Below are positions 1-64,000 of a stretch of 64,000 nucleotides of DNA, in pieces. The DNA lies in contig NZ_JAUGQQ010000002.1 in the NCBI RefSeq assembly GCF_030410135.1, forward strand, positions 248,001-312,000. The letters are read 5' to 3'. The notes beneath the pieces were generated by a model that was given only the letters and a program-made list of their open reading frames with translations, made no database searches and was not told the origin of the DNA. A program made the position numbers and the translations under genes. Source of the stretch: Aequorivita aurantiaca. Lineage in GTDB: Bacteria > Bacteroidota > Bacteroidia > Flavobacteriales > Flavobacteriaceae. The first letter of the stretch is position 1. Each line of letters opens with the position of its first letter.

Positions 1-502
1 GAAGAATATCACCCACAATTACAATCTTTTTTCCTGAAACGTCACCCAACTTTTCACGAATGGAATAGGCGTCGAGCAATGCTTGTGTGGGGTGTTCGTG
101 AGCGCCATCACCGGCATTAATAATACTAGCGCTTACGTGTTTGGAAAGGAATACGCCTGCACCCGGATTTGGGTGGCGCATTACCACCATATCCACTTTC
201 ATCGATAGAATATTATTTACGGTATCAATCAGCGTTTCGCCCTTTGTTACCGAAGAACTGGAGGATGCAAAATTTATAACATCTGCGGAAAGTCTTTTTT
301 CAGCAAGCTCAAACGAAAGTTTGGTTCGGGTGCTGTTTTCAAAGAAAAGATTGGCGATGGTAATATCGCGAAGCGAGGGAACTTTTTTGATGGGTCGGTT
401 GATAACTTCCTTAAAATGATCTGCCGTTTCGAAGATGAGATTGATATCGGCTTCGGTAATGTATTTTATTCCCAGTAAGTGGTTTACACTTAGTTCGCTC
501 AT
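1..502 (-). CDS. pyrB: Aspartate carbamoyltransferase catalytic subunit, 3' end outside window
   Basis: Carbamoyl phosphate plus L-aspartate to carbamoyl aspartate, the committed step of pyrimidine synthesis in the cytoplasm. The first 167 residues are visible. The start MSELSVNHLLG leads into FFENSTRTKLSF, whose STRT (about residues 57-60) is the carbamoyl phosphate loop, and into GDGAHEHPTQALLD, whose HPTQ (137-140) is the second hallmark of the family. A full subunit is about 310 residues, so roughly the second half lies left of position 1. It follows pyrR by 33 nt on the same strand, which fits a pyrR-pyrB unit. The gap is a T/A-rich stretch without a clear terminator. The assignment is firm; length and downstream partners cannot be judged. 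Confidence 0.95.
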   Translation of the reverse strand, partial: MSELSVNHLLGIKYITEADINLIFETADHFKEVINRPIKKVPSLRDITIANLFFENSTRTKLSFELAEKRLSADVINFASSSSSVTKGETLIDTVNNILSMKVDMVVMRHPNPGAGVFLSKHVSASIINAGDGAHEHPTQALLDAYSIREKLGDVSGKKIVIVGDIL

Positions 503-535
503 TTTATATTTCTTTGAACTTTTAGCTTTTTACTT

Positions 536-1075
536 TTAACTTTTTACCAAATAAACAGCATCTTCGCCATCATTTTCCTTCCAACAAACCTTTACTTTTT
601 CACCGTTTATGGCATCTACCTGTCTTCCGCGATAATCGGGCTGGATTGGTAAATGCCGGCTGAAACGGCGGTCTATCAATGTTAGCAATTCAATTTCCAA
701 CGGCCTTCCGAAGGACTGCACCGCAGTCAATGCAGACCGGATGCTTCTTCCTGTGAACAGCACATCGTCAATAAAAACCACGTTTTTATCCTCAACTATA
801 AAATTTATATTGGTTTTATTGGCTTCCAACGGCTTTTCCCCTCTTCGGAAATCGTCCCGGTAAAAAGTAATGTCCAAATACCCAAGCTTGATATTCTTGA
901 TTTTATATTCATCCTCAAGCAGGGTTTTCAGTCTTTCGGCCAAAAAAATGCCCCGTGGCTGTATTCCGATAAGTACGGTTTTGGAAAAATCGTCGTGTTT
1001 TTCAATCAATTGGCAAGCCAAACGGTTAAGCGCAATGTTTATTTCGGTTGCGTTCAGTAACACTTTTTGGCTCAT
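536..1075 (-). CDS. pyrR: Bifunctional pyrimidine operon regulator / uracil phosphoribosyltransferase
   Basis: PyrR-family phosphoribosyltransferase of 179 residues, the usual family length. The PRPP loop VVFIDDVLFTGRS lies at about residues 99-111, and the conserved QPRGIFLAERL segment at about 39-49. In Firmicutes PyrR binds pyr mRNA in response to UMP/PRPP and has weak UPRT activity. Whether it binds RNA in Bacteroidota is not evident here. Its position directly before pyrB supports a pyrimidine role. A TAnnTTTG box lies upstream on this strand (1117-1124). A short dyad (TTCCGA/TCGGAA, 1092-1108) lies between that box and the ATG, but it does not look like a known PyrR binding loop. Confidence 0.93.
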   Translation of the reverse strand: MSQKVLLNATEINIALNRLACQLIEKHDDFSKTVLIGIQPRGIFLAERLKTLLEDEYKIKNIKLGYLDITFYRDDFRRGEKPLEANKTNINFIVEDKNVVFIDDVLFTGRSIRSALTAVQSFGRPLEIELLTLIDRRFSRHLPIQPDYRGRQVDAINGEKVKVCWKENDGEDAVYLVKS

Positions 1076-1116
1076 AGAATTTCTGAATTTTTTCCGACAA
1101 GTATCGGAACAGTATG

Positions 1117-1124
1117 CAAAAATA
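1117..1124 (-). promoter_or_regulatory. Candidate -7 box for pyrR
   Basis: On the minus strand this reads TATTTTTG, a match to the Bacteroidota -7 consensus TAnnTTTG. It lies about 40 nt before the pyrR ATG. No clear -33 TTG is visible at the expected spacing, so support is moderate. Confidence 0.4.
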
Positions 1125-1186
1125 AGCTTTTTTATTTACTAATATAAAATGTTTGAAGACGATAAGTAATTCAAAATTTATAGGAT

Positions 1187-1218
1187 AAAAGCCTGTCCAT
1201 TTTATGGCGGACAGGCTT
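1187..1218 (-). terminator. Intrinsic terminator after the met-zincin gene
   Basis: Inverted repeat AAGCCTGTCC / GGACAGGCTT (1189-1198 and 1209-1218) with a 10-nt loop. On the minus strand it is followed by TTTTA. It lies 22 nt downstream of the stop of the 1241-3706 gene and separates it from pyrR. Confidence 0.75.
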
Positions 1219-1240
1219 GATATTTCCTAAAAATATGAAT

Positions 1241-3706
1241 TTATTTCGCGTACGGATTTAAAATAATATCAATGCGCTCTCGTAAATCCATGAGGTGGAT
1301 TTTGCTCATTTTATCGCTTGTTTTATTTAATGCACTACGAATGTCGTTGTCCAATGTTTTAAGTTCTGCCCTGGCTACCGAACGGATATCACTTTGGTTT
1401 ACGTCAACTTTAGTTCTATTTTTACCTTCCTGCTCCTTCGTCATCAAATATTGCAGCCTATCCACATATGCGCGTTGAAGGTTTCTTCTGTAAGTATCGA
1501 TAGCATTTCCGGTATTAAGTTCGCTAAATATGCCATTTCGTAAGTCTTCCATCATTTCCAGAAGGCTATAACTTTCCTTTCCATTGATGCTTTCATTTTC
1601 AATAATGCGCGCCATTCTTCCGAAATCGAGAATATTCTTCAGAGTTTTAGCCTGCAATGCACGAATGTTTTCAACGGCCCCATCAAATTGAATTTTGTTG
1701 AAAATATTCGCATCCACCAACCATTGCGGCGTATTGAAAAGCTGTTCCTGTAAAAATGCCATGCTTTCCTCCTGCTTGGCTTTTGGCACATGAGTGTAAA
1801 CGGCGCCCTCTTGATCATAAGTTTTGTAATATTGGTACACGCCACCAATGTTTGCCGTAACGTGGCCCATATATCTATTGAATTGGCCAACAATTTGATC
1901 GTACATTTTTGAAAGGTCTTCGTAATCCTTACCGTCTTCACGGGTGTATTCTATTAAATTAGGAATTACAAGTTTCAAATTTGAAATACCGTACATACTT
2001 GCTTTTACGGCATCATCACCCAAATCTTCCGTTTGGCTGCTCGGATCGATTACGCTATTATTGGGTTGCTGGCTTCCGAAACGGTACAAAGGATCGCCGG
2101 CGTGCTGAAGAATCCACGAGTCCAAAATTTTCTTTTCTTCTTCGGCGGAAAGATTTGGCAAAGGCCTGTAGCCCCAATTGATTGCATATTTATCGTAAGT
2201 TCCAATATTCGGCATTAAAGCCACATCTCCATCGCCGGGCTGTGCTATGTAATTGAAACGCGCATAATCCATAATGGAAGGCGCTGTTCCGTACTTTTTT
2301 GTGAAATCTACAGAGCGCAAAGAATCTACAGGATAAGCCACGCTGCTGCCCATATTATGCGGAAGGCCGAGTGTATGACCTACTTCATGCGCGGAAACGA
2401 ACCGAATCAATCTTCCCATAATTTCATCCTTAAAAGCTACGCCCCTAGCTTCGGGATTTATGGCTGCGGTTTGCACGAAATACCAGTTTCGTAATAAGGT
2501 CATTACGTTGTGGTACCAATTGATATCGCTTTCCAAAATCTCCCCACTTCGCGGATCGCTAACGTGCGGCCCATTTGCATTGGGAATTGGCGATGCCAAA
2601 TAGCGCACTACGGAATAACGCACATCCTCAGGTGACCAATCGGGGTCCTCCTCAACAGTTGGCGGATCCTTTGCTATAATTGCATCCTTAAACCCAGCAG
2701 CTTCAAAAGCAACTTGCCAGTCCTCGATTCCTTGTTTTATGTATTTCCTCCATTTCACCGGCGTTGCACGATCAATGTAATACACGATCTGTTTTTTTGG
2801 AACTACTAATTCGCCTTTCATAAACGCGGCTTTATCTTCGTCACGAACTTCCAAACGCCATCTATCCAAATATTTCACGGTTTTGCTTTCTTGTTTGTCT
2901 AAACCGTAATCCGTTTGTCCGCGGGCAAACCAGCCTACTCGTTCATCAAAATAGCGACGTTTCATGGGAACTTTTGGAAGCAAAACCATTGAATTGTTCA
3001 TTTCCACGGAAATAGAACCCAAGGCAGAATTACTGGGCGGTTCTTTGGCAGCATAGGTTTTAACATGCCGCGACTCAATATTTAGAGGGTATGATTTTAT
3101 ACTTTCAATATACGTTCGTTCCTTTTCCAAGGCGGTTACTTTGTATTCCTCGCGATAATGATTGGGCAGTCCCAACGGTTTTACATCCGTATCAAAAAGT
3201 TTGTTTACTTCAATTACCGTGGATGTGCTGTCTTTTCCAAAGGCTCGAATATCAAAAGAAAAAAGAACAGGCTCAAAGTTTGAATTTACGACCGCTTCAT
3301 AAATAGGAAGCGAATCTGCCGCAAAAATTTGATGCGAAACCACGCGAAGCAAAACTTTGGTTGGCTTTTTTTCCCATCTTAAAACCTGTGTATTGGTTTT
3401 TCCGCCCCCGAAACCAATATTGGTGGCGGTTTTTGCGATGCGCGTAACCATAAGCATTTCCCTTCCGAAAAGAGAATCTGGTATTTCGTAAAAATAATCA
3501 TCCTTTATGGTATGTACTTTAAAAAGACCATCGTCGGTCTTGGCTTCTTTGGTAATAACTTTATCGTAAGGTTTTATGGACACCTTATCCTTATCTTTTT
3601 CTGAACCTTTCTCTGTAGCTTCAGATTTACCGTTGGATATTTTTTTTGGAGTAGCGCAGGAAATTGCCAATAGTAGCAGCGCGGGAGCAAGAATTCTTAT
3701 TTTCAT
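1241..3706 (-). CDS. Zinc-dependent metalloprotease, met-zincin lipoprotein (DUF5118/DUF5117/DUF4953 type)
   Basis: Large secreted metalloprotease of 821 residues. The N-terminus MKIRILAPALLLLAISCATPKK is a lipoprotein signal with Cys17 as the lipidation site, so the protein should sit in the outer or inner membrane facing the periplasm or surface. A Lys/Glu/Asp-rich linker follows. The zinc motif HEVGHTLGLPHN lies at about residues 437-448, matching the extended HExxHxxGxxH of metzincins, and a downstream SIMDYARFNY resembles a Met-turn (MDY). The size and motif order agree with the DUF5117/DUF5118/DUF4953 proteins common in Bacteroidota; that naming is from recall of the family. The substrate is unknown. 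The gene stands alone between rpsA and pyrR with its own terminator. Confidence 0.88.
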   Translation of the reverse strand: MKIRILAPALLLLAISCATPKKISNGKSEATEKGSEKDKDKVSIKPYDKVITKEAKTDDGLFKVHTIKDDYFYEIPDSLFGREMLMVTRIAKTATNIGFGGGKTNTQVLRWEKKPTKVLLRVVSHQIFAADSLPIYEAVVNSNFEPVLFSFDIRAFGKDSTSTVIEVNKLFDTDVKPLGLPNHYREEYKVTALEKERTYIESIKSYPLNIESRHVKTYAAKEPPSNSALGSISVEMNNSMVLLPKVPMKRRYFDERVGWFARGQTDYGLDKQESKTVKYLDRWRLEVRDEDKAAFMKGELVVPKKQIVYYIDRATPVKWRKYIKQGIEDWQVAFEAAGFKDAIIAKDPPTVEEDPDWSPEDVRYSVVRYLASPIPNANGPHVSDPRSGEILESDINWYHNVMTLLRNWYFVQTAAINPEARGVAFKDEIMGRLIRFVSAHEVGHTLGLPHNMGSSVAYPVDSLRSVDFTKKYGTAPSIMDYARFNYIAQPGDGDVALMPNIGTYDKYAINWGYRPLPNLSAEEEKKILDSWILQHAGDPLYRFGSQQPNNSVIDPSSQTEDLGDDAVKASMYGISNLKLVIPNLIEYTREDGKDYEDLSKMYDQIVGQFNRYMGHVTANIGGVYQYYKTYDQEGAVYTHVPKAKQEESMAFLQEQLFNTPQWLVDANIFNKIQFDGAVENIRALQAKTLKNILDFGRMARIIENESINGKESYSLLEMMEDLRNGIFSELNTGNAIDTYRRNLQRAYVDRLQYLMTKEQEGKNRTKVDVNQSDIRSVARAELKTLDNDIRSALNKTSDKMSKIHLMDLRERIDIILNPYAK

Positions 3707-3819
3707 CTATAAATAAATTTCTATTTAAAAAAGATTTTGAATTTAGTCAATTTTAATTTCATTGAAAGAACTTTTCTATAATTTGAAGTTTTTTTATTTC
3801 GGATGAAAGGTTTAAAACA

Positions 3820-3848
3820 AAAAAAAACCTTCCGTTAACGGAAGGTTC
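3820..3848 (-). terminator. Intrinsic terminator of rpsA
   Basis: Perfect palindrome AACCTTCCGTTAACGGAAGGTT (3826-3847) followed on the minus strand by a run of eight or more T. It lies about 47 nt past the rpsA stop. Confidence 0.85.
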
Positions 3849-3893
3849 TTTTATTATTAATGGATGATAATCCTGCTTTCGCGGGAATTCGGC

Positions 3894-5744
3894 TTATTTT
3901 TTACCGTCCATTCTGTCTTTAAGCTCTTGCAATTTTGCATTGGCATCACCTAATGTTGGTTTTGCTTCTTCTGCATCCTGCGCTTGCTTTTTAGCAGCAG
4001 CTTTTACAATTTTCGCTTCTTCTTCTTTGTGAATACTCATATGTGAAGCAACCACTTTCTTGAATTCTTTGTTGAACTCAATAATTTGGAATTCTGCCTC
4101 ATCACCTTTTTTCAACATAGAACCATCTTCCTTTTCAAGGTGACGGCTCGGTACGAAAGCTACGATATCATCATTGAATTTTACGGTTGCACCTTTGTCC
4201 ACTACCTCATCAATAGAGCCAGTGTGCTTGGTTCCAACTGCGAAATCGCCTTCGTATTTATCCCAAGGATTTTCTTCGGTTTGTTTGTGACCCAAACTAA
4301 GTTTACGGCCTTCAACATCCAATTCCAATACAACCACTTCTAGCTTATCACCAATATTGGTAAACTCGCTTGGATGCTTGATTTTCTTGGTCCAAGAAAG
4401 GTCGCTAATATAGATAAGACCGTCGATACCTTCTTCAAGTTCAACAAAAACACCGAAATTGGTGAAGTTGCGAACAATTCCTGTGTGGCGTGAACCAACC
4501 GGATATTTTTTAGTGATATCAGTCCATGGATCTGGCGTCATTTGTTTGATACCAAGGCTCATTTTGCGCTCTTCCTTATCCATAGTAAGGATTACCGCTT
4601 CAACCTCATCACCAACATTTACGAAATCCTGTGCGCTACGCAAGTGTGTGCTCCAAGACATTTCGCTAACGTGGATAAGACCTTCAACACCTTCAGCAAC
4701 CTCGATAAACGCGCCGTAGTCTGCAATAACAACTACTTTACCTTTCACTTTATCGCCAACTTTCAACTCATCTCCAAGAGCTTCCCATGGGTGTGGGTTT
4801 AATTGCTTGAGACCTAATTGAATACGTGTTTTATCTTCATCGAAATCAAGAATTACAACATTCAATTTTTGGTCAAGTTCAACGATCTCATTCGGGTGGT
4901 TGATACGTGACCAAGAAAGATCCGTAATGTGAACAAGTCCATCAACACCACCAAGATCAACGAAAACACCGTATGAAGTAATATTTTTAACAACACCTTC
5001 AAGTACCTGTCCTTTTTCAAGTTGGCCGATGATTTCTTTTTTCTGCTCTTCAATATCCGCTTCAATAAGCGCTTTGTGCGAAACAACAACGTTTTTGAAT
5101 TCGTGGTTGATTTTAACCACTTTGAACTCCATTGTTTTACCAACGTAAACGTCATAATCACGGATTGGTTTAACATCAATTTGAGAACCTGGCAAGAAAG
5201 CCTCAATACCGAAAACATCCACGATCATACCACCTTTTGTGCGGCATTTTACGTAACCGTTTACGATTGTAGCTTCGTCGTGGGCAGCATTTACGCGGTC
5301 CCAAGCCTTAATGGTTCTAGCTTTACGGTGGCTAAGAATTAATTGGCCGGTGCTGTCCTCACGAACGTCGATCAATACTTCTACTTTGTCACCAACTTTT
5401 AAATCTGGATTGTAACGGAATTCGTTCAACGAAACAACACCCTCGCTTTTCGCGTTGATGTCTATAATTGCGTCGCGGTCAGTAATGTGAACCACTTTTC
5501 CTTCAACAACTTCATCATCAAGTGTGTCAACGAAATTTTCCTTTACCAATTTTTCAAACTCTTCCAACTTGCCATCATCGATTGGGTCAATGCCTTCCTC
5601 GTAGTTGTGCCAGTTAAAATCTGCAAGAAATTTTTCAGGGTTGCTTTCCTTTAAGGAAACTTCCTTTTGGGGTTTTGTAGCTTCCCCGTTTTGAGTTGCA
5701 GTATCTTCTACCTGCACTTCTTCTTTGTTTGCTTTATCAGCCAT
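3894..5744 (-). CDS. rpsA: 30S ribosomal protein S1
   Basis: Ribosomal protein S1 (616 residues), which binds mRNA and helps recruit it to the 30S subunit; this matters in a phylum with few Shine-Dalgarno sequences. Successive OB-fold S1 repeats are visible, each with the pattern GxVxGxVxxxxxYGxFVxLxxGVxGLxHxSDLSW, for example VKNITSYGVFVDLGGVDGL, VIADYGAFIEVAEGVEGL and VRNFTNFGVFVELEEGIDG. Two divergent N-terminal repeats and one C-terminal repeat bring the count to six. The N-terminus is acidic and low in complexity, and the C-terminus is Ala/Lys/Glu rich. A strong promoter match lies upstream, leaving a leader of about 155 nt with a hairpin. Confidence 0.96.
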   Translation of the reverse strand: MADKANKEEVQVEDTATQNGEATKPQKEVSLKESNPEKFLADFNWHNYEEGIDPIDDGKLEEFEKLVKENFVDTLDDEVVEGKVVHITDRDAIIDINAKSEGVVSLNEFRYNPDLKVGDKVEVLIDVREDSTGQLILSHRKARTIKAWDRVNAAHDEATIVNGYVKCRTKGGMIVDVFGIEAFLPGSQIDVKPIRDYDVYVGKTMEFKVVKINHEFKNVVVSHKALIEADIEEQKKEIIGQLEKGQVLEGVVKNITSYGVFVDLGGVDGLVHITDLSWSRINHPNEIVELDQKLNVVILDFDEDKTRIQLGLKQLNPHPWEALGDELKVGDKVKGKVVVIADYGAFIEVAEGVEGLIHVSEMSWSTHLRSAQDFVNVGDEVEAVILTMDKEERKMSLGIKQMTPDPWTDITKKYPVGSRHTGIVRNFTNFGVFVELEEGIDGLIYISDLSWTKKIKHPSEFTNIGDKLEVVVLELDVEGRKLSLGHKQTEENPWDKYEGDFAVGTKHTGSIDEVVDKGATVKFNDDIVAFVPSRHLEKEDGSMLKKGDEAEFQIIEFNKEFKKVVASHMSIHKEEEAKIVKAAAKKQAQDAEEAKPTLGDANAKLQELKDRMDGKK

Positions 5745-5875
5745 TTGTGTGTAAAATTGATTTTTGAGATTTCTGCCTTTGCGGAAATGTAAAAATCAAT
5801 GCTTTGTATTCTGCGCTGTTACAAGATTTTACTGCGACTATCCCACAGAAGGGTTTGTTTTTGTTTTTTTCAATT

Positions 5876-5904
5876 CCTCTTATTCTTGCCTCGTCGCTAA
5901 GAGG
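5876..5904 (-). promoter_or_regulatory. Hairpin at the 5' end of the predicted rpsA leader
   Basis: CCTCTTA (5876-5882) pairs with TAAGAGG (5898-5904) around a 15-nt loop. It falls just inside the predicted transcript start and about 130 nt before the rpsA ATG. S1 synthesis is autoregulated through its leader in gammaproteobacteria; a similar role here is inference. Confidence 0.35.
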
Positions 5905-5908
5905 GGCG

Positions 5909-5940
5909 CAAAAATAGGTTTTTTCTTTTGAAAATCAAAA
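5909..5940 (-). promoter_or_regulatory. Promoter of rpsA
   Basis: On the minus strand TTTTG (5940-5936), a 19-nt spacer, then TATTTTTG (5916-5909). This matches the Bacteroidota -33 TTG and -7 TAnnTTTG elements with the expected spacing. The stretch 5745-6054 holds no convincing gene, only this promoter, the rpsA leader, and AT-rich DNA before the next plus-strand gene. Confidence 0.65.
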
Positions 5941-6054
5941 GGTTTGGTGGCTTAAATATTTTTGAATTCAATTTTTTATACCTCAAGAATGACAAAATAA
6001 ATTCATATTATATTTCAATATTAAAAAAGGAATTTTTATTGGATATATTTGAAA

Positions 6055-7734
6055 ATGATAAAGAACATATATTACAGCCAAATTCGTCCACGAAGAACAA
6101 TCATTATTTCTAAAATCTTTCTTCTCTTATTTGTGCTTGCTTTGTTTTCGTGCTCCACGGGAAACAATTACTACAAATATAATTACTTCAGTGGCAGCAA
6201 ATTCTACAATGATTCTTTAAATATAAGCGCCAAACTTTTTGGCGATATGAAATTTGGCCAGCCCGACAGAAAAACCTTCCGTAGTTTCAAAAAAGCTGAA
6301 AATCTGAAATACCGAAATTTATTGTTTACCGCCACTACTTTTATAGAGCCGTTTTATGACTTGATGTTCTTTTACGATGAAGTTCACTCTGGGCAAAATT
6401 CTTCAACTTCGGATGAAATAATAGGACCAATTTTTCACGATTCCATTACCCAAAATGTATTATTTAGGAAATCAGTAAATGGAAAATCGGTTTCAATTTA
6501 TCTAATTCCACGGAATGCGAAAAGTTCCGTTATTGAGGATGCTCAACAAATTATTGAAAACGTGAAGTTTGAAATCTCGGTAAAAGATGATTTGACGTAT
6601 TCCGATGTTTTTAATTCATATATGGGGGTAAGTAACATTTTATACGTCATAGATAAATTTGACACCGCTCCCATTCCAAATACCAAACAATCCGAATGGA
6701 TGAAGTTTCAATATCTCGCCACTCTGTTAGCTAATGACACGAGTTATCCTACATATTCTGAAATTATTACAAAGTTCGAGAAAAATAGAGAAGAACATCT
6801 AAAACCTATAATTTCAGATATAATTCAAGAAAATCCAGATGTTGAAAAAACCTTGGAAGGGACAATCCAGAAAATAAAATTCCTCGCTAAGGAGGAAAAA
6901 GTTGTTATGCTAAATGAAATGCATTGGCTTCCAAAAAATCGCATATTGGCAACAGAGCTTTTGAAACCTTTAAAAGAGAATGGATATAATTTTTTAGCTG
7001 TTGAAGCCGTAAATAAAGATTTTATAGAAGGTTTGAACAATAGAAAATTCCCTACTAAAAATACTGGATATTATGCAAGGGAACCTTTTTTCGGACTATT
7101 CATCCGTAAAGCTTTAGAAATGGGTTATACAATTGTGGCCTACGATGAATTTGAAACAGACAACAGAGAAAAAGCCCAAGCAATAAGTCTAAGCAAAATC
7201 ATAGAAAACGACCCCTCGGCCAAAGTTTTTGTATATGCGGGAATTGATCATATTTTGGAAAATAACGCTAACAAACGGATGGCGCAATATTTTAAGGAGA
7301 TTACGGATATTGATCCGTTAACGATAGACCAAGTGGAATTAGGCGGCAGTGAAGAAAACGAGACCGTTTTTTTTCCTTCGGGGCTTGTTCCAAAAGATAA
7401 AAATATAAATAGTGGGGTAGATTATTTTCTTATCAATAATCTTAAACCTTCATTAAATATGGTTTTTAAAAACAGCAAATTGTCCAATTTTAAAATTGAT
7501 CTCAGTGAATTAAAAAATATTCAAAAAGAGGAGTTGTATGCTTCAATTTTCATTTTAAGTGAATATGAAAAATACAAATCACAAGCCATTCCAATATTAA
7601 ATAAGATTATTAAATCTGAAGTCAAAGAGCTTTCATTGCTACTTCCAATCGGTAATTTTCAAGTCAAGGTTTGGAATGAAAATAACGATGTGCTTTTATC
7701 TCGACAAATCGAGGTTGTTAATGAAAATCATTAA
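6055..7734 (+). CDS. Lipoprotein with erythromycin-esterase/ChaN-like domain
   Basis: About 559 residues, envelope-anchored: a basic N-region, a hydrophobic stretch and LFSCS put the lipid-bearing Cys at about residue 33. The middle of the protein has VVMLNEMHWLPKNR (about 284-297), LAVEAVNKDF (about 315), and VYAGIDHILENN (about 394). The spaced Glu-His, Glu and His resemble the GExH...E...H layout of the EreA/ChaN/TraB-like fold, whose members include haem-binding lipoproteins and esterases. No closer function is claimed. The ATG at 6055 is chosen over the in-frame TTG two codons earlier. The C-terminal 130 residues look like a separate beta-rich domain. The gene is flanked by two divergent or convergent housekeeping genes and appears monocistronic. 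Confidence 0.65.
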   Translation: MIKNIYYSQIRPRRTIIISKIFLLLFVLALFSCSTGNNYYKYNYFSGSKFYNDSLNISAKLFGDMKFGQPDRKTFRSFKKAENLKYRNLLFTATTFIEPFYDLMFFYDEVHSGQNSSTSDEIIGPIFHDSITQNVLFRKSVNGKSVSIYLIPRNAKSSVIEDAQQIIENVKFEISVKDDLTYSDVFNSYMGVSNILYVIDKFDTAPIPNTKQSEWMKFQYLATLLANDTSYPTYSEIITKFEKNREEHLKPIISDIIQENPDVEKTLEGTIQKIKFLAKEEKVVMLNEMHWLPKNRILATELLKPLKENGYNFLAVEAVNKDFIEGLNNRKFPTKNTGYYAREPFFGLFIRKALEMGYTIVAYDEFETDNREKAQAISLSKIIENDPSAKVFVYAGIDHILENNANKRMAQYFKEITDIDPLTIDQVELGGSEENETVFFPSGLVPKDKNINSGVDYFLINNLKPSLNMVFKNSKLSNFKIDLSELKNIQKEELYASIFILSEYEKYKSQAIPILNKIIKSEVKELSLLLPIGNFQVKVWNENNDVLLSRQIEVVNENH

Positions 7735-7759
7735 ACGACTATCGTGATAATTAATCAAA

Positions 7760-10429
7760 TTAAAACAGAAGCCCCTGCCCACCTTCATCAACCTTGGAAT
7801 CGCCTTCTTCATTTTTATCTTCGGAATTATCAATTCCATCATCAGAATTTTCAACTTCCTCCTTTAAATCCTCTTCATCCACAACATCCATTTCTTCAGG
7901 CTCGATGGGTGTTGGTGGATCATAAAGTAAAGGCTCCATCGTATTTATTTCCAACACCTTTTCCTTGGTAAGTTGATTACCCATTGCGTTTATTCCTTTT
8001 ACAGAAATGAATTCCTCTAAATTCAACTCCATATTTTCCTCACGCTCCTGCCCTCTTTTTTTGGCGAAAACCACTTCGGCCATTGGACGATAATCGGTAA
8101 ATATTTTTTCCAAATACGAATTTGGATGTTCAGTAATAATCGTTTCCTCGCGCTCGGGATGTTCAATTAAAAAGCGCTTCACATAAAAAAGCTCCTTTTC
8201 CCCTTCCCAATAAATGGCGCTCAACGGTTTTTTTGGATCCCATTTTTCCAGAATAATCATATCGTCATCAAAACGAAGTTGGATATCTGGGATTACAGTT
8301 TTTACAACACCGCTCTGTTTTACAATAAGCAATCTATCCTCTTTTCTGAACTCTCCCAAAAGCTCGCCGCGCTCATCAACATTCAATCGTTGCACGGAAT
8401 CGTCAAACCATATTTTACGAGGCTTCAATGTTGACAGACCTTTCTCTTTTAATTCAATCTTCTTGATAGGATATTTTGAAACAATATTTCCTTTTGAATT
8501 TCTTCCCTTCACCATTTGATCGGCGAAATCCAAATCGAATTTCAACTTTTTGATGCTTCCCGTTTGCCGTAAAAAAATAGTTACAACTTCAGCCTCGCCA
8601 TTCGGATTGGCAGTAAAATATAGCACCTTGGAACCTTTTGTTCCATTGGTCATATCGTATTCCTTATCGCGCGTGGTGCCCGTAACGGCAAAGCGTTTCA
8701 CATAATTTGCGCCGCGCGCACCATCTTTATATATCATATTATAAATGGTGCGTTTATCCTTCTTTTTGAAGACGGCAACGTGGATGATTCCTTTTCCCAC
8801 AAAAGTCTTTTGGTCCACTTTTGTTACCATCATTGTTCCATCTTCCGTGAAAACAATAATGTCGTCAATATCGCTGCAGTCGGTAACGTATTCGTCGCGT
8901 TTCAGGCTTGTTCCCACAAAACCTTCTTCACGGTTTACATACAGTTTTGTGTTTCTGATTACAACCTTCGTCGCTTCAATATCATCAAAGGTTCTGATTT
9001 CGGTTTTACGTTCCTTTCCTGCGCCGTAATCTTTCTTTAATCTTTTGAAATGATCTATCGCATATTCAATTAAATTTGCCAAGTGATGCTTCACTTGGGC
9101 AATACTATCTTCCAGTGCCTCAATTTTTTGCTGGGCTTTATCAATATCGAATTTTGAAATTCTTTTGATTCGAATTTCTGTCAAACGTTCAATATCTTCT
9201 ATCGTTATAGCACGTTTCAAATGCTGGATATGCGGCTGCAAACCTTTATCGATGGCGGTAATTACACCTTCCCAGGTTTCCTCCTCCTCTATATCGCGAT
9301 AAATTCTATTTTCAATGAAAATGCGCTCCAACGAAGCAAAATGCCACTGCTCTTCCAGTTCATCCAATTGGATCTCAAGTTCACTTTTCAGCAATTGAAC
9401 TGTGCGGTCGGTACTTACGCGAAGCATTTCAGAAACACCAACAAACAAAGGTCTGTTATCCTCAATCACACAACCCAAAGGCGAAATTGAAGTCTCGCAA
9501 GCGGTAAATGCATACAGCGCATCAATGGTTTTATCGGGGGAAATTCCGCTTGGCAAATGGATTTGTATTTCCACTTCAGCCGCGGTATTGTCCTCTATTT
9601 TTTTAATCTTGATTTTCCCTTTATCGTTCGCTTTCAGAATAGTATCAATGAGCGAGGAAGTATTGGTCCCAAAGGGAATTTCGGTAATTACAAGCGTGTT
9701 TTTATCGAGTTGGTTGATGCGCGCCCGACTGCGTATTTTCCCACCCCGCAAACCGTCGTTATAATTTGCAACATCCATTATTCCACCTGTTGGGAAATCG
9801 GGATAAATTTGAAACTTTTTGCCCTGCAAATGCTTGATGGAAGCATCTATCAATTCAATAAAATTATGCGGAAGAATTTTGGTGGAAAGCCCAACCGCAA
9901 TACCTTCCCCACCTTGATTTAAAAGCAACGGAAATTTTACCGGAAGATTGATTGGCTCCTTTCTACGTCCGTCATACGAAGCTTGCCACGTGGTAATTTT
10001 CGGATTATAAACCACATCCAAAGCAAATTTTGAAAGCCGCGCCTCAATATATCGCGAAGCTGCGGCGCCGTCGCCGGTCAAAATATTTCCCCAGTTTCCT
10101 TGGGTGTCAATCAATAAATCCTTTTGACCAATCTGCACCATTGCATCGCCAATACTGGCGTCGCCGTGTGGATGGTATTGCATTGTATGGCCGACAATAT
10201 TCGCAACTTTATTGTAACGCCCATCATCCAAATCTTTCATAGACTGCATAATGCGGCGCTGCACAGGCTTAAAACCGTCCTCAATTGCGGGCACGGCGCG
10301 TTCCAGGATTACGTAGCTGGCATAATCCAAAAACCAGTCGCGGTACATTCCGGTGACTTTGGTAATGGTTTCACCAGGGTCTGTGTGGTTTTCAAAAGGT
10401 TCCTCGTTATGTTCTTTTTCTTCGCTCAT
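7760..10429 (-). CDS. parC: DNA topoisomerase IV subunit A
   Basis: Type IIA topoisomerase A subunit (889 residues) that cleaves and rejoins DNA to decatenate daughter chromosomes. QRRIM is at residues 57-61. The catalytic tyrosine is Tyr127 in AASRYIEARLS. GNWGNILTGDGAAASRY is a typical core segment. The C-terminal part has beta-pinwheel-like repeats and ends in an acidic tail of Glu/Asp clusters. The assignment to parC rather than gyrA rests on the partner parE lying upstream on the same strand, and I did not see a canonical GyrA box. In related genomes parE and parC usually adjoin directly; here a four-helix-bundle gene lies between them. Confidence 0.92.
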   Translation of the reverse strand: MSEEKEHNEEPFENHTDPGETITKVTGMYRDWFLDYASYVILERAVPAIEDGFKPVQRRIMQSMKDLDDGRYNKVANIVGHTMQYHPHGDASIGDAMVQIGQKDLLIDTQGNWGNILTGDGAAASRYIEARLSKFALDVVYNPKITTWQASYDGRRKEPINLPVKFPLLLNQGGEGIAVGLSTKILPHNFIELIDASIKHLQGKKFQIYPDFPTGGIMDVANYNDGLRGGKIRSRARINQLDKNTLVITEIPFGTNTSSLIDTILKANDKGKIKIKKIEDNTAAEVEIQIHLPSGISPDKTIDALYAFTACETSISPLGCVIEDNRPLFVGVSEMLRVSTDRTVQLLKSELEIQLDELEEQWHFASLERIFIENRIYRDIEEEETWEGVITAIDKGLQPHIQHLKRAITIEDIERLTEIRIKRISKFDIDKAQQKIEALEDSIAQVKHHLANLIEYAIDHFKRLKKDYGAGKERKTEIRTFDDIEATKVVIRNTKLYVNREEGFVGTSLKRDEYVTDCSDIDDIIVFTEDGTMMVTKVDQKTFVGKGIIHVAVFKKKDKRTIYNMIYKDGARGANYVKRFAVTGTTRDKEYDMTNGTKGSKVLYFTANPNGEAEVVTIFLRQTGSIKKLKFDLDFADQMVKGRNSKGNIVSKYPIKKIELKEKGLSTLKPRKIWFDDSVQRLNVDERGELLGEFRKEDRLLIVKQSGVVKTVIPDIQLRFDDDMIILEKWDPKKPLSAIYWEGEKELFYVKRFLIEHPEREETIITEHPNSYLEKIFTDYRPMAEVVFAKKRGQEREENMELNLEEFISVKGINAMGNQLTKEKVLEINTMEPLLYDPPTPIEPEEMDVVDEEDLKEEVENSDDGIDNSEDKNEEGDSKVDEGGQGLLF

Positions 10430-10451
10430 TTTAAAATTTCAAGTATAGAAT

Positions 10452-10482
10452 ATGGAATATGGATAGAATGGAATATGGACTA
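10452..10482 (+). repeat. Left arm of inverted repeat around the S23-type gene
   Basis: Begins ATGGAATATGGAT and ends ATGGACTA. The right arm in reverse complement begins and ends with the same two blocks (13 and 8 nt identical), with a few mismatches and a 2-nt length difference between. The arm also holds an internal direct repeat of TGGAATATGGA. The stop codon of the enclosed gene (TAG) is the last triplet of this arm. Confidence 0.7.
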
Positions 10483-10836
10483 ACTTAGTTTATCTATAAA
10501 ACTTCCTATTCTTTTTTGAAGCGATTGTATTTTATTTAATAACTGCTCATAGTCCTCATTAGACAAATATGCAATCCTTTTTGCAATTTCAATTTGTGTT
10601 TCGCACTCGTAAGCAGAACCTAAGCTATTTTCCAAAAAAATCTTAAAGTGTTTATCCGATGATTTTGCAGATCCTTCAGCAATATTTGAAGGAATAGAAA
10701 CTGCGGCTCTATTTAATTGACTTATTAAATTAAATCTTTCTTCGGTCGGAAACTTTTTAGTTAGATTATAAACATCTGTTGAAAACGCCACCCCATCAGT
10801 CCAGATAGAAAGTTTTCTAAAATTATGCCGTGCCAT
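10480..10836 (-). CDS. Four helix bundle protein (23S rRNA intervening-sequence protein / S23 family)
   Basis: A small helical protein of 118 residues. FPTEERFNLISQLNRAAVSI (about 50-69), then PSNIAEGSAK and FLENSLGSAYECETQIEIA, match the S23/IVP signature (FP..E.....Q..RAA.SIP.NIAEG......FL....GS..E..T). Members are encoded in 23S rRNA intervening sequences or stand alone, and are structurally related to the Avd protein of diversity-generating retroelements. No retroelement or template repeat is seen here. Members form pentameric helical bundles and bind nucleic acid in the studied cases. It lies 68 nt after parE and 50 nt before parC on the same strand, so it is probably co-transcribed. The flanking inverted repeats suggest it arrived as a unit. 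Confidence 0.88.
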   Translation of the reverse strand: MARHNFRKLSIWTDGVAFSTDVYNLTKKFPTEERFNLISQLNRAAVSIPSNIAEGSAKSSDKHFKIFLENSLGSAYECETQIEIAKRIAYLSNEDYEQLLNKIQSLQKRIGSFIDKLS

Positions 10837-10864
10837 AAATTTTTTTATTTATCACATTTTCAAA

Positions 10865-10893
10865 TAGTCCATTCTCCATCATCCATATTCCAT
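10865..10893 (-). repeat. Right arm of inverted repeat around the S23-type gene
   Basis: On the minus strand it begins ATGGAATATGGAT and ends ATGGACTA, mirroring the left arm. It ends 28 nt upstream of the start codon of the enclosed gene, so any promoter inside the unit would have to be very compact. Confidence 0.7.
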
Positions 10894-10904
10894 TTATCAC
10901 CAAT

Positions 10905-12755
10905 TTACTCTTCAACCCTATCCAATTCCACCTTCAAATTATCAATAATAAACTCCTGCCTATCCGGCGTGTTTTTCCCCATATAAAACGAAAGCAATTC
11001 CTCAATACTCATAGATTTATCAAGCATCACGGGATCCAAACGAATGTCGTTCCCAATAAAATGCACAAACTCATCCGGCGAAATTTCACCCAAACCTTTA
11101 AAGCGGGTGATTTCCGGTTTTGGTTTTAGTTTTTCTATGGCGTCAATACGCTCCTGTTCGGAATAGCAATAAATGGTTTCCTTTTTATTTCGAACGCGGA
11201 ACAGTGGTGTTTGCAAAATATACAAATGCCCTTCCTTTATCAATTCAGGAAAAAACTGAAGGAAAAAAGTGATGAGCAATAACCGAATGTGCATTCCGTC
11301 AACATCGGCATCCGTGGCAATTACAATATTGTTGTATCGCAAATCTTCCATCGAATCCTCAATATTCAACGCAGCTTGCAGCAGATTGAATTCCTCGTTT
11401 TCGTAAACTATTTTTTTGGTCATTCCGTAGGTATTCAACGGCTTTCCACGGAGTGAAAAAACGGCTTGCGTATTTACATCGCGACTTTTGGTAATACTTC
11501 CGCTCGCGGAATCTCCCTCGGTAATAAACAAAGTAGATTCTAGGTTTCGTTCGTTTTTAATATCCTGCAAATGCACACGGCAATCGCGCAATTTTTTATT
11601 GTGAAGATTTGCCTTTTTTGCTCGGTCCTTTGCGAGTTTTCGAATTCCGCTGAGTTCTTTTCGTTCGCGCTCGGCTTGAACGATTTTACGCTGAATTCCG
11701 TCAGCCGCTTCGGGGTTTTTATGAAGATAATTATCGAGTTGTGTTTTTACGAAATCATTTATAAACGTTCGCACCGTCGGCAAATTGCCACCCATATCGG
11801 TTGAACCGAGTTTGGTTTTTGTCTGGCTTTCAAAAACCGGTTCCATCACTTTTATGCTGATCGCCGAAACAATGGACTTCCGCACATCGCTGGCTTCGTA
11901 ATTTTTATTGTAGAATTCACGAATAGTTTTCACCAAAGCTTCCCGAAAAGCCGCCAAATGCGTTCCACCCTGCGTGGTGTTTTGCCCATTTACAAAACTG
12001 TGATATTCCTCGCTGTACTGCGTTTTGCTATGCGTCATTGCCACCTCAATATCATCGCCTTTTAGGTGAATTATCGGGTACGCGCTGTCTTCTTCGGAAA
12101 TTGTTTCCATCAAAAGATCTTTCAATCCGTTTTCAGAATAGAATTTTTCGCCGTTGAAATCTATCGTCAGTCCCGGATTGAGATAGACGTAGTTTTTCAG
12201 CATTTTCTCTACATATTCATTTCTGAATTTGAAATTCTTGAAAATAACTTCGTCCGGAATGAAAATTACTTTGGTTCCCTTTCGTTTTGTGGTCTCTTCA
12301 ATTGCAACATCATTCGTAAGTTCGCCTTGCGAAAATTCCGCAGCTTTTAATTGGTTATCGCGAACCGATTCCACTTTAAAAAATGACGAAAGTGCATTCA
12401 CAGCTTTCGTTCCCACGCCATTCAAACCAACCGATTTCTTGAAGGCGCGGCTGTCATACTTTCCGCCGGTATTCATTTTGGAAACCACATCAATAACTTT
12501 TCCCAACGGAATTCCGCGGCCGTAATCGCGCACTTTCACTTCTTTGTCTTTTATGCGAACCTCAATAGTTTTGCCGGTTCCCATAACAAATTCATCAATA
12601 CAGTTGTCGATTACTTCCTTCAAAAGAATGTAAATACCATCATCGGGCGAAGATCCGTCGCCAAGTTTCCCAATGTACATTCCCGGACGCATACGGATAT
12701 GCTCCTTCCAATCGAGGGAGCGAATGTTATCTTCGGTATATTGGGTTTCGGACAT
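10905..12755 (-). CDS. parE: DNA topoisomerase IV subunit B
   Basis: ATPase subunit of topoisomerase IV (616 residues from the chosen ATG). [12 protein letters not shown] follows the start. The GHKL N-box [10 protein letters not shown] is at about 47-56. The Toprim motifs are EGDSASGS (about 412-419) and [10 protein letters not shown] (about 480). The reading frame stays open 54 nt further upstream, but [20 protein letters not shown] is the family start, so the ATG at 12755 is preferred. The gene reads towards parC and is divergent from the tandem repeat array and cbpA. Confidence 0.94.
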
Positions 12756-12944
12756 AAGATTTGGTGTAGGGTTGCTAATATAAAAATACGCGAGCACTTG
12801 TGAAACCAATGCCTCGGAAAGTAATTAACAATAAAATGATGGGGATTGTTAGTAATTATTCAATTGATGAATTGCAAAGGACATTTAGCAAGCTTTTTAC
12901 GAAAAATCATCTGTATCAGTCAAAATTTATATTTCATCATTACC

Positions 12945-13217
12945 CATTGCAACTTCCGCACGAAGCATTTCACTTCCCGCACAAAGCATTTCATTTCCCG
13001 CACGAAGCATTTCACTTCCCGCACGAAACATTTCACTTCCCGCACGAAGCATTTCACTTCCCGTACGAAGCATTTCACTTCCCGCACGAAGCATTTCACT
13101 TCGCGAACGAAGCATTTCATTTCCAGCACGAAGCATTTCACTTCCCGCACGGGGCATTGCAACTCCCGCACGAGGCATTTCATCTCCCGCACGAGGCATT
13201 TCACCTCTCGAGTAAAC
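12945..13217. repeat. Tandem array of a 21-bp unit, 12 full copies plus a decayed copy
   Basis: Twelve contiguous 21-bp units from 12945 to 13196, each starting CATT and mostly CATTTCACTTCCCGC, followed by a partial copy to about 13210. Units differ at one to four positions; units 1 and 11 share a CATTGCAACT variant. Because 21 is a multiple of three and the unit lacks stops, several frames on both strands are open across it and give artificial heptad repeats such as HFPHEAF (plus) or EMLRAGS and EVKCFVR (minus). Differences between units are mostly non-synonymous in these frames, so no frame shows clear coding constraint. The intergenic stretch 12756-13353 holds nothing else that I recognise as a gene. 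Confidence 0.9.
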
Positions 13218-13353
13218 TCCTAACTATGATGCACTGGCAAAAGAAATCTTTACTCCCTAATTTATAAGGCTGCTAAAGTTTTGTGAAGAATTATTAATAT
13301 GAAAAAAGGTTTAAAATACTTTTTATAATTTCATAGCAGGAATAGATCGACTC

Positions 13354-14274
13354 ATGGATTTTATAGATTACTACAAAGTATTAGGTTTGGAAAAAAGTGC
13401 CACCGCGGCCGATATTAAAAAGGCATATCGCAAACTTGCACGAAAACTTCACCCCGATTTAAATCCGAATGACAAGGAAGCGCAAAAGAAATTTCAGCAA
13501 CTCAATGAAGCGAATGAAGTTTTAAGCGACCCAGAAAAGCGCAAAAAATACGACCAATACGGAAAGGATTGGCAACACGCAGATGCCTTTGAAGAAGCAA
13601 AACGAAACCAAGGCTCGCAAGGTTTTAATAGTGGTTTTGGGGGGCAGCGCACTTATTCCGGCGGCGGACAGGGTTTTGATGACAGCCAGTTTTCAGATTT
13701 TTTTGAAAGTATGTTCGGCGGTGGCGGTTTCAGTCGCGGTGGTGGTGGACGACAAACATCGCAGTTTAAAGGGCAAGATTTAAATGCCACCCTTCGGTTG
13801 AATTTGACTGATGTGTTGGAGAGTCAAAAACAAACAATTAGCCTTGGCGAAAAGAAAATTAGGCTAACAATACCTGCGGGAGTTGAGGATGGCCAAACAA
13901 TAAAAATAAAAGGTTACGGCGCGGATGGGATGAATGGTGGGCCAAAGGGAGATTTACTAATTACGTTTGAAATTTTCAATAATACACGTTTTAAGAGACT
14001 GGAAAGCGATCTTTATTCCACCGAGGAAATTTCACTTTATACAGCACTTTTGGGTGGTGAATTAACCGTTGAAACCTTAACGGGAAAAGTAAAACTGAAC
14101 GTAAAAGCTGAAACCCAAAATGACACCAAAGTAAAATTGAAAGGAAAAGGACTTCCGAAGTATAAAAAGGATGGGCAGTACGGCGATTTGTATATTACCT
14201 ATAAAATTAGTTTACCCACAAACCTTTCGGAAAAGGAGAAACAACTATTTAATGAACTCTCAAAACTTCAATGA
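13354..14274 (+). CDS. cbpA: CbpA-type J-domain co-chaperone
   Basis: DnaJ-family co-chaperone (306 residues) that stimulates DnaK ATPase. The J-domain covers about residues 1-70 with HPD at 33-35 and ends in [12 protein letters not shown] Gly/Phe/Ser-rich linker covers about 85-145. Two C-terminal substrate-binding domains follow without the CxxCxGxG zinc repeats of true DnaJ, which places it in the CbpA class. Its stop overlaps the next ATG by 4 nt, and that gene is the CbpM-type modulator, which supports the CbpA reading. Confidence 0.92.
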
Positions 14275-14564
14275 TGGCACGAGAAAAATATATATTGGTT
14301 AATCACTATTGCCAAAATTCGCATATTGAAGATACTTTTATTATGCAACTTCAGGAATATGGACTAATTAGTTTTGAAGAAAAGCAAAATAATATTTTTA
14401 TTGACGAGAAAGATATTTCGGAAATTGAAAGATTGTTTCGGCTTCACCATGATTTGGGAATTAATTTTGAAGGGCTTGATGCCATAAAACAAATGTTGAA
14501 GCGCATGCAGAAACTAGAAAACGAACTGACTCTCCTTCAGAAGAAATTGCGTTTATACGAATAA
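14271..14564 (+). CDS. cbpM: Chaperone modulator CbpM-like protein
   Basis: A 97-residue protein with a CbpM/MerR-like helix layout: [20 protein letters not shown], then an [18 protein letters not shown] segment and a C-terminal coiled coil (about 75-97). CbpM binds the J-domain of CbpA and inhibits it. The ATGA overlap with cbpA indicates translational coupling. A second ATG lies one codon in (14274), and either could be used. A terminator follows. Confidence 0.8.
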
Positions 14565-14597
14565 GCCCCAAACATCATTAAGGCAGAATCTTAATTA

Positions 14598-14625
14598 AAA
14601 AAACTCCGAAAGGAGCTTTTTTTAT
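14598..14625 (+). terminator. Intrinsic terminator of cbpA-cbpM
   Basis: Short GC stem CTCC/GGAG with a GAAA loop, flanked by A-run and T-run (AAAAAAACTCC ... GGAGCTTTTTTT), about 35 nt past the cbpM stop. Confidence 0.75.
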
Positions 14626-14663
14626 TTAAGTGAAAATCCCATTCGGGTTGTATGAAGTAGTGT

Positions 14664-15758
14664 TTAAACATTAAAACGGAAGTGCATCACATCGCCATCC
14701 TTTACAATATATTCCTTTCCCTCCACGCCCATTTTACCAGCTTCCTTTACTTTCGCTTCACTGCCGTACGTAACATAATCTTCATATTTTATTACCTCCG
14801 CACGTATAAAGCCTTTTTCAAAATCTGTATGGATTACCCCTGCAGCTTGTGGTGCAGTGGCGCCAACGGGAATTGTCCAAGCACGAACTTCCTTTACCCC
14901 TGCCGTAAAATAGGTTTGAAGATTCAATAATTTATAAGCACTACGGATCAATTTTGCCGACCCCGCCTCATCTAGCCCTAAATCCTCCAAAAACATTTGG
15001 CGCTCTTCATAGGTTTCAAGTTCGGTTATATCAGCTTCTGTACCCACTGCTAGTACCAATACCTCCGCGTTTTCATTTGCTACCGCTGCCTTTACTTTTT
15101 CAACATACTCGTTGCCGGTTGCTGCAGATTCCTCATCGACATTGCAGATGTACATTACAGGCTTATCGGTTATGAATTGGGCGTTTACTATAAAATCTTC
15201 ACGCTCACTATCGGTTAAATCAATGGCACGAACAGAAATTCCTGCCTCAAGACCAGATTTCACTTTTAATAATGCAGCTTCTTCCTTTTGAGCATCTTTA
15301 TTTCCGGTTCTTGCAGCGCGCTTCACCTTTTCAAGCTTTTTATCCACCGTTTCCAAATCCTTCAATTGAAGCTCAATATCTATAGTTTCCTTATCCCGAA
15401 TTGGATTTACGCTTCCATCCACATGAACAATATTATCATTATCAAAACATCGAAGAACGTGGAGTATGGCGTCGGTTTCACGGATGTTGCTCAAAAACTG
15501 ATTGCCTAATCCTTCGCCTTTGCTGGCACCTTTCACTAAACCTGCGATATCAACAATTTCAACAGTTGCGGGAAGCACTCTTTCCGGATTTACCAATTCT
15601 TCCAGTTTCAACAAGCGTTTGTCGGGAACATTCACAACCCCCACATTGGGTTCGATGGTACAAAATGGAAAATTGGCGCTTTGGGCCTTGGCGTTCGACA
15701 AACAATTAAAAAGAGTGGATTTTCCCACGTTTGGTAATCCTACGATTCCTGCTTTCAT
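14664..15758 (-). CDS. ychF: Redox-regulated ATPase YchF (Obg-family)
   Basis: P-loop NTPase of 364 residues, matching the YchF/OLA1 length. The P-loop GLPNVGKST is at residues 7-15. [24 protein letters not shown] is the G3/switch region. The specificity loop reads CNVDE in place of NKxD, which is why this family prefers ATP. The C-terminus has the TGS-like domain ending in [13 protein letters not shown]. It binds ribosomes and affects stress responses in other bacteria. It converges with cbpM. Confidence 0.95.
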
Positions 15759-15816
15759 TTAATTACATTTTTTAAGAGCAACCATTCGCCTGTGTAGGCT
15801 TCGGTTTAAGAAGGTG

Positions 15817-15824
15817 CAAATATA
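15817..15824 (-). promoter_or_regulatory. Candidate -7 box for ychF
   Basis: Reads TATATTTG on the minus strand, matching TAnnTTTG, about 58 nt before the ychF ATG. No clear -33 element. Confidence 0.35.
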
Positions 15825-15959
15825 CATCTTCGAAGTAGAATTTTCATATATCCTTTCAAATTGCTTTTGGGAAAAAGATTGGGTTACATTTTGGAATGAA
15901 TTCACAAGAGTTTAACGATAATAGCCTTAAGTTTACCCATAATACTAAATATACAACTT

Positions 15960-16433
15960 ATGAGAAAGTTATTGATGAGCCTCGTATTAATAGGCTTTAG
16001 TTATTTTACCATGGAAGCCCAGGTAAACAAATCAGTGAAGGAAGAATCCACAACCCAACGCGTGGTAATTAAGGAAGGCAGTGATATCAAAATTACCGAA
16101 ACAAAGAAAACGGAAACAGAATCCGGAGGGCTTATCATAGAAAACAATAATAAAATTGATAGGAATTTTAGTGAAGTAACCCGGCAGGATACTGATCAAA
16201 AAATTATTGTCAATGATGAATTTAAGGATGCAGAAAATGAGACATTGATTGAAAAAAGAAGATTGGCTCAGCAAGCGGAACTTGATGCCTCAAAGAAGAA
16301 ACAAGCCGAATTGGCCGCACAGAAAAAAATGGAATATGAAGCAAAACAAGCGCAGATGCAGAAAGAGTTAGAAGAAAGAAAGGCTGCTTTGGAAAAAAGA
16401 CCAAAGGGAATGGCGAAATTAAAAACGGAATAG
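15960..16433 (+). CDS. Secreted coiled-coil protein of unknown function
   Basis: 157 residues. The N-terminus MRKLLMSLVLIGFSYFTMEAQ is a signal peptide with cleavage after MEA, so the mature protein is periplasmic or secreted. The first half is Thr/Glu/Lys rich (VVIKEGSDIKITETKKTETE). Residues about 90-150 form a charged helix of Glu, Lys, Gln and Ala that should be a coiled coil. I do not recognise a family. Its Thr/Lys/Val-rich segment is similar in composition to the 41-residue secreted peptide 230 nt downstream. It has its own terminator. Confidence 0.7.
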   Translation: MRKLLMSLVLIGFSYFTMEAQVNKSVKEESTTQRVVIKEGSDIKITETKKTETESGGLIIENNNKIDRNFSEVTRQDTDQKIIVNDEFKDAENETLIEKRRLAQQAELDASKKKQAELAAQKKMEYEAKQAQMQKELEERKAALEKRPKGMAKLKTE

Positions 16434-16450
16434 TCGGTTTTATTATGTAT

Positions 16451-16493
16451 AAAAAAATATCCGTCGGAAATAACTTCGATGGATATTTTTTTT
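16451..16493 (+). terminator. Intrinsic terminator after the coiled-coil protein gene
   Basis: ATATCCGTCG pairs with CGATGGATAT (one G-T pair) around a 10-nt loop, preceded by A7 and followed by T8. It starts 18 nt after the stop at 16433. Confidence 0.85.
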
Positions 16494-16662
16494 GAGAATA
16501 AATGAACTTCATATTAAAGACAAAGAGAATCTGGTAAAATTCGATTTAACAAAAGAAGTTGAAAACATATAAAGTTTAGGAAATGATTATCAGCACTTTG
16601 GATTTTTTTAACACAGTCATTCATTAGTTTTGGAATTGAACAAATAATTAAAAACAACCATT

Positions 16663-16788
16663 ATGAAAAAAGTATTGATGATTTTTGCATTAGCAGCTTT
16701 TACAACTTCTTTTGCACAAGATAATAAAAGCGAAAAAACGGAAACCGTAACAACCAAGGTGAAAGTAAAGGATAAGATAACGAAGTAA
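16663..16788 (+). CDS. Small secreted peptide, 41 residues
   Basis: Short gene starting with ATG at 16663. MKKVLMIFALAAFTTSFAQ is a textbook flavobacterial signal peptide ending at the A-Q cleavage site, leaving a mature peptide of about 22 residues rich in Lys, Thr and Val (for example TTKVKVKDKITK). It is too short for family assignment. The signal peptide, together with similarity of style to the 157-residue neighbour, argues it is or was a real gene; it could also be the 5' remnant of a longer gene broken before the downstream truncated gene. Confidence 0.5.
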   Translation: MKKVLMIFALAAFTTSFAQDNKSEKTETVTTKVKVKDKITK

Positions 16789-16826
16789 ATTTAAATTCCA
16801 ATACAACTTTAGCCCGGAGTTCGTTC

Positions 16827-17510
16827 TTGGATTCGTTGGGCCGGAATATAGCGACCACTACCTCTGGGGCCATTACTTTTGCAGATTCAATAAAGAAACT
16901 AAATTCGCAGAAAGAAATCCAATATATTTCAGATGATGAATTAGAAGCTATGTCTTTCGCGAAGGGTTACAAAGAAAGGTTTACACTTTACAGTGATTTC
17001 TACACAAAATACAAAATCAAAAATGCAACTGTGGCCTTAGATAGTTTGCATCACCCAAATACTTCTTTTAATAGGTGGATGTATTCAAAAAATACAACTG
17101 TTGAAAAAATTAGGGCTAACCCATCGGCATTTTTCAATTTCATTATATCCAAAGTTCCTTTTTTTCTCTTTTTTTTCACGCCATTCTTTGCCTTATTTTT
17201 CTGGCTAATTTATTCAAAGCGGAAATACACTTATATGGAACATATGATTTTTATATTTCACATTTTCAGTTTCATATTTTTGGCCATGCTGCTCTTTAAA
17301 TTGCCCGATATGCTTTTTGGCACGGAAATTCTCCTCACTGTCCTCTTTCTTGTCATTGGTCCAATTTACTTTTATAAGGCATTGCGAAATTTTTATGGCC
17401 AAGGAAGAATGGTAACTTTAATAAAATTTGTATTTTTAAACACAGTGTTCATTATAGGATTAACTTTTGCCGCTACAATTTTTATAGCCGCAAGTGCAGC
17501 AATCTATTGA
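16827..17510 (+). pseudogene. DUF3667-type membrane protein lacking its N-terminal part
   Basis: The frame has no ATG near its start; TTG at 16827 is the only reasonable initiator and the frame opens at 16776 inside the preceding small gene. Residues about 100-227 hold four membrane segments, with FFALFFWLIYSKRKYTYMEH and IYFYKALRNFYGQG, a pattern I associate with DUF3667 proteins. Those normally begin with a zinc-ribbon (CxxC...CxxCGQ), which is absent here and not found between 16434 and 16826. Either the gene lost its 5' end or it is a short family variant. The stop overlaps the apaG start region. The family call is from recall, moderately sure. Confidence 0.5.
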
Positions 17511-17511
17511 A

Positions 17512-17898
17512 ATGGTACAACAAGTAACTCAAGGTATTAAGATTTCGGTTAAAACTAAATTTGACGGCACGTACTACAAAGATCGTGTTATGTTGTATGC
17601 GTTTAGTTACATGGTAACAATTGAAAATCAAAGTAAGGACACCGTGCAATTAACTTCCCGGAGTTGGATAATTAAGGACTCCCTCAATGGTATAGAAAGT
17701 ATAGAGGGCGAAGGTGTCATAGGGCAAAAACCAGTTCTAGCACCAGGTAAAAAATATGCCTATACCAGCAGCGCTTTGCTTTTCTCCCCATTTGGAGCGA
17801 TGAAAGGTTATTTCAATATGGTTAATTTTACTACTACTAGCGACTTTAGAGTTTCCATTCCGCTTTTTAATTTAAGCGCTCCATTCTCAACGAATTGA
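17512..17898 (+). CDS. apaG: ApaG domain protein (DUF525)
   Basis: 128 residues from the ATG at 17512, the usual ApaG length. The frame is open six codons earlier, but MVQQVTQGIKISVKTKFDGTY is the family start. The fibronectin-III-like core is seen in YMVTIENQSKDTVQLTSRSW, GEGVIGQKPVLAPGKKYAYTS and the MKGYFNMV segment with its Gly. ApaG has been linked to magnesium/cobalt resistance in Salmonella, but its molecular role is unsettled. It starts 1 nt after the stop of the truncated DUF3667 gene. Confidence 0.9.
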   Translation: MVQQVTQGIKISVKTKFDGTYYKDRVMLYAFSYMVTIENQSKDTVQLTSRSWIIKDSLNGIESIEGEGVIGQKPVLAPGKKYAYTSSALLFSPFGAMKGYFNMVNFTTTSDFRVSIPLFNLSAPFSTN

Positions 17899-17951
17899 CC
17901 AACTTCATCCATAGAGCATCTGCAATTTCCATAATTATTCAATAATAGTTG

Positions 17952-18665
17952 TTATGTCATTACGAAAGAAGAAGTTTCAATTTTCTGCGTCTGAAGATCT
18001 TCATATCGCATTTCAAGATTTCTTTCTTTTTTGACAATCTGGGTAATGCTTTTGGTTTTTATGAAACCTCTATCCATAATTAGATTACTGCTAACGTCCC
18101 CATCGCCGGCATTTTTATGAAAATGCAGCATTTCTTCCTTAGAAGCATCTACTTTATCAAATAAAAAGGAAGAAAACCACTGCTCGCGTTTCTTTTTAAG
18201 CATTTCGGGATATAAGGGAGAGGATGACCATATTTGAGGTTCCATACGTTCTTTGGAAAAATGATATTTTTGGCCATCCCAAACCAATTTTAATAATTGA
18301 ATTATACTATTCCAATCCACAATTATTGCTGTGAATGGCTCAATGTCATCGAAATCATAATCTTCTATTTGTAAATATACATTATTCGTTTTCAAAAGAT
18401 CCTTCACCACCAGCCCCCTACTCTTTCCGTAATATGGCCTGCGCTCGTGAGCCACAAATGCCCCGTTCATTAAACACACCACTCGGTTTCTTTCGCTAAG
18501 GCCAATCCAGGTTCCACCTGCAACCACATCTTTCGGATATAATAAACGTACTCCTTCCTCTTCATAAATTTTAGGTGGAATCGTTTCACGTCCGGGTGCT
18601 TCATCACGGTTGGATGTCAAAATAAAATTGTTTTTGGATTTTGGAACGAAGGTTATTGTGCACAT
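17952..18665 (-). CDS. NRDE family protein (TANGO2-like)
   Basis: 237 residues starting MCTITFVPKSKNNFILTSNRDE. Cys2 and the SNRDE motif (about 18-22) define the NRDE/TANGO2 family, which has an Ntn-hydrolase-like fold in which Cys2 could become the N-terminal nucleophile. GGTWIGLSERNRVVCLMNG is the second conserved block. Eukaryotic TANGO2 has been tied to haem and lipid handling; the bacterial role is not established. The gene is monocistronic and converges with apaG. Confidence 0.88.
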   Translation of the reverse strand: MCTITFVPKSKNNFILTSNRDEAPGRETIPPKIYEEEGVRLLYPKDVVAGGTWIGLSERNRVVCLMNGAFVAHERRPYYGKSRGLVVKDLLKTNNVYLQIEDYDFDDIEPFTAIIVDWNSIIQLLKLVWDGQKYHFSKERMEPQIWSSSPLYPEMLKKKREQWFSSFLFDKVDASKEEMLHFHKNAGDGDVSSNLIMDRGFIKTKSITQIVKKERNLEMRYEDLQTQKIETSSFVMT

Positions 18666-18842
18666 TTAAAATGGGATGTTCAAGGTTCAGTAAGTTCTTA
18701 AGTAATTATTATAATTCATTTTAATTTTCCATTCGTAAAACTAATGAATAGCGTCATTTTAGGTGGAAATAAAGTAAACATTTTTACGCCTAATATCCCA
18801 AAACTGCGACTTGCGACTGCCCTCTGAACATTAAAAAAATTG

Positions 18843-18850
18843 TACCTTTG
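18843..18850 (+). promoter_or_regulatory. Candidate -7 box for pruA
   Basis: TACCTTTG, an exact TAnnTTTG match, about 31 nt before the pruA ATG. The -33 region (around 18820) has no clear TTG. Confidence 0.5.
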
Positions 18851-18881
18851 CCATCTTCATAAATATTAAAATAAAAAAGTT

Positions 18882-20507
18882 ATGGGAAATGGATTTTTTG
18901 AAGTACCGATTGCAATAAACGAACCCGTTAAGAGCTATGCTCCAGGTTCACCGGAACGCGAGGAAGTGCTTGAAACTTATAGAAAAATGTATAAAGCCAA
19001 CATTGAAGTGCCTTTATATATTAATGGAAAAGAGGTTAAAACTAAAGAAACCGCAACAATGTCGCCCCCGCATGATCATAAACATGCATTGGGCATCTAT
19101 TATAAAGCAACCAAAAGAAATGTAGAAGAGGCCATTGAAACCGCATTGGAAGCTAGAAAAAAATGGGCAGTAATGCCTTGGGAACAACGCGCTGGAATCT
19201 TCCTTCGCGCCGCAGAATTGATTGCCGGGCCGTACCGTGCAAAAATTAACGCTGCCACTATGCTGGCCCAATCAAAAAATATTTACCAAGCCGAAATTGA
19301 CTCTGCCTGCGAACTTATTGATTTTTTGAGGTTCAATGTGCAGTATATGACTGAAATTTATGCCGAGCAGCCCGAGTCTACTTCGGCAGCTTGGAACCGC
19401 ATAGAATATAGACCTTTGGAAGGATTTATTTATGCAATTACTCCTTTTAACTTTACGGCTATAGCTGGTAATCTTCCGGCAAGTGCTGCATTGATGGGCA
19501 ACGTTGTGGTGTGGAAACCTAGTAACTCACAAGTTTATTCCGCCAAAATTATTATGGACGTTTTCCGCGAGGCTGGCGTTCCCGCAGGTGTAATAAACAT
19601 GGTGATGGGCGATGCTGCAATGATTTCAGATACTTTAATGGCAAGCCCAGATTTCAGTGGAGTCCATTTTACGGGATCCACAAATGTTTTTCAAGGCATT
19701 TGGAAAAAAATTGGCGATAACATTAAAACTTACAAAACCTATCCACGAATAGTTGGAGAAACCGGCGGGAAAGATTTTATCGTGGCTCACCAAAGTTCAA
19801 ACCCAAAGCAAGTTGCCACCGCGATGGCTCGAGGTGCCTTTGAATATCAAGGCCAAAAATGTAGTGCCGCAAGCCGATGCTATATTTCAAAAAATATTTG
19901 GGATGATGTAAAAAATTATTTACTGGATGACCTGCGATCCTTTAAAATGGGGACGCCTGAGGATATGGGCAATTTTATAAATGCCGTAATAAGTGAAAGT
20001 TCCTTTGACAAACTGGCCAGTTATATTGACTCTGCGAAAAATGACAAAAATGTGGAAATTATTGCTGGCGGAAATTATGATAAGAGCAAGGGTTACTTTA
20101 TTGAGCCAACCGTAATTGTGGTTAAAGATCCAAAATACACCACTATGTGTACCGAACTTTTTGGACCTGTACTTACCGTATATGTTTACGATGACAATAA
20201 ATGGGAAGAAACTCTGCATTTGGTTGACGAAACCAGTGAGTATGCCTTAACAGGCGCAGTTTTCAGCGAAGACAGATATGCTTTGGAAGTTGCTGTTAAA
20301 ATTCTTGAGAACGCTGCGGGTAATTTCTACATCAATGATAAACCTACGGGTGCCGTTGTTGGCCAACAACCTTTTGGAGGTGCGCGCGCCAGCGGAACCA
20401 ACGATAAAGCTGGAAGTAAGCAGAATCTCTATCGATGGATTTCCCCAAGGATGGTAAAGGAAACCTTCGTATCGCCTACGGATTATAGATATCCGTTTTT
20501 AGGATAA
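18882..20507 (+). CDS. pruA: L-glutamate gamma-semialdehyde (1-pyrroline-5-carboxylate) dehydrogenase
   Basis: NAD-dependent oxidation of glutamate semialdehyde to glutamate, the second step of proline breakdown (541 residues, typical of the single-domain form). The catalytic cysteine lies in YQGQKCSAASR at about residue 327, and the general base Glu in GETGGKDF at about 293. ITPFNFTAIAGNLPASAAL and VVWKPSN are the cofactor-binding segments. The C-terminal PFGGARASGTNDKAG is diagnostic for the delta-1-pyrroline-5-carboxylate subgroup of aldehyde dehydrogenases. No proline dehydrogenase domain is fused, and none is encoded nearby. A bidirectional terminator follows. Confidence 0.95.
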   Translation: MGNGFFEVPIAINEPVKSYAPGSPEREEVLETYRKMYKANIEVPLYINGKEVKTKETATMSPPHDHKHALGIYYKATKRNVEEAIETALEARKKWAVMPWEQRAGIFLRAAELIAGPYRAKINAATMLAQSKNIYQAEIDSACELIDFLRFNVQYMTEIYAEQPESTSAAWNRIEYRPLEGFIYAITPFNFTAIAGNLPASAALMGNVVVWKPSNSQVYSAKIIMDVFREAGVPAGVINMVMGDAAMISDTLMASPDFSGVHFTGSTNVFQGIWKKIGDNIKTYKTYPRIVGETGGKDFIVAHQSSNPKQVATAMARGAFEYQGQKCSAASRCYISKNIWDDVKNYLLDDLRSFKMGTPEDMGNFINAVISESSFDKLASYIDSAKNDKNVEIIAGGNYDKSKGYFIEPTVIVVKDPKYTTMCTELFGPVLTVYVYDDNKWEETLHLVDETSEYALTGAVFSEDRYALEVAVKILENAAGNFYINDKPTGAVVGQQPFGGARASGTNDKAGSKQNLYRWISPRMVKETFVSPTDYRYPFLG

Positions 20508-20523
20508 AAATAAAATCAAATAC

Positions 20524-20560
20524 AAAAAGCCTCGGCACCCTATTGGAACCGAGGCTTTTT
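20524..20560. terminator. Bidirectional terminator between pruA and the SIMPL gene
   Basis: AAAAAGCCTCGG / CCGAGGCTTTTT, a perfect 12-bp stem with 13-nt loop. The A-run and T-run on either side let it act for both convergent genes. Confidence 0.9.
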
Positions 20561-20578
20561 CATTTTACTAACAGGAAT

Positions 20579-21265
20579 TTAATTTAAAAGAAAACTAACG
20601 TTAACGGTTAATTTTATTTCCATTTCCCCAAGAGCTATGGTCTGCTCACCACCTCCCGCTGCGGAATCCATCATCGCCATTTTATACATAGGTCTTGGTT
20701 GGGATGTATTGTCAAATTCGCTTACCGATACGGCTTTTCCAATAGTTTGGTTCAAAGCAGTTGCATATTCCTTGGCTTTCATTTGTGCATTCTGAACAGC
20801 TTTTTTACGGGCTTCACTTTTCAAAGACTCCTCTTTTGAAGAAGAAAAGTTAACGCCATCAATGCGGTTAATTCCGGTATCCATTAAACCCTTCATTACA
20901 GTTTCATATTGGGAAAGATCGCGAAGTTTCACCGAAAGCGCCTGATTTGCTGCAAAAGTGTAGGTTTTACTGTTGTAATCATAATTTTTGCTAAGGTTCA
21001 TATATTCGGTTTTTACGTCTTTATCGGCAATATTCATTTTCTTTAGAAATTTTATTACCTCATTAATTGTCGCATCGTTCTGCTCTTTCAACGTTTTTGT
21101 GTTCTCGCCGGTATTCTCTACACGGATGTTAATTGTTACCTCATCGGGCACAACGCGAACAATGCCTTCCCCGGCAACGTCTATTGTATTTGGTGGTAAT
21201 GTATTCTGTGCCATCATAGCGGTTGTAGTTATTGCTAAAATTAAAAGTGTTTGTAAAGTTTTCAT
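20579..21265 (-). CDS. SIMPL domain (DUF541) periplasmic protein
   Basis: 228 residues with signal peptide MKTLQTLLILAITTTAMMAQ. The DUF541 pattern is visible: IDVAGEGIVRVVPDEVTINI near residue 28, a middle RDLSQYETVMKGLMDTGINR, and the EEESL-like SSKEESLKSEARKKAVQNAQ helix. The family includes the YggE-type oxidative-stress protein of E. coli and other oligomeric periplasmic proteins; biochemical role unclear. Monocistronic. Confidence 0.88.
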   Translation of the reverse strand: MKTLQTLLILAITTTAMMAQNTLPPNTIDVAGEGIVRVVPDEVTINIRVENTGENTKTLKEQNDATINEVIKFLKKMNIADKDVKTEYMNLSKNYDYNSKTYTFAANQALSVKLRDLSQYETVMKGLMDTGINRIDGVNFSSSKEESLKSEARKKAVQNAQMKAKEYATALNQTIGKAVSVSEFDNTSQPRPMYKMAMMDSAAGGGEQTIALGEMEIKLTVNVSFLLN

Positions 21266-21311
21266 ATTTTTTCTTCTATTTGTTATTGTATGTTTTTTCT
21301 CTTTTTATAAA

Positions 21312-21962
21312 TTATAATTTTCCCAATTTATGCAGCACGAACAAAAGTATAAGCGGCACAGCCAAAAGCACGACAATCCAAAGGCTGGTTTGGAATAAAT
21401 ATGGTGCGAAAATCAACGTTAGCACATAACCGCCAATTGCCCCACCAATGTGGGCATCGTGACCAATATTTCCTAATCTTTTTTTCATTCCGTAGATGGA
21501 ATACAACAAATATGCCATTCCAAAAAGCCACGCAGGAATGGGTATTGGAATAAAGAAAAGATAAAGCCCCATATCCGGAAAAAATAATATTGCGGAATAC
21601 AATATGCCCATGACCGCTCCACTAGCCCCAATAGCGCTGTAATGATATTCATCTTTATGGAAATAGAAAGAAAGCAGATTTCCAATAAGTAAACTCGCAA
21701 CGTAAATGATGACAAAATATGTAACACCAACGCTCATAATTACCACTGGAGCGAAAAAATAAAGCGTTAGCATATTGAACAAAAGATGTGAAAAATCTGC
21801 ATGTAGAAATGCTGAACTGAACATACGGATCTGTTCCCCACGGCGAATTCCCGCAATGTTGAATTTATATTTTTCAAAAAATGAAAAATCATTGAAACCC
21901 TTCATTGAAATAATAACGTTGGCGGCAATAATTATGATGGTTGCTATATCTAAGTTTTGCAT
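21312..21962 (-). CDS. Rhomboid family intramembrane serine protease
   Basis: 216 residues with six membrane segments. The catalytic dyad is Ser115 in GASGAVMG and His171 in HDAHIGGAIGG. The first-loop motif FLHADFSHLLFNM (52-64) gives the conserved His54, His59 and Asn63. It would cleave membrane-anchored substrates within the bilayer of the inner membrane; substrates are unknown. It lies 46 nt downstream of nothing on its strand and 46 nt upstream of the SIMPL gene, so the two may be co-transcribed. Confidence 0.92.
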   Translation of the reverse strand: MQNLDIATIIIIAANVIISMKGFNDFSFFEKYKFNIAGIRRGEQIRMFSSAFLHADFSHLLFNMLTLYFFAPVVIMSVGVTYFVIIYVASLLIGNLLSFYFHKDEYHYSAIGASGAVMGILYSAILFFPDMGLYLFFIPIPIPAWLFGMAYLLYSIYGMKKRLGNIGHDAHIGGAIGGYVLTLIFAPYLFQTSLWIVVLLAVPLILLFVLHKLGKL

Positions 21963-22067
21963 TTGTTTAAGTGATTATTGAATTGATAAGGTATTTTTAA
22001 ATGTTTGGCGCAAACCTTGAAATTTTAAACCTTATGGTTTCCATATGTTTCTTGCGATAAAATTAAT

Positions 22068-22075
22068 TAGTTTTG
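22068..22075 (+). promoter_or_regulatory. Candidate -7 box for the LpxL-like gene
   Basis: TAGTTTTG matches TAnnTTTG and ends 13 nt before the ATG at 22089, which predicts a very short leader. A TTG at 22052-22054 is closer than the usual -33 spacing. Confidence 0.4.
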
Positions 22076-22088
22076 CGGAATAATTTTT

Positions 22089-22964
22089 ATGCAAAGATTG
22101 CTTTATATCCTGGTTTATCCAATTCTTTGGCTACTTTCAAAAATGCCTATGGGCATTTTATACTTTAAATCCAGCGCGCTCTATATTCTTGTTTACTACG
22201 TTGTCGGCTACCGTAAAAAAGTAGTAATGGAAAACCTGGCGCTTGTTTTTCCGCAAAAAACACAGCGTGAAAGAAACCAAATCGCTCAAAAATTCTACAA
22301 ACACTTGTGCGATATAATTTTTGAAACCATAAAAGCCTTTACTATTTCCGAAAAGGAAATCCGCAAACGATTTGTGGTTACCAATGCCGAAATACTCGAC
22401 AATTATTATGAAAATGACCGAAGCATTTTGCTTATGGCCGGCCATTACGGCAACTGGGAATGGAGCGGGATTCTGAATAAATTGATGCAACATCAGGCAC
22501 ACGCTGTTTATAAACCCTTAGACAGCCAGCAATTTGATGCGTTGGTAAAAAAAACACGGGAGCATTTTGGCGGTATAATTGTAAGCAACAAAAAAATTGT
22601 TGGCGTGCTTTTCCGAAAATGGAAAAAGGGAGTTAAGACCCTAACCTATATTCTATCAGACCAAACCCCAAAAGCAGGTGCATATAAACATCGTGATACT
22701 TTTATGGGAATAGATGTTCCAGTATTTACCGGTACTGAGGAATTGGCCAAAAAGTTAGATTTTTCAGTGCTCTATCTAAAAGTTGAAAAGGAAAAACGAG
22801 GATATTACACCGCTACCTTCGTTCCTTTGGCGGATAACCCCAAGGAATATGATGACTTTCAAATCACACGAATGTTTTTTGATGCTTTGGAAATCCAAAT
22901 CCGGGAGAAGCCAGAATATTATTTATGGTCCCACAAACGGTGGAAGCTTCGCAAAAGGAATTGA
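22089..22964 (+). CDS. Lipid A biosynthesis acyltransferase (LpxL/HtrB family)
   Basis: Late acyltransferase of lipid A (291 residues), inner-membrane-associated. The HX4E catalytic motif is His119/Glu124 in AGHYGNWEW. DQTPKAG at about 198 and the FTGTEELAKKLD block match the family. An N-terminal hydrophobic segment anchors it. It adds a secondary acyl chain using acyl-ACP; chain choice cannot be read from sequence. Its stop codon directly abuts the stop of the convergent glmM, with no base between. Confidence 0.9.
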   Translation: MQRLLYILVYPILWLLSKMPMGILYFKSSALYILVYYVVGYRKKVVMENLALVFPQKTQRERNQIAQKFYKHLCDIIFETIKAFTISEKEIRKRFVVTNAEILDNYYENDRSILLMAGHYGNWEWSGILNKLMQHQAHAVYKPLDSQQFDALVKKTREHFGGIIVSNKKIVGVLFRKWKKGVKTLTYILSDQTPKAGAYKHRDTFMGIDVPVFTGTEELAKKLDFSVLYLKVEKEKRGYYTATFVPLADNPKEYDDFQITRMFFDALEIQIREKPEYYLWSHKRWKLRKRN

Positions 22965-24353
22965 TTATTGGCCCGCAACTGCTTTTATTTCCAAAATTAT
23001 TTTATCGGCTAAACTATCTGCTTCCTCTTGGCTTTTGGCCTCGGTATAAATTCTGATGATTGGTTCTGTGTTTGACTTTCTAAGGTGAACCCAATTTTCA
23101 GCAAAGTCAATTTTTACACCGTCAATCGTATTTATTTCTTCCGATCCATATTTTGCTTCCATCGCTTTTAAAATTGCATCAACGTCCAATTGTGGCGTTA
23201 ATTCAATCTTCTTTTTGCTCATAAAATAAGCGGTGTATTTTTTCCGAAGTTCACTCACGGCAATTTTTTCTTCGGCCAAAAAGGTTAAAAACAAAGCAAT
23301 CCCAACTAAACTATCGCGACCGTAATGCAGTTCTGGATAAATAATTCCTCCATTCCCCTCACCTCCTATCACGGCATTGGTTTCTTTCATTATTTCAACA
23401 ACATTCACTTCGCCAACGGCGCTTGCGGTATAAATTGCGCCGTGTTTTTCGGTAACATCGCGCAAGGCACGGGAAGATGACATATTTGAAACTGTGTTTC
23501 CGGGAGTGTTTTGCAAAACATAATCGGCAACGGCAACTAAGGTATATTCCTCACCAAACATTTCTCCTTTTTCGTCAACAAAGGCAAGTCGGTCAACATC
23601 GGGATCTACCACAATTCCGAAATCGGCATTATTTTCTACGACACTTTTCATCAAATCACCCAAATGTTCCTTTAATGGTTCCGGATTGTGCGGAAATTCT
23701 CCATTTGGAGTGCAATGCAGCTTTATAGGTTGGACACCCAGTGCTTCCAGAAGCATCGGTACGGCAATACCTCCGGTGGAATTTACAGCATCAACCACTA
23801 CCTTAAAATTGGCATCCTTAATAGCATCTGCCTTTACTAATGGCAAGTTTAAAATTTCATCAATATGCAAGTCAATGTAAGCATCATTTTTATGGATTTC
23901 ACCCAAATTGTCCACTTCAGCAAATTCAATAGTTCCATTTTCGGCAATATCCAATATTTGCTGTCCGGCTTCCGCATTTAAAAATTCCCCTTTATTGTTC
24001 AGCAGTTTCAAGGCATTCCACTGTTTTGGGTTATGACTCGCCGTTAAAATGATGCCCCCATCCGCATGTTCCATGGCTACTGCCATTTCAACCGTGGGGG
24101 TGGTTGACAGGTTTAGGTCAATGACCGTGATGCCCATGCCAACTAGGGTGTTCATTACTAATTGTTGCATCATTTCACCAGAAATACGTGCATCGCGGCC
24201 CACAATCACTTTATAATTTTCCTTATTTCGTTGCTTCTTTATCCAACTTCCATAGGCCGCTGCATATTTTACCGCGTCAATAGGTGTTAAGTTATTGCCT
24301 TGGCTTCCGCCAATGGTTCCTCGAATTCCAGAAATTGATTTTATAAGGGTCAT
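22965..24353 (-). CDS. glmM: Phosphoglucosamine mutase
   Basis: Interconverts glucosamine-6-phosphate and glucosamine-1-phosphate, feeding UDP-GlcNAc for peptidoglycan and lipopolysaccharide. 462 residues, alpha-D-phosphohexomutase fold. The phosphoserine is Ser106 in TASHNPKQWNALK. The metal loop is DPDVDRLAF (about 251-259). The sugar-binding GGEGNGG is at about 327, and the phosphate loop near the end is LRKSNTEPIIRIY. Related phosphomannomutases share these motifs, so glmM is the likely rather than certain activity. Confidence 0.88.
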   Translation of the reverse strand: MTLIKSISGIRGTIGGSQGNNLTPIDAVKYAAAYGSWIKKQRNKENYKVIVGRDARISGEMMQQLVMNTLVGMGITVIDLNLSTTPTVEMAVAMEHADGGIILTASHNPKQWNALKLLNNKGEFLNAEAGQQILDIAENGTIEFAEVDNLGEIHKNDAYIDLHIDEILNLPLVKADAIKDANFKVVVDAVNSTGGIAVPMLLEALGVQPIKLHCTPNGEFPHNPEPLKEHLGDLMKSVVENNADFGIVVDPDVDRLAFVDEKGEMFGEEYTLVAVADYVLQNTPGNTVSNMSSSRALRDVTEKHGAIYTASAVGEVNVVEIMKETNAVIGGEGNGGIIYPELHYGRDSLVGIALFLTFLAEEKIAVSELRKKYTAYFMSKKKIELTPQLDVDAILKAMEAKYGSEEINTIDGVKIDFAENWVHLRKSNTEPIIRIYTEAKSQEEADSLADKIILEIKAVAGQ

Positions 24354-24401
24354 TTTTTAATGTTTTTAAGGATTAGAATTTTGATTATTTCAATGAAAAT
24401 A

Positions 24402-25472
24402 TTAACTCCTGAACTTATTCTTCAATTTTAAAAAATATAGCTCAAAATAAACATAGGAAAAATGCGCCACCAAAAGCGTTCCAGCGAAGGTGAGCAGATG
24501 CAATAATACTATGGCCAAGATTTTATTAATATTCTGTAGCATTTCCATTTTCAGAAACAAAAATACAACTGCATTTAAAACAATGGCGTGATACATATAA
24601 ATTCCGTATGATATACTTCCGAAATGGTTCAAAAGTTTGTTATTCAATTCCAACCCCCGATTGTTAAAGGCTATGGTGTGGATAAACAACGAAAACAATA
24701 AACAAGTGATCAGTGACCGAAGCCACAAAGGTTCCATCAAAAAGAAATCCGTTGTGAAATAAAGAATGGTTGCAATACAAATTAAGGCCGGTACAATTGC
24801 CCAACGTTTTAAGAAATCAAGATTTTTCCTTTCTTCCAAAATAGCTATAATTCCTCCAGAAAATAAATAGAAAAACACGAAAGAATATTTTCGCAGCACC
24901 TCAAAAACGTCGCTCCAAAAAATGAAAAAATACAAAAGGAATAGAATGCCCAAAGCTCTTAGTACCCATTTCACTTTTATAAAAAACAACATGGGTGCGA
25001 TTATAAGATAAAATTGTTCCTCAATGCCAATGGACCAAAGAATTTCAAGAATACCGCCGGGCTCGAATTGCTTTGCGAAAACATTTGGAAGAAAAAAAAC
25101 GTTGTAAAAAAACGCTTCTTTCCAAGTATAATTTATTTCAAATGGAATATTCAGAGAAGGTAATATTACGTTGTAAAACAATAGTCCGAAGCCCAAAACT
25201 AAATAGTAAAGCGGGAAAATCCGAAGCACCCTCCGCACGTAAAAATCCTTTATTGAAAATGCATCGCGAAGTTTTGCTCGGTAAATAATGCGTATTATCA
25301 AAAAACCACTCAACACAAAAAACATATATACTGCCTCTAAACCGCGATGGTATAAGGGAAAGCCATCAAAATATGGTAAACCCTGATTGCGCGAAAGTTG
25401 TGGCAAGTGAAAAAGCAACACGAGGGAAGCAAGAAAAAACCGCAGTGGGTCCAAATTTGGTAACCTGTTCAA
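24402..25472 (-). CDS. Acyltransferase family 3 membrane protein (OafA/YrhL-like)
   Basis: 356 residues with about ten membrane segments. The start NRLPNLDPLRFFLASLVLLFHL carries the R..A...V...H pattern of acyltransferase-3 proteins, with the key His at about 22. FFVLSGFLIIRII and WSIGIEEQFYLI are further hallmarks, the latter near residue 150. Members O-acetylate or otherwise acylate cell-surface sugars. The substrate is unknown; neighbours glmM and the LpxL-like gene suggest envelope polysaccharide work but are on mixed strands. Confidence 0.88.
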   Translation of the reverse strand: MNRLPNLDPLRFFLASLVLLFHLPQLSRNQGLPYFDGFPLYHRGLEAVYMFFVLSGFLIIRIIYRAKLRDAFSIKDFYVRRVLRIFPLYYLVLGFGLLFYNVILPSLNIPFEINYTWKEAFFYNVFFLPNVFAKQFEPGGILEILWSIGIEEQFYLIIAPMLFFIKVKWVLRALGILFLLYFFIFWSDVFEVLRKYSFVFFYLFSGGIIAILEERKNLDFLKRWAIVPALICIATILYFTTDFFLMEPLWLRSLITCLLFSLFIHTIAFNNRGLELNNKLLNHFGSISYGIYMYHAIVLNAVVFLFLKMEMLQNINKILAIVLLHLLTFAGTLLVAHFSYVYFELYFLKLKNKFRS

Positions 25473-25490
25473 ATTTCAGTTTTTACAGGC

Positions 25491-25498
25491 CAAAAATA
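25491..25498 (-). promoter_or_regulatory. Candidate -7 box for the acyltransferase-3 gene
   Basis: Reads TATTTTTG on the minus strand, 18 nt before the ATG at 25472. It sits in a 40-bp divergent spacer shared with the acpH-like gene. Confidence 0.4.
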
Positions 25499-25512
25499 CA
25501 TATATTTATTGA

Positions 25513-26097
25513 ATGAATTTTTTGGCCCATATTTATCTTTCCGGAAACGAAGAAGGCATTATCATAGGTAATTTTATTGCCGATGGAATTAAGGGAAAAC
25601 GCTATGAAAAATTTCCGCCGGCAATTGCAAAGGGAATATTGCTGCACCGCAGAATAGACAGTTTTACGGATGCCCATCCCATAGTGCAGCAAAGTACGGC
25701 GAGGCTTCACAAAAATTATAGCCATTACAGCGGAGTGATCGTGGATATTTTATACGATCACTTTTTGGCAAAAAACTGGCGCAATTATTCTGACCAGCCT
25801 TTGGATGAATTTGTACAGGATTTTTATGCATTGCTTCGGAAAAATTTCACCATTCTTCCCGCGCGAATTCAAAAAATGATGCCCTATATGATTGCCGACA
25901 ACTGGTTGCTGAGTTATGAATCTGTTGAAGGAATAGGTAAAATTTTGGCACAGATGAACGTAAGAACAAAAGGAATTTCCAGAATGGATTTAGCCGTTGC
26001 GGAACTCGAAATTTATTACGACGATTTTGAAGCAGAGTTCAAATCCTTTTTCAACGAATTGATTGTCTTTTCCAAACAAAAACTAATTGAACTATGA
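25513..26097 (+). CDS. Acyl carrier protein phosphodiesterase-like protein (AcpH, DUF479)
   Basis: 194 residues with the start [20 protein letters not shown], then [16 protein letters not shown] and [13 protein letters not shown]. These give the conserved His/Asp set of the AcpH family, an HD-like metal phosphodiesterase that removes phosphopantetheine from ACP. The gene overlaps the following gamma-glutamyltransferase gene by 4 nt (ATGA), so the two are translationally coupled. A functional link between ACP turnover and glutathione-type peptides is not obvious. Confidence 0.88.
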
Positions 26098-27809
26098 AAA
26101 TTTCGTCCCTATTTCTTATTGTGTTTGTACTTTTTTCCTGCAAAGAAAATCCAAAAGCACAGTCATTAACTGAAAGTCCAAATATTGAGGCGAAAAAGGC
26201 GGTAATGGCTGACAGTGCCATGGTGGTTTCCGCCCGGGCTGAGGCATCAAAAATAGGTGTGCAAATTCTCAAAATGGGCGGTAATGCCTTTGATGCGCTC
26301 ATTGCCACCAATATGGCCCTTGCAGTTACGTATCCAAATGCGGGCAACTTGGCAGGTGGTGGTTTTATGGTTTATAGAACCCAGCACGGGGAAATTGGCA
26401 CTTTGGACTATCGCGAAAAAGCCCCAATGGCGGCCACCAAAAATATGTATTTGGATGAGACAGGAAACATTATTCCCAATAAAAGTGCTATCGGCGCAAT
26501 GTCTGTGGGCGTGCCGGGAACCGTGGCAGGAATGTTCGCGATCCATGAAAAGTTCGGTAGTTTGCCGATGGAAGTATTATTAAGGCCAGTAATTGAGCTG
26601 GCCACAAAAGGCTACAGCATAACAGAGAAAGAGGCAGAACAATTGCTGATATACAAACCCTATTTTGATGAGGTAAACGATGGGGAAATTTTATATTCCA
26701 AATCGCTTAATATGCGGGATACTTTAATCAATCTGGCCTTAGCCAAAACCTTGGAACGTATTTCCAAAAACGGAAGAGCCGAATTTTATAGTGGTGAAAC
26801 TGGCCAAAAACTTATATCATTTTTAAAAGAAAGGGGAGGCATTATTACCTTGCAGGATTTGGAAGCCTACGACGCACAGTGGCGCGAACCGATTGTTTTC
26901 AATTATAAGAATTTAAGAATAATTTCAATGGGGCCACCATCCAGCGGTGGAATTTGCCTGGCACAAATTTTAAAAATGGTCGAACCCTTTCCCATTTCAG
27001 AATATACACATAACGGCGAAAAATACATTCAATTACTTGCAGAGGCATCGCGCCGTTCCTACGCAGACCGCAGTTATTTCTTGGGCGACCCTGACTTTAT
27101 TGAGATTCCGGTAGATTCATTACTCTCTCAACCCTACCTTTCACAAAGAATGAAAAATTTTTCATTTGAGACCGCAACGCCATCTATTCAAATTAAACCG
27201 GGAGTGGTAACGGGATATGAAAGTCCCGAAACAACCCATTTTTCCATCGTTGATGCATTTGGAAATGCGGTGTCGGTAACCACTACCTTAAATTCATCGT
27301 TCGGCTCTTTATTGTTTGTGGATGAATTGGGCTTCTTTTTAAACAATGAAATGGACGATTTCAGTTCCAAACCTGGCGCTCCCAACGTATATGGATTGGT
27401 AGGCGGCCAAGCAAACGCTATTGCTCCCCACAAAAGAATGTTGAGTTCCATGACGCCAACCATTGTGGAAAAGGACGGAAAACTGTGGATGGTGGTGGGA
27501 ACTCCCGGCGGTTCGACAATTATCACCTCGGTTGCGCAAACAATTTTGAACGTTTACGAATTTAAAATGGATATGCAACAAGCTGTGGATGCGCCTCGCT
27601 TTCACCATCAATGGCTGCCGGATGCAGTTCGATATGAATTTGGCCGATTTCCCTCGGATTTGATTGAAAACCTAAAACAAAAGGGATATCCCGAAAACAC
27701 TGAAACCGATCCCATCATCGGAAAGGTTGACGCAATCCTTTTGCTTCCCAACGGAAAGCTTGAAGGCGGTGCCGATAGCCGTGGCGATGACACCGCAATT
27801 GGCTATTAA
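26094..27809 (+). CDS. ggt: Gamma-glutamyltransferase, lipoprotein form
   Basis: Transfers or hydrolyses gamma-glutamyl groups from glutathione-type substrates. 571 residues made as a precursor that cleaves itself. The nucleophile is Thr380 in [20 protein letters not shown]. The small-subunit hallmarks [20 protein letters not shown] and [12 protein letters not shown] follow. The signal region [20 protein letters not shown] has Cys17 as a lipidation site, so the enzyme is probably membrane-anchored in the periplasm rather than soluble. It starts within the stop of the acpH-like gene. Confidence 0.93.
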
Positions 27810-28094
27810 ATTAAATCCCACGGACACGTTTAATCGAAATGTTTTGCATTATATCGAAACGTGAAAATTCGGGAAATTAAAAAGGTTAGATTTGAGCAAA
27901 TTAACTAAGGATTTTTAGAAAATTTGGATTCGAGACCTTTTGAAAACACTATTTATTTCTTCTTTTGCAGAAAAACATATAAGCTTTTCTTCTCTCAAAT
28001 TGCAGCAATTAGTTTCTTCCACTAACTGTAACCCAAAATCTATTTTCAAAGAATCTCACTATTATTTCCATGCACCGCATGAGCTTTTGAGTTT

Positions 28095-29108
28095 ATGAAG
28101 AATAAACCGTTGTACCGGGATGTTTACGCTCTTATCACATTAGTGGTAAGCGGGGCATTGTGTGCAGGACTTGTGTTTCTTCTTTATAATAAATATTTAA
28201 ACACATTGGGATTTGAGGAAAACTTAAAAAAACTTACCTCAATCTATATAGGCATCAGTGGTTTTTTGTCTGCAATTTTGATGGTATTCTTGGCTGCTTC
28301 GGCAATGAACCAAAAAACATATAAGGCGAAGATTATTCACAAAATAAGCAAGACAACCCAGAAAATGCACAATTTCCGAACCATTGCGGAGCTATTGTTT
28401 AAATCAGATATTTGGCTACCAGGGCTCCGGGAATATATGGAAAAGGAATACGGCAGTCTCAGCTATTTTGATGTTAAGGAATTCTACAAAGGCAAGTCAA
28501 AATTGGCAATTGAATTTCTGCAGGAAACCCATCATTTTGGCGAAACCGAAAACCTATATCTGGAATTGAAATCATTATTGATGACAGATCCCAATGAAAA
28601 ACAAATTCCCGAAACCATAGACTATCCCATTTTTTATGATAGCGACATCATAGCCAAATGGGTGGAGCACAAAAGCGGGTCCGGTTTGTGGTATGTTTTC
28701 GGATATAAATTTGGCCATTATAAGGATTCATTGAATTTTGAGGCCGTTTTTGAGCGTCACCGCGAAAAGATTTTAACCCTCGCAAACACCATTGACAATG
28801 AAGTTTTCGACAGCTCCTCCTTCAATGACATTTTTTTTTCACGGCTATGGGAATACCTGACCAAAGACGTAATTCCAAAACTCTCACAGTTCCAAAGCCA
28901 TATTGACCGGAAAACCCCGCGATTGATTTACTATCTCTACATCGTTTTTTTGCTTTTGATGGTTTTTGGTGTTTTGGTCCCCCTCACCTATTTGATGCTC
29001 GGTTTCTCAATTTTCGCGGTAATAATTAGTTATTCCATCGTCATAAGTACAATTTTCTACGTGGCGGTTACCTTTCATATTTTTCTTTCCAAGGAAGTAA
29101 ACCGATAA
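28095..29108 (+). CDS. Membrane protein of unknown function
   Basis: 337 residues. Two membrane segments near the N-terminus (about 12-35 and 47-70), a soluble middle part of about 200 residues with many aromatic and charged residues (for example WVEHKSGSGLWYVFGYKFGH), and two segments near the C-terminus (about 275-330) with YYLYIVFLLLMVFGVLVPLT. I do not recognise the family. There is no catalytic-looking motif. It stands alone between ggt and uvrA. The 285 nt upstream contain only a loose dyad (CACGTTT 27825-27831 with AAACGTG 27857-27863). Confidence 0.6.
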   Translation: MKNKPLYRDVYALITLVVSGALCAGLVFLLYNKYLNTLGFEENLKKLTSIYIGISGFLSAILMVFLAASAMNQKTYKAKIIHKISKTTQKMHNFRTIAELLFKSDIWLPGLREYMEKEYGSLSYFDVKEFYKGKSKLAIEFLQETHHFGETENLYLELKSLLMTDPNEKQIPETIDYPIFYDSDIIAKWVEHKSGSGLWYVFGYKFGHYKDSLNFEAVFERHREKILTLANTIDNEVFDSSSFNDIFFSRLWEYLTKDVIPKLSQFQSHIDRKTPRLIYYLYIVFLLLMVFGVLVPLTYLMLGFSIFAVIISYSIVISTIFYVAVTFHIFLSKEVNR

Positions 29109-29183
29109 TAGCCGAAGCTAATTTTCAATCAAAAATTAACATCAACGGGAAGCCATGCATTCTTTATTTTCCTTTCTATTGAG

Positions 29184-29191
29184 TACCTTTG
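29184..29191 (+). promoter_or_regulatory. Candidate -7 box for uvrA, almost on top of the start codon
   Basis: TACCTTTG, an exact TAnnTTTG match, ends 6 nt before the chosen ATG at 29198. If used, transcription would begin at or next to the start codon, giving a leaderless or near-leaderless message. The -33 region has only T-rich sequence. Confidence 0.45.
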
Positions 29192-29197
29192 CGAGCT

Positions 29198-32029
29198 ATG
29201 TCAAAAAATGAGGATTTTATTGAAGTTTTGGGCGCGCGCGTCCACAATTTAAAGAACATTGACGTTCGTATCCCTAGGGAAAAATTGGTTGTAATAACAG
29301 GGCTTTCGGGCAGCGGAAAATCCTCTTTGGCGTTTGATACCATTTATGCCGAGGGACAGCGCCGCTACATTGAAACATTTTCAGCCTATGCCCGCCAATT
29401 TTTGGGAAGTCTGGAACGGCCCGATGTTGACAAGATTGAAGGCCTTTCACCCGTTATTGCTATTGAGCAGAAAACTACAAGCAAAAGTCCGAGATCTACT
29501 GTAGGCACCATTACGGAAATATATGATTTTTTGCGCCTTTTTTATGCCCGCGCAAGTGATGCGTATAGCTTCAACACTGGCGAAAAAATGGTTAGTTACA
29601 GCGACGAGCAAATTAGGCAGCTAATTATAGAAGATTTTCCCGATAAAAAAGTTAGCATCCTCGCCCCTATTGTTCGCTCCCGAAAAGGCCATTACCGTGA
29701 ACTGTTCGAACAAATTGCCAAACAAGGGTTTTTGAAAGTTCGCGTGGATGGCGAAGTGCGGGACATTGTGAAGGGAATGAAAGTAGACCGCTATAAAACA
29801 CACGACATAGAAATTGTAATAGACAGATTGAAAGTTTCCGAAGAAAATGAAAGCAACAAGCGACTATCGGAAACTATAAATACCGCTATGTACCATGGGG
29901 ATGATGTGCTTATGGTGCTGGATAACGACACCGATACGGCACGGTATTTTAGCCGGTTATTGATGTGTCCATCTTCGGGCATTTCCTATCCCAACCCAGA
30001 GCCGAACAATTTTTCCTTTAATTCCCCAAAAGGGATGTGCCCCAACTGCAAAGGGCTCGGCAAACTGTATGAAGTTAATTTGAACAAACTCGTTCCCAAC
30101 CCGAAACTTTCCATAAAACAAGGTGCGTTGGTGCCGCACGGAACGCAAAAAAGCAATTGGGTTTTTAAACAATTGGAACTAATTGCGGAACGCTTCAATT
30201 TTAAAATGACCGATCCGTTTGAAAGTATTCCGCAGCAAGCAAAGGAAGTTATCTTCTACGGGGGAAATGAAAAGTTTGATATTGAATCAAAAAGCTTGGG
30301 CATTACCAGGAGCTACAAAATAGATTTTGAAGGTGTTGCCACGTTCATTCAAAACACTTTTGAGGCCAATGAGTCGACATCCCTAAAACGCTGGGCCAAA
30401 GAGTATATGGACAAAATTCCCTGTCCGGACTGCAACGGCACAAGGCTTCGGCAAGAATCACTTTATTTTAAGGTAAATGGTAAAAACATTGCTGAACTGT
30501 CCAATATGGATGTTGTTGAACTATCGGAATGGTTTAAAGAACTAGAGAACAATCTTTCCGATACGCAATTGAAAATTGCCTCCGAAATAATAAAGGAGGT
30601 CCGTTCGCGGTTGCAGTTTTTGGTGGACGTTGGCCTAACCTATTTAGCATTGGACCGAAGTTCTAAATCCCTTTCCGGCGGCGAGGCGCAGCGGATCCGG
30701 CTAGCAACGCAAATAGGTTCGCAACTCGTGGGAGTGCTCTATATATTGGATGAGCCGAGCATTGGGCTGCATCAGCGCGACAACGAACGACTAATTTATT
30801 CCTTGAAACAACTAAAGGAAATCGGGAATTCCGTAATTGTCGTAGAGCATGATAAAGATATGATTGAAAGCGCAGACCATGTTATAGACATCGGGCCCGC
30901 CGCGGGAAGGCACGGCGGCGAGATTGTTTCTCAAGGAACGCCACAGGAAATAAAAACACACGATACACTGACGGCGGAATACTTAAACGGAAAAAAAGAA
31001 ATTGAAATACCAAAAAAACGTCGTCCCGGAAATGGCAAAACACTCACCTTAAAAGGCGCCACGGGAAACAATCTCAAAAACGTTACAGTTTCATTTCCTT
31101 TGGGAAAAATGATTGGGGTTACGGGCGTTTCTGGCAGCGGAAAAAGTACACTTATCAACGAAACCCTTTATCCTATTTTAAATGCGCATTTTTTCAATGG
31201 CGTTAAAAAACCGATGCCCTATAAAAAAATTGATGGCCTCGAAAATATTGATAAGGTTATTGATATAAACCAGTCCCCAATAGGAAGAACCCCGCGGAGC
31301 AACCCCGCAACTTACACCGGCGTTTTTTCTGAAATTCGAAATCTTTTCGCCAAAACTCCGGAAGCCATGATTCGCGGCTACAAGCCGGGCCGTTTCAGCT
31401 TCAATGTTGCCGGTGGACGCTGTGAAACCTGTAAGGGAGCTGGTTTAAGAGTTATTGAAATGAATTTTCTGCCAGACGTTTACGTGGAATGCGAAACCTG
31501 CCAAGGCAAACGTTTTAATAGGGAAACTTTGGAAATACGCTACAAGGGAAAATCCATTTACGACGTTTTGGAAATGACTATCAATGAGGCTTCAAATTTC
31601 TTTGAAAATATACCGAAAATTTACAGAAAAGTAAAAACCATAAAAGATGTGGGACTGGGCTACATCACCTTGGGCCAACAATCCACAACTCTTTCGGGCG
31701 GGGAAGCCCAACGAATAAAACTAGCAACCGAACTTTCCAAACGCGATACCGGAAATACATTCTACATTTTGGATGAACCCACCACCGGCCTCCATTTTGA
31801 AGATATTCGCGTGCTGATGATAGTGTTGAACAAATTGGTTGAAAAGGGAAATACAGTTCTTATTATTGAACATAATCTGGACGTGATTAAAACCGTGGAT
31901 TATGTTATAGACATTGGCCCTGAAGGGGGAAAGCAAGGTGGAAAAGTTTTGGCTTTGGGAACACCGGAGGAAGTTGCAGACAACAAAAAGAGCTATACCG
32001 CGCGGTTCCTTAAAAAAGAATTACATTAG
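29198..32029 (+). CDS. uvrA: Excinuclease ABC subunit A
   Basis: Damage-recognition ATPase of nucleotide excision repair (943 residues from the ATG at 29198). Two ABC modules are visible: Walker [13 protein letters not shown] (about 36) and [12 protein letters not shown] (about 645), each with an [12 protein letters not shown] or [12 protein letters not shown] signature and an ILDEP Walker B. Zinc-finger cysteines occur as [16 protein letters not shown] and CETCKGAG...CETCQGKR. The frame is open from a TTG three codons earlier, but the family start [16 protein letters not shown] favours the ATG. A single complete copy. Confidence 0.96.
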
Positions 32030-32127
32030 GCCCGAGGGAAAACGAAATTATTTGAAAAAATTGTGGAATCCTCCCGCCTTAAAAGCATTCGAATACCGAG
32101 AAAATATTTATTGAACAAAAAAATTAA

Positions 32128-32817
32128 ATGAGAGACGAACAATCACCAAAAAACTGGAACCAAGTTAAAACCAACGACTCGTGGGCCATTTTCAAAATAA
32201 TGGGCGAATTTGTGGGAGGATATGAAAAAATGAGCCGAATTGGCCCGTGTGTTTCCATTTTTGGGTCCGCGCGCACAAAACCGGATCACAAATATTATAA
32301 GTTGGCCGAAAACATTGCCAAAAAAATTACTGAAAATGGTTATGGTGTGATTACCGGTGGCGGCCCCGGAATAATGGAGGCGGGCAATAAGGGAGCCCAT
32401 TTAGCAGGGGGAACTTCCGTGGGTTTAAACATTACGCTTCCTTTTGAACAGCACGACAATCCGTATATAGACAGTGATAAGAGCATTGATTTTGATTACT
32501 TTTTTGTGCGCAAGGTAATGTTCGTAAAATATTCGCAGGGGTTCGTGGTTATGCCCGGCGGGTTTGGAACCCTCGACGAATTTTTCGAAGCCTTGACGCT
32601 AATACAAACACACAAAATTGATAAATTCCCATTAATACTTGTTGGCAGCGAATTTTGGGGAGGTCTTTTTGAGTGGATAAAAACCACTCTTTTGGAAGCC
32701 AACAATAACGTGAGCGCAGAAGACTTGGAATTAGTCCATCTAGTGGACTCGGCAGATGAAGTACTTCAAATTTTAAATGATTTCTATAACGAATACAACC
32801 TAAGCCCAAACTTCTAA
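32128..32817 (+). CDS. LOG family protein (TIGR00730-type, cytokinin riboside 5'-monophosphate phosphoribohydrolase-like)
   Basis: 229 residues with a Rossmann-like fold. ITGGGPGIMEAGNKGA (about 75) and MPGGFGTLDEFFEALT (about 138) are the two LOG signatures. Many members were once annotated as lysine decarboxylases. LOG enzymes release ribose-5-phosphate from nucleoside monophosphates; the bacterial role outside cytokinin makers is usually nucleotide salvage. It lies 98 nt after uvrA and 16 nt before the next gene, on the same strand. Confidence 0.92.
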   Translation: MRDEQSPKNWNQVKTNDSWAIFKIMGEFVGGYEKMSRIGPCVSIFGSARTKPDHKYYKLAENIAKKITENGYGVITGGGPGIMEAGNKGAHLAGGTSVGLNITLPFEQHDNPYIDSDKSIDFDYFFVRKVMFVKYSQGFVVMPGGFGTLDEFFEALTLIQTHKIDKFPLILVGSEFWGGLFEWIKTTLLEANNNVSAEDLELVHLVDSADEVLQILNDFYNEYNLSPNF

Positions 32818-32833
32818 TATTTATATTTAAAGA

Positions 32834-34078
32834 ATGTTTAAAAAAATACTAACCCTTGCTATAGTTTTTATTTCCTTATCGCTAAGCGCGCAGGAAACCA
32901 TAAAAACAATGGTATATAATTTGTTGGAATTTCCATCGGCATTTCCACCAAACCGTGCAGAAATTCTTAAGGACATACTTGATGAATACGAGCCCGATAT
33001 TTTTATGATTTGTGAATTGGAAACCGAAGCTGGTGCAAATCTTATTCTGAATACCGCCTTGAATGATGAGGGAAACAATTATGTTATGGCACCCTTTGAA
33101 CCAAGTCAGTCCGGAGATCCCGACCACCAACAACTTATTTTCTATAGAAAAGGAATGTTTTCTTTGGCAGCCACCGAAGTTTTGCCCACTCCGGTCCGCG
33201 ATATTAACCATTATACGCTGAAACTGAGTACTGCAGATCAACAGGCAGATCCAGTTCTTTTTGAGATTTTTGTTACCCATTTAAAATCCAGTACAGGAAC
33301 CGCTAACAAACAGTTGCGGCTTGAAATGGTGCAAGAGTTCACCAATAGATTAGAAAGCTTGGATCCCAATGCATTCGTAATATTCGCTGGTGATTTTAAT
33401 TTATACACAGCAAGCGAACCTGCATATATAGAGCTTTTGGACCCTACAAATGCAATTGTAATGGTGGATCCTATCAATAGTCCGGGCTCTTGGAACAACA
33501 ACATAAATTTTCAGGATATCCATACCCAAAGTACGCGGATTAGCTCCGGTCCCTTTGGAGCGGGAGCCGGTGGCGGACTGGATGATCGTTTTGATTTCAT
33601 TGTAATTTCCGAAAATATGCAGAATGACCCGAAATTAAACTACATCGCAGATAGTTACAAATCCTTCGGCAACAACGGCAATTGTTATGACAATAGCATA
33701 AATAGCCCGGACTGTTTTGGAGATTTCGGGCAAACCCTGCGCAACAATCTTTACAATATGAGTGACCATCTTCCTATTGTAATGAACCTTCAAACCAACA
33801 AACAAATTGTTTTAAATATTGATGATTTTATTGCAACTTTACCCATTGAACTTGAAAATACCGTAGTCACGGACAAACTGAATTTTCGTACCAATTCAAA
33901 TTTTTCGGGGAAAGTTTCGTTTGAAATTTACAATGTTCTCGGACAAAAACTTTTGGAATCCACTTTAGACATTTCTGAATTTAAATCCATCAATGTCAGC
34001 CAACTTTCAAATGGTATTTATTATTTGAAGACAAACCTTCCAGCTTCACAGACTTTTAAATTTCTTAAAACTTTTTGA
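32834..34078 (+). CDS. Secreted endonuclease/exonuclease/phosphatase-fold protein with T9SS sorting domain
   Basis: 414 residues. Signal peptide MFKKILTLAIVFISLSLSAQ. The EEP fold is shown by MVYNLLEFP (about 27), ICELETEAG (about 57), VTHLKSS, FAGDFNLYTASEPAY (about 184-198), DDRFDFIVIS (about 250) and MSDHLPIVM (about 307), which supply the Asn/Glu/Asp/His set. The last 75 residues (FEIYNVLGQKLLEST ... NGIYYLKT) are a type A C-terminal sorting domain for type IX secretion, so it should be cell-surface or extracellular. It could be a nuclease or a phosphatase. It overlaps the next gene by 4 nt. Confidence 0.87.
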   Translation: MFKKILTLAIVFISLSLSAQETIKTMVYNLLEFPSAFPPNRAEILKDILDEYEPDIFMICELETEAGANLILNTALNDEGNNYVMAPFEPSQSGDPDHQQLIFYRKGMFSLAATEVLPTPVRDINHYTLKLSTADQQADPVLFEIFVTHLKSSTGTANKQLRLEMVQEFTNRLESLDPNAFVIFAGDFNLYTASEPAYIELLDPTNAIVMVDPINSPGSWNNNINFQDIHTQSTRISSGPFGAGAGGGLDDRFDFIVISENMQNDPKLNYIADSYKSFGNNGNCYDNSINSPDCFGDFGQTLRNNLYNMSDHLPIVMNLQTNKQIVLNIDDFIATLPIELENTVVTDKLNFRTNSNFSGKVSFEIYNVLGQKLLESTLDISEFKSINVSQLSNGIYYLKTNLPASQTFKFLKTF

Positions 34079-36888
34079 TAGCCCGAATTATTTTATATAG
34101 CATTTTCCTTTGTTTGTCGCATCATGCAATGGCGCAGCATATCTTAAAAATAGATGCTACGTTGAATCCATCGGAAAAAACTATTGCGATAAAACAGCAG
34201 ATTACCTATAAAAATACCTCTGAGGAAACGCTTAATGAAATTTTCCTTTTTGATTGGGCAAACAGTTTTTCATCCAAAACAACGCCGCTGGCTAAGCGAT
34301 TTTCTGAAAATTACGATAGCTCCTTCCATTTTGAAAAAGATGAAGATCGCGGCGGAACAACCATCGTAAAAATTTATGACACTGCCATTGTTCCTTTGCA
34401 ATGGCAACGGGGCAACGCGGTGGATATACTTCGCATTATTCCGGAAATTCCCTTGAATCCGGGTGAAAGTTATACCTTTAATTTAGAATATATAATCAAG
34501 GTGCCGAATGACCGTTTTACGCGTTTCGGCGTGAACAACCTCAGTGACTATAAATTGCGCTATTGGTATATGGCACCCGCTGTGTTTAATGGCGAATGGC
34601 AAGTTTATAGCAACAAGAACCTCGATGATTTATATATGGCACCCTCATCGTTTTTCATTTCGTTGCATGTGCCCAGGGAATATTCTGTTACTTCAGATTT
34701 TGATGTGGTTTCCGAAAATATTTCAGAGAAGACGAAAGATATTCTTCTTGAAGGAATGGAGCGAACAAGGGCAGTTTTATATATTGAACAAAATCCGTCC
34801 TTCGAAAACATTGAAACCGACAAACTGACCGTAGTGACCAATCTCGAAAACAGTAAGGTAAATCCGCCAGTACAGGCATTGATGGTAGATCGGGTGGTCC
34901 GGTTTCTGGATTCGAAGCTTGGGCCTTATCCGTTCCAAAAAATGGTTATTAGCGAAACGGATTACAAAACCAATCCCGTGTACGGACTTAACCAATTGCC
35001 AAGTTTTATCAGTCCTTTTCCCGATGGTTTTGAATATGACATGGAACAGCTAAAAACCATTGCCCGGCATTATATAGACAACACCCTAATTCTCAATTCC
35101 AGAAATGATTTTTGGCTGCAGGATGCGCTGCAGATTTATTTAATGATGGATTACGTGGATACCTATTACCCAAAAATGAAGATGATTGGTAATTTGAGCA
35201 ATTGGTGGATCATTAGATGGGCTCATTTGGCCGACCTTGAATTTAATGATCAATATCCAATGCTTTATATGAATATGGCGCGGGCGAACATTCATCAATC
35301 CCTTACCACTCCAAAGGATAGCTTATTGAAATTCAACATGAATATTGCCACTGGATATTACGGGGCGAGCGGTTTAAAATACTTGGATGATTTTTTAGGG
35401 GGCGATGTGATGGACACCAGCATTAAGGAATTTTACGCTGAAAATAGATTGAAACCTATAAATTCCTCAGATTTTCAGGAATTTTTAGAGACAAGGACCA
35501 CCCGTCCCATCAATTGGTTTTTCGAAGATTTTATTGACACTCGCGAGACCATTGATTTCAAAATAAAAAAGGTGGAACAAAAAGGTGATTCTTTGGAGGT
35601 ATTCATTAAAAATAATAGGAATACGCAGCTCCCTATTTCTTTATATGGCCTTGATAAAAACGGCATTGTGTATAAAACCTGGACAGCGCCCATTGATAGC
35701 GTATCCTCTATCACCATTCCTTCAGAAAACATTCGGAAATTGGCGTTGAATTATGAGGGCGAAATCCCTGAATACAACCGCAGAAATAACTTTAAGTCCA
35801 TTCATGGCCTTTTAAATAAACCAATACAATTCAGACTTTTCCAGGATGTGGAGGATCCAAATTATACCCAATTTTTCTTTATGCCGATTTTTGAATATAA
35901 TCTATATGATGGCATATCTGCAGGTATTCGACTATACAATAAAACAGTGTTGCCAAAGGCTGTACATTATAGCTTGGAACCACAATTTGGATTTAGATCA
36001 GAAACCCTTGTGGGCCGCGCCTCTATAAGCTACACCCAAAGTATTGAAGAAGGAAAATTATATTCTATGCGTTATGGATTTTCAGGAAATTATTATTCGT
36101 ATGATCGTGGACTTTTTTACAAACGCTATACGCCATACATTACTTTTGCCTTCAGAAATGACGATTTGCGAAACAATGAAAAGCAATTCATAAACATTAG
36201 AAATGTGAACGTGTATCAGGATGAAGACCCGAACAACCCTGAGCAGGAACCGAACTACAGTGTCTTTAATTTGCAGTATGTTTATTCCAATCCAAATCTT
36301 ATAAACTATTTTAAGGGAGTGGTGGATTATGAAATATCCTCAAAATTCAGTAAGCTTTCCGTTAATCTTGAGTATCGCAAATTGTTTTTGAGCAACAGAC
36401 AATTGAATCTCCGTTTTTTTGCCGGTACTTTTCTTTTTAATGATACCCGTGAAGATGAGGATTTTTTCAGTTTTGCACTGGATAGGCCAAATGATTATCT
36501 TTTTGACTATAATTATTACGGTCGGAGCGAGGATTCTGGTCTTTTTAGCCAACAATTGATTATAGCCGAAGGAGGGTTCAAATCGCAATTGGAACCAGCC
36601 TATGCCAATAGTTGGATAGCCACTGTAAATGCCAGTACGAATATTTGGAAATGGATCTATGCCTATGGCGATGTAGGTTTGGTCCACAATAAAGGTCGCG
36701 GCACCAATGCAGTTTTTGATAGTGGCATACGGCTAAGTCTGGTAGCCGATTATTTTGAGCTCTATTTTCCTATTTATTCCAGTTTAGGCTTCGAGCCCAA
36801 TTTGCCGCATTATGACGAGAAAGTACGGTTTATCGTTACCTTAAGCCCCAAAACGCTTTTGGGCCTTTTTACGAGAAGATGGTATTGA
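34075..36888 (+). CDS. M1-peptidase-like protein without zinc site, with beta-barrel-like C-terminus
   Basis: 937 residues, initiated at TTG 34075 inside the previous stop (TTGA overlap). The TTG is supported because it yields a full signal peptide, MIARIILYSIFLCLSHHAMAQ. Residues about 20-450 follow the layout of M1 aminopeptidases (N-terminal beta sandwich, then a helical domain). Where active members have HExxHxW...WLNEG, this protein reads KTIARHYIDN...WLQDALQIYL (about 325-360), so the zinc ligands and catalytic Glu are gone and no other HExxH exists. From about residue 590 there are many alternating aromatic strands ending FTRRWY, as in outer-membrane barrels. Function unknown; probably a surface binding or secretion partner for the coupled EEP protein. 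Confidence 0.7.
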   Translation: MIARIILYSIFLCLSHHAMAQHILKIDATLNPSEKTIAIKQQITYKNTSEETLNEIFLFDWANSFSSKTTPLAKRFSENYDSSFHFEKDEDRGGTTIVKIYDTAIVPLQWQRGNAVDILRIIPEIPLNPGESYTFNLEYIIKVPNDRFTRFGVNNLSDYKLRYWYMAPAVFNGEWQVYSNKNLDDLYMAPSSFFISLHVPREYSVTSDFDVVSENISEKTKDILLEGMERTRAVLYIEQNPSFENIETDKLTVVTNLENSKVNPPVQALMVDRVVRFLDSKLGPYPFQKMVISETDYKTNPVYGLNQLPSFISPFPDGFEYDMEQLKTIARHYIDNTLILNSRNDFWLQDALQIYLMMDYVDTYYPKMKMIGNLSNWWIIRWAHLADLEFNDQYPMLYMNMARANIHQSLTTPKDSLLKFNMNIATGYYGASGLKYLDDFLGGDVMDTSIKEFYAENRLKPINSSDFQEFLETRTTRPINWFFEDFIDTRETIDFKIKKVEQKGDSLEVFIKNNRNTQLPISLYGLDKNGIVYKTWTAPIDSVSSITIPSENIRKLALNYEGEIPEYNRRNNFKSIHGLLNKPIQFRLFQDVEDPNYTQFFFMPIFEYNLYDGISAGIRLYNKTVLPKAVHYSLEPQFGFRSETLVGRASISYTQSIEEGKLYSMRYGFSGNYYSYDRGLFYKRYTPYITFAFRNDDLRNNEKQFINIRNVNVYQDEDPNNPEQEPNYSVFNLQYVYSNPNLINYFKGVVDYEISSKFSKLSVNLEYRKLFLSNRQLNLRFFAGTFLFNDTREDEDFFSFALDRPNDYLFDYNYYGRSEDSGLFSQQLIIAEGGFKSQLEPAYANSWIATVNASTNIWKWIYAYGDVGLVHNKGRGTNAVFDSGIRLSLVADYFELYFPIYSSLGFEPNLPHYDEKVRFIVTLSPKTLLGLFTRRWY

Positions 36889-36925
36889 AAAGTTCCGAAA
36901 ATTTCGTAAATAAAATTTTCTCATT

Positions 36926-37165
36926 CTATTTCCAATAATTATTGGCGGCAGCAATTGTTGCAAATTCAGTTGCAACTACTTGCCCTATGGCAATAAGCAT
37001 TGCCGCATCTTCGGCATAAATGGTACGGAGCTTTTCCCTGACCGATGCATCGGGTTGTGTAGCTTTAATTATTAAACGCGCCATTTTTACGGCAAGTTGC
37101 CGACCTTCTTCCGGGGAATTGGTTATAAGCGAATTATTCGGAATTAATTGAACAGGACTAGACAT
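36926..37165 (-). CDS. Hexameric tyrosine-coordinated haem protein (HTHP) family
   Basis: 79 residues. The core LVTN-like SLITNSPEEGRQLAVKMA, then IIKATQPDASVREKLRTIY and QVVATEFATIAAANNYWK, match the HTHP family as I recall it from Roseobacter relatives, whose members bind haem through a tyrosine and show catalase/peroxidase activity. Only two tyrosines occur; Tyr50 in LRTIYAED is the likely ligand. There is no signal peptide, so it should be cytoplasmic. The gene is alone between the pseudo-peptidase (convergent) and threonine aldolase. Confidence 0.75.
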   Translation of the reverse strand: MSSPVQLIPNNSLITNSPEEGRQLAVKMARLIIKATQPDASVREKLRTIYAEDAAMLIAIGQVVATEFATIAAANNYWK

Positions 37166-37226
37166 AATTTTGAATTTTTTAAACTATAAACTTTAAAATT
37201 AAACAATCCAATTTCGAAAAACAACG

Positions 37227-38261
37227 TCAAAAATCGGAAATGGAAAAAGCATTTAAAGTTTCGAGAAAATTCTCGTGCATAATATCCGTATAATCCAAAT
37301 GCGTTACAATTCGCATTTTGCCTTGACCCATGGTGCTAATTTTAATATTTTTCTGAGATAAGGCATTCACAAATTTTTCCTCTGAAATATCGTCGGATAA
37401 ATAGAAAATAACAATGTTGGTTTCTGTGGGCTCGACGCTTTTTATGTATTCGAGTTTTTGTAGGTCTGCCGCAATCTCCAATGCCTTTTTATGGTCTACG
37501 GCCAAGCGGTCCAAATGATTTTCCAAAGCGTAAATTCCCGCAGCAGCCATAAAACCAATCTGTCGCATACCGCCCCCCAACACTTTACGAACGCGCATGG
37601 CTTTTTTCATTATTTGCGCTTTTCCTATCAACACACTGCCCAAAGGAGTTCCCAAACCCTTGCTTAGACAAACGGAAATAGTATCAAAAACTTCTCCGTA
37701 TTGCTTTGGATCCTGATTTTTTGCCACAAGTGCATTCCAAATTCTTGCTCCATCCAGATGTAATCCGAGCGCATGTTTATTACACACAGCACGGATTTTT
37801 TCAATTTCAGAAAAATCATAACAGGCGCCACCTCCTTTATTGGTAGTGTTCTCCAAGCATACCAGACTGGTTAGTGGACTGTGGTAAAAATCCGGCGGGT
37901 TGATATGCTCTTCAACTTGGGTAGCGGTTATCATACCTCGATGCCCGTTAACCAATTTGCAGGAAACCCCACTATTAAAGGAAACGCCACCACCTTCGTA
38001 ATTAAACACGTGGGCCCATTTGTCCGCAATCAACTGCTCGCCGGGTTGGGTATGCATTTTTATGGCTGCCTGATTTGCCATACTTCCGGTTGGGAAGAAA
38101 AGTGCCTCTTCCATTCCGAACATTTGCGCCAATTTATGTTCAAGTTCGTTGGCAGTTGGGTCTTCTTTGTAAACATCATCGCCAACCTTTGCCTGCATTA
38201 TTGCCTCCATCATTCCCGGAGTTGGACGGGTTACGGTATCACTTCTTAAATCTATAATCAT
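37227..38261 (-). CDS. ltaE: Low-specificity L-threonine aldolase
   Basis: PLP enzyme that splits threonine or allo-threonine to glycine and acetaldehyde. 344 residues from the ATG at 38261; the frame opens 13 codons earlier but MIIDLRSDTVTRPTPGM is the family start. LHLDGARIWNA (about 160) gives the PLP-contacting Asp and Arg, and SVCLSKGLGTPLGSVLIG (about 190) carries the Schiff-base lysine. It starts 4 nt after the stop of the upstream secreted protein gene, so the two are probably co-transcribed. Confidence 0.93.
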   Translation of the reverse strand: MIIDLRSDTVTRPTPGMMEAIMQAKVGDDVYKEDPTANELEHKLAQMFGMEEALFFPTGSMANQAAIKMHTQPGEQLIADKWAHVFNYEGGGVSFNSGVSCKLVNGHRGMITATQVEEHINPPDFYHSPLTSLVCLENTTNKGGGACYDFSEIEKIRAVCNKHALGLHLDGARIWNALVAKNQDPKQYGEVFDTISVCLSKGLGTPLGSVLIGKAQIMKKAMRVRKVLGGGMRQIGFMAAAGIYALENHLDRLAVDHKKALEIAADLQKLEYIKSVEPTETNIVIFYLSDDISEEKFVNALSQKNIKISTMGQGKMRIVTHLDYTDIMHENFLETLNAFSISDF

Positions 38262-38265
38262 ATAC

Positions 38266-38895
38266 TTAATTTTGGCGCACAAAGGTGCCGGTTTCTTCAA
38301 AATGCTTTATCATTTCGGAAAGATCTTTGTCAAGTTTTATTATCAACAAGGATTTGTTGTGGTCCGCATTTACGTTTTTGTTTTTAGAGCTGTTGGTGAG
38401 GTCAAATTCCGAAAACCACTTTTCGATCACCTCCTGCGCCAAGACAAATTTATACGCTGTATGGCAAGAAGTAACGGACATATTATCAAAGGCATTTTCA
38501 TCAACTTTTTCACTTTTGAATGGCTTTACTTCTTCTGTTTTTAAGGTTTCCTTATCCTTTAGAATTTTTTTTATGTTCTTGCCCATCGCAATTGGAATTG
38601 GAGCGAATTTTCCACAATTGTCAAATTTCTGTACTTTCATAACATCTTCCCCTTCCTTCCAAAAAACAAATACCGAATAATAGGTGCCTTTTGAAGCACA
38701 GTGTTTTCCGTTAGGCATTACAAACATTTGAACGTTTCCTTCGCAATAATTTTTTCTTAGAAAATATTCTGGATGTTGCTGCATTTCTAGTTCCGCCAAT
38801 TTTTGGTTCACCAGTGCATCAACAAAAGTTTCATCATTTTGGGCGAATCCCATGAAGGAAATAAAAATGAAGGATACAAGGATATATTTTTTCAT
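38266..38895 (-). CDS. Secreted protein of unknown function
   Basis: 209 residues from the ATG at 38895, chosen because MKKYILVSFIFISFMGFAQ is a signal peptide; the frame is open 12 codons further. The mature part contains a Cys near EGNVQMF, a middle KKILKDKETLKTEEVKPF and a C-terminal hydrophilic tail. I do not recognise a family. It is followed after 4 nt by ltaE, with no evident metabolic link. Confidence 0.6.
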   Translation of the reverse strand: MKKYILVSFIFISFMGFAQNDETFVDALVNQKLAELEMQQHPEYFLRKNYCEGNVQMFVMPNGKHCASKGTYYSVFVFWKEGEDVMKVQKFDNCGKFAPIPIAMGKNIKKILKDKETLKTEEVKPFKSEKVDENAFDNMSVTSCHTAYKFVLAQEVIEKWFSEFDLTNSSKNKNVNADHNKSLLIIKLDKDLSEMIKHFEETGTFVRQN

Positions 38896-38987
38896 ATAAA
38901 GGTTTTGCGGCCAATTCTTTTTATGGACCAATTCTTAAAAAAGCATAAAATTAGCCGAAAATTTATTCCGTCTCACGAAGTTAATAG

Positions 38988-38995
38988 TATTTTTG
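38988..38995 (+). promoter_or_regulatory. Candidate -7 box for prfB
   Basis: TATTTTTG matches TAnnTTTG and ends 19 nt before the prfB ATG at 39015. Confidence 0.4.
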
Positions 38996-39014
38996 CGCAA
39001 ATTCTTACCCAGTT

Positions 39015-40122
39015 ATGACCACAACAGACCAAATCAAAGACCTTAAGGTGCGGCTAGATGCCTTGAGGCGCTATCTTTGACATTGCCGGCAAAAATATAG
39101 AAATCACAAACGACGAAGAAAAAACATTCGATCCCAATTTTTGGAACAATCCGCGTGAGGCAGAAGCTTTTATGAAGGAACTTCGAACCAAAAAGAAATG
39201 GGTATCAGATTTTGAAACTGCTAAAAATCTTACGGAGGAAGTTGAAATCCTACTTGAATTTTATAAAGAAGGCGAAGGCACAGCAGAAAATGTAGACGCC
39301 GAATTTAAGAAAGCAACAAACGCTATTGAAGCTCTTGAATTCCGAAATATGTTGGGCGAAGAAGGCGATGATATGAGTGCCGTACTGCAAATAACAGCTG
39401 GCGCCGGAGGCACTGAAAGCTGTGATTGGGCGCAAATGTTGATGCGGATGTATTTAATGTGGGCACAAAAAAATGATTATAAAGTAAAGGAACTAAACTT
39501 TCAAGCCGGCGATGTGGCTGGCGTGAAAACGGTAACCCTTGAAATTGAAGGTGAATTTGCCTTTGGATGGCTAAAAAGTGAAAATGGCGTGCACCGATTG
39601 GTACGTATTTCTCCATTTGATAGCAACGCAAAACGCCACACCAGCTTTGCCAGTGTGTATGTTTATCCGTTAGTGGATGATACCATTGAAATTGAAATAA
39701 ACCCTGCTGATATTTCCTGGGATTTCGCAAGAAGTAGCGGTGCTGGCGGCCAAAACGTAAACAAAGTTGAAACCAAGGCCATCCTTACCCACCACCCTAC
39801 CGGTATCGTGATACACAACAGTGAAACACGAAGCCAACTGGACAACCGTGAGAAGGCGATGCAGATGTTGAAATCACAGCTTTATGAAATTGAATTGCGA
39901 AAGCAATTGGCACAACGGGCAGAAATTGAGGATAGTAAACTTGCCATTGAATGGGGTTCGCAAATTCGCAACTATGTTCTGCACCCGTATAAATTGGTTA
40001 AAGACGTACGCACCGGTCACGAAACAGGAAACACTGATGCTATGCTGGACGGTGAAATTGATGGCTTCTTAAAAGCTTATTTGATGATGACTGGGCAGAA
40101 AGAAAAAAAGAACGAGCTGTAA
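39015..40122 (+). CDS. prfB: Peptide chain release factor 2, programmed +1 frameshift
   Basis: Release factor for UGA and UAA (368 residues when read as 39015-39077 joined to 39079-40122). Frame one runs MTTTDQIKDLKVRLDALRRYL and meets TGA at 39078-39080. Skipping one T restores the frame and gives DIAGKNIEITNDEE and the rest of RF2. The SPF anticodon-like tripeptide lies in VRISPFDSNAKRHTSFASV and the peptidyl hydrolysis motif GGQ in SSGAGGQNVNKVETKA. The in-frame TGA is a known autoregulatory device: scarce RF2 allows the shift and more RF2 is made. A simple gene finder would call only the second part. Confidence 0.95.
39066..39081 (+). promoter_or_regulatory. prfB +1 recoding site
   Basis: AGGCGCTATCTTTGAC. 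The slippery CTT followed by TGA and C is identical to the classical RF2 site; the upstream AGGCGC stands where E. coli has the stimulating AGGGGG, so the Shine-Dalgarno-like element is weaker here. Confidence 0.92.
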
Positions 40123-40145
40123 AGCGGTAATATGAATAAAAAAAC

Positions 40146-40182
40146 AAAGGGAACAAGATTTGAAAAAATCTTAGTTCCCTTT
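40146..40182 (+). terminator. Terminator of prfB
   Basis: AAAGGGAAC / GTTCCCTTT outer stem, one A-A mismatch, AAGATTT / AAATCTT inner stem, GAAA-type loop. It lies 24 nt after the stop. The T-tract is only the TTT of the arm, so it is a strong hairpin with a short U tail. Confidence 0.75.
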
Positions 40183-40337
40183 GCAAATCATATTCCTTCT
40201 GCTGGCATTATCCGTTTCGAAGTTTTGCGGGTATATTCTCAGCTGTTTAAACTTAAGCACCCCGATATGATAGTGATATAAAGATAAAAAAAACTCAATA
40301 AAGAGAAGTGCTACTTAAACAACTTTAACAAAAATTT

Positions 40338-40511
40338 TCAGCTTCGTTTTTTTCTTCCCAAAAAATCAGTGGCCCAAAATATCAGTAACAACAAGATAAA
40401 AATGCCACATATATATTTAGCTGGTTCCAATTCCCCATCGCCTATGCCAATAAAACCAACAACTCCGAAAACAATGGCCAAAATAATATAGGTGGCTTTC
40501 CAGTGAAGCAT
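40338..40511 (-). CDS. Small DUF1328-type membrane protein
   Basis: 57 residues from the ATG at 40511. MLHWKATYIILAIVFGVVGF followed by IGIGDGELEPAKYICGIFIL and a basic tail GRKKRS give two short membrane helices with a Gly-rich turn, resembling the YtjA/DUF1328 layout (MLRW..IF.I.A...G..G). A small inner-membrane protein of unknown role. It is alone in the 490-bp gap between prfB and the outer-membrane operon. Confidence 0.65.
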   Translation of the reverse strand: MLHWKATYIILAIVFGVVGFIGIGDGELEPAKYICGIFILLLLIFWATDFLGRKKRS

Positions 40512-40609
40512 AGGGAGGAGTTTGGTTTTAGTTGTTTTAATTCGGAATAAAATTAAAGCATTTTTTTACATTACTTTAACATAACCGGAAAATACTTTAA
40601 CCCAAAACA

Positions 40610-42337
40610 TTAATTTGTTTGCACTGTGAAATACGCTGTGGAACTTATATATAAACCTTCATTGTTATATCCCTCTAGCGCAATTTGATATGTTCCTGCA
40701 ACGTCTGATGTATAAAATCCTATGCTCTGCGAATTCTTTAAAAAAAGTTTTGGTTGCCAAAGCAATTGAACTCTATAATCGGGAATTCGGGCCAATGAAG
40801 CGTTATTACCATAATCTGTAAAATATAGTTTTTTAATTCTTTCAGTAGCAGATAAATTTATTTCCGTACTGTAGTTCGGCTGAGCGGTAAAAAATGTTCC
40901 ACTTTTGGTTAACACTGAAATTATACCACTATATATCTTCGGGCCATAACGGTAAGGCTGGTTAATAACTCTTATGCTCTTAATTTCACGCGGATTGTAG
41001 TCTATCAATTCTTCATTATTTTGAATCTGAAGACCATCCATAAGTACCAAAGGCGGAATATCGTTGAATTTTGCAATACCATTTGGATTGTACGTATTGT
41101 TCACCGAAAACCTAGCGTTTTCACCGCTTCCGCGAATGGCGGCTAAGGTAATGACTTCCACAAATGTTTCCCTTACGGAGGGGAAACGGGTATAATCATC
41201 TAATATATAAACAGTTCCCAGATTATCAAAAAAGTCGGGGTTCGGGTCGTGGCTTAAAATACTATCTTTTTTTATATTGAAATATGCATTCTCTACCTGA
41301 ACTTGCACGCTTCGCTCTTGGAGCCAATTTTTCAATTCGGTATCCAGTTTTAAATATTTGGATTCGGAAGAATCCAGACGGAAATCTTTCTCATCCATAA
41401 CTATAATGTAATTAGCCGTTTTTAAATCTTCATCAATTAGTTGAACCATGCTTTTTTCAGCCTCATACGCTTCAGCTATTGAAAAGAAAAACCTACCATT
41501 TTGATTGCTTCTGGCCAATTTAAAAATAAAATCCTTTCCGGGAATTGTGAGGGAAACCTGTTTATTGGCCACAGGTTTTCCATCATTTTTTGAAATTACT
41601 ACACCTGAAATAATTTCCCCGCGAATCTCGGGAATGTAAAAAATTTCCAAGGGTTGTGGGGCAATTTCTTTTATGCCATTTTCTGGAATTTTTATAGGAT
41701 TTACTTTTCTCACAGAAAGAACAAAATCATCCACAGTGTTTCCTGAAAGGTTTTCCAACCTAAGTTTCACCTTCTCGCGGAGGTTATAGTAATTTTTATC
41801 GGTTGTAATTTTGATGAAGCCAGATTCTGCATTTTTTTCAATAGGTTTTTCGAGTTCATTTGGCGCAAAATTCAACCTTACCGTATCTGCGGATTTCGCC
41901 GCGGGGGCTTGTTTAATAAAACTATTTAAAATGAATATTCGCTCGTGGGTATAAGAATCTTTAGTATTATTTCGTGAAAAATTAGTGTAGCCAATCAAGC
42001 GATAATCACCCGTCTTCAATGTGGATGGAATAAAGAAGTCGCCATTTGCGGATCCGTTTTCGACCTTTAATTTATGGCTGAATACTACGGAATCCATCTT
42101 GTTACGCAAAGAAACATACACTATTTTGCTGAGTTTGCTTTTTTGGGCAGCGCCGTCAAGTATGAATGCCTTATATTGAAGTGCCTCTCCTGCCAACAAT
42201 ATATTTGAATTAATAGTAAGACTCACTTTCTCTTCAGGAAACACCGTAACGTCTTCACTTAAATTATTCTTTGGAATTTGGCCCATTGCTGCCAAACCAA
42301 AAAAAATAAACACGATAAAAATTATTTTATTTGCCAT
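40610..42337 (-). CDS. Secreted protein with MG2-like and TonB-plug-like domains
   Basis: 575 residues from the ATG at 42337, where MANKIIFIVFIFFGLAAMGQ is a signal peptide (the frame is open 20 codons more). Residues about 35-140 look like an alpha-2-macroglobulin MG2 strand domain (VSLTINSNILLAGEALQYKA). About 245-300 resemble a carboxypeptidase regulatory repeat (EIRGEIISGVVISKNDGKPV). PPLVLMDGLQIQNNEELIDY and IRVINQPYRYGPKIYSGIIS recall a receptor plug, but no barrel follows. It overlaps the DUF4249 gene end region and is last in a four-gene operon, so it may be a periplasmic partner of that receptor. Confidence 0.6.
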   Translation of the reverse strand: MANKIIFIVFIFFGLAAMGQIPKNNLSEDVTVFPEEKVSLTINSNILLAGEALQYKAFILDGAAQKSKLSKIVYVSLRNKMDSVVFSHKLKVENGSANGDFFIPSTLKTGDYRLIGYTNFSRNNTKDSYTHERIFILNSFIKQAPAAKSADTVRLNFAPNELEKPIEKNAESGFIKITTDKNYYNLREKVKLRLENLSGNTVDDFVLSVRKVNPIKIPENGIKEIAPQPLEIFYIPEIRGEIISGVVISKNDGKPVANKQVSLTIPGKDFIFKLARSNQNGRFFFSIAEAYEAEKSMVQLIDEDLKTANYIIVMDEKDFRLDSSESKYLKLDTELKNWLQERSVQVQVENAYFNIKKDSILSHDPNPDFFDNLGTVYILDDYTRFPSVRETFVEVITLAAIRGSGENARFSVNNTYNPNGIAKFNDIPPLVLMDGLQIQNNEELIDYNPREIKSIRVINQPYRYGPKIYSGIISVLTKSGTFFTAQPNYSTEINLSATERIKKLYFTDYGNNASLARIPDYRVQLLWQPKLFLKNSQSIGFYTSDVAGTYQIALEGYNNEGLYISSTAYFTVQTN

Positions 42338-42339
42338 AA

Positions 42340-43548
42340 TCAATCTTCCCAAAAATCGGGTTGTACATTTGATGAAAACGAGGTGCACAAGCTGCATTCT
42401 GGTTGTACCACTGTATAGAGTGTGCCTTGTGCCAACCGAATAACTTGGTAGTTTTTAGAAGTAACCAAATAATAGAATGTTTCCCGTTCATTGGGATCAT
42501 CATCCAAGGTTGTGTTGTCTAGATAATCTAAAATCATTACTTCACAATCCACAAAATATGGAGGTTTCCTAAACCCAAAATCTTCATAGTTGAAGTAAAG
42601 CCGTTCCGAAGTTGTTGAAGAAGCCTCAAAAAAACCGAGCACCTTTTCATCCGGATTGGCGTGGGCAACCATATTTCCAGCTACATAGCCAGGTTGGCCC
42701 TGCGAAAGTAGGCTGCCAATGCTTCCCAGTTCTTTTACTATTTTATAAAATGTATAAGCTTCCACACTTTGCGCATATTGCTTTACCAAAATACTATAAC
42801 GGGTCTGGATTTTTGGGTCAAATCGAGAAAGGTAGCGAACCGGAAACCTGAAAACTTTATTTTCATTGAGCTCCGTTGTGGAGGTTTGGGTTATTCCTGT
42901 GGAAGTTTCTGTTGAAAAACAAATTTCTTCCGGTTCCCGTGGGGTAAGTATCACGTCATAGGTGCCAGTGCTTAGGTTATAATTAATAATTTCCGTGCTA
43001 AAAGATGATGGGTTGGGAGCCGTAATTTTATAAGTTTCTTCATACTCATATCTAAAATATTTTGCATTGCCCGTTGGATCTTCGGTATTGACCAAAACTT
43101 GAACGCCATCTTTATTTTCAGTGGCATCAATAATGGGTTCGGTGTAAACCTGATCCATTTCAACAACAGGCGGTAAAACAACGGTTGAGGAAGAATAGCG
43201 TTTTCCATCGCTGGTAACAATTTGTAGCGTGTAGGCCACATTTGGTTGCGCACGGAATTCTTGGTTCGAAACATAATATCCGGAAATGTTATTCTGGGAA
43301 AATGAAAAATTTTCGCCGTTATTTCCTTCAATTGTGACGGTGGCACCATTTTCCACTAAAATATCTGTATTTTCAAGAGGTGATGTTCTACTTAATTTTA
43401 CAATCTGAGGTTTTAATTCGTCAGTAATTGTGCTTTCCACCACCAAAACATTTTCATAGTCCACTGCTTCTATTTCATAGGGTTCGGTGCAACTGCTTGA
43501 AATAAATATTCCAAGTAAAACGGTAATTAAAATTTTAGTCCTCATCAT
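42340..43548 (-). CDS. DUF4249 family lipoprotein
   Basis: 402 residues. The start has a signal with SSSCTEPYEIEAVDYENVLVVE, in which Cys20 should be lipidated, so it is probably on the outer membrane. The opening ITDELKPQIVKLSRTSPLEN, the beta-rich first domain (GATVTIEGNNGENFSF) and the VVQPECSLCTSFSSNVQPDFW end with its CxxC are typical of DUF4249 proteins, which occur beside TonB receptors in Bacteroidota. Its ATG lies 2 nt after the receptor stop. It likely acts as a substrate-binding or accessory lipoprotein; no ligand can be named. Confidence 0.85.
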   Translation of the reverse strand: MMRTKILITVLLGIFISSSCTEPYEIEAVDYENVLVVESTITDELKPQIVKLSRTSPLENTDILVENGATVTIEGNNGENFSFSQNNISGYYVSNQEFRAQPNVAYTLQIVTSDGKRYSSSTVVLPPVVEMDQVYTEPIIDATENKDGVQVLVNTEDPTGNAKYFRYEYEETYKITAPNPSSFSTEIINYNLSTGTYDVILTPREPEEICFSTETSTGITQTSTTELNENKVFRFPVRYLSRFDPKIQTRYSILVKQYAQSVEAYTFYKIVKELGSIGSLLSQGQPGYVAGNMVAHANPDEKVLGFFEASSTTSERLYFNYEDFGFRKPPYFVDCEVMILDYLDNTTLDDDPNERETFYYLVTSKNYQVIRLAQGTLYTVVQPECSLCTSFSSNVQPDFWED

Positions 43549-43550
43549 CC

Positions 43551-46313
43551 TTAAAACTTAAAGTTATACGTTATGGTTGGCACTGGAACAGAAAATATTG
43601 AAGTTTGATAGGCCTTTATCTGCCCTTGTTCATTCACAAAAAATACCGAATATGGATTGTTTCTTCCCAAAACATTATAAACGGAAATATTGATAAAGCT
43701 GTGCGCGAGTTTATTCAACTTGTGGTTGCCTTCAATATTAACTCCTAAATCCAATCGGAAATAATCGGGGATTCGGTATTGGTTACGGTCACTGTACAGT
43801 ACCTGCTCCTCTCCCGCAAAAACATATCTGCCAATTGGATAGGTTATCGGGCGCCCGGTTTGATAAGTAAAATTCCCCGAAAAACTAAAACGCTTTGTCA
43901 ATTTGTAATTTGCAACCATGGAGAAATCGTGTGGCTTATCATAGTTTGCGGAAAAAAATTCACCGTTGTTCACACGTTCCTGCATTAGTTGGCTGTCCAG
44001 CTTCACTAACGAGCGTGAAAAGCTGTAGCCCAAGTATCCGTTGAATCGCCCAGAGTTCTTTTTAACCAAAAACTCCACTCCGTAAGCTTTTCCTTCCCCT
44101 TGCAGTAGCTCGGTTTCCAGATCTTCATTCATTACTAACTGTGCGCCAATTTTATAGTCCAACAAATCGTCCATAGTTTTGTAATAGCCTTCAATACTGA
44201 ATTCCAAATCCTTTCCGGAAAGATTTTTGAAAAACCCCAAACTATATTGATTGGCGCGCTGTGGGGCAATGTTTAAATCTGAAAGTTTCCAAATGTCCGT
44301 GGGAGACTGCGTTGTGTTGGTTGAAAGCAAATGCAAATATTGAATAGTCCTGTTGAAACCAGCCTTTACCGAAAATTCATTCCCCAACAAATAGCGTCCG
44401 GAAAATCTATATTCGGGGCCGTTATAGGTTTTGATAGTTTGGTTGTTGTCGAATTCCTTTACCTCAATAATGGAGCTTTCACTCTTTGGCACTCCCTCCG
44501 CATAAACATTTTGCGTTGCCGGTCCAAGGGCCGAATAAAAGGAATAGCGAAGGCCAAGATCCAAAAGTAATTTGTCCGTCACCTCAAATAAATCGGCTAA
44601 ATAAATTGCAGATTCCAAACCTTTTTCACGGTCAAGTGTCTTTGCTTCAACATCGGAATTGGTACCTATCGGCTCAATGTCCCCGGGATCTATGGAATAC
44701 AATTTGCTGCTTAGGCCGTAACTTAGTTTGTGCTTCGGACTAATATTATAATTGAAATTCAATTTTGCCTGGTACTCATTAAGTTCGTATCCAAAATTAA
44801 AATCCTCATTGGCATCCGCTTCATAATTGATTCCATATTTATATTGGCTATTCACCAAAATCAGCTCTGCCCTACTTTTTTCACTAAAATTATGGCCATA
44901 TTTTAAGGATATTAGTCTATTGTTATAATTAAAAATAGAATCAGAAGTTATGCTGAAACGGTCCTTGCTATAATAAAAAGTTCCTTGAATAAAATTGTTG
45001 CTGTTAATATTGTGCTTGTATTTAACAATACCGTCGTAAAAGGAAGCTTCACTATTTTTCAATTCCTCTTCATCCAGACTTCTTAAGATCCAATCGGAGT
45101 AGGTTGCTCTAAATCCAGCAATAACGGAGGCTTTTTCTTTTATTAGCGGCACTTCCACTGCAAGATTCGCGGTTATTGGCCCTACGGATCCTTCGCCTTT
45201 GAACTTTTCCATGTCGCCTGTTTTGGTCTCAATATCAAATACGGAAGAAAGCCTACCCCCATATTCTGCGGGAATACTGGCCTTGTAAATTTCCAGACTG
45301 CCAGTGGTAAATGGATTTACTGCGGAAAAAAAACCAAGAAAATGTGAAGGGTTGTAAAGCACGGCGTCATCCAACAAAATAAGGTTTTGATCTGCCCTTC
45401 CCCCACGCACATTGAAGCCGCTGGAGCCCTCGCCGGTGGTTTTTATTCCGGGCATTGTGGTGGCAACTTTAAGAATATCGCGTTCGCCCAAAACCAACGG
45501 AATTGTTTTTATGGCTTCAATATTTATATTTGTAACGCCCACAACGGCGTCACGCACATTTGCATCCTTTTTGGATTTTACAACTACTTCTTCCAAAGAT
45601 TCGGTGTTTTCACGCAAACTGAGGTTCAACGAGCCATCGCCATACATAATCACGTCTTGTCGGATTCTTTCAAATCCCAAAAGATTTGTTTCCAATTCAT
45701 TCAAGCCATACGGCAATTGAATGCTAAAACGGCCATTGGCATCGGTTACAGCATATCTTTTTCTATCAACTGTGGAGATGGAAAGATTTTGGAGAGGCTC
45801 CCCGGTTTTGTCATTTTTTATTATTCCCGTTAGCACATAGGTTTTATTAGCCGAATTGGGCCTTTGTTTGCCAATGGTTACTAAATTTCTTTTTTGTACG
45901 TTTTGTTGAGCGGAATATTCTTCCTCGAAAATGGGCGCATTATTATTTTCTTGGATTATATTTTTGTCCGGGTCTTCTTCATTGAAATAGTCCGCGGGCA
46001 GTTCAGTATATACATAAGTATTGTTCAAAAGAATTACGCGCCCGTCCACAAATACAAAGTTGATGTTTGTATTGCTGAAAATTTCCTCTAATACGTTTCG
46101 AAGTGGTTGGCTCTCGAATTCTTTAGTAACAAAATATCCATTTAACCAAGCTTCGTCAAAATAGAATTTTTTGTTTGAAAGGGTTTCAACTTGTAAAACC
46201 GCCTCCTTCAATGGGGTATTGTTGAAGGAAATTGAAATGTTCTGTTCAGTTTGCCCGATAATTCCCGAAGTGAAAAATAAAAATAGAACAAAGGCAAATA
46301 ATTTATGCTGCAT
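43551..46313 (-). CDS. TonB-dependent receptor with STN and carboxypeptidase-regulatory domains
   Basis: About 920 residues from the ATG at 46313 (signal MQHKLFAFVLFLFFTSGIIG). An STN-like domain with SFNNTPLKEAVLQVE and VFVDGRVILLNN covers about 22-100, followed by a linker, a CarboxypepD_reg-like domain (LTGIIKNDKTGEPLQNLSIS) at about 160-245, then the plug with NVRGGRADQNLILLDDAVLY and a C-terminal barrel ending in NFKF, aromatic as expected. The STN domain suggests signalling to an anti-sigma factor, though no FecI/FecR genes lie nearby. It imports a TonB-energised substrate; identity unknown. Confidence 0.9.
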   Translation of the reverse strand: MQHKLFAFVLFLFFTSGIIGQTEQNISISFNNTPLKEAVLQVETLSNKKFYFDEAWLNGYFVTKEFESQPLRNVLEEIFSNTNINFVFVDGRVILLNNTYVYTELPADYFNEEDPDKNIIQENNNAPIFEEEYSAQQNVQKRNLVTIGKQRPNSANKTYVLTGIIKNDKTGEPLQNLSISTVDRKRYAVTDANGRFSIQLPYGLNELETNLLGFERIRQDVIMYGDGSLNLSLRENTESLEEVVVKSKKDANVRDAVVGVTNINIEAIKTIPLVLGERDILKVATTMPGIKTTGEGSSGFNVRGGRADQNLILLDDAVLYNPSHFLGFFSAVNPFTTGSLEIYKASIPAEYGGRLSSVFDIETKTGDMEKFKGEGSVGPITANLAVEVPLIKEKASVIAGFRATYSDWILRSLDEEELKNSEASFYDGIVKYKHNINSNNFIQGTFYYSKDRFSITSDSIFNYNNRLISLKYGHNFSEKSRAELILVNSQYKYGINYEADANEDFNFGYELNEYQAKLNFNYNISPKHKLSYGLSSKLYSIDPGDIEPIGTNSDVEAKTLDREKGLESAIYLADLFEVTDKLLLDLGLRYSFYSALGPATQNVYAEGVPKSESSIIEVKEFDNNQTIKTYNGPEYRFSGRYLLGNEFSVKAGFNRTIQYLHLLSTNTTQSPTDIWKLSDLNIAPQRANQYSLGFFKNLSGKDLEFSIEGYYKTMDDLLDYKIGAQLVMNEDLETELLQGEGKAYGVEFLVKKNSGRFNGYLGYSFSRSLVKLDSQLMQERVNNGEFFSANYDKPHDFSMVANYKLTKRFSFSGNFTYQTGRPITYPIGRYVFAGEEQVLYSDRNQYRIPDYFRLDLGVNIEGNHKLNKLAHSFINISVYNVLGRNNPYSVFFVNEQGQIKAYQTSIFSVPVPTITYNFKF

Positions 46314-46332
46314 AAAAATTAAATACTTCAAA

Positions 46333-47067
46333 TTATTGTTGGTGTTTTTCGGTTTCGAGCCCATCTAAAAATTTCACAAGTTTTATCATAAACGCGTCGG
46401 GATCAGATTTATAAAGCACTTTGTATGTTTTATAAAAGCTGTTGATTTCATCTTCGTTTTCGGGCAACAATTTCCGAAGATCCCTTTCCGACTTTATCAC
46501 GGAATGACTACCATCTTTGTTTAAGATATAAGAATCATTCGGCGAAAAACTATACTGTACGCCACTTTTTAAGGCATTGTCTTTTATCTTTTTTGTACGT
46601 TTTATATATAATTTATAGGTATTTCCCAAATAGGCGATTTCATAAAATCCATTGCCCGAAAACCCAAGATTTATAGTTGAAAGTCGAACGAAATTATGGT
46701 TGTGGACTGAAAAAGATTCTACGAATTCCGGAATCAATTTTACATTGAAAATACTCAGATTATCATCGGACACAGTCAACAAATTGTCTTCCAAAAGGTC
46801 ATATTTCAATAACACGTCCACATAATATTGGCCTTGGTAGGTAACCGAACCCATTACATAATCAAAGCCGTTAAAATATCTGTAACTGCCGTCAGTGTTT
46901 AAAAACAGGTCCGTAAATTCGGTGCCGTTAAACAAACCTGTGTTTTCCAAACCCACAATTTTGTCATACGTTTTGTAAATCTTGTCATGTGATTTGTTTT
47001 GGGAGAATGTTGCCGTGCCAAAGAAAAACAGAGGTATTAGCGGGAGGACCGTTCGTATAAATAACAT
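46333..47067 (-). CDS. Secreted protein of unknown function, first gene of the receptor operon
   Basis: 244 residues. MLFIRTVLPLIPLFFFGTATFSQ is a signal peptide. The mature part starts KIYKTYDKIVGLENTGLFNG and is rich in Tyr and Phe, suggesting beta structure, with YFNGFDYVMGSVTYQGQYY repeated-looking strands. I do not recognise a family. It ends 19 nt before the TonB receptor start on the same strand, so it likely belongs to that operon and acts in the periplasm or at the outer membrane. Confidence 0.6.
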   Translation of the reverse strand: MLFIRTVLPLIPLFFFGTATFSQNKSHDKIYKTYDKIVGLENTGLFNGTEFTDLFLNTDGSYRYFNGFDYVMGSVTYQGQYYVDVLLKYDLLEDNLLTVSDDNLSIFNVKLIPEFVESFSVHNHNFVRLSTINLGFSGNGFYEIAYLGNTYKLYIKRTKKIKDNALKSGVQYSFSPNDSYILNKDGSHSVIKSERDLRKLLPENEDEINSFYKTYKVLYKSDPDAFMIKLVKFLDGLETEKHQQ

Positions 47068-47167
47068 TTTATATTTTTTCGATTCTAAAAATACAATAAA
47101 AATTATTTACGTCTTATTCATAGGGCAATATTAAATATCAATGGTATTTTTACATCCAATCCAAATT

Positions 47168-47644
47168 ATGAAAGCTGCTTCCCTAAAAGAAATTAAAACC
47201 GAACTTAACCATCGTTCCTCCAATGACTTGCTGGAACTATGCCTCCGCCTCTCAAAATTTAAAAAGGAAAATAAGGAATTGCTTACCTATTTATTGTTTG
47301 AATCTGATAATGAGGAAGCGTTTGTCCAAGGTATAAAAAGGCAGATGGATGTAGATTTTGAGGCAGTCAATTCAAAAACCTTTTTCTACATTAAAAAGAG
47401 TGTAAGAAAGATTTTGCGAGAGGTAAAGAAATTCATCCGCTATTCCCAAAATAAGGAAACCGAAGTAACGCTTTTGATTTATTTTTGCCTAAAATTGAAG
47501 GATTTCAGACCATCCATAAAACGCAATACAACACTTACAAATCTGTATAACCGGCAAATCGAATTCATTTCAAAAAAAATTGAATCATTGCACGAAGATT
47601 TACAATATGATTTGAAATTGGAACTCGAAGAATTAAAATCCTAA
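47168..47644 (+). CDS. Helical protein of unknown function
   Basis: 158 residues from the ATG at 47168 (MKAASLKEIKTEL); the frame is open 9 codons earlier. Nearly all alpha-helical, rich in Lys, Glu and Leu (LLELCLRLSKFKKENKELLT, FYIKKSVRKILREVKKFIRY), without signal peptide or membrane segment. Likely cytoplasmic. The family is not recognised. It precedes the ArsC-like gene by 17 nt and may be co-transcribed. Confidence 0.6.
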   Translation: MKAASLKEIKTELNHRSSNDLLELCLRLSKFKKENKELLTYLLFESDNEEAFVQGIKRQMDVDFEAVNSKTFFYIKKSVRKILREVKKFIRYSQNKETEVTLLIYFCLKLKDFRPSIKRNTTLTNLYNRQIEFISKKIESLHEDLQYDLKLELEELKS

Positions 47645-47661
47645 ACGGCAAATCTTAAAAA

Positions 47662-48003
47662 ATGACAACACTTTACCATAACCCTCGGTGCAGTAAATCC
47701 CGCCAAACCCTTCATTTATTAGAGGAAAAAGGGGAAACTATTGAAGTTATAAAATATCTTGAAAATCCACCTTCTACACAAGAATTAAAACAAGTTATAT
47801 CATTACTGGGAATTACGCCCAAAGAACTGGTCCGAACCCAAGAAGCTGTTTGGAAAGAAACCTATAAAGACAAAGTATTAACAGACCAAGAAATAATTGC
47901 CGCAATGATAAAGCATCCAATTTTAATTGAGCGGCCAATCGCTATAAACGGAACCCGCGCAGCAATTGGAAGACCCCCTGAAAAAGTACTCGATATTTTA
48001 TAA
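47662..48003 (+). CDS. arsC: ArsC/Spx-family protein, probable arsenate reductase (glutaredoxin)
   Basis: 113 residues, thioredoxin fold of the ArsC/Spx/YffB group. YHNPRCSKSRQTL places the catalytic cysteine at Cys9, followed by Ser as in ArsC (C-S-K-S-R). GITPKELVRTQEAVWKE and IERPIAINGTRAAIGRPPE supply the Arg residues that hold arsenate. No arsR or arsB gene lies nearby, so its real role could be in general thiol chemistry rather than arsenic resistance. Confidence 0.82.
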   Translation: MTTLYHNPRCSKSRQTLHLLEEKGETIEVIKYLENPPSTQELKQVISLLGITPKELVRTQEAVWKETYKDKVLTDQEIIAAMIKHPILIERPIAINGTRAAIGRPPEKVLDIL

Positions 48004-48088
48004 TGCAAAGGTTTTTATTTAACAGAAATTTCACAGTTTTCAATTAAACCACGGCTATTTTCGCTGGTCAAATTGATTAAAAATTTTA

Positions 48089-50602
48089 ATGAAATTATCA
48101 CTCTCTCTTCTGTTTTTATTTGCCTCAACAATTCTGTTAGCTCAAAATCCTGAAAAAAAACAAGTTACCATAAAAGGTACTATTCTTGAAGAAGGCACCA
48201 ATTATCCTTTGGAATACTCAACTGTTTCTTTTATTGACAGGCAAGGTAAAATTGTTACCGGAGGAATTACGGATACGCAGGGCAACTTCAGCATTGAAGT
48301 GCCGGCGGGAATCTATACCGTTAAATATGAATTCATTTCCTATAAAACCAAGGAAATTCCAAATCAAAATCTAAATAAAAACACTACGCTGCCCACGGTA
48401 AAGCTAGCGCTTGATGCCGCAAGTTTGGACGAGGTAGTGGTCCGAGCCGAAACAACGGAAGTTCAAATCCGTCTCGATAAGAAAATATATAATATCGGAA
48501 AAGATCTAACAGCGGGTGGCGCCACCGTTAGTGATGCATTAAACAATGTTCCATCCGTTACGGTGGATGTGGACGGTGCAATAGCGCTACGCGGAAATGA
48601 AAATGTGCGCATTCTCATAAACGGCAAACCATCGGCAATTGCAGGTTTCGGTTCAACCGATGCCTTGCGCCAACTTCCTGCCGAAGCTATAGAGCGCGTT
48701 GAAGTGATCACTTCGCCTTCAGCACGATATGATGCCGAAGGAACCGCCGGAATTTTGAATATTATTCTTAAAAAGGAAAAAACACTAGGACTGAATGGCT
48801 CACTTAGCACCAGTGTGGGCGTTCCACTAAACAGCAGCGCCTCCGGAAACATAAACTTGCGCACGGATAAGTTCAACATTTTTAATACCACCGGAGTTTA
48901 TTATAGAAATGGCCCCGGAAATGCCTTTTTCAACAATAATTATTTTCCTCGTCCGCTTTTGGATGAAAACGGAAATCCGGTTTTGGACAATAATGGAAAT
49001 CCTATAAGTGTTGATCCGCAATTTGACCAGGTAATTGAAAACAGACAATATGACCGGATGGGGAAAGGATTCAATACCAATTTGGGAATTGAATATTTTA
49101 TATCAAATTCATCCTCAATTACCGCCAGTGGTTTTTACCGAAAGGGAGATGGAAATGACGAAACCATCAATGAAACCTCAAACCTCAACAATTCCAATGT
49201 GGAAGAACGCACTTTACGGATCGAAAACGAAAGTGAGGATGACTACAACTATCAATTCTCATTGAATTATGATAATAATTTTAATGATAAAGGACATAAA
49301 CTAACTGCCGACCTTCAATATGATCGGGGTGAGGAAACGGAACGTTCATTTATAACCGACCAAAGAACATTTCCGAACAACACGGAACTTCCTTCCGAGG
49401 ATATAATCCAAATTGAAAACGAAAAGGAATATTTAGCGCAATTGGATTATGTGCTTCCCATTGGTGAAAACGCCCAATTTGAGGCAGGTTATAGAGGCAG
49501 TTTCGAAGAGACTACAACCGATTATACCCTGTTTCAGGAAATTGGCACTACGGGCAATTACGTTCGGAACGACAGTCTGTCCAATATATTTATTTACGAT
49601 GAGAATGTTCATGCGCTATATTCACAATACGGCAATAAATTCGGAAAATTCTCTTTTCTCTTAGGGCTTCGGGTAGAGAATACTCAAATGAAAGGAAAAG
49701 TGGATGCCGAAAATGTTACGCAAGACGTACCTTTCGATCTAAACTTTGATAAAAATTATACAAATTTCTTTCCAACCGTGAACCTTACTTATGAATTGGC
49801 GGAAAATGAAAATATTACCCTCGGTTACAACAAAAGAATCAATAGACCCAGAAGTTGGTTTATCAACCCCTTTCCTTCTCGCTCCAGCGAAGCAAACGTT
49901 TTTCAAGGTAATCCAGATTTGGATCCTGCTTATGCCAGTGCCTTTGATTTGGGGTATTTAAAACGTTGGAAAAAATTAACCTTAACCACCTCCCTTTACT
50001 ATCAATATGAAACGGATGCATTTGAAAGAGTACAAGAGGAAACCGGAGAAGTTACCAGTAACGGTGTGCCCGTTATCCGTACCTTCCCTATCAACCTATC
50101 GACCAACCAACGTTACGGATTTGAGTTGGGCTTGCTGTATAACCCCACGAAATGGCTAAACCTGAATGGAAGTTTCAATTATTACCAGTTTAAAACGGAA
50201 GGCTTCTACAACAATGTGGATTACGGCGCCGAAAACACAAGTTATTTTGGACGCTTCAGCAGCAAAGTGAAACTTCCCGCCAAAATTGAATGGCAAACCA
50301 ATGCCTTTTATAGAGGCCCATCAAACAATTCACAAACGGAATATGAAGGCATACTTTCCGTCGATATGGCTTTGAGTAAGGACATCATCAATGACAATGC
50401 TACTTTGGCTTTGAATGTGAGCGATTTATTCAACACAAGAAAAAGGAACAGCTTTACGTTGACCGATACTTTTGCCAGTGAAAGTGAATTCCAGTGGCGA
50501 CAACGTCAAGTGACTATGACGTTTACCTATAGATTCAATCAAAAGAAACAGCGTCAGCGACCCGAAAGAAGCAATGATGATGAGGGCGGATTTGAAGGTT
50601 AA
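48089..50602 (+). CDS. Outer-membrane beta-barrel receptor, TonB-dependent type
   Basis: 837 residues. Signal peptide MKLSLSLLFLFASTILLAQ. Residues about 25-105 are a CarboxypepD_reg domain (IKGTILEEGTNYPLEYSTVS). The plug follows: DLTAGGATVSDALNNVPSVT, ALRGNENVRILINGKPSA and IERVEVITSPSARYDAEG. The barrel is rich in Tyr/Asn strands and ends in RQRPERSNDDEGGFEG after FTYRFNQKK, so the terminal aromatic is followed by a charged tail. This is the receptor subclass (outer membrane beta-barrel family) common in Flavobacteria; the substrate is not inferable. Confidence 0.9.
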   Translation: MKLSLSLLFLFASTILLAQNPEKKQVTIKGTILEEGTNYPLEYSTVSFIDRQGKIVTGGITDTQGNFSIEVPAGIYTVKYEFISYKTKEIPNQNLNKNTTLPTVKLALDAASLDEVVVRAETTEVQIRLDKKIYNIGKDLTAGGATVSDALNNVPSVTVDVDGAIALRGNENVRILINGKPSAIAGFGSTDALRQLPAEAIERVEVITSPSARYDAEGTAGILNIILKKEKTLGLNGSLSTSVGVPLNSSASGNINLRTDKFNIFNTTGVYYRNGPGNAFFNNNYFPRPLLDENGNPVLDNNGNPISVDPQFDQVIENRQYDRMGKGFNTNLGIEYFISNSSSITASGFYRKGDGNDETINETSNLNNSNVEERTLRIENESEDDYNYQFSLNYDNNFNDKGHKLTADLQYDRGEETERSFITDQRTFPNNTELPSEDIIQIENEKEYLAQLDYVLPIGENAQFEAGYRGSFEETTTDYTLFQEIGTTGNYVRNDSLSNIFIYDENVHALYSQYGNKFGKFSFLLGLRVENTQMKGKVDAENVTQDVPFDLNFDKNYTNFFPTVNLTYELAENENITLGYNKRINRPRSWFINPFPSRSSEANVFQGNPDLDPAYASAFDLGYLKRWKKLTLTTSLYYQYETDAFERVQEETGEVTSNGVPVIRTFPINLSTNQRYGFELGLLYNPTKWLNLNGSFNYYQFKTEGFYNNVDYGAENTSYFGRFSSKVKLPAKIEWQTNAFYRGPSNNSQTEYEGILSVDMALSKDIINDNATLALNVSDLFNTRKRNSFTLTDTFASESEFQWRQRQVTMTFTYRFNQKKQRQRPERSNDDEGGFEG

Positions 50603-50622
50603 ACCGTGATTAATTGCCAATA

Positions 50623-50651
50623 AAAAAGGGAACCAATATGGTTCCCTTTTT
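50623..50651. terminator. Bidirectional terminator after the outer-membrane receptor gene
   Basis: AAAAAGGGAACC / GGTTCCCTTTTT, 12-bp stem with a 5-nt loop, between the receptor gene and the convergent small gene at 50671-50844. Confidence 0.88.
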
Positions 50652-50670
50652 CTATAACTTAAAATTGAGT

Positions 50671-50844
50671 TTAAGATTTCAATTCCTTTCTTTTCTTTTC
50701 CTCACGCTTCATTTTCCATTTTTCATAAAGTGAGCCGCCAATCCAATATGGAAGAATTCCCATTAAGAAAATCATTAACCAAAATCCCATGGTAAGAATG
50801 GCTAAAAATGCTAAAAATCCTAAATATTGGTCAAATGTGAACAT
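50671..50844 (-). CDS. Small membrane protein, 57 residues
   Basis: From the ATG at 50844: MFTFDQYLGFLAFLAILTMG, then FWLMIFLMGILPYWIGGSLY, and a basic tail EKWKMKREEKKRKE. One long or two short membrane helices with a cytoplasmic Lys/Glu/Arg tail. Codon content and the clean signal-anchor layout argue for a real gene. No family recognised. A terminator on the downstream side supports an independent transcript. Confidence 0.55.
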   Translation of the reverse strand: MFTFDQYLGFLAFLAILTMGFWLMIFLMGILPYWIGGSLYEKWKMKREEKKRKELKS

Positions 50845-50946
50845 AACGTAGCGTGTTTAAATTGATGCCTCAAAGATAAAAGGTTTTTTTGAGAAAAGAC
50901 AACAAAAATTTTCCATTTATTCACAACAAATAAACAGCCGTGCGGG

Positions 50947-50977
50947 TTGAACAACTTTTGGCTTTTAGTTACCTTTG
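50947..50977 (+). promoter_or_regulatory. Promoter of fumC
   Basis: TTG at 50947-50949, a 20-nt spacer, TACCTTTG at 50970-50977. Both Bacteroidota elements at good spacing. The leader to the ATG at 51077 would be about 90 nt. Confidence 0.6.
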
Positions 50978-51076
50978 CCTTTCAATATTCCAAATTATAA
51001 ACACCAAATTAAAATAAACACACTTTAATTGATAGCTATTATTGCCTAATCAAAGTGACCTCAAAGAAGAAAAAAA

Positions 51077-52474
51077 ATGAAAACCGAAATACAATATAGA
51101 ATAGAAAAAGACACTATGGGCGAGGTGAAAGTGCCTGCCGATAAACTTTGGGGCGCACAAACTGAGCGTTCTTTTGAAAATTTTAAAATTGGCCCTCGCG
51201 CCTCTATGCCCTTGGAAATTATTTACGGCTTCGCATATCTTAAAAAAGCCGCGGCCTTTACCAATTGTGAATTAGGCGTTCTTACCGAAGAAAAAAGGGA
51301 TTTTATTGCGAAAGTGTGCGATGAGATTTTGGAAGGAAAACACGATGACCAATTTCCATTGGTAATTTGGCAAACCGGAAGCGGCACCCAAAGCAATATG
51401 AACGTGAATGAAGTTATTGCAAACCGCGCGCATCAACTTGCCGGAAAAAGCATTGGCGAGGGTGAGAAAACGCTTCAGCCGAATGATGATGTAAACAAAA
51501 GCCAATCCTCAAACGATACCTTTCCAACGGGAATGCACATTGCGGCTTATAAAAAATTAATTGAAACTACGCTTCCCGGGGTGGAGCAACTTCAAAAAAC
51601 ATTTACCAAAAAAGCGGACGAATACAAAAATGTGGTGAAAATAGGTCGCACACATTTTATGGACGCCACTCCCCTAACCCTTGGACAAGAATTCAGCGGT
51701 TATGCCGCACAACTTGAATACGGGATTAAAGCGTTGAAAAATACACTACCGCATTTGGCCGAGCTTGCTTTAGGCGGAACTGCAGTGGGAACGGGATTGA
51801 ACGCTCCAAAAGGCTACGATGTAAAAGTTGCGGAATACATTTCGAAGTTTACCGGTTTGCCTTTCGTAACCGCAAACAATAAATTTGAAGCACTTGCCGC
51901 ACACGATGCTTTCGTTGAAAGCCACGGCGCTTTAAAACAATTGGCGGTTTCATTGAATAAAATTGCGAACGATGTACGAATGCTCGCCAGCGGACCCAGA
52001 AGCGGAATTGGAGAAATCAACATACCTGCTAATGAGCCAGGTTCTTCCATTATGCCCGGAAAAGTAAACCCAACCCAATGTGAAGCATTGACGATGGTTT
52101 GTGCGCAGGTTATTGGCAACGATATGGCAATTGCCGTCGGCGGAATGCAGGGCCAATTTGAATTAAACGTTTTTAAACCCGTAATGGCGGCCAACTTTTT
52201 GCAATCGGCGCAATTGATTGGTGATGCCTGTGTTTCTTTTGACGAACATTGCGCGAAGGGAATTGAACCGAATTATGAAGTAATTAAAAAGCAATTGAAT
52301 AACAGTTTGATGTTGGTAACGGCCCTAAACACCAAAATTGGATATTACAAAGCCGCTGAAATAGCAAACACAGCCCATAAGAACGGAACTACTTTAAAAG
52401 AGGAAGCTGTAAATTTAGGCTATACCACTGCGGAAGAATTTGATGCGTGGGTGAAACCTGAAGATATGATATAA
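51077..52474 (+). CDS. fumC: Class II fumarate hydratase
   Basis: Fumarate to L-malate in the TCA cycle; iron-independent class. 465 residues. [13 protein letters not shown] (about 138), [15 protein letters not shown] (about 98) and the superfamily signature [15 protein letters not shown] (about 318-332) are all present; the mobile-loop serine is in GSSIMPGK. Aspartase is a close relative, but the overall pattern fits fumarase. Ends with a strong terminator hairpin. Confidence 0.94.
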
Positions 52475-52480
52475 GAAATT

Positions 52481-52508
52481 TTCGACTTACGAGTTTCGAT
52501 TTACGATT
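52481..52508. repeat. Two degenerate 14-nt direct repeats after fumC
   Basis: TTCGACTTACGAGT (52481-52494) and TTCGATTTACGATT (52495-52508), differing at two positions. They sit between the fumC stop and the terminator hairpin. Low complexity; may be a remnant of a longer intergenic repeat. Confidence 0.45.
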
Positions 52509-52528
52509 CTCAGTTTTATAATTTTTTG

Positions 52529-52580
52529 CCACGAATTCACGAATTATTTTAAATCAAATTCGTGAATTCGTGGTTTTTTA
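52529..52580 (+). terminator. Terminator of fumC built from duplicated CACGAATT
   Basis: Perfect 17-bp arms CCACGAATTCACGAATT (52529-52545) and its complement (52557-52573), 11-nt loop, then T7. Each arm holds two tandem copies of CACGAATT. It acts for fumC; on the other strand the hairpin is followed by A, not T, so it is a poor terminator for ccsBA, whose stop lies 4 nt away. Confidence 0.85.
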
Positions 52581-55500
52581 TTTCCCTCTTGGGGATTTAG
52601 GGTGCCTTTTCTTGCCATAAAACTTCTTATACCTAAAATAAGCCACAATACTTAAAATCACCGCAAAAATAGTTATGTACCACACAAAAGTTGGCGTGGC
52701 GGGTGCATCACCACTTGCGTAGGAATGCAATCCGCTAAGGTAGAAATTCACTCCAAAATAAGTCATCATTATGGAAGCATAAGCGAAAAGAGCAAATACG
52801 TTGAAGGTCCAACGGCCGCGCAAGCCTGGCACTAATCTGGCGTGGATAACGAAAGCGTAAATCATAATACTTATAAGTGCCCATGTTTCCTTTGGATCCC
52901 AACCCCAATAACGGCCCCAACTCTCGTTGGCCCACTGTCCACCCAAAAAGTTTCCGATTGTTAACAGTACCAAACCGGCGGTCAATGCCATTTCTGTAAT
53001 TACGGTTAGTTCGCTTATGTTTATCTCCATTCGTTTAAAATTATTTTTGGTAGTAAAAATCATTAAAAACAAGGAAGTCGCCGCCAGCATCATCCCAAGT
53101 GTGAAGGGACCATAGCTCATTACAATAACAGCAACATGGATCATTAACCAATAGCTATCCAAAACCGGTTGCAGGTTTGCGATGGAAGGATCCAACCAAT
53201 TTTCGTGCGCCACCCAAAGAATGATTGCCGCAACAAAGGCCGTGGAGGCAACGGTCAAATCGCTTTTTCTTCCAAAGGAGAGGCCGAAGAAAACGGTAGC
53301 CCAAGCCACGTAAACCACAGATTCGTAGGCATCGCTCCAAGGGGCGTGGCCGCTCACATACCAACGTAGTGCCAAACCGAGTGTCATTAATGCGAAAAAC
53401 ACCCACATCAAAACTTTTGAACTTTTTATGAGTACCCGCAATATTTTTCGATCCTTAAAAAGTTGCGCAATGATAAATACAAACATCAAAATGCCAAAGA
53501 CAGCAAAATATTTGTACAACCGATTGAAAATATCCACTTTGTTGTAAATGGTTTCTGCACGCAGTCTATTTTCAGAAGGCATTACTTCTGCACCGTATTT
53601 TTTCTGAAAATTCGTAATGCTTTCCAAAAATTCATCGGCTTGCGTATAATCGCCGGTTTGCCGAGCCTTCTTTAAACTATCAAAATATAATGGCAGGATA
53701 TTTTTTGCGTAAAGGGAATCCATTCCCTTTAAATTTGCCTCACCCAATTCGGGGAAAGACACCCATTTGTTGCCTTCGTCCTCCGGAATCGGAAAAATCT
53801 TTAAAATACTACCGCTAAGCGCTGCATTCAAAAGTGAAAAGTTTTCATGCGCCTTTATAAAATCCTTTTGAAATTGATTTGGATTTGCTGTACGCGTTGC
53901 GGCTTCTAAAAACGGTTCCAATTTATAATTTCCTTTTTGGTCAAAAAGATCCAAAAGCGCCATATCCTTTTGTCCCTCCGGCACCCCTGCCACATGGCGA
54001 ATACTGTCATTGCCACGTTTTAAATATATAAGCGGTACTTCCACCCAAAGTCTTGGAAACTCCGTCATCGAAATAAAAACCTGATTTGCATCAAGGCCTT
54101 CGTAATTGTCATTTCGGCTTATTTTCCTAAGTAGTTCACTCGCAAAAGTGTTGATGGGCTTCATCCGTCCATTGTCCTGAATTATTAAATGTCCAAACTT
54201 TGACGCGTGTTCCTTGCTTACTGCATTCGCTAATATCAATGAATCTATTTGTTGTTTTGGAACTGCGGAATGGGCCGGTTTCTCTGCCACTTGTGCCAAT
54301 CCGGTCATTGAAACGAAAAGCAAAAGCAGGGTCATCTGTGCTTTCTTCTTCTTAATTCGATCCAATATTTTTTCAAGATTTTTAAAACGGCTTCCCTTAA
54401 AGAACAGAATTCCCATTAATCCAATATAAAGGAAGAAATACCCAATGTAAGTAATCCAAGTTCCCCACCAATCGTGATTTACGGAGAGAATTGTCCCGCC
54501 TTCATCGGGGTCGAATCCGGATTGGAAAAAACGGTAGCCTTGGTGGTCCAAAACATTGTTCATAAAAATATCAGCATCAAAATGTGTTTTGTCGTCATTT
54601 ATTACGGTTACTTTACTTTTGAAAGATGAATAACCTTTTTCCGTTCCGGGATATTTTTCGGCAATAAAATCATTCAAAGTTATACTGAACGGGAGTTCAA
54701 TACTTTCCGAACCGTAGCCTGTATACACCTTTAGACCAGCAATTTCTGTTTCGATAGGCTTTATTGCTGTCCCTCTTCCGCCAAGAAGTTCAACGGTTTT
54801 AGTTTCATTTTTTGATGAAATTTCCAATATAAGTGCATCTTGATTTGCGGGTTCGCCCTCCCCTGCCTTCACGATTCCATATTGACCTTTGGTAACGGGC
54901 TCTGGCACCACAAAGGAAATACCGCCTAGTCTGTAAAGTGAACGAAGATTGAATTGCTGGGTGCTATCTGCAAACACTTCGCCTTGTGCCTGGTCTGCCA
55001 TTCGCAAATAATTTCCTTCAAATGGGCTTTTGAGGGAATATCCTCCAACTTCGGAATAGGAAATGTTTATGGCACCTTCCGTAGGTTTGTTAATGGCGAA
55101 AAGAATGTTGTGGATGTTAGAAACCTCTCCCACCTTAACCCAATGATCGTGGCGCTCTCCGTCCCCGGATTCAACAATTTTCAAATACTCCGCGCCATTT
55201 TCAGAGGGCGTCAAGCCTTCCTTTGCTCCGGAAATAAAGTTTTTGTATGCAATAGTTACTGGTTGGCCGTTATAATCGGTATTTATTGTAAATGTATTGT
55301 CCAATTTTTCAGAAAGCCGCAGTTTTTTTAACTTCAACTTTCTGCGCTGTGCCACGCCATCTATCATATATTCCCCATCTATAAATACTTCCAAATAAGG
55401 CTGATCTGAAAGTATAGAATTTTCCGTCTGTCCTTCACGAATGTGCATAATGCCTTCAAAACCTATGTAGCGCGTTACAAAAGCGCCCACAATCACCAAA

Positions 55501-55769
55501 ATAAAAGCCAAGTGGAGCATCAATGAAGCCCACATTTCCCGTTTGTGGAGGTTGTATCTGAAGATATTACCGACAAAATTTATTACGAAAAGCAGCATAA
55601 TGGCTTCAAACCACCATGCGTTGTAAATAAGTTCTCTGGTATAAGGTGTTGGCGGGCTTTGTGAGTCGGCATCCATAAAAGTTCCGGCGGCCATAGCCAC
55701 TGCAAAAACTATAAATAAAACGGCAGTTAAACGAGTGGAGAAAAGAACGGAAGCAATCTTTTTTTGCAT
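52578..55769 (-). CDS. ccsA: Cytochrome c biogenesis protein, ResB-CcsA fusion
   Basis: System II cytochrome c synthetase as one polypeptide (1063 residues). The N-terminal part is ResB/Ccs1-like, with four membrane segments and a large periplasmic domain (from about 90 to 420). The C-terminal part is CcsA-like, ending with the WWD domain WGRYWGWDPKETWALI (about 965) and flanking histidines in VIHARL. It transports haem and attaches it to apocytochrome c outside the inner membrane. The long middle insert, with VPKQQIDSLILANAVSKEHA, is usual for Bacteroidota fusions. Stands next to the globin gene, also minus strand. Confidence 0.93.
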   Translation of the reverse strand: MQKKIASVLFSTRLTAVLFIVFAVAMAAGTFMDADSQSPPTPYTRELIYNAWWFEAIMLLFVINFVGNIFRYNLHKREMWASLMLHLAFILVIVGAFVTRYIGFEGIMHIREGQTENSILSDQPYLEVFIDGEYMIDGVAQRRKLKLKKLRLSEKLDNTFTINTDYNGQPVTIAYKNFISGAKEGLTPSENGAEYLKIVESGDGERHDHWVKVGEVSNIHNILFAINKPTEGAINISYSEVGGYSLKSPFEGNYLRMADQAQGEVFADSTQQFNLRSLYRLGGISFVVPEPVTKGQYGIVKAGEGEPANQDALILEISSKNETKTVELLGGRGTAIKPIETEIAGLKVYTGYGSESIELPFSITLNDFIAEKYPGTEKGYSSFKSKVTVINDDKTHFDADIFMNNVLDHQGYRFFQSGFDPDEGGTILSVNHDWWGTWITYIGYFFLYIGLMGILFFKGSRFKNLEKILDRIKKKKAQMTLLLLFVSMTGLAQVAEKPAHSAVPKQQIDSLILANAVSKEHASKFGHLIIQDNGRMKPINTFASELLRKISRNDNYEGLDANQVFISMTEFPRLWVEVPLIYLKRGNDSIRHVAGVPEGQKDMALLDLFDQKGNYKLEPFLEAATRTANPNQFQKDFIKAHENFSLLNAALSGSILKIFPIPEDEGNKWVSFPELGEANLKGMDSLYAKNILPLYFDSLKKARQTGDYTQADEFLESITNFQKKYGAEVMPSENRLRAETIYNKVDIFNRLYKYFAVFGILMFVFIIAQLFKDRKILRVLIKSSKVLMWVFFALMTLGLALRWYVSGHAPWSDAYESVVYVAWATVFFGLSFGRKSDLTVASTAFVAAIILWVAHENWLDPSIANLQPVLDSYWLMIHVAVIVMSYGPFTLGMMLAATSLFLMIFTTKNNFKRMEINISELTVITEMALTAGLVLLTIGNFLGGQWANESWGRYWGWDPKETWALISIMIYAFVIHARLVPGLRGRWTFNVFALFAYASIMMTYFGVNFYLSGLHSYASGDAPATPTFVWYITIFAVILSIVAYFRYKKFYGKKRHPKSPRGK

Positions 55770-55786
55770 TAGAGGAAATTTTGGCG

Positions 55787-55794
55787 CAAAAATA
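55787..55794 (-). promoter_or_regulatory. Candidate -7 box for ccsBA
   Basis: Reads TATTTTTG on the minus strand, 17 nt before the ATG at 55769. No clear -33 element in the end of the globin gene. Confidence 0.4.
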
Positions 55795-55831
55795 GGGAAT
55801 TGCGCCCATTTAGACTACTGAAATCTGTTAA

Positions 55832-56239
55832 CTATTCCTCCTTTTTCGAGGCTTCATTTCTGGCGTTGAAAATATTTAGGTGGATAAAGGTGCCCATATT
55901 CCGGGCGCGGTTTTTTGCAATATTGGCGGCTTCGCCTTCAAATAGTTCATCAATTGTTTCATGCCATAAATTTATCCATGTACCAAAGTGAAGTTCATTG
56001 ATTGTGCCGCCTACCTTTTTATCAACCTCCATGTGGGCGTGCATCGGGTTTCCGAAGTATTTTCGTTTAAAGAAAAGATTCGTTTCCCAAAAATCCGTAA
56101 GCAGGTTCAAGTGTGTTTCCCAATCGGTAATTATTCCGTTGAAAATAGGCCCGAGAAGCGCGTCTTGCCTCACTTTTCCGTAGAATGTGTTTACAAGCAA
56201 TGATACATCCTCCCGGGTTTCAATTTTTCCTTTGCCCAT
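55832..56239 (-). CDS. Group III truncated haemoglobin
   Basis: 135 residues. TFYGKVRQDALLGPIFNGII (about 18-37), the YFGNPMHAHMEV helix E/F region (about 61-72) and ELHFGTWINLWHETIDELF (about 82-100) match group III truncated globins. His69 in HAHM is the likely proximal haem ligand; this is inference from family layout. Such globins bind O2 and NO and in Campylobacter belong to nitrosative-stress responses. It starts 3 nt after the stop of a small membrane protein gene, so the pair is an operon, divergent from a Crp/Fnr gene. Confidence 0.9.
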   Translation of the reverse strand: MGKGKIETREDVSLLVNTFYGKVRQDALLGPIFNGIITDWETHLNLLTDFWETNLFFKRKYFGNPMHAHMEVDKKVGGTINELHFGTWINLWHETIDELFEGEAANIAKNRARNMGTFIHLNIFNARNEASKKEE

Positions 56240-56242
56240 TTT

Positions 56243-56530
56243 TTATAGCAAAGTTATTAAAATCAATAACAAATTGCTCAACAAGCTTAGCGCCAATAAC
56301 CAAAATGCAAAGCCTCGGTTGGAACCCGCCAGCAATACGGCATTGTAGCCCATGCACAGGGAAACACACAAAGTTAATTCTATGCCCGTAATAAGTCCGG
56401 TACCTTGGGCCAATATGGTCATAGCCGCTATTGAACCAATGCAGCTGTTCAGGATTATGGTTAGGGGAACGTACATATAATAATCGTGCACGAATTCGGC
56501 TTTTAAGGATTTAATTGATAAATTTTTCAT
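56243..56530 (-). CDS. Small membrane protein in operon with the globin
   Basis: 95 residues from the ATG at 56530 (MKNLSIKSLKAEFVHDYYMY), preferred over a start 11 codons upstream. Three membrane segments follow: VPLTIILNSCIGSIAAMTIL, IELTLCVSLCMGYNAVLLA and FWLLALSLLSNLLLILI. It has three Cys and a conserved-looking HDYY. No family recognised. The 3-nt gap to the globin gene suggests a shared job, perhaps in the membrane respiratory chain. Confidence 0.6.
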   Translation of the reverse strand: MKNLSIKSLKAEFVHDYYMYVPLTIILNSCIGSIAAMTILAQGTGLITGIELTLCVSLCMGYNAVLLAGSNRGFAFWLLALSLLSNLLLILITLL

Positions 56531-56644
56531 CTTATGATTTATTTTATTAAAAATTATTTTCATTCATTCATGTATAATAGAGCCTGAAAATTCATTGGTG
56601 AATCGGGGGAGTTTTTATACACAAATGCGCTTTTGTTTAATTGG

Positions 56645-56656
56645 TGTAAATTTACA
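56645..56656. promoter_or_regulatory. Candidate operator, perfect 12-bp palindrome
   Basis: TGTAAATTTACA, in the divergent spacer 41 nt upstream of the Crp/Fnr gene and about 115 nt upstream of the membrane-protein/globin operon. Length and symmetry fit a dimeric regulator, though it is not the TTGAT-N4-ATCAA Fnr or TGTGA-N6-TCACA Crp consensus. Confidence 0.4.
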
Positions 56657-56697
56657 ATGCCAAACAGCCCATATTTTATGAGGCAAATCATAAACCC

Positions 56698-57285
56698 ATG
56701 ATTCCCGAAAAATTATTACAGGATTTTAGCGCTTCTATTGAGCATTTAAATGCTTCGGAAATAATAATTCAGGAAAAAAAACGAGCAGATTTCTATTTTC
56801 AAATAAAAACGGGCGAAGTAAAAATGTTCAACATAAACGAACAAGGGAAGGAATTTGTGCAAGGAATATTTTATGACGGAGAAAGTTTTGGCGAGCCGCC
56901 CCTTTTAGGCGATTTTAAATATCCCGCCTCGGCAGCTGCCGTAAAACCTACCGTTCTTTATAAACTTAGCAAAACCAATTTATTCAAATTACTGAAAGAA
57001 AGCCCTGAGGTACATCTAAAATTTACTCAGGCATTGGCAAAAAGACTTTTTTACAAAGCTATAATTTTAAAGGAAATTTCAGTACATCCTCCCGAACATC
57101 GCATTCTTGCACTGATTGATTTTTTAAAACGCAAAGATGGTTCGGATGGCCTTTTTCAGGTGGAATTAACCCGGCAACAAATTGCGGATTTAACCGGACA
57201 GCGCGTGGAAACTGTTATCCGAGCCATTAAACAGCTGGAACAGGAGGGTGAACTAAAGCTTATTAAGCATAAAGTATATCGATAA
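56698..57285 (+). CDS. Crp/Fnr family transcriptional regulator
   Basis: 195 residues. Cyclic-nucleotide-binding-like beta roll (about 10-110), long helix and a C-terminal winged helix with the recognition helix in LTRQQIADLTGQRVETVIRA (about 153-172). It contains no cysteine, so it cannot carry the 4Fe-4S oxygen sensor of Fnr. The phosphate-binding cassette reads GESFGEPPLLGDFKYPASAA and lacks the Arg-Ser of Crp, so cAMP binding is unlikely. It may sense NO or haem, or another ligand. Divergent from the globin operon, which is its probable target. Confidence 0.88.
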   Translation: MIPEKLLQDFSASIEHLNASEIIIQEKKRADFYFQIKTGEVKMFNINEQGKEFVQGIFYDGESFGEPPLLGDFKYPASAAAVKPTVLYKLSKTNLFKLLKESPEVHLKFTQALAKRLFYKAIILKEISVHPPEHRILALIDFLKRKDGSDGLFQVELTRQQIADLTGQRVETVIRAIKQLEQEGELKLIKHKVYR

Positions 57286-57363
57286 TCATAAAAATATTAT
57301 TGAATATGGATTTGTATTGGAAACATTCCCATTCACTTTCATAAAAAACCCTAATTTCGCACT

Positions 57364-58128
57364 ATGATATCGGTAGTATTTTTAGGTTTTGGAAATGTGA
57401 ATTCCCATTTGTTCGATGCTTTAGTTAGAAATAGCAAAGCTTCTGTTTTACAAGTATTTAACCGAAACAGAACTGCAATTAATTTTAAATCCAAAAACAT
57501 TTCCTTTACCACTGATATTACGAGCATCGTTGATGCCGATATTTATATTATCGGCATACCTGACGATGCTATTTCTGCATTTTCGGAATCTTTAGTTTTT
57601 CAAAATAAACTTGTTGTACATACATCGGGAGGTGCTTCCATTGGGGTGCTTTCTTCAAAAAACCGTCGGGGGGTATTTTATCCTCTGCAAACATTTTCCA
57701 AAAAACGAAACTTAGATTTTAAAGAAATTCCGATTTGCATTGAAGCAGAGAATGACCTGGATTTGCAACTACTGCGACAGCTGGGTGAAACAATATCAGA
57801 AAATGTTGTGGCAATTTCTTCGGAAAAGAGGGCGAAATTACATTTGGCGGCCGTTTTCGTCAATAATTTTGTTAATCATTTATATTATGTGGGAGCGGAA
57901 ATATTACAAACTGAAAAATTACCTTTTAACTTGCTAAAACCACTAATTGCAGAAACGGCTGCAAAGATTGAAGCGCTATCACCCCAAGAAGCGCAAACCG
58001 GGCCGGCAAAGCGGAATGACATAAAAACCGTTGAAAAACATTTAAATTTGTTGGACGAAAAACGTCATAAAGAAATTTATGAGCTGTTTACGAAGGAATT
58101 AAATCAGAAATATGGAAAAGAGCTATAA
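57364..58128 (+). CDS. Rossmann-like and DUF2520 domain protein
   Basis: 254 residues. The N-terminal NAD(P)-binding motif is VVFLGFGNVNSHLFDAL (about 4-20), followed by IYIIGIPDDAISAFSESLVF and VVHTSGGASIGVL. The C-terminal DUF2520 helical domain (ISSEKRAKLHLAAVFVNNFV, then GPAKRNDIKTVEKHL) resembles the dimerisation half of ketopantoate reductase-like enzymes. Reaction unknown. It overlaps the next gene by 17 nt. Confidence 0.88.
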   Translation: MISVVFLGFGNVNSHLFDALVRNSKASVLQVFNRNRTAINFKSKNISFTTDITSIVDADIYIIGIPDDAISAFSESLVFQNKLVVHTSGGASIGVLSSKNRRGVFYPLQTFSKKRNLDFKEIPICIEAENDLDLQLLRQLGETISENVVAISSEKRAKLHLAAVFVNNFVNHLYYVGAEILQTEKLPFNLLKPLIAETAAKIEALSPQEAQTGPAKRNDIKTVEKHLNLLDEKRHKEIYELFTKELNQKYGKEL

Positions 58129-58645
58129 AGAATATCTAAAACATATTACCACGTTTATATTTGATGTGGATGGTGTGCTTACAGATGGCACAATTCAAGT
58201 AAATACGCAAGGCGAAATGTTCCGCACAATGAATATTAAGGACGGTTATGGCCTAAAAGCGGCAGTGGAACAAGGTTTTAATGTGTGCATTATTTCCGGC
58301 GGAACTAATGAAGGTGTTCGCGTTCGGCTTAAAAATCTTGGAATAAAGGATATTTTTTTGGGCGCGCACGACAAAACTAAAATCTTGGAAAATTATTTAA
58401 CCACCAACAAAATTAAACGCGAGAACACGCTATACATGGGCGATGATCTGCCGGATTACGAAATCATGCAAGAGGTGGGCCTCCCTACCTGTCCTCAGGA
58501 TGCGGTTCCAGAGATTAAGGCCATTTCAAAATATGTGTCCCACAAAAATGGTGGGAAAGGCTGTGTGCGCGAAGTGATTGAACAAGTTTTGAAAGTGCAG
58601 GGAAAATGGATTATAACCAGTGGGGTTAGCGCAAAATATGACTGA
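58112..58645 (+). CDS. kdsC: HAD-family phosphatase, KDO 8-phosphate phosphatase-like
   Basis: 177 residues, the C0-type HAD without cap that forms tetramers. Motif I is FIFDVDGVLTDGTI (about 12-25) with the DxD nucleophile pair, the Ser/Thr motif is CIISGG (about 67), the Lys is in GAHDKTKIL, and motif IV is YMGDDLPDYEIM (about 109). Such enzymes dephosphorylate KDO-8-phosphate for lipopolysaccharide, though sialic-acid-type phosphatases look alike. No kdsA is nearby. It begins inside the DUF2520 gene. Confidence 0.85.
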   Translation: MEKSYKEYLKHITTFIFDVDGVLTDGTIQVNTQGEMFRTMNIKDGYGLKAAVEQGFNVCIISGGTNEGVRVRLKNLGIKDIFLGAHDKTKILENYLTTNKIKRENTLYMGDDLPDYEIMQEVGLPTCPQDAVPEIKAISKYVSHKNGGKGCVREVIEQVLKVQGKWIITSGVSAKYD

Positions 58646-58734
58646 GTTGGTACTGATTAATTAATTACTGTTAGGCAAGAATCAAACTTCAATTAAATCC
58701 TCTGAAAAAATATTCCAATCCGAAATTTGAAACT

Positions 58735-59637
58735 TTGAAATACCTAAATCTAATCCGTTACCGGAATTTACTTTTTTTGGCGTTGGTACAAATTTTATTG
58801 AAGTACAGCCTTTTTCCCAAAGTTCATGCAGAAACCACGTTAACCAATTTTGGTTTTTTCCTATTAGTGATTGCAACACTTTCCATTGCCGCGGCGGGCA
58901 ATATCATTAATGACATTTTGGATGTGGAAATTGACAAAATTAACAAACCGAAAACTGTATTAATAGGCAAAAAGATTTCGGAAAAAACTGCGAATAGCCT
59001 CTTTATAATCTTAAATATTCTGGGCGTAACCCTCGGTTTCTATCTTGCCAATAGTATCGGAAAACCAAGCTTCGCGGCATTATTTATTCTTATTTCCGCA
59101 CTCCTTTATTTATATGCTGCTTATTTAAAAGGAATATTTCTTATAGGTAATCTATTGGTCTCCGCATTAGTTGCCATTAGCCTCTTAATTGTAGGCTTGT
59201 TTGAATTACTGCCTGCAATTTCTGCAGAAAACCAGTTCGCACAGCGAGCCGTTTTTATTATTGTATTTCATTATGCGCTTTTTGCTTTCTCCCTTAATTT
59301 TATTCGGGAAATCGTAAAGGATCTCGAGGATATCAATGGCGATAAAAATGGCGGAATGAATACGCTGGCGATAGCGTTGGGAAGAAAACGCACTATGAAA
59401 ATAGTTTTTGCATTAGGTGCAATATTAACTTTAGGGACTGTGTTTTATGTTTACGAATATCTGTACCAATTGCAAATCATAGTACTCTATTTCCTTTTTG
59501 CCATTATTGCGCCGATGCTTTATTTCTGTATTAAAGCTTGGGAAGCTGAAACACAATCGCAATTTCATTTTTTATCACAATTATTGAAAGTAATTATGTT
59601 TTTGGGCATTTGCTCAATTCCTATTTTCAATTTGTAA
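58735..59637 (+). CDS. UbiA-family prenyltransferase, geranylgeranylglycerol-phosphate synthase type
   Basis: 300 residues with eight or nine membrane segments. The two Asp-rich motifs are NDILDVEIDKINKP (about 63-76) and REIVKDLEDINGDKNGGMNT (about 198-217). It initiates at TTG 58735 (KYLNLIRYRNLLFLALVQIL); no ATG exists before the first membrane helix, and the frame opens at 58675. Family members attach prenyl chains to a glycerol-phosphate or quinone acceptor; the acceptor here is uncertain and I give the archaeal-like name only as the usual annotation. Part of a run of collinear genes with DUF2520, KdsC and Maf. Confidence 0.82.
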   Translation: MKYLNLIRYRNLLFLALVQILLKYSLFPKVHAETTLTNFGFFLLVIATLSIAAAGNIINDILDVEIDKINKPKTVLIGKKISEKTANSLFIILNILGVTLGFYLANSIGKPSFAALFILISALLYLYAAYLKGIFLIGNLLVSALVAISLLIVGLFELLPAISAENQFAQRAVFIIVFHYALFAFSLNFIREIVKDLEDINGDKNGGMNTLAIALGRKRTMKIVFALGAILTLGTVFYVYEYLYQLQIIVLYFLFAIIAPMLYFCIKAWEAETQSQFHFLSQLLKVIMFLGICSIPIFNL

Positions 59638-59683
59638 ATTTGAAATATAACTTTATAAATAAAATCTTAAGTCTGCCTAGAAA

Positions 59684-60271
59684 ATGCTACGAGAAAAATT
59701 AAAGAAATACAACATTATTCTCGCTTCCGGCTCCCCGAGACGTCAGGCATTTTTTAAGGAGCTCGATATTGATTTTTGTATCCAAGTGAAAGAAGTGGAT
59801 GAACATTATCCACCCCATTTAAAGCATTCAGAAATAACAGATTATCTTTCGCAACTTAAAGCATCGATATTTGTAGATTTAAATGAAAATGATATTCTAA
59901 TAACCAGCGATACCATAGTTTGGAACAATCAAAAAGCATTAGGAAAACCCAAGGATTTTGAAGATGCTAAACAGATGTTGCAAAATTTGAGCGGACAAAT
60001 GCACGAGGTTATAACTTCGGTCTGTTTCACTTCAAAAGGGTTTCAGAAAACGGTGAACGATGTTACAAAAGTATGGTTCAAAAAACTTTCTGAGGAAGAG
60101 ATTGATTATTATGTCAAAAATTATAAACCCTTTGACAAAGCCGGTAGTTACGGCATTCAAGAATGGATTGGCTATATCGGAATCGAAAAAATTGAGGGAT
60201 CCTATTTTAACGTAATGGGCTTACCCACACTACTTGTTTATAAAACGTTAACCCAAATTGCCAACCGTTGA
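59684..60271 (+). CDS. maf: Maf-like nucleotide pyrophosphatase
   Basis: 195 residues. ILASGSPRRQAFFKELDI (about 12-29) is the family signature and LITSDTIVWNNQKALGKPKD (about 68-87) carries the metal-binding residues. Maf proteins hydrolyse nucleoside triphosphates, especially dTTP or modified nucleotides, to remove them from the pool. Between an UbiA-type gene 46 nt upstream and a lipoprotein gene 35 nt downstream. Confidence 0.93.
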   Translation: MLREKLKKYNIILASGSPRRQAFFKELDIDFCIQVKEVDEHYPPHLKHSEITDYLSQLKASIFVDLNENDILITSDTIVWNNQKALGKPKDFEDAKQMLQNLSGQMHEVITSVCFTSKGFQKTVNDVTKVWFKKLSEEEIDYYVKNYKPFDKAGSYGIQEWIGYIGIEKIEGSYFNVMGLPTLLVYKTLTQIANR

Positions 60272-60287
60272 ATTTGTAGTATTTTTG
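60258..60287 (+). promoter_or_regulatory. Promoter of the lipoprotein-MscS unit
   Basis: TTG at 60258-60260, 19-nt spacer, TATTTTTG at 60280-60287. Both Bacteroidota elements at the expected spacing; the ATG is 20 nt further. The -33 part lies inside the end of maf, so the pair downstream may have its own promoter in addition to read-through. Confidence 0.6.
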
Positions 60288-60306
60288 GTCAAAATTCTTC
60301 GCATTT

Positions 60307-61242
60307 ATGGACTTTTTCAAAATCATTCTTCTCTTGATTGTTTTAGGTGGATTGAAAAGTTGCAATTCATCCGAAGAAAAAGGATCTCCGCAAGAAAATA
60401 TATCTGAAAGGGAAGGTACTTCAATTTCAACTCTTCGAAACCTTACTTCCGAATTTAAAAATTATTGGTTCGACGGAACGGCTGAAATCACTTCATACAG
60501 CCTGCTACAGGAGCGCTATGGGGAAATTCGCGAAGGCACCGCTGTAAATATTTTCGTTACTGAGGATTTTGTGCCCGCGGTTCAGGTTAAGGCCGATAAT
60601 CCCTCCAAGGAAAACATTATGGTTTTAAAACTGAACCAAATGAAGAATTTTAACACAGGCATATATCCCTACTCTATTATGACAAGCACTTTCAACCCTT
60701 TACTGGAGAGGGCGCGCCCATTAAAAGTAACGAATAGCGTGCAGGAATGGTGTGGACAGGTATATATGCAACTAAACAATCGAGGTGAATTCGAAATAGA
60801 AAGCCATTCCTATTTTGAAGGGGAAGCCGACAAACATTTTACGCTGCCCATTACCTATTTGGAAAATGAGCTTTGGAACCTAATAAGAATCAATCCCGAG
60901 GAGCTTCCTACCGGGGATGTAATGATTGTTCCCTCTTTCGAATTTTTGCGGTTTCGACACAGGGAAATAAAGGGACACAAAGCCTTCGCCAGTCTAAAAC
61001 AGGGCGATTCCATAACTATTTACACCCTTAATTATCCCGATTTACAGCGCCAGTTAATGCTTTTCTTTAGCAGCACTTTCCCATACGAAATTGAAAAATG
61101 GGAAGAAATAAATGCGGCCGATCAAAATGATACCCTTCGTTTAAAAACAACCGCAACAAAATTGAAAAGGATAAAAACCGATTATTGGAGCAAAAACGGA
61201 AATGAACACCTAAACCTGCGCGATTCGCTGCAATTGAAATAA
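60307..61242 (+). CDS. Lipoprotein of unknown function next to maf
   Basis: 311 residues. Signal region FFKIILLLIVLGGLKSCNSS places the lipidated Cys at about residue 19, followed by a Ser/Glu-rich linker. The mature part has a clear block ELTSEFKNYWFDGTAEITSY, a beta-rich middle (GTAVNIFVTEDFVPAVQVK, MKNFNTGIYPYSIMTSTFNP) and CGQVYMQLNNRGEFEIESHS. I recognise it only as a protein often seen beside maf in Flavobacteria (recall, not checked). Function unknown. It ends 3 nt before the MscS-like gene. Confidence 0.65.
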   Translation: MDFFKIILLLIVLGGLKSCNSSEEKGSPQENISEREGTSISTLRNLTSEFKNYWFDGTAEITSYSLLQERYGEIREGTAVNIFVTEDFVPAVQVKADNPSKENIMVLKLNQMKNFNTGIYPYSIMTSTFNPLLERARPLKVTNSVQEWCGQVYMQLNNRGEFEIESHSYFEGEADKHFTLPITYLENELWNLIRINPEELPTGDVMIVPSFEFLRFRHREIKGHKAFASLKQGDSITIYTLNYPDLQRQLMLFFSSTFPYEIEKWEEINAADQNDTLRLKTTATKLKRIKTDYWSKNGNEHLNLRDSLQLK

Positions 61243-61245
61243 CCG

Positions 61246-61809
61246 ATGATAAATTTAAAAGAATACTACCCCGAATTGATTGAATCCGTTGTGTTGATTT
61301 TAGTGCTTGTTTTATTGCGTTGGTTTTTAAAAAGAACGGTTCGCAATTTTGCCAAAAAAATTGAACGATTGGAGCACAGGACAGGCCTCATTATGAAACA
61401 CGTAGATTTTGCGGCATTTATAATTATGGCTATAGGACTGGTATTAATTTGGGGAGTCGATTTTAGAAACTTGGGTCTTGTAATGTCGTCAGTTTTTGCT
61501 GTTATTGGTATTGCATTTTTTGCCCAATGGTCTATTTTAAGTAATGTTACCAGTGGAATAATTATGTTTTTCACCTTTCCCTACAAAATTGGCGACTACA
61601 TAAAAATCCACGATAAAGAGGCACCCTGCGAAGGAATTATTGAGGATATAAAAACATTTCATATAATCCTTCACACGAAAGAGAATGAAATTATTACCTA
61701 TCCAAACAGTATGATGCTACAAAAAGGCGTAAGCATTGTAAAGGCCGAAGAATTTTACGAACATCAGCACGAGCTTGACAAAAATAAGGACAAACTGCCC
61801 CACGATTAA
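61246..61809 (+). CDS. MscS-like mechanosensitive channel protein, short form
   Basis: 187 residues. An N-terminal membrane helix with a following basic segment, a second helix (FAAFIIMAIGLVLIWGVDF) and the pore-lining helix LGLVMSSVFAVIGIAFFAQW lead into the conserved MscS beta domain VTSGIIMFFTFPYKIGDYIK, then NEIITYPNSMMLQKG. It lacks the large C-terminal vestibule of E. coli MscS, so it resembles the minimal versions. It would relieve turgor across the inner membrane. Translationally close to the preceding lipoprotein gene (3-nt gap). Confidence 0.88.
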   Translation: MINLKEYYPELIESVVLILVLVLLRWFLKRTVRNFAKKIERLEHRTGLIMKHVDFAAFIIMAIGLVLIWGVDFRNLGLVMSSVFAVIGIAFFAQWSILSNVTSGIIMFFTFPYKIGDYIKIHDKEAPCEGIIEDIKTFHIILHTKENEIITYPNSMMLQKGVSIVKAEEFYEHQHELDKNKDKLPHD

Positions 61810-61823
61810 TTTTCACAAATAAC

Positions 61824-61831
61824 TATCTTTG
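61824..61831 (+). promoter_or_regulatory. Candidate -7 box for the PIG-L gene
   Basis: TATCTTTG matches TAnnTTTG and ends 31 nt before the ATG at 61863; no clear -33 element. Confidence 0.4.
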
Positions 61832-61862
61832 GATGGTTTTGAATAAATCAGCCTTTATTTTT

Positions 61863-64000
61863 ATGCACAAACCTTATTTTTCAGCTCTTCTACTCTTTCT
61901 TACAGCAATAGTTGCCACAGCGCAAGCACCCAAAAAACCTACGGCATCCGAAATATACCACGACCTGCAAAAGTTAAACTTTGTGGGTTCCGCACTTTAT
62001 ATTGCCGCCCATCCGGATGACGAAAATACTCGTCTCATTTCCTATTTAGTGAATGATGTTCACGCGCACACCGCCTATCTTTCCATTACCCGTGGGGATG
62101 GCGGCCAAAATTTAATTGGTCCCGAACTCCGTGAACTTTTGGGTGTAATCCGCACCCAGGAATTGATGGAAGCCAGAAAAATAGACGGAGGGCAACAATA
62201 TTTCACCCGCGCCAATGATTTCGGTTATAGCAAAAACCCTGAGGAAACATTTGAATTCTGGACCAAAAATGAAGTTTTGGGCGATGTAGTTTTGGCCATC
62301 CGAAAATTTAAACCGGACATTATCATAAACCGCTTTGATCATCGCAGCCCTGGTAGCACGCACGGCCACCATACGGCTTCGGCCATGTTGAGTATGGATG
62401 CTTTCGACCAGGTTGACGATGCTTCCAAATATCCAAAGTCTGCGGAGGAATTTGGAACTTGGCAGCCGCATAGATTGTTTTTCAACACTTCGTGGTGGTT
62501 CTACGGTAGTCGCGAAAAGTTTGAAAAAGCCGATAAAAAAAATTTAGTTTCAGTGGAGACTGGCAATTACTTTCCGGCCCTAGGACTTTCCAATGGCGAA
62601 ATAGCTGCCCTAAGCCGAAGTATGCATAAATCGCAAGGTTTTGGCAGTACAGGCGCCCGCGGCACCGAAACGGAATATTTAGAATTATTGAAAGGAAGCA
62701 AGCCTCCGGACAACAATCTTTTTGAAGGCATAGATACGGCGTGGACCCGACTAGAAGGAGGAAATAAAATTGGGGAAATTTTGAATCCGTTAGAAAGCAA
62801 CTTCAACTTTAATGATCCCTCAGCAATGTTACCCCAACTATTGAAGGCATATCCATTAGTTTTGGATTTAAAGGATGAACATTGGCGAAATATTAAAATG
62901 AAACAGCTGAAACAACTTATTTTGGATTGTGGGGGCATTTTTATTGAAGCCGTTTCTGAAAAAAATTCAGTGAATCCCAACCAAAATTTTGCGGTAAATA
63001 TAGAGGCAATCAACCGCGGAAAAAACGAAGTGATTTTAAAATCCATAAAGAATCCACAAGGAAAAATTCTTTGGAATAGCGCGGAAAACCTTTCTTTTAA
63101 TGCCATAAAAAAAATCGAGACGACAGTAACTTCAGAAAGCAAAATTCCACCCTACTCCTCACCTTATTGGTTGAATGAAACCGGTAGCTTGGGAATGTAT
63201 GTAAGCCCTGAAAAGTTTATCGGATTGCCGGAAACTCCAGCCTTGGAGCAGTTAGTTTTTGAACTGCAGTTTGAAAATATAACGATCCCCTTTACGAAAA
63301 ATATTATTTATAAATCCAACGATCCCGTTAAGGGTGAAGTGTACCGACCCTTGGAGATATTGCCGGAAGTGACTGCCTCCATTCCTGAAAAGGTGTGGAT
63401 TTTTGCAAATGAAGAGGCTAAAACAATTCCCGTAATTGTTCGTGCGGGAAAAGATAATATTTCTGGAAAAGTATCCATTGAACATCCGAACGGTTGGAAG
63501 GTTGAGCCCGCCCAGCAAACCTTTGAAATAGAAAGAACGGGCGAAACCAAAATCTTCAACTTCATAGTAACGCCACCGCCCACCCAGAATGAAGGCTATT
63601 TAAAAACACGAATAGTTGCGGACGGAAAAAATTTTGATAAGGAATTGGTCACAATAGATTATGAACATATTCCGTATCAAAGTGTTTTGATACCTTCCGA
63701 AGCGAAAATCGCCAAAATTGATATACATAAAAAAGGACAAAATATTGGATACATTAACGGTGCGGGCGACGCCATTCCAGAAAGTTTGAGGCAAATAGGA
63801 TATTCTGTTTCAACGATTGACCCTTCCACAATTTCAAAAAGCAGTCTTTCAAAATTTGATGCTATTGTGATTGGCATTCGAGCCTACAACACCGTTCCTG
63901 AGCTTGCGTTTGCGCAACCTTCATTAAACAAATATGTTGAAAATGGCGGCACGCTCATAGTTCAATACAACACCAGTAATAGTTTGGTAACTGAAAATTT
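61863..64000 (+). CDS. PIG-L family deacetylase, 3' end outside window
   Basis: The first 712 residues are visible and the frame is still open at the window end. MHKPYFSALLLFLTAIVATAQ is a signal peptide. The zinc-binding motif YIAAHPDDENTRLI (about 46-59) and RSPGSTHGHHTASAM (about 162-176), with its His pair, define the LmbE/PIG-L fold. PIG-L enzymes remove acetyl groups from GlcNAc-type sugars. Beyond residue about 330 there is a long beta-rich region with a glutamine-amidotransferase-like segment near 640 (FDAIVIGIRAYNTVPE), as in the large periplasmic PIG-L proteins of Bacteroidota. Confidence 0.9.
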   Translation, partial: MHKPYFSALLLFLTAIVATAQAPKKPTASEIYHDLQKLNFVGSALYIAAHPDDENTRLISYLVNDVHAHTAYLSITRGDGGQNLIGPELRELLGVIRTQELMEARKIDGGQQYFTRANDFGYSKNPEETFEFWTKNEVLGDVVLAIRKFKPDIIINRFDHRSPGSTHGHHTASAMLSMDAFDQVDDASKYPKSAEEFGTWQPHRLFFNTSWWFYGSREKFEKADKKNLVSVETGNYFPALGLSNGEIAALSRSMHKSQGFGSTGARGTETEYLELLKGSKPPDNNLFEGIDTAWTRLEGGNKIGEILNPLESNFNFNDPSAMLPQLLKAYPLVLDLKDEHWRNIKMKQLKQLILDCGGIFIEAVSEKNSVNPNQNFAVNIEAINRGKNEVILKSIKNPQGKILWNSAENLSFNAIKKIETTVTSESKIPPYSSPYWLNETGSLGMYVSPEKFIGLPETPALEQLVFELQFENITIPFTKNIIYKSNDPVKGEVYRPLEILPEVTASIPEKVWIFANEEAKTIPVIVRAGKDNISGKVSIEHPNGWKVEPAQQTFEIERTGETKIFNFIVTPPPTQNEGYLKTRIVADGKNFDKELVTIDYEHIPYQSVLIPSEAKIAKIDIHKKGQNIGYINGAGDAIPESLRQIGYSVSTIDPSTISKSSLSKFDAIVIGIRAYNTVPELAFAQPSLNKYVENGGTLIVQYNTSNSLVTEN

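Follow-up and report, generated by a model that had tools for sequence, protein, structure and literature searches.

The window analysed here, a stretch of 64,000 nucleotides of the Aequorivita aurantiaca genome, contains the topoisomerase IV genes parE and parC, and the junction between them is filled by a small gene of the S23 family. The three genes are co-directional, all on the minus strand, and the following features were assigned:

7760..10429, minus strand: parC, the downstream flank (assigned by ORF and profile)
10452..10893, minus strand: the whole unit of 442 bp, in the orientation of the parE-parC operon
10452..10482, no strand assigned: downstream arm, inverted relative to the upstream arm, with four ATGGANN heptads plus 2 nt, overlapping the S23 stop
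10480..10836, minus strand: S23 / four-helix-bundle gene, 118 aa (PF05635, TIGR02436)
10865..10893, no strand assigned: upstream arm, located between the parE stop and the S23 start, with four tandem ATGGANN heptads running toward the gene
10905..12809, minus strand: parE, the upstream flank (ORF as listed, from TTG)

The 118-aa ORF matches the Pfam profile PF05635 with 125.9 bits against a curated cut-off of 33.8 (E 9.7e-37). An AlphaFold2 model of the S23 protein has four helices (pLDDT 97.2), and its top matches in Foldseek are the crystal entries 2gsc, with a TM score of up to 0.95-0.96, and 2rld, followed more weakly by the Avd structures 4dwl and 8ub7. By sequence, 2gsc (XCC0516) is matched with E 3.1e-21 and 2rld (BT_0352) with E 1e-5; both crystal entries contain five chains. 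In Pfam and NCBIfam searches no transposase or recombinase domain was found in the unit, S23 being the sole ORF of at least 80 aa wholly inside it, and a search with defence-system profiles gave no match. Rfam returned no match in the 64-kb window, and the unit does not lie inside 23S rRNA.

The initial annotation had described inverted repeats around this S23 gene, with matching outer and inner blocks and the stop codon inside one arm. All of this is borne out: the outer 13-nt blocks (10452-10464 and 10881-10893) are 100% complementary, the inner blocks are ATGGACTA and TAGTCCAT (10475-10482 and 10865-10872, respectively), and the TAG stop of S23 falls within the downstream arm. An S23 ORF between terminal inverted repeats, a feature of 23S rRNA intervening sequences, is present at this locus. 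The description of the arms as imperfect repeats of 29-31 nt holds as far as their inversion is concerned, but they are actually tandem arrays of ATGGANN heptads with about four units per arm. In the orientation of the gene, the upstream arm reads ATGGAAT ATGGATG ATGGAGA ATGGACT A, and the downstream arm, after reverse complementation, reads ATGGAAT ATGGATA GA ATGGAAT ATGGACT A. When the 49 genes of the window were scored in the same way, the inverted score between the upstream and downstream sides was highest for S23 (19), and only one of the other 48 genes was above 14 (score 15). The period-7 signal alone does not single out the S23 arms: a lenient scan of the window gave eight segments, two of which are the S23 arms, and a strict scan gave 501-553 as its sole segment.

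Solo heptad-like arrays without S23 were also observed in the window, at 52474-52518 and 501-555; one of them lies after a gene stop beside a terminator-like palindrome (CGACTTACGAGTTTCGATTTACGATTC), and the other repeats ACTTTTAACTTTTT. Furthermore, about 12 tandem copies of a 21-nt unit (3 x 7) are located at 12952-13204, where they separate the 5' side of parE from a dnaJ-like gene, and are crossed by open frames on both strands. In the whole genome, ATGGANNATGGANNATGGA was matched 28 times with up to two mismatches, as compared to three times for the reversed control, and several of these matches are the unit's own arms. No S23 gene was found near four other matches that were inspected (L332, L336, L338 and L339); two of the four are solo arrays (C6:28577-28616 and C33:308963-309002), and L338 falls within a coding ORF.

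The expectation that S23 copies would be numerous proved correct. PF05635 has 11 matches at E<=1e-6 in the A. aurantiaca genome and was found in all 27 genomes of the genus searched, with 4 to 21 matches per genome, as well as in 221 of 296 Bacteroidota genomes sampled phylum-wide; none of 14 control genomes was matched, and the phage collection searched gave no match to the S23 profile. From the relatives (the genus, plus some of the family and order), 172 matches were reduced to 157 distinct S23 genes with flanks after duplicates and short flanks had been left out, and clustering by outer flanks yielded 44 locations. Five loci without an intact S23 frame (L030, L114, L144, L160 and L169) were left out, as were three flankless loci of 111. 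The plasmid set comprises 15 of 21 matching records, 14 of them cyanobacterial and one from Gemmatimonadota, and the named-genome set the best 79 loci by score, 76 of which were usable. These best 79 are mostly from Bacteroidota; other titles among them include Chloroflexi, Acidobacteria, Nitrospirales, Verrucomicrobiia, Patescibacteria and a Methanophagales archaeon, many of the records being MAGs, of which single titles may be misbinned. The loci from relatives, those from plasmids (mostly cyanobacterial) and those from named genomes (chiefly Bacteroidota, with some other phyla) together make up a wider set of 135 loci, which are best-scoring matches and not a random sample, and which collapse to 104 flank clusters. 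Because many loci share flanks, some junctions being reused repeatedly, headline counts are given per flank cluster. A held-out set of 29 loci, collapsing to 18 flank clusters, was obtained from a phylum-wide draw after the method had been fixed, and 32 partly redundant S23 loci from viral contigs were kept out of the 135.

Several individual copies deserve description. Within the same genome, the ATP synthase alpha and gamma genes (neighbours identified by PF00006 and PF00231) enclose an S23 unit whose arms are built from AGTTATG (L007, C11:413457-416753). At another S23 gene (L001, C44) the word occurs in three arrays, and two of these can fold into a hairpin of their own upstream of the gene; the relatives of this copy at the same place (L074 and L075) have a simple inverted pair. 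CRISPR operons on cyanobacterial plasmids hold S23 units in the arrangements cas10-S23-cmr3 and cas6-S23-cas4 (L205, L206 and L209), the arrays of L209 being direct and not inverted. A few junctions, e.g. in a thiolase/acyl-CoA dehydrogenase-like operon whose genes were named from reading frames, look like preferred sites, in that the S23 units found there in many genomes differ in both protein and word.

The arms of each S23 gene were scored against each other and against those of mismatched loci. At the 44 locations, represented by one gene each, the median inverted score of own arms was 19, compared with 10 for mismatched loci and 9 for a control region 300 nt further out. The own partner arm ranked first at 24 and among the top three at 37 of the 44 locations, and none of 10,000 permutations reached the observed sum. 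The plasmid loci (n=15), with words such as TAGGGAG, CAGGGAA and GTCAGGA, gave an own-arm mean of 22.9 versus 11.1 for mismatched arms, and the own partner came first in 9/15; for the 76 named-genome loci of the best 79, the own-arm median was 19 versus 9, and 54 loci were above 95% of the null. In the 104 flank clusters the inverted score exceeds 95% of the null in 85, the direct score only in 9 and neither in 10 (114, 10 and 11, respectively, for the 135 uncollapsed loci), with the own partner in the top three in 77 clusters and again 0/10,000 permutations. The 18 held-out clusters divide into 12 inverted, two direct only and four neither (uncollapsed, 20 of 29 loci are above 95% of the null), with the own partner in the top three in 14 and 0/10,000 permutations, and 24 of the 32 viral-contig loci are above 95% of the null. 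A direct own-arm score above 99% of the null was seen in 24 of the 135 loci. A stricter heptad-profile score separates fewer loci (129 of 270 above 95% of the null). Paired arms at S23 genes are the rule, not an accident.

The arms are built from units of about seven nucleotides. Their autocorrelation peaks at lag 7 (0.42 upstream and 0.45 downstream, versus 0.254 in the outer flank) with harmonics at 14, 21 and 28, and the best lag is 7 at 34 and 8 at seven of the 44 locations. Tandem 7-nt units in intergenic DNA, as in STRR and heptameric SSR arrays, are present at S23 loci. The median matched arm measures 35 nt, i.e. five heptads, and in 80 of 89 untied clusters (103 of 113 loci uncollapsed) the G-rich arm strand is directed at the gene; arms scoring below 15 were left out of these polarity counts and of the mismatch counts given below (20/134 uncollapsed, 14/104 clusters). 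The words themselves differ: a clear heptad profile was obtained for 76 non-viral locations, and these contain 63 distinct heptamers when rotations are merged, with 11 words recurring two or three times. A division of the heptad into a 4-nt core and a 3-nt spacer is not claimed, its value being 0.201 versus 0.173 for permuted columns. The idea that several copies would carry the same arms therefore did not hold, since the other copies inspected mostly have their own heptamer; what recurs is the anatomy. No family-wide terminal repeat sequence was found among the copies, the arms of which vary from one to the next.

If heptamer arrays were generic slippage-prone repeats of intergenic DNA, S23 might merely reside in array-rich spacers. 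Solo arrays without S23 do occur near parE or parC in several relatives, elsewhere in the genome and in the window, and heptamers are over-represented in bacteria according to the available excerpt of PMC4692102. However, matched inverted arms in 85 of 104 S23 clusters, set against one of 48 other window genes above 14, the word common to both sides, the convergent polarity and the coupling to the S23 sequence described below have already weakened this explanation, which we regard as very improbable.

The history of the junction was examined in relatives. Among 30 parE-parC junctions, from A. aurantiaca, 22 further genomes of the genus and seven of the order, the S23 profile matched only that of A. 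aurantiaca. In the 22 relatives this place is taken instead by small ORFs of other kinds, by short spacers that contain palindromes and, in many cases, by solo arrays of short repeats; under a strict pattern, a CAGT array follows parE in 8/22 of these loci. These observations contradict a fixed operon gene, the case that the initial annotation had named as speaking against a mobile unit, and with it the strong form of the view that S23 is an ordinary operon member with a housekeeping role for topoisomerase IV. Purifying selection and the operon orientation would suit such a role, but S23 is missing from parE-parC in 22 of 23 genomes of the genus and in 7/7 further genomes of the order, and it occurs at many unrelated junctions (44 location clusters), so that we find this view scarcely credible.

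Filled and empty sites were also found in plasmids. Two plasmids of Nostoc sp. ATCC 53789 share a gene cluster in which the units occupy adjacent junctions, each plasmid thus providing the empty site of the other. Nostoc C052 and N. edaphicum have a unit after a TraM-like gene, whereas Nostoc C057 has none there; the same site in pNsp_c of ATCC 53789 (L220, 785-1075) has paired convergent heptad arrays without an annotated S23 gene between them. Likewise, the unit between cas10 and cmr3 of Picosynechococcus PCC 7003 is missing in PCC 7002. Anabaena sp. 90 carries a unit between cas6 and cas4, and a Dolichospermum plasmid with 99% identical flanks has, as judged by eye, a different palindromic insert there (L216, 800-1090, GTAGGTTGGGTTG...), which indicates that such junctions attract several kinds of insert. 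A possible target-site duplication of 3-5 nt (CTA/TTCTA) was seen at one of four filled/empty plasmid junctions and is not clear at the other three.

The unit is therefore present or absent as a whole, at parE-parC in one of 23 genomes of the genus and in the filled/empty plasmid pairs. This gain and loss supports one part of the earlier proposal of a minimal mobile unit moved in trans; the other part, an enzyme acting in trans, gained no support from searches for the reverse transcriptase and Y1 transposase families. Neither PF00078 (reverse transcriptase) nor PF01797 (Y1 transposase) has a match in the A. aurantiaca genome, and across the genus PF00078 was detected in 8/27 and PF01797 in 18/27 genomes, compared with S23 in 27/27. 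Both enzymes were consequently rejected as obligate mobilisers. In favour of a passive cargo, moved by an enzyme of the reverse transcriptase or Y1/RAYT-type transposase kind, are the short length, the inverted ends and the empty sites, as well as the structural relation of S23 to Avd, which partners the reverse transcriptases of DGRs. Yet the copy at this junction, not found in 22 relatives, resides in a genome lacking both matches, and purifying selection at fixed places is unexpected of passive cargo. We therefore consider a passive unit highly improbable, although a mobiliser may since have been lost or may belong to another family.

Between co-directional genes, the S23 gene lies in sense orientation at 98 of 120 loci (38/44 and 60/76, the 76 being uncollapsed by flank and neighbours being assigned by a simple ORF rule), and in antisense orientation at 1/120. 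This bias could reflect a role at the RNA level, or merely a need for read-through transcription. It is one of the observations that would fit an intervening sequence in mRNA, in which the arms would pair in the operon transcript and leave the S23 ORF as the loop, RNase III would cut the stem, the cut would free the S23 piece and part parE from parC mRNA, and S23 would act as a companion resembling an RNA chaperone or maturase. A stem of this kind might also shift the parE:parC ratio, as the initial annotation proposed. The RNA of the window unit indeed folds better than 100 shuffles (z -4.75), and in the accessible text of PMC4990558 the Coxiella 23S rRNA offers an analogue with an S23 ORF loop, repeats cut by RNase III and heptamers. 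A good fold is, however, expected of any inverted repeat, and the direct-only arms of 9/104 clusters cannot pair. Moreover, mismatches between arms are G.U in 109 and A.C in 132 cases in 90 clusters (held-out, 26 vs 29; uncollapsed, 142 vs 164). Selection for an RNA stem was rejected on account of this missing G.U excess, which together with the existence of direct arms argues that the word is conserved and not RNA pairing. On balance, we think an intervening sequence of this kind rather unlikely.

The arms and the protein change together. For pairs of copies at the same location, grouped into five classes of increasing protein identity (<0.4 to >=0.9), the score between own arms minus that between arms of different copies is +10.5, +8.2, +4.5, -0.2 and -0.5 (24, 99, 124, 108 and 82 pairs, respectively, from clusters of three or more). 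Where proteins at one location are at least 80% identical, the arms are common to both copies and the difference is about 0 (190 pairs), whereas below 60% identity (123 pairs) the own arms match each other and mostly not those of the other copy (+8 to +10). At one location the words GTTAATT, GTTAAGC and GTTATTG go with proteins that are 53-61% identical between the groups. Among copies with dissimilar flanks, arm similarity likewise tracks protein similarity (920 pairs; 10.42 vs 9.26; 0/2,000), with values of 8.8-9.0 below an identity of 0.4, 10.1 at 0.5-0.6 and 13.4 at 0.6-0.8. In orthologous copies the arm length changes, as judged by eye, by whole heptads. The coupled change looks like partly a replacement of elements at the same junction and partly joint drift. 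S23 has a median dN/dS of 0.09 at fixed places in 98 non-independent pairs, one of them above 0.7; the pairs within clusters behind the own-minus-cross values are not mutually independent either. The suggestion of a protein acting on its own repeats fits this co-divergence, and the first interpretation as a whole is partly supported.

Our preferred reading is that the parE-parC unit belongs to a widespread class of elements of about 0.45 kb, in which an S23 four-helix-bundle gene is bracketed by convergent tandem arrays of a word of about 7 nt that is largely private to the copy. Such elements sit in sense at operon junctions and are gained or lost whole, with protein and arrays diverging as a matched set. 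S23 would bind its own heptad arrays as nucleic acid, contacting several heptads per oligomer, and this self-recognition would keep protein and word matched and may underlie the maintenance of the element and its occasional movement via host machinery. We judge this full reading, with all its parts together, somewhat better than evenly probable. The anatomy, its association with S23, the differing words, the polarity, the presence/absence pattern, the sense bias, the coupled divergence and the purifying selection are all observed; recognition by S23 of its own heptad word is the most parsimonious inference. The five-chain crystals and the five-heptad median arm make a putative contact of one heptad per subunit an attractive idea, and the Xanthomonas S23 protein is stated to be a pentamer in the available portion of PMC4990558. 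We counted against the preferred reading that no catalytic domain was found in S23, that own arms compared in direct orientation also score somewhat high (mean 14.9, median 11), that 10 of the 104 clusters are without matched arms at the 95% threshold, and that solo arrays without S23 exist. Counted in the same way were the S23 copies interrupted by stop codons, at least 22 by hand count among the matches listed, as the protein thus appears not to be indispensable everywhere.

In the open-access literature searched, we found no description of the general pattern of S23 with paired heptamer arrays, and as heptamers beside an S23 gene only the Coxiella intervening sequence (PMC4990558, as far as its text was available). 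The intergenic heptamers, for their part, are presented in the excerpt of PMC4692102 as over-represented and without detailed literature. For S23 itself, a structure (2gsc) was released in 2006, still with no function assigned to it. Our finding joins three puzzles, i.e. the function of S23, the 23S rRNA intervening sequences and the intergenic heptamers. The anatomy predicts the protein's own heptad array as the putative substrate of S23, and it shows that small elements at operon junctions form a large class that has been described but little, with members in CRISPR (L205, L206 and L209), ATP synthase (L007) and topoisomerase IV operons. A wider joint claim can be made tentatively, and we would give it somewhat less than even credence: that these are minimal elements occurring across phyla, composed of a pentameric S23 and of paired arrays whose private 7-nt word is read by that protein and no other; that through co-divergence one genome may hold, at its operon junctions, as many as about twenty protein/word pairs, each orthogonal to the rest; that 23S rRNA intervening sequences, STRRs and the Xanthomonas/Nostoc heptamers may be members or relics of the same class; and that S23/Avd proteins may be readers of short repeated words.

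Among known systems, Avd (4dwl and 8ub7) has the same four-helix-bundle fold (TM 0.77-0.81), but with a Foldseek E of only 0.05-0.12, about 9% identity to S23 and weak matches of the Avd profile below its cut-off. Unlike the situation of Avd in DGRs, the A. aurantiaca genome is without a reverse transcriptase match (PF00078, 0). XCC0516 (2gsc) and BT_0352 (2rld) belong to the same family and fold as solved S23 proteins without known function, and XCC0516 is from Xanthomonas campestris, one of the species with GGGAATC arrays. STRR heptamers occur in tRNA-Leu introns and in RNase P RNA. The cyanobacterial STRRs, tandem heptamers (PMC2670836), and the arrays of GGGAATC or GGGGA(C/T)T known from Xanthomonas and Nostoc (PMC4692102) resemble the S23 arms in having tandem units of 7 nt that are mostly intergenic and capable of forming hairpins. 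In Xanthomonas, 70-75 convergent pairs of heptamer arrays show the polarity that we found at S23 arms (PMC4692102). The accessible parts of both sources describe these arrays without S23 or another partner (PMC2670836, PMC4692102), whereas the arrays reported here bracket S23 and vary from copy to copy.

The closest known system is the intervening sequence of the Coxiella burnetii 23S rRNA. According to the available text of PMC4990558, its S23 ORF lies in a loop between inverted repeats that are cut by RNase III, with tandem heptamers beginning at the 5' cleavage site, and both the function and the origin of intervening sequences are called unclear, although these were discovered more than 25 years earlier. 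The parE-parC unit has in common with it the S23 ORF between inverted repeats, a length of about 430 nt and heptamers upstream of the ORF (PMC4990558, same portion). It differs in being located in a protein operon and not in 23S rRNA, and Rfam detected rRNA around none of 20 S23 loci tested. Furthermore, S23 at the loci studied evolves under strong purifying selection, in contrast to the Coxiella S23, which that text calls expendable (PMC4990558). On the best reading, the S23/array element is self-contained and kin to the 23S rRNA intervening sequence.
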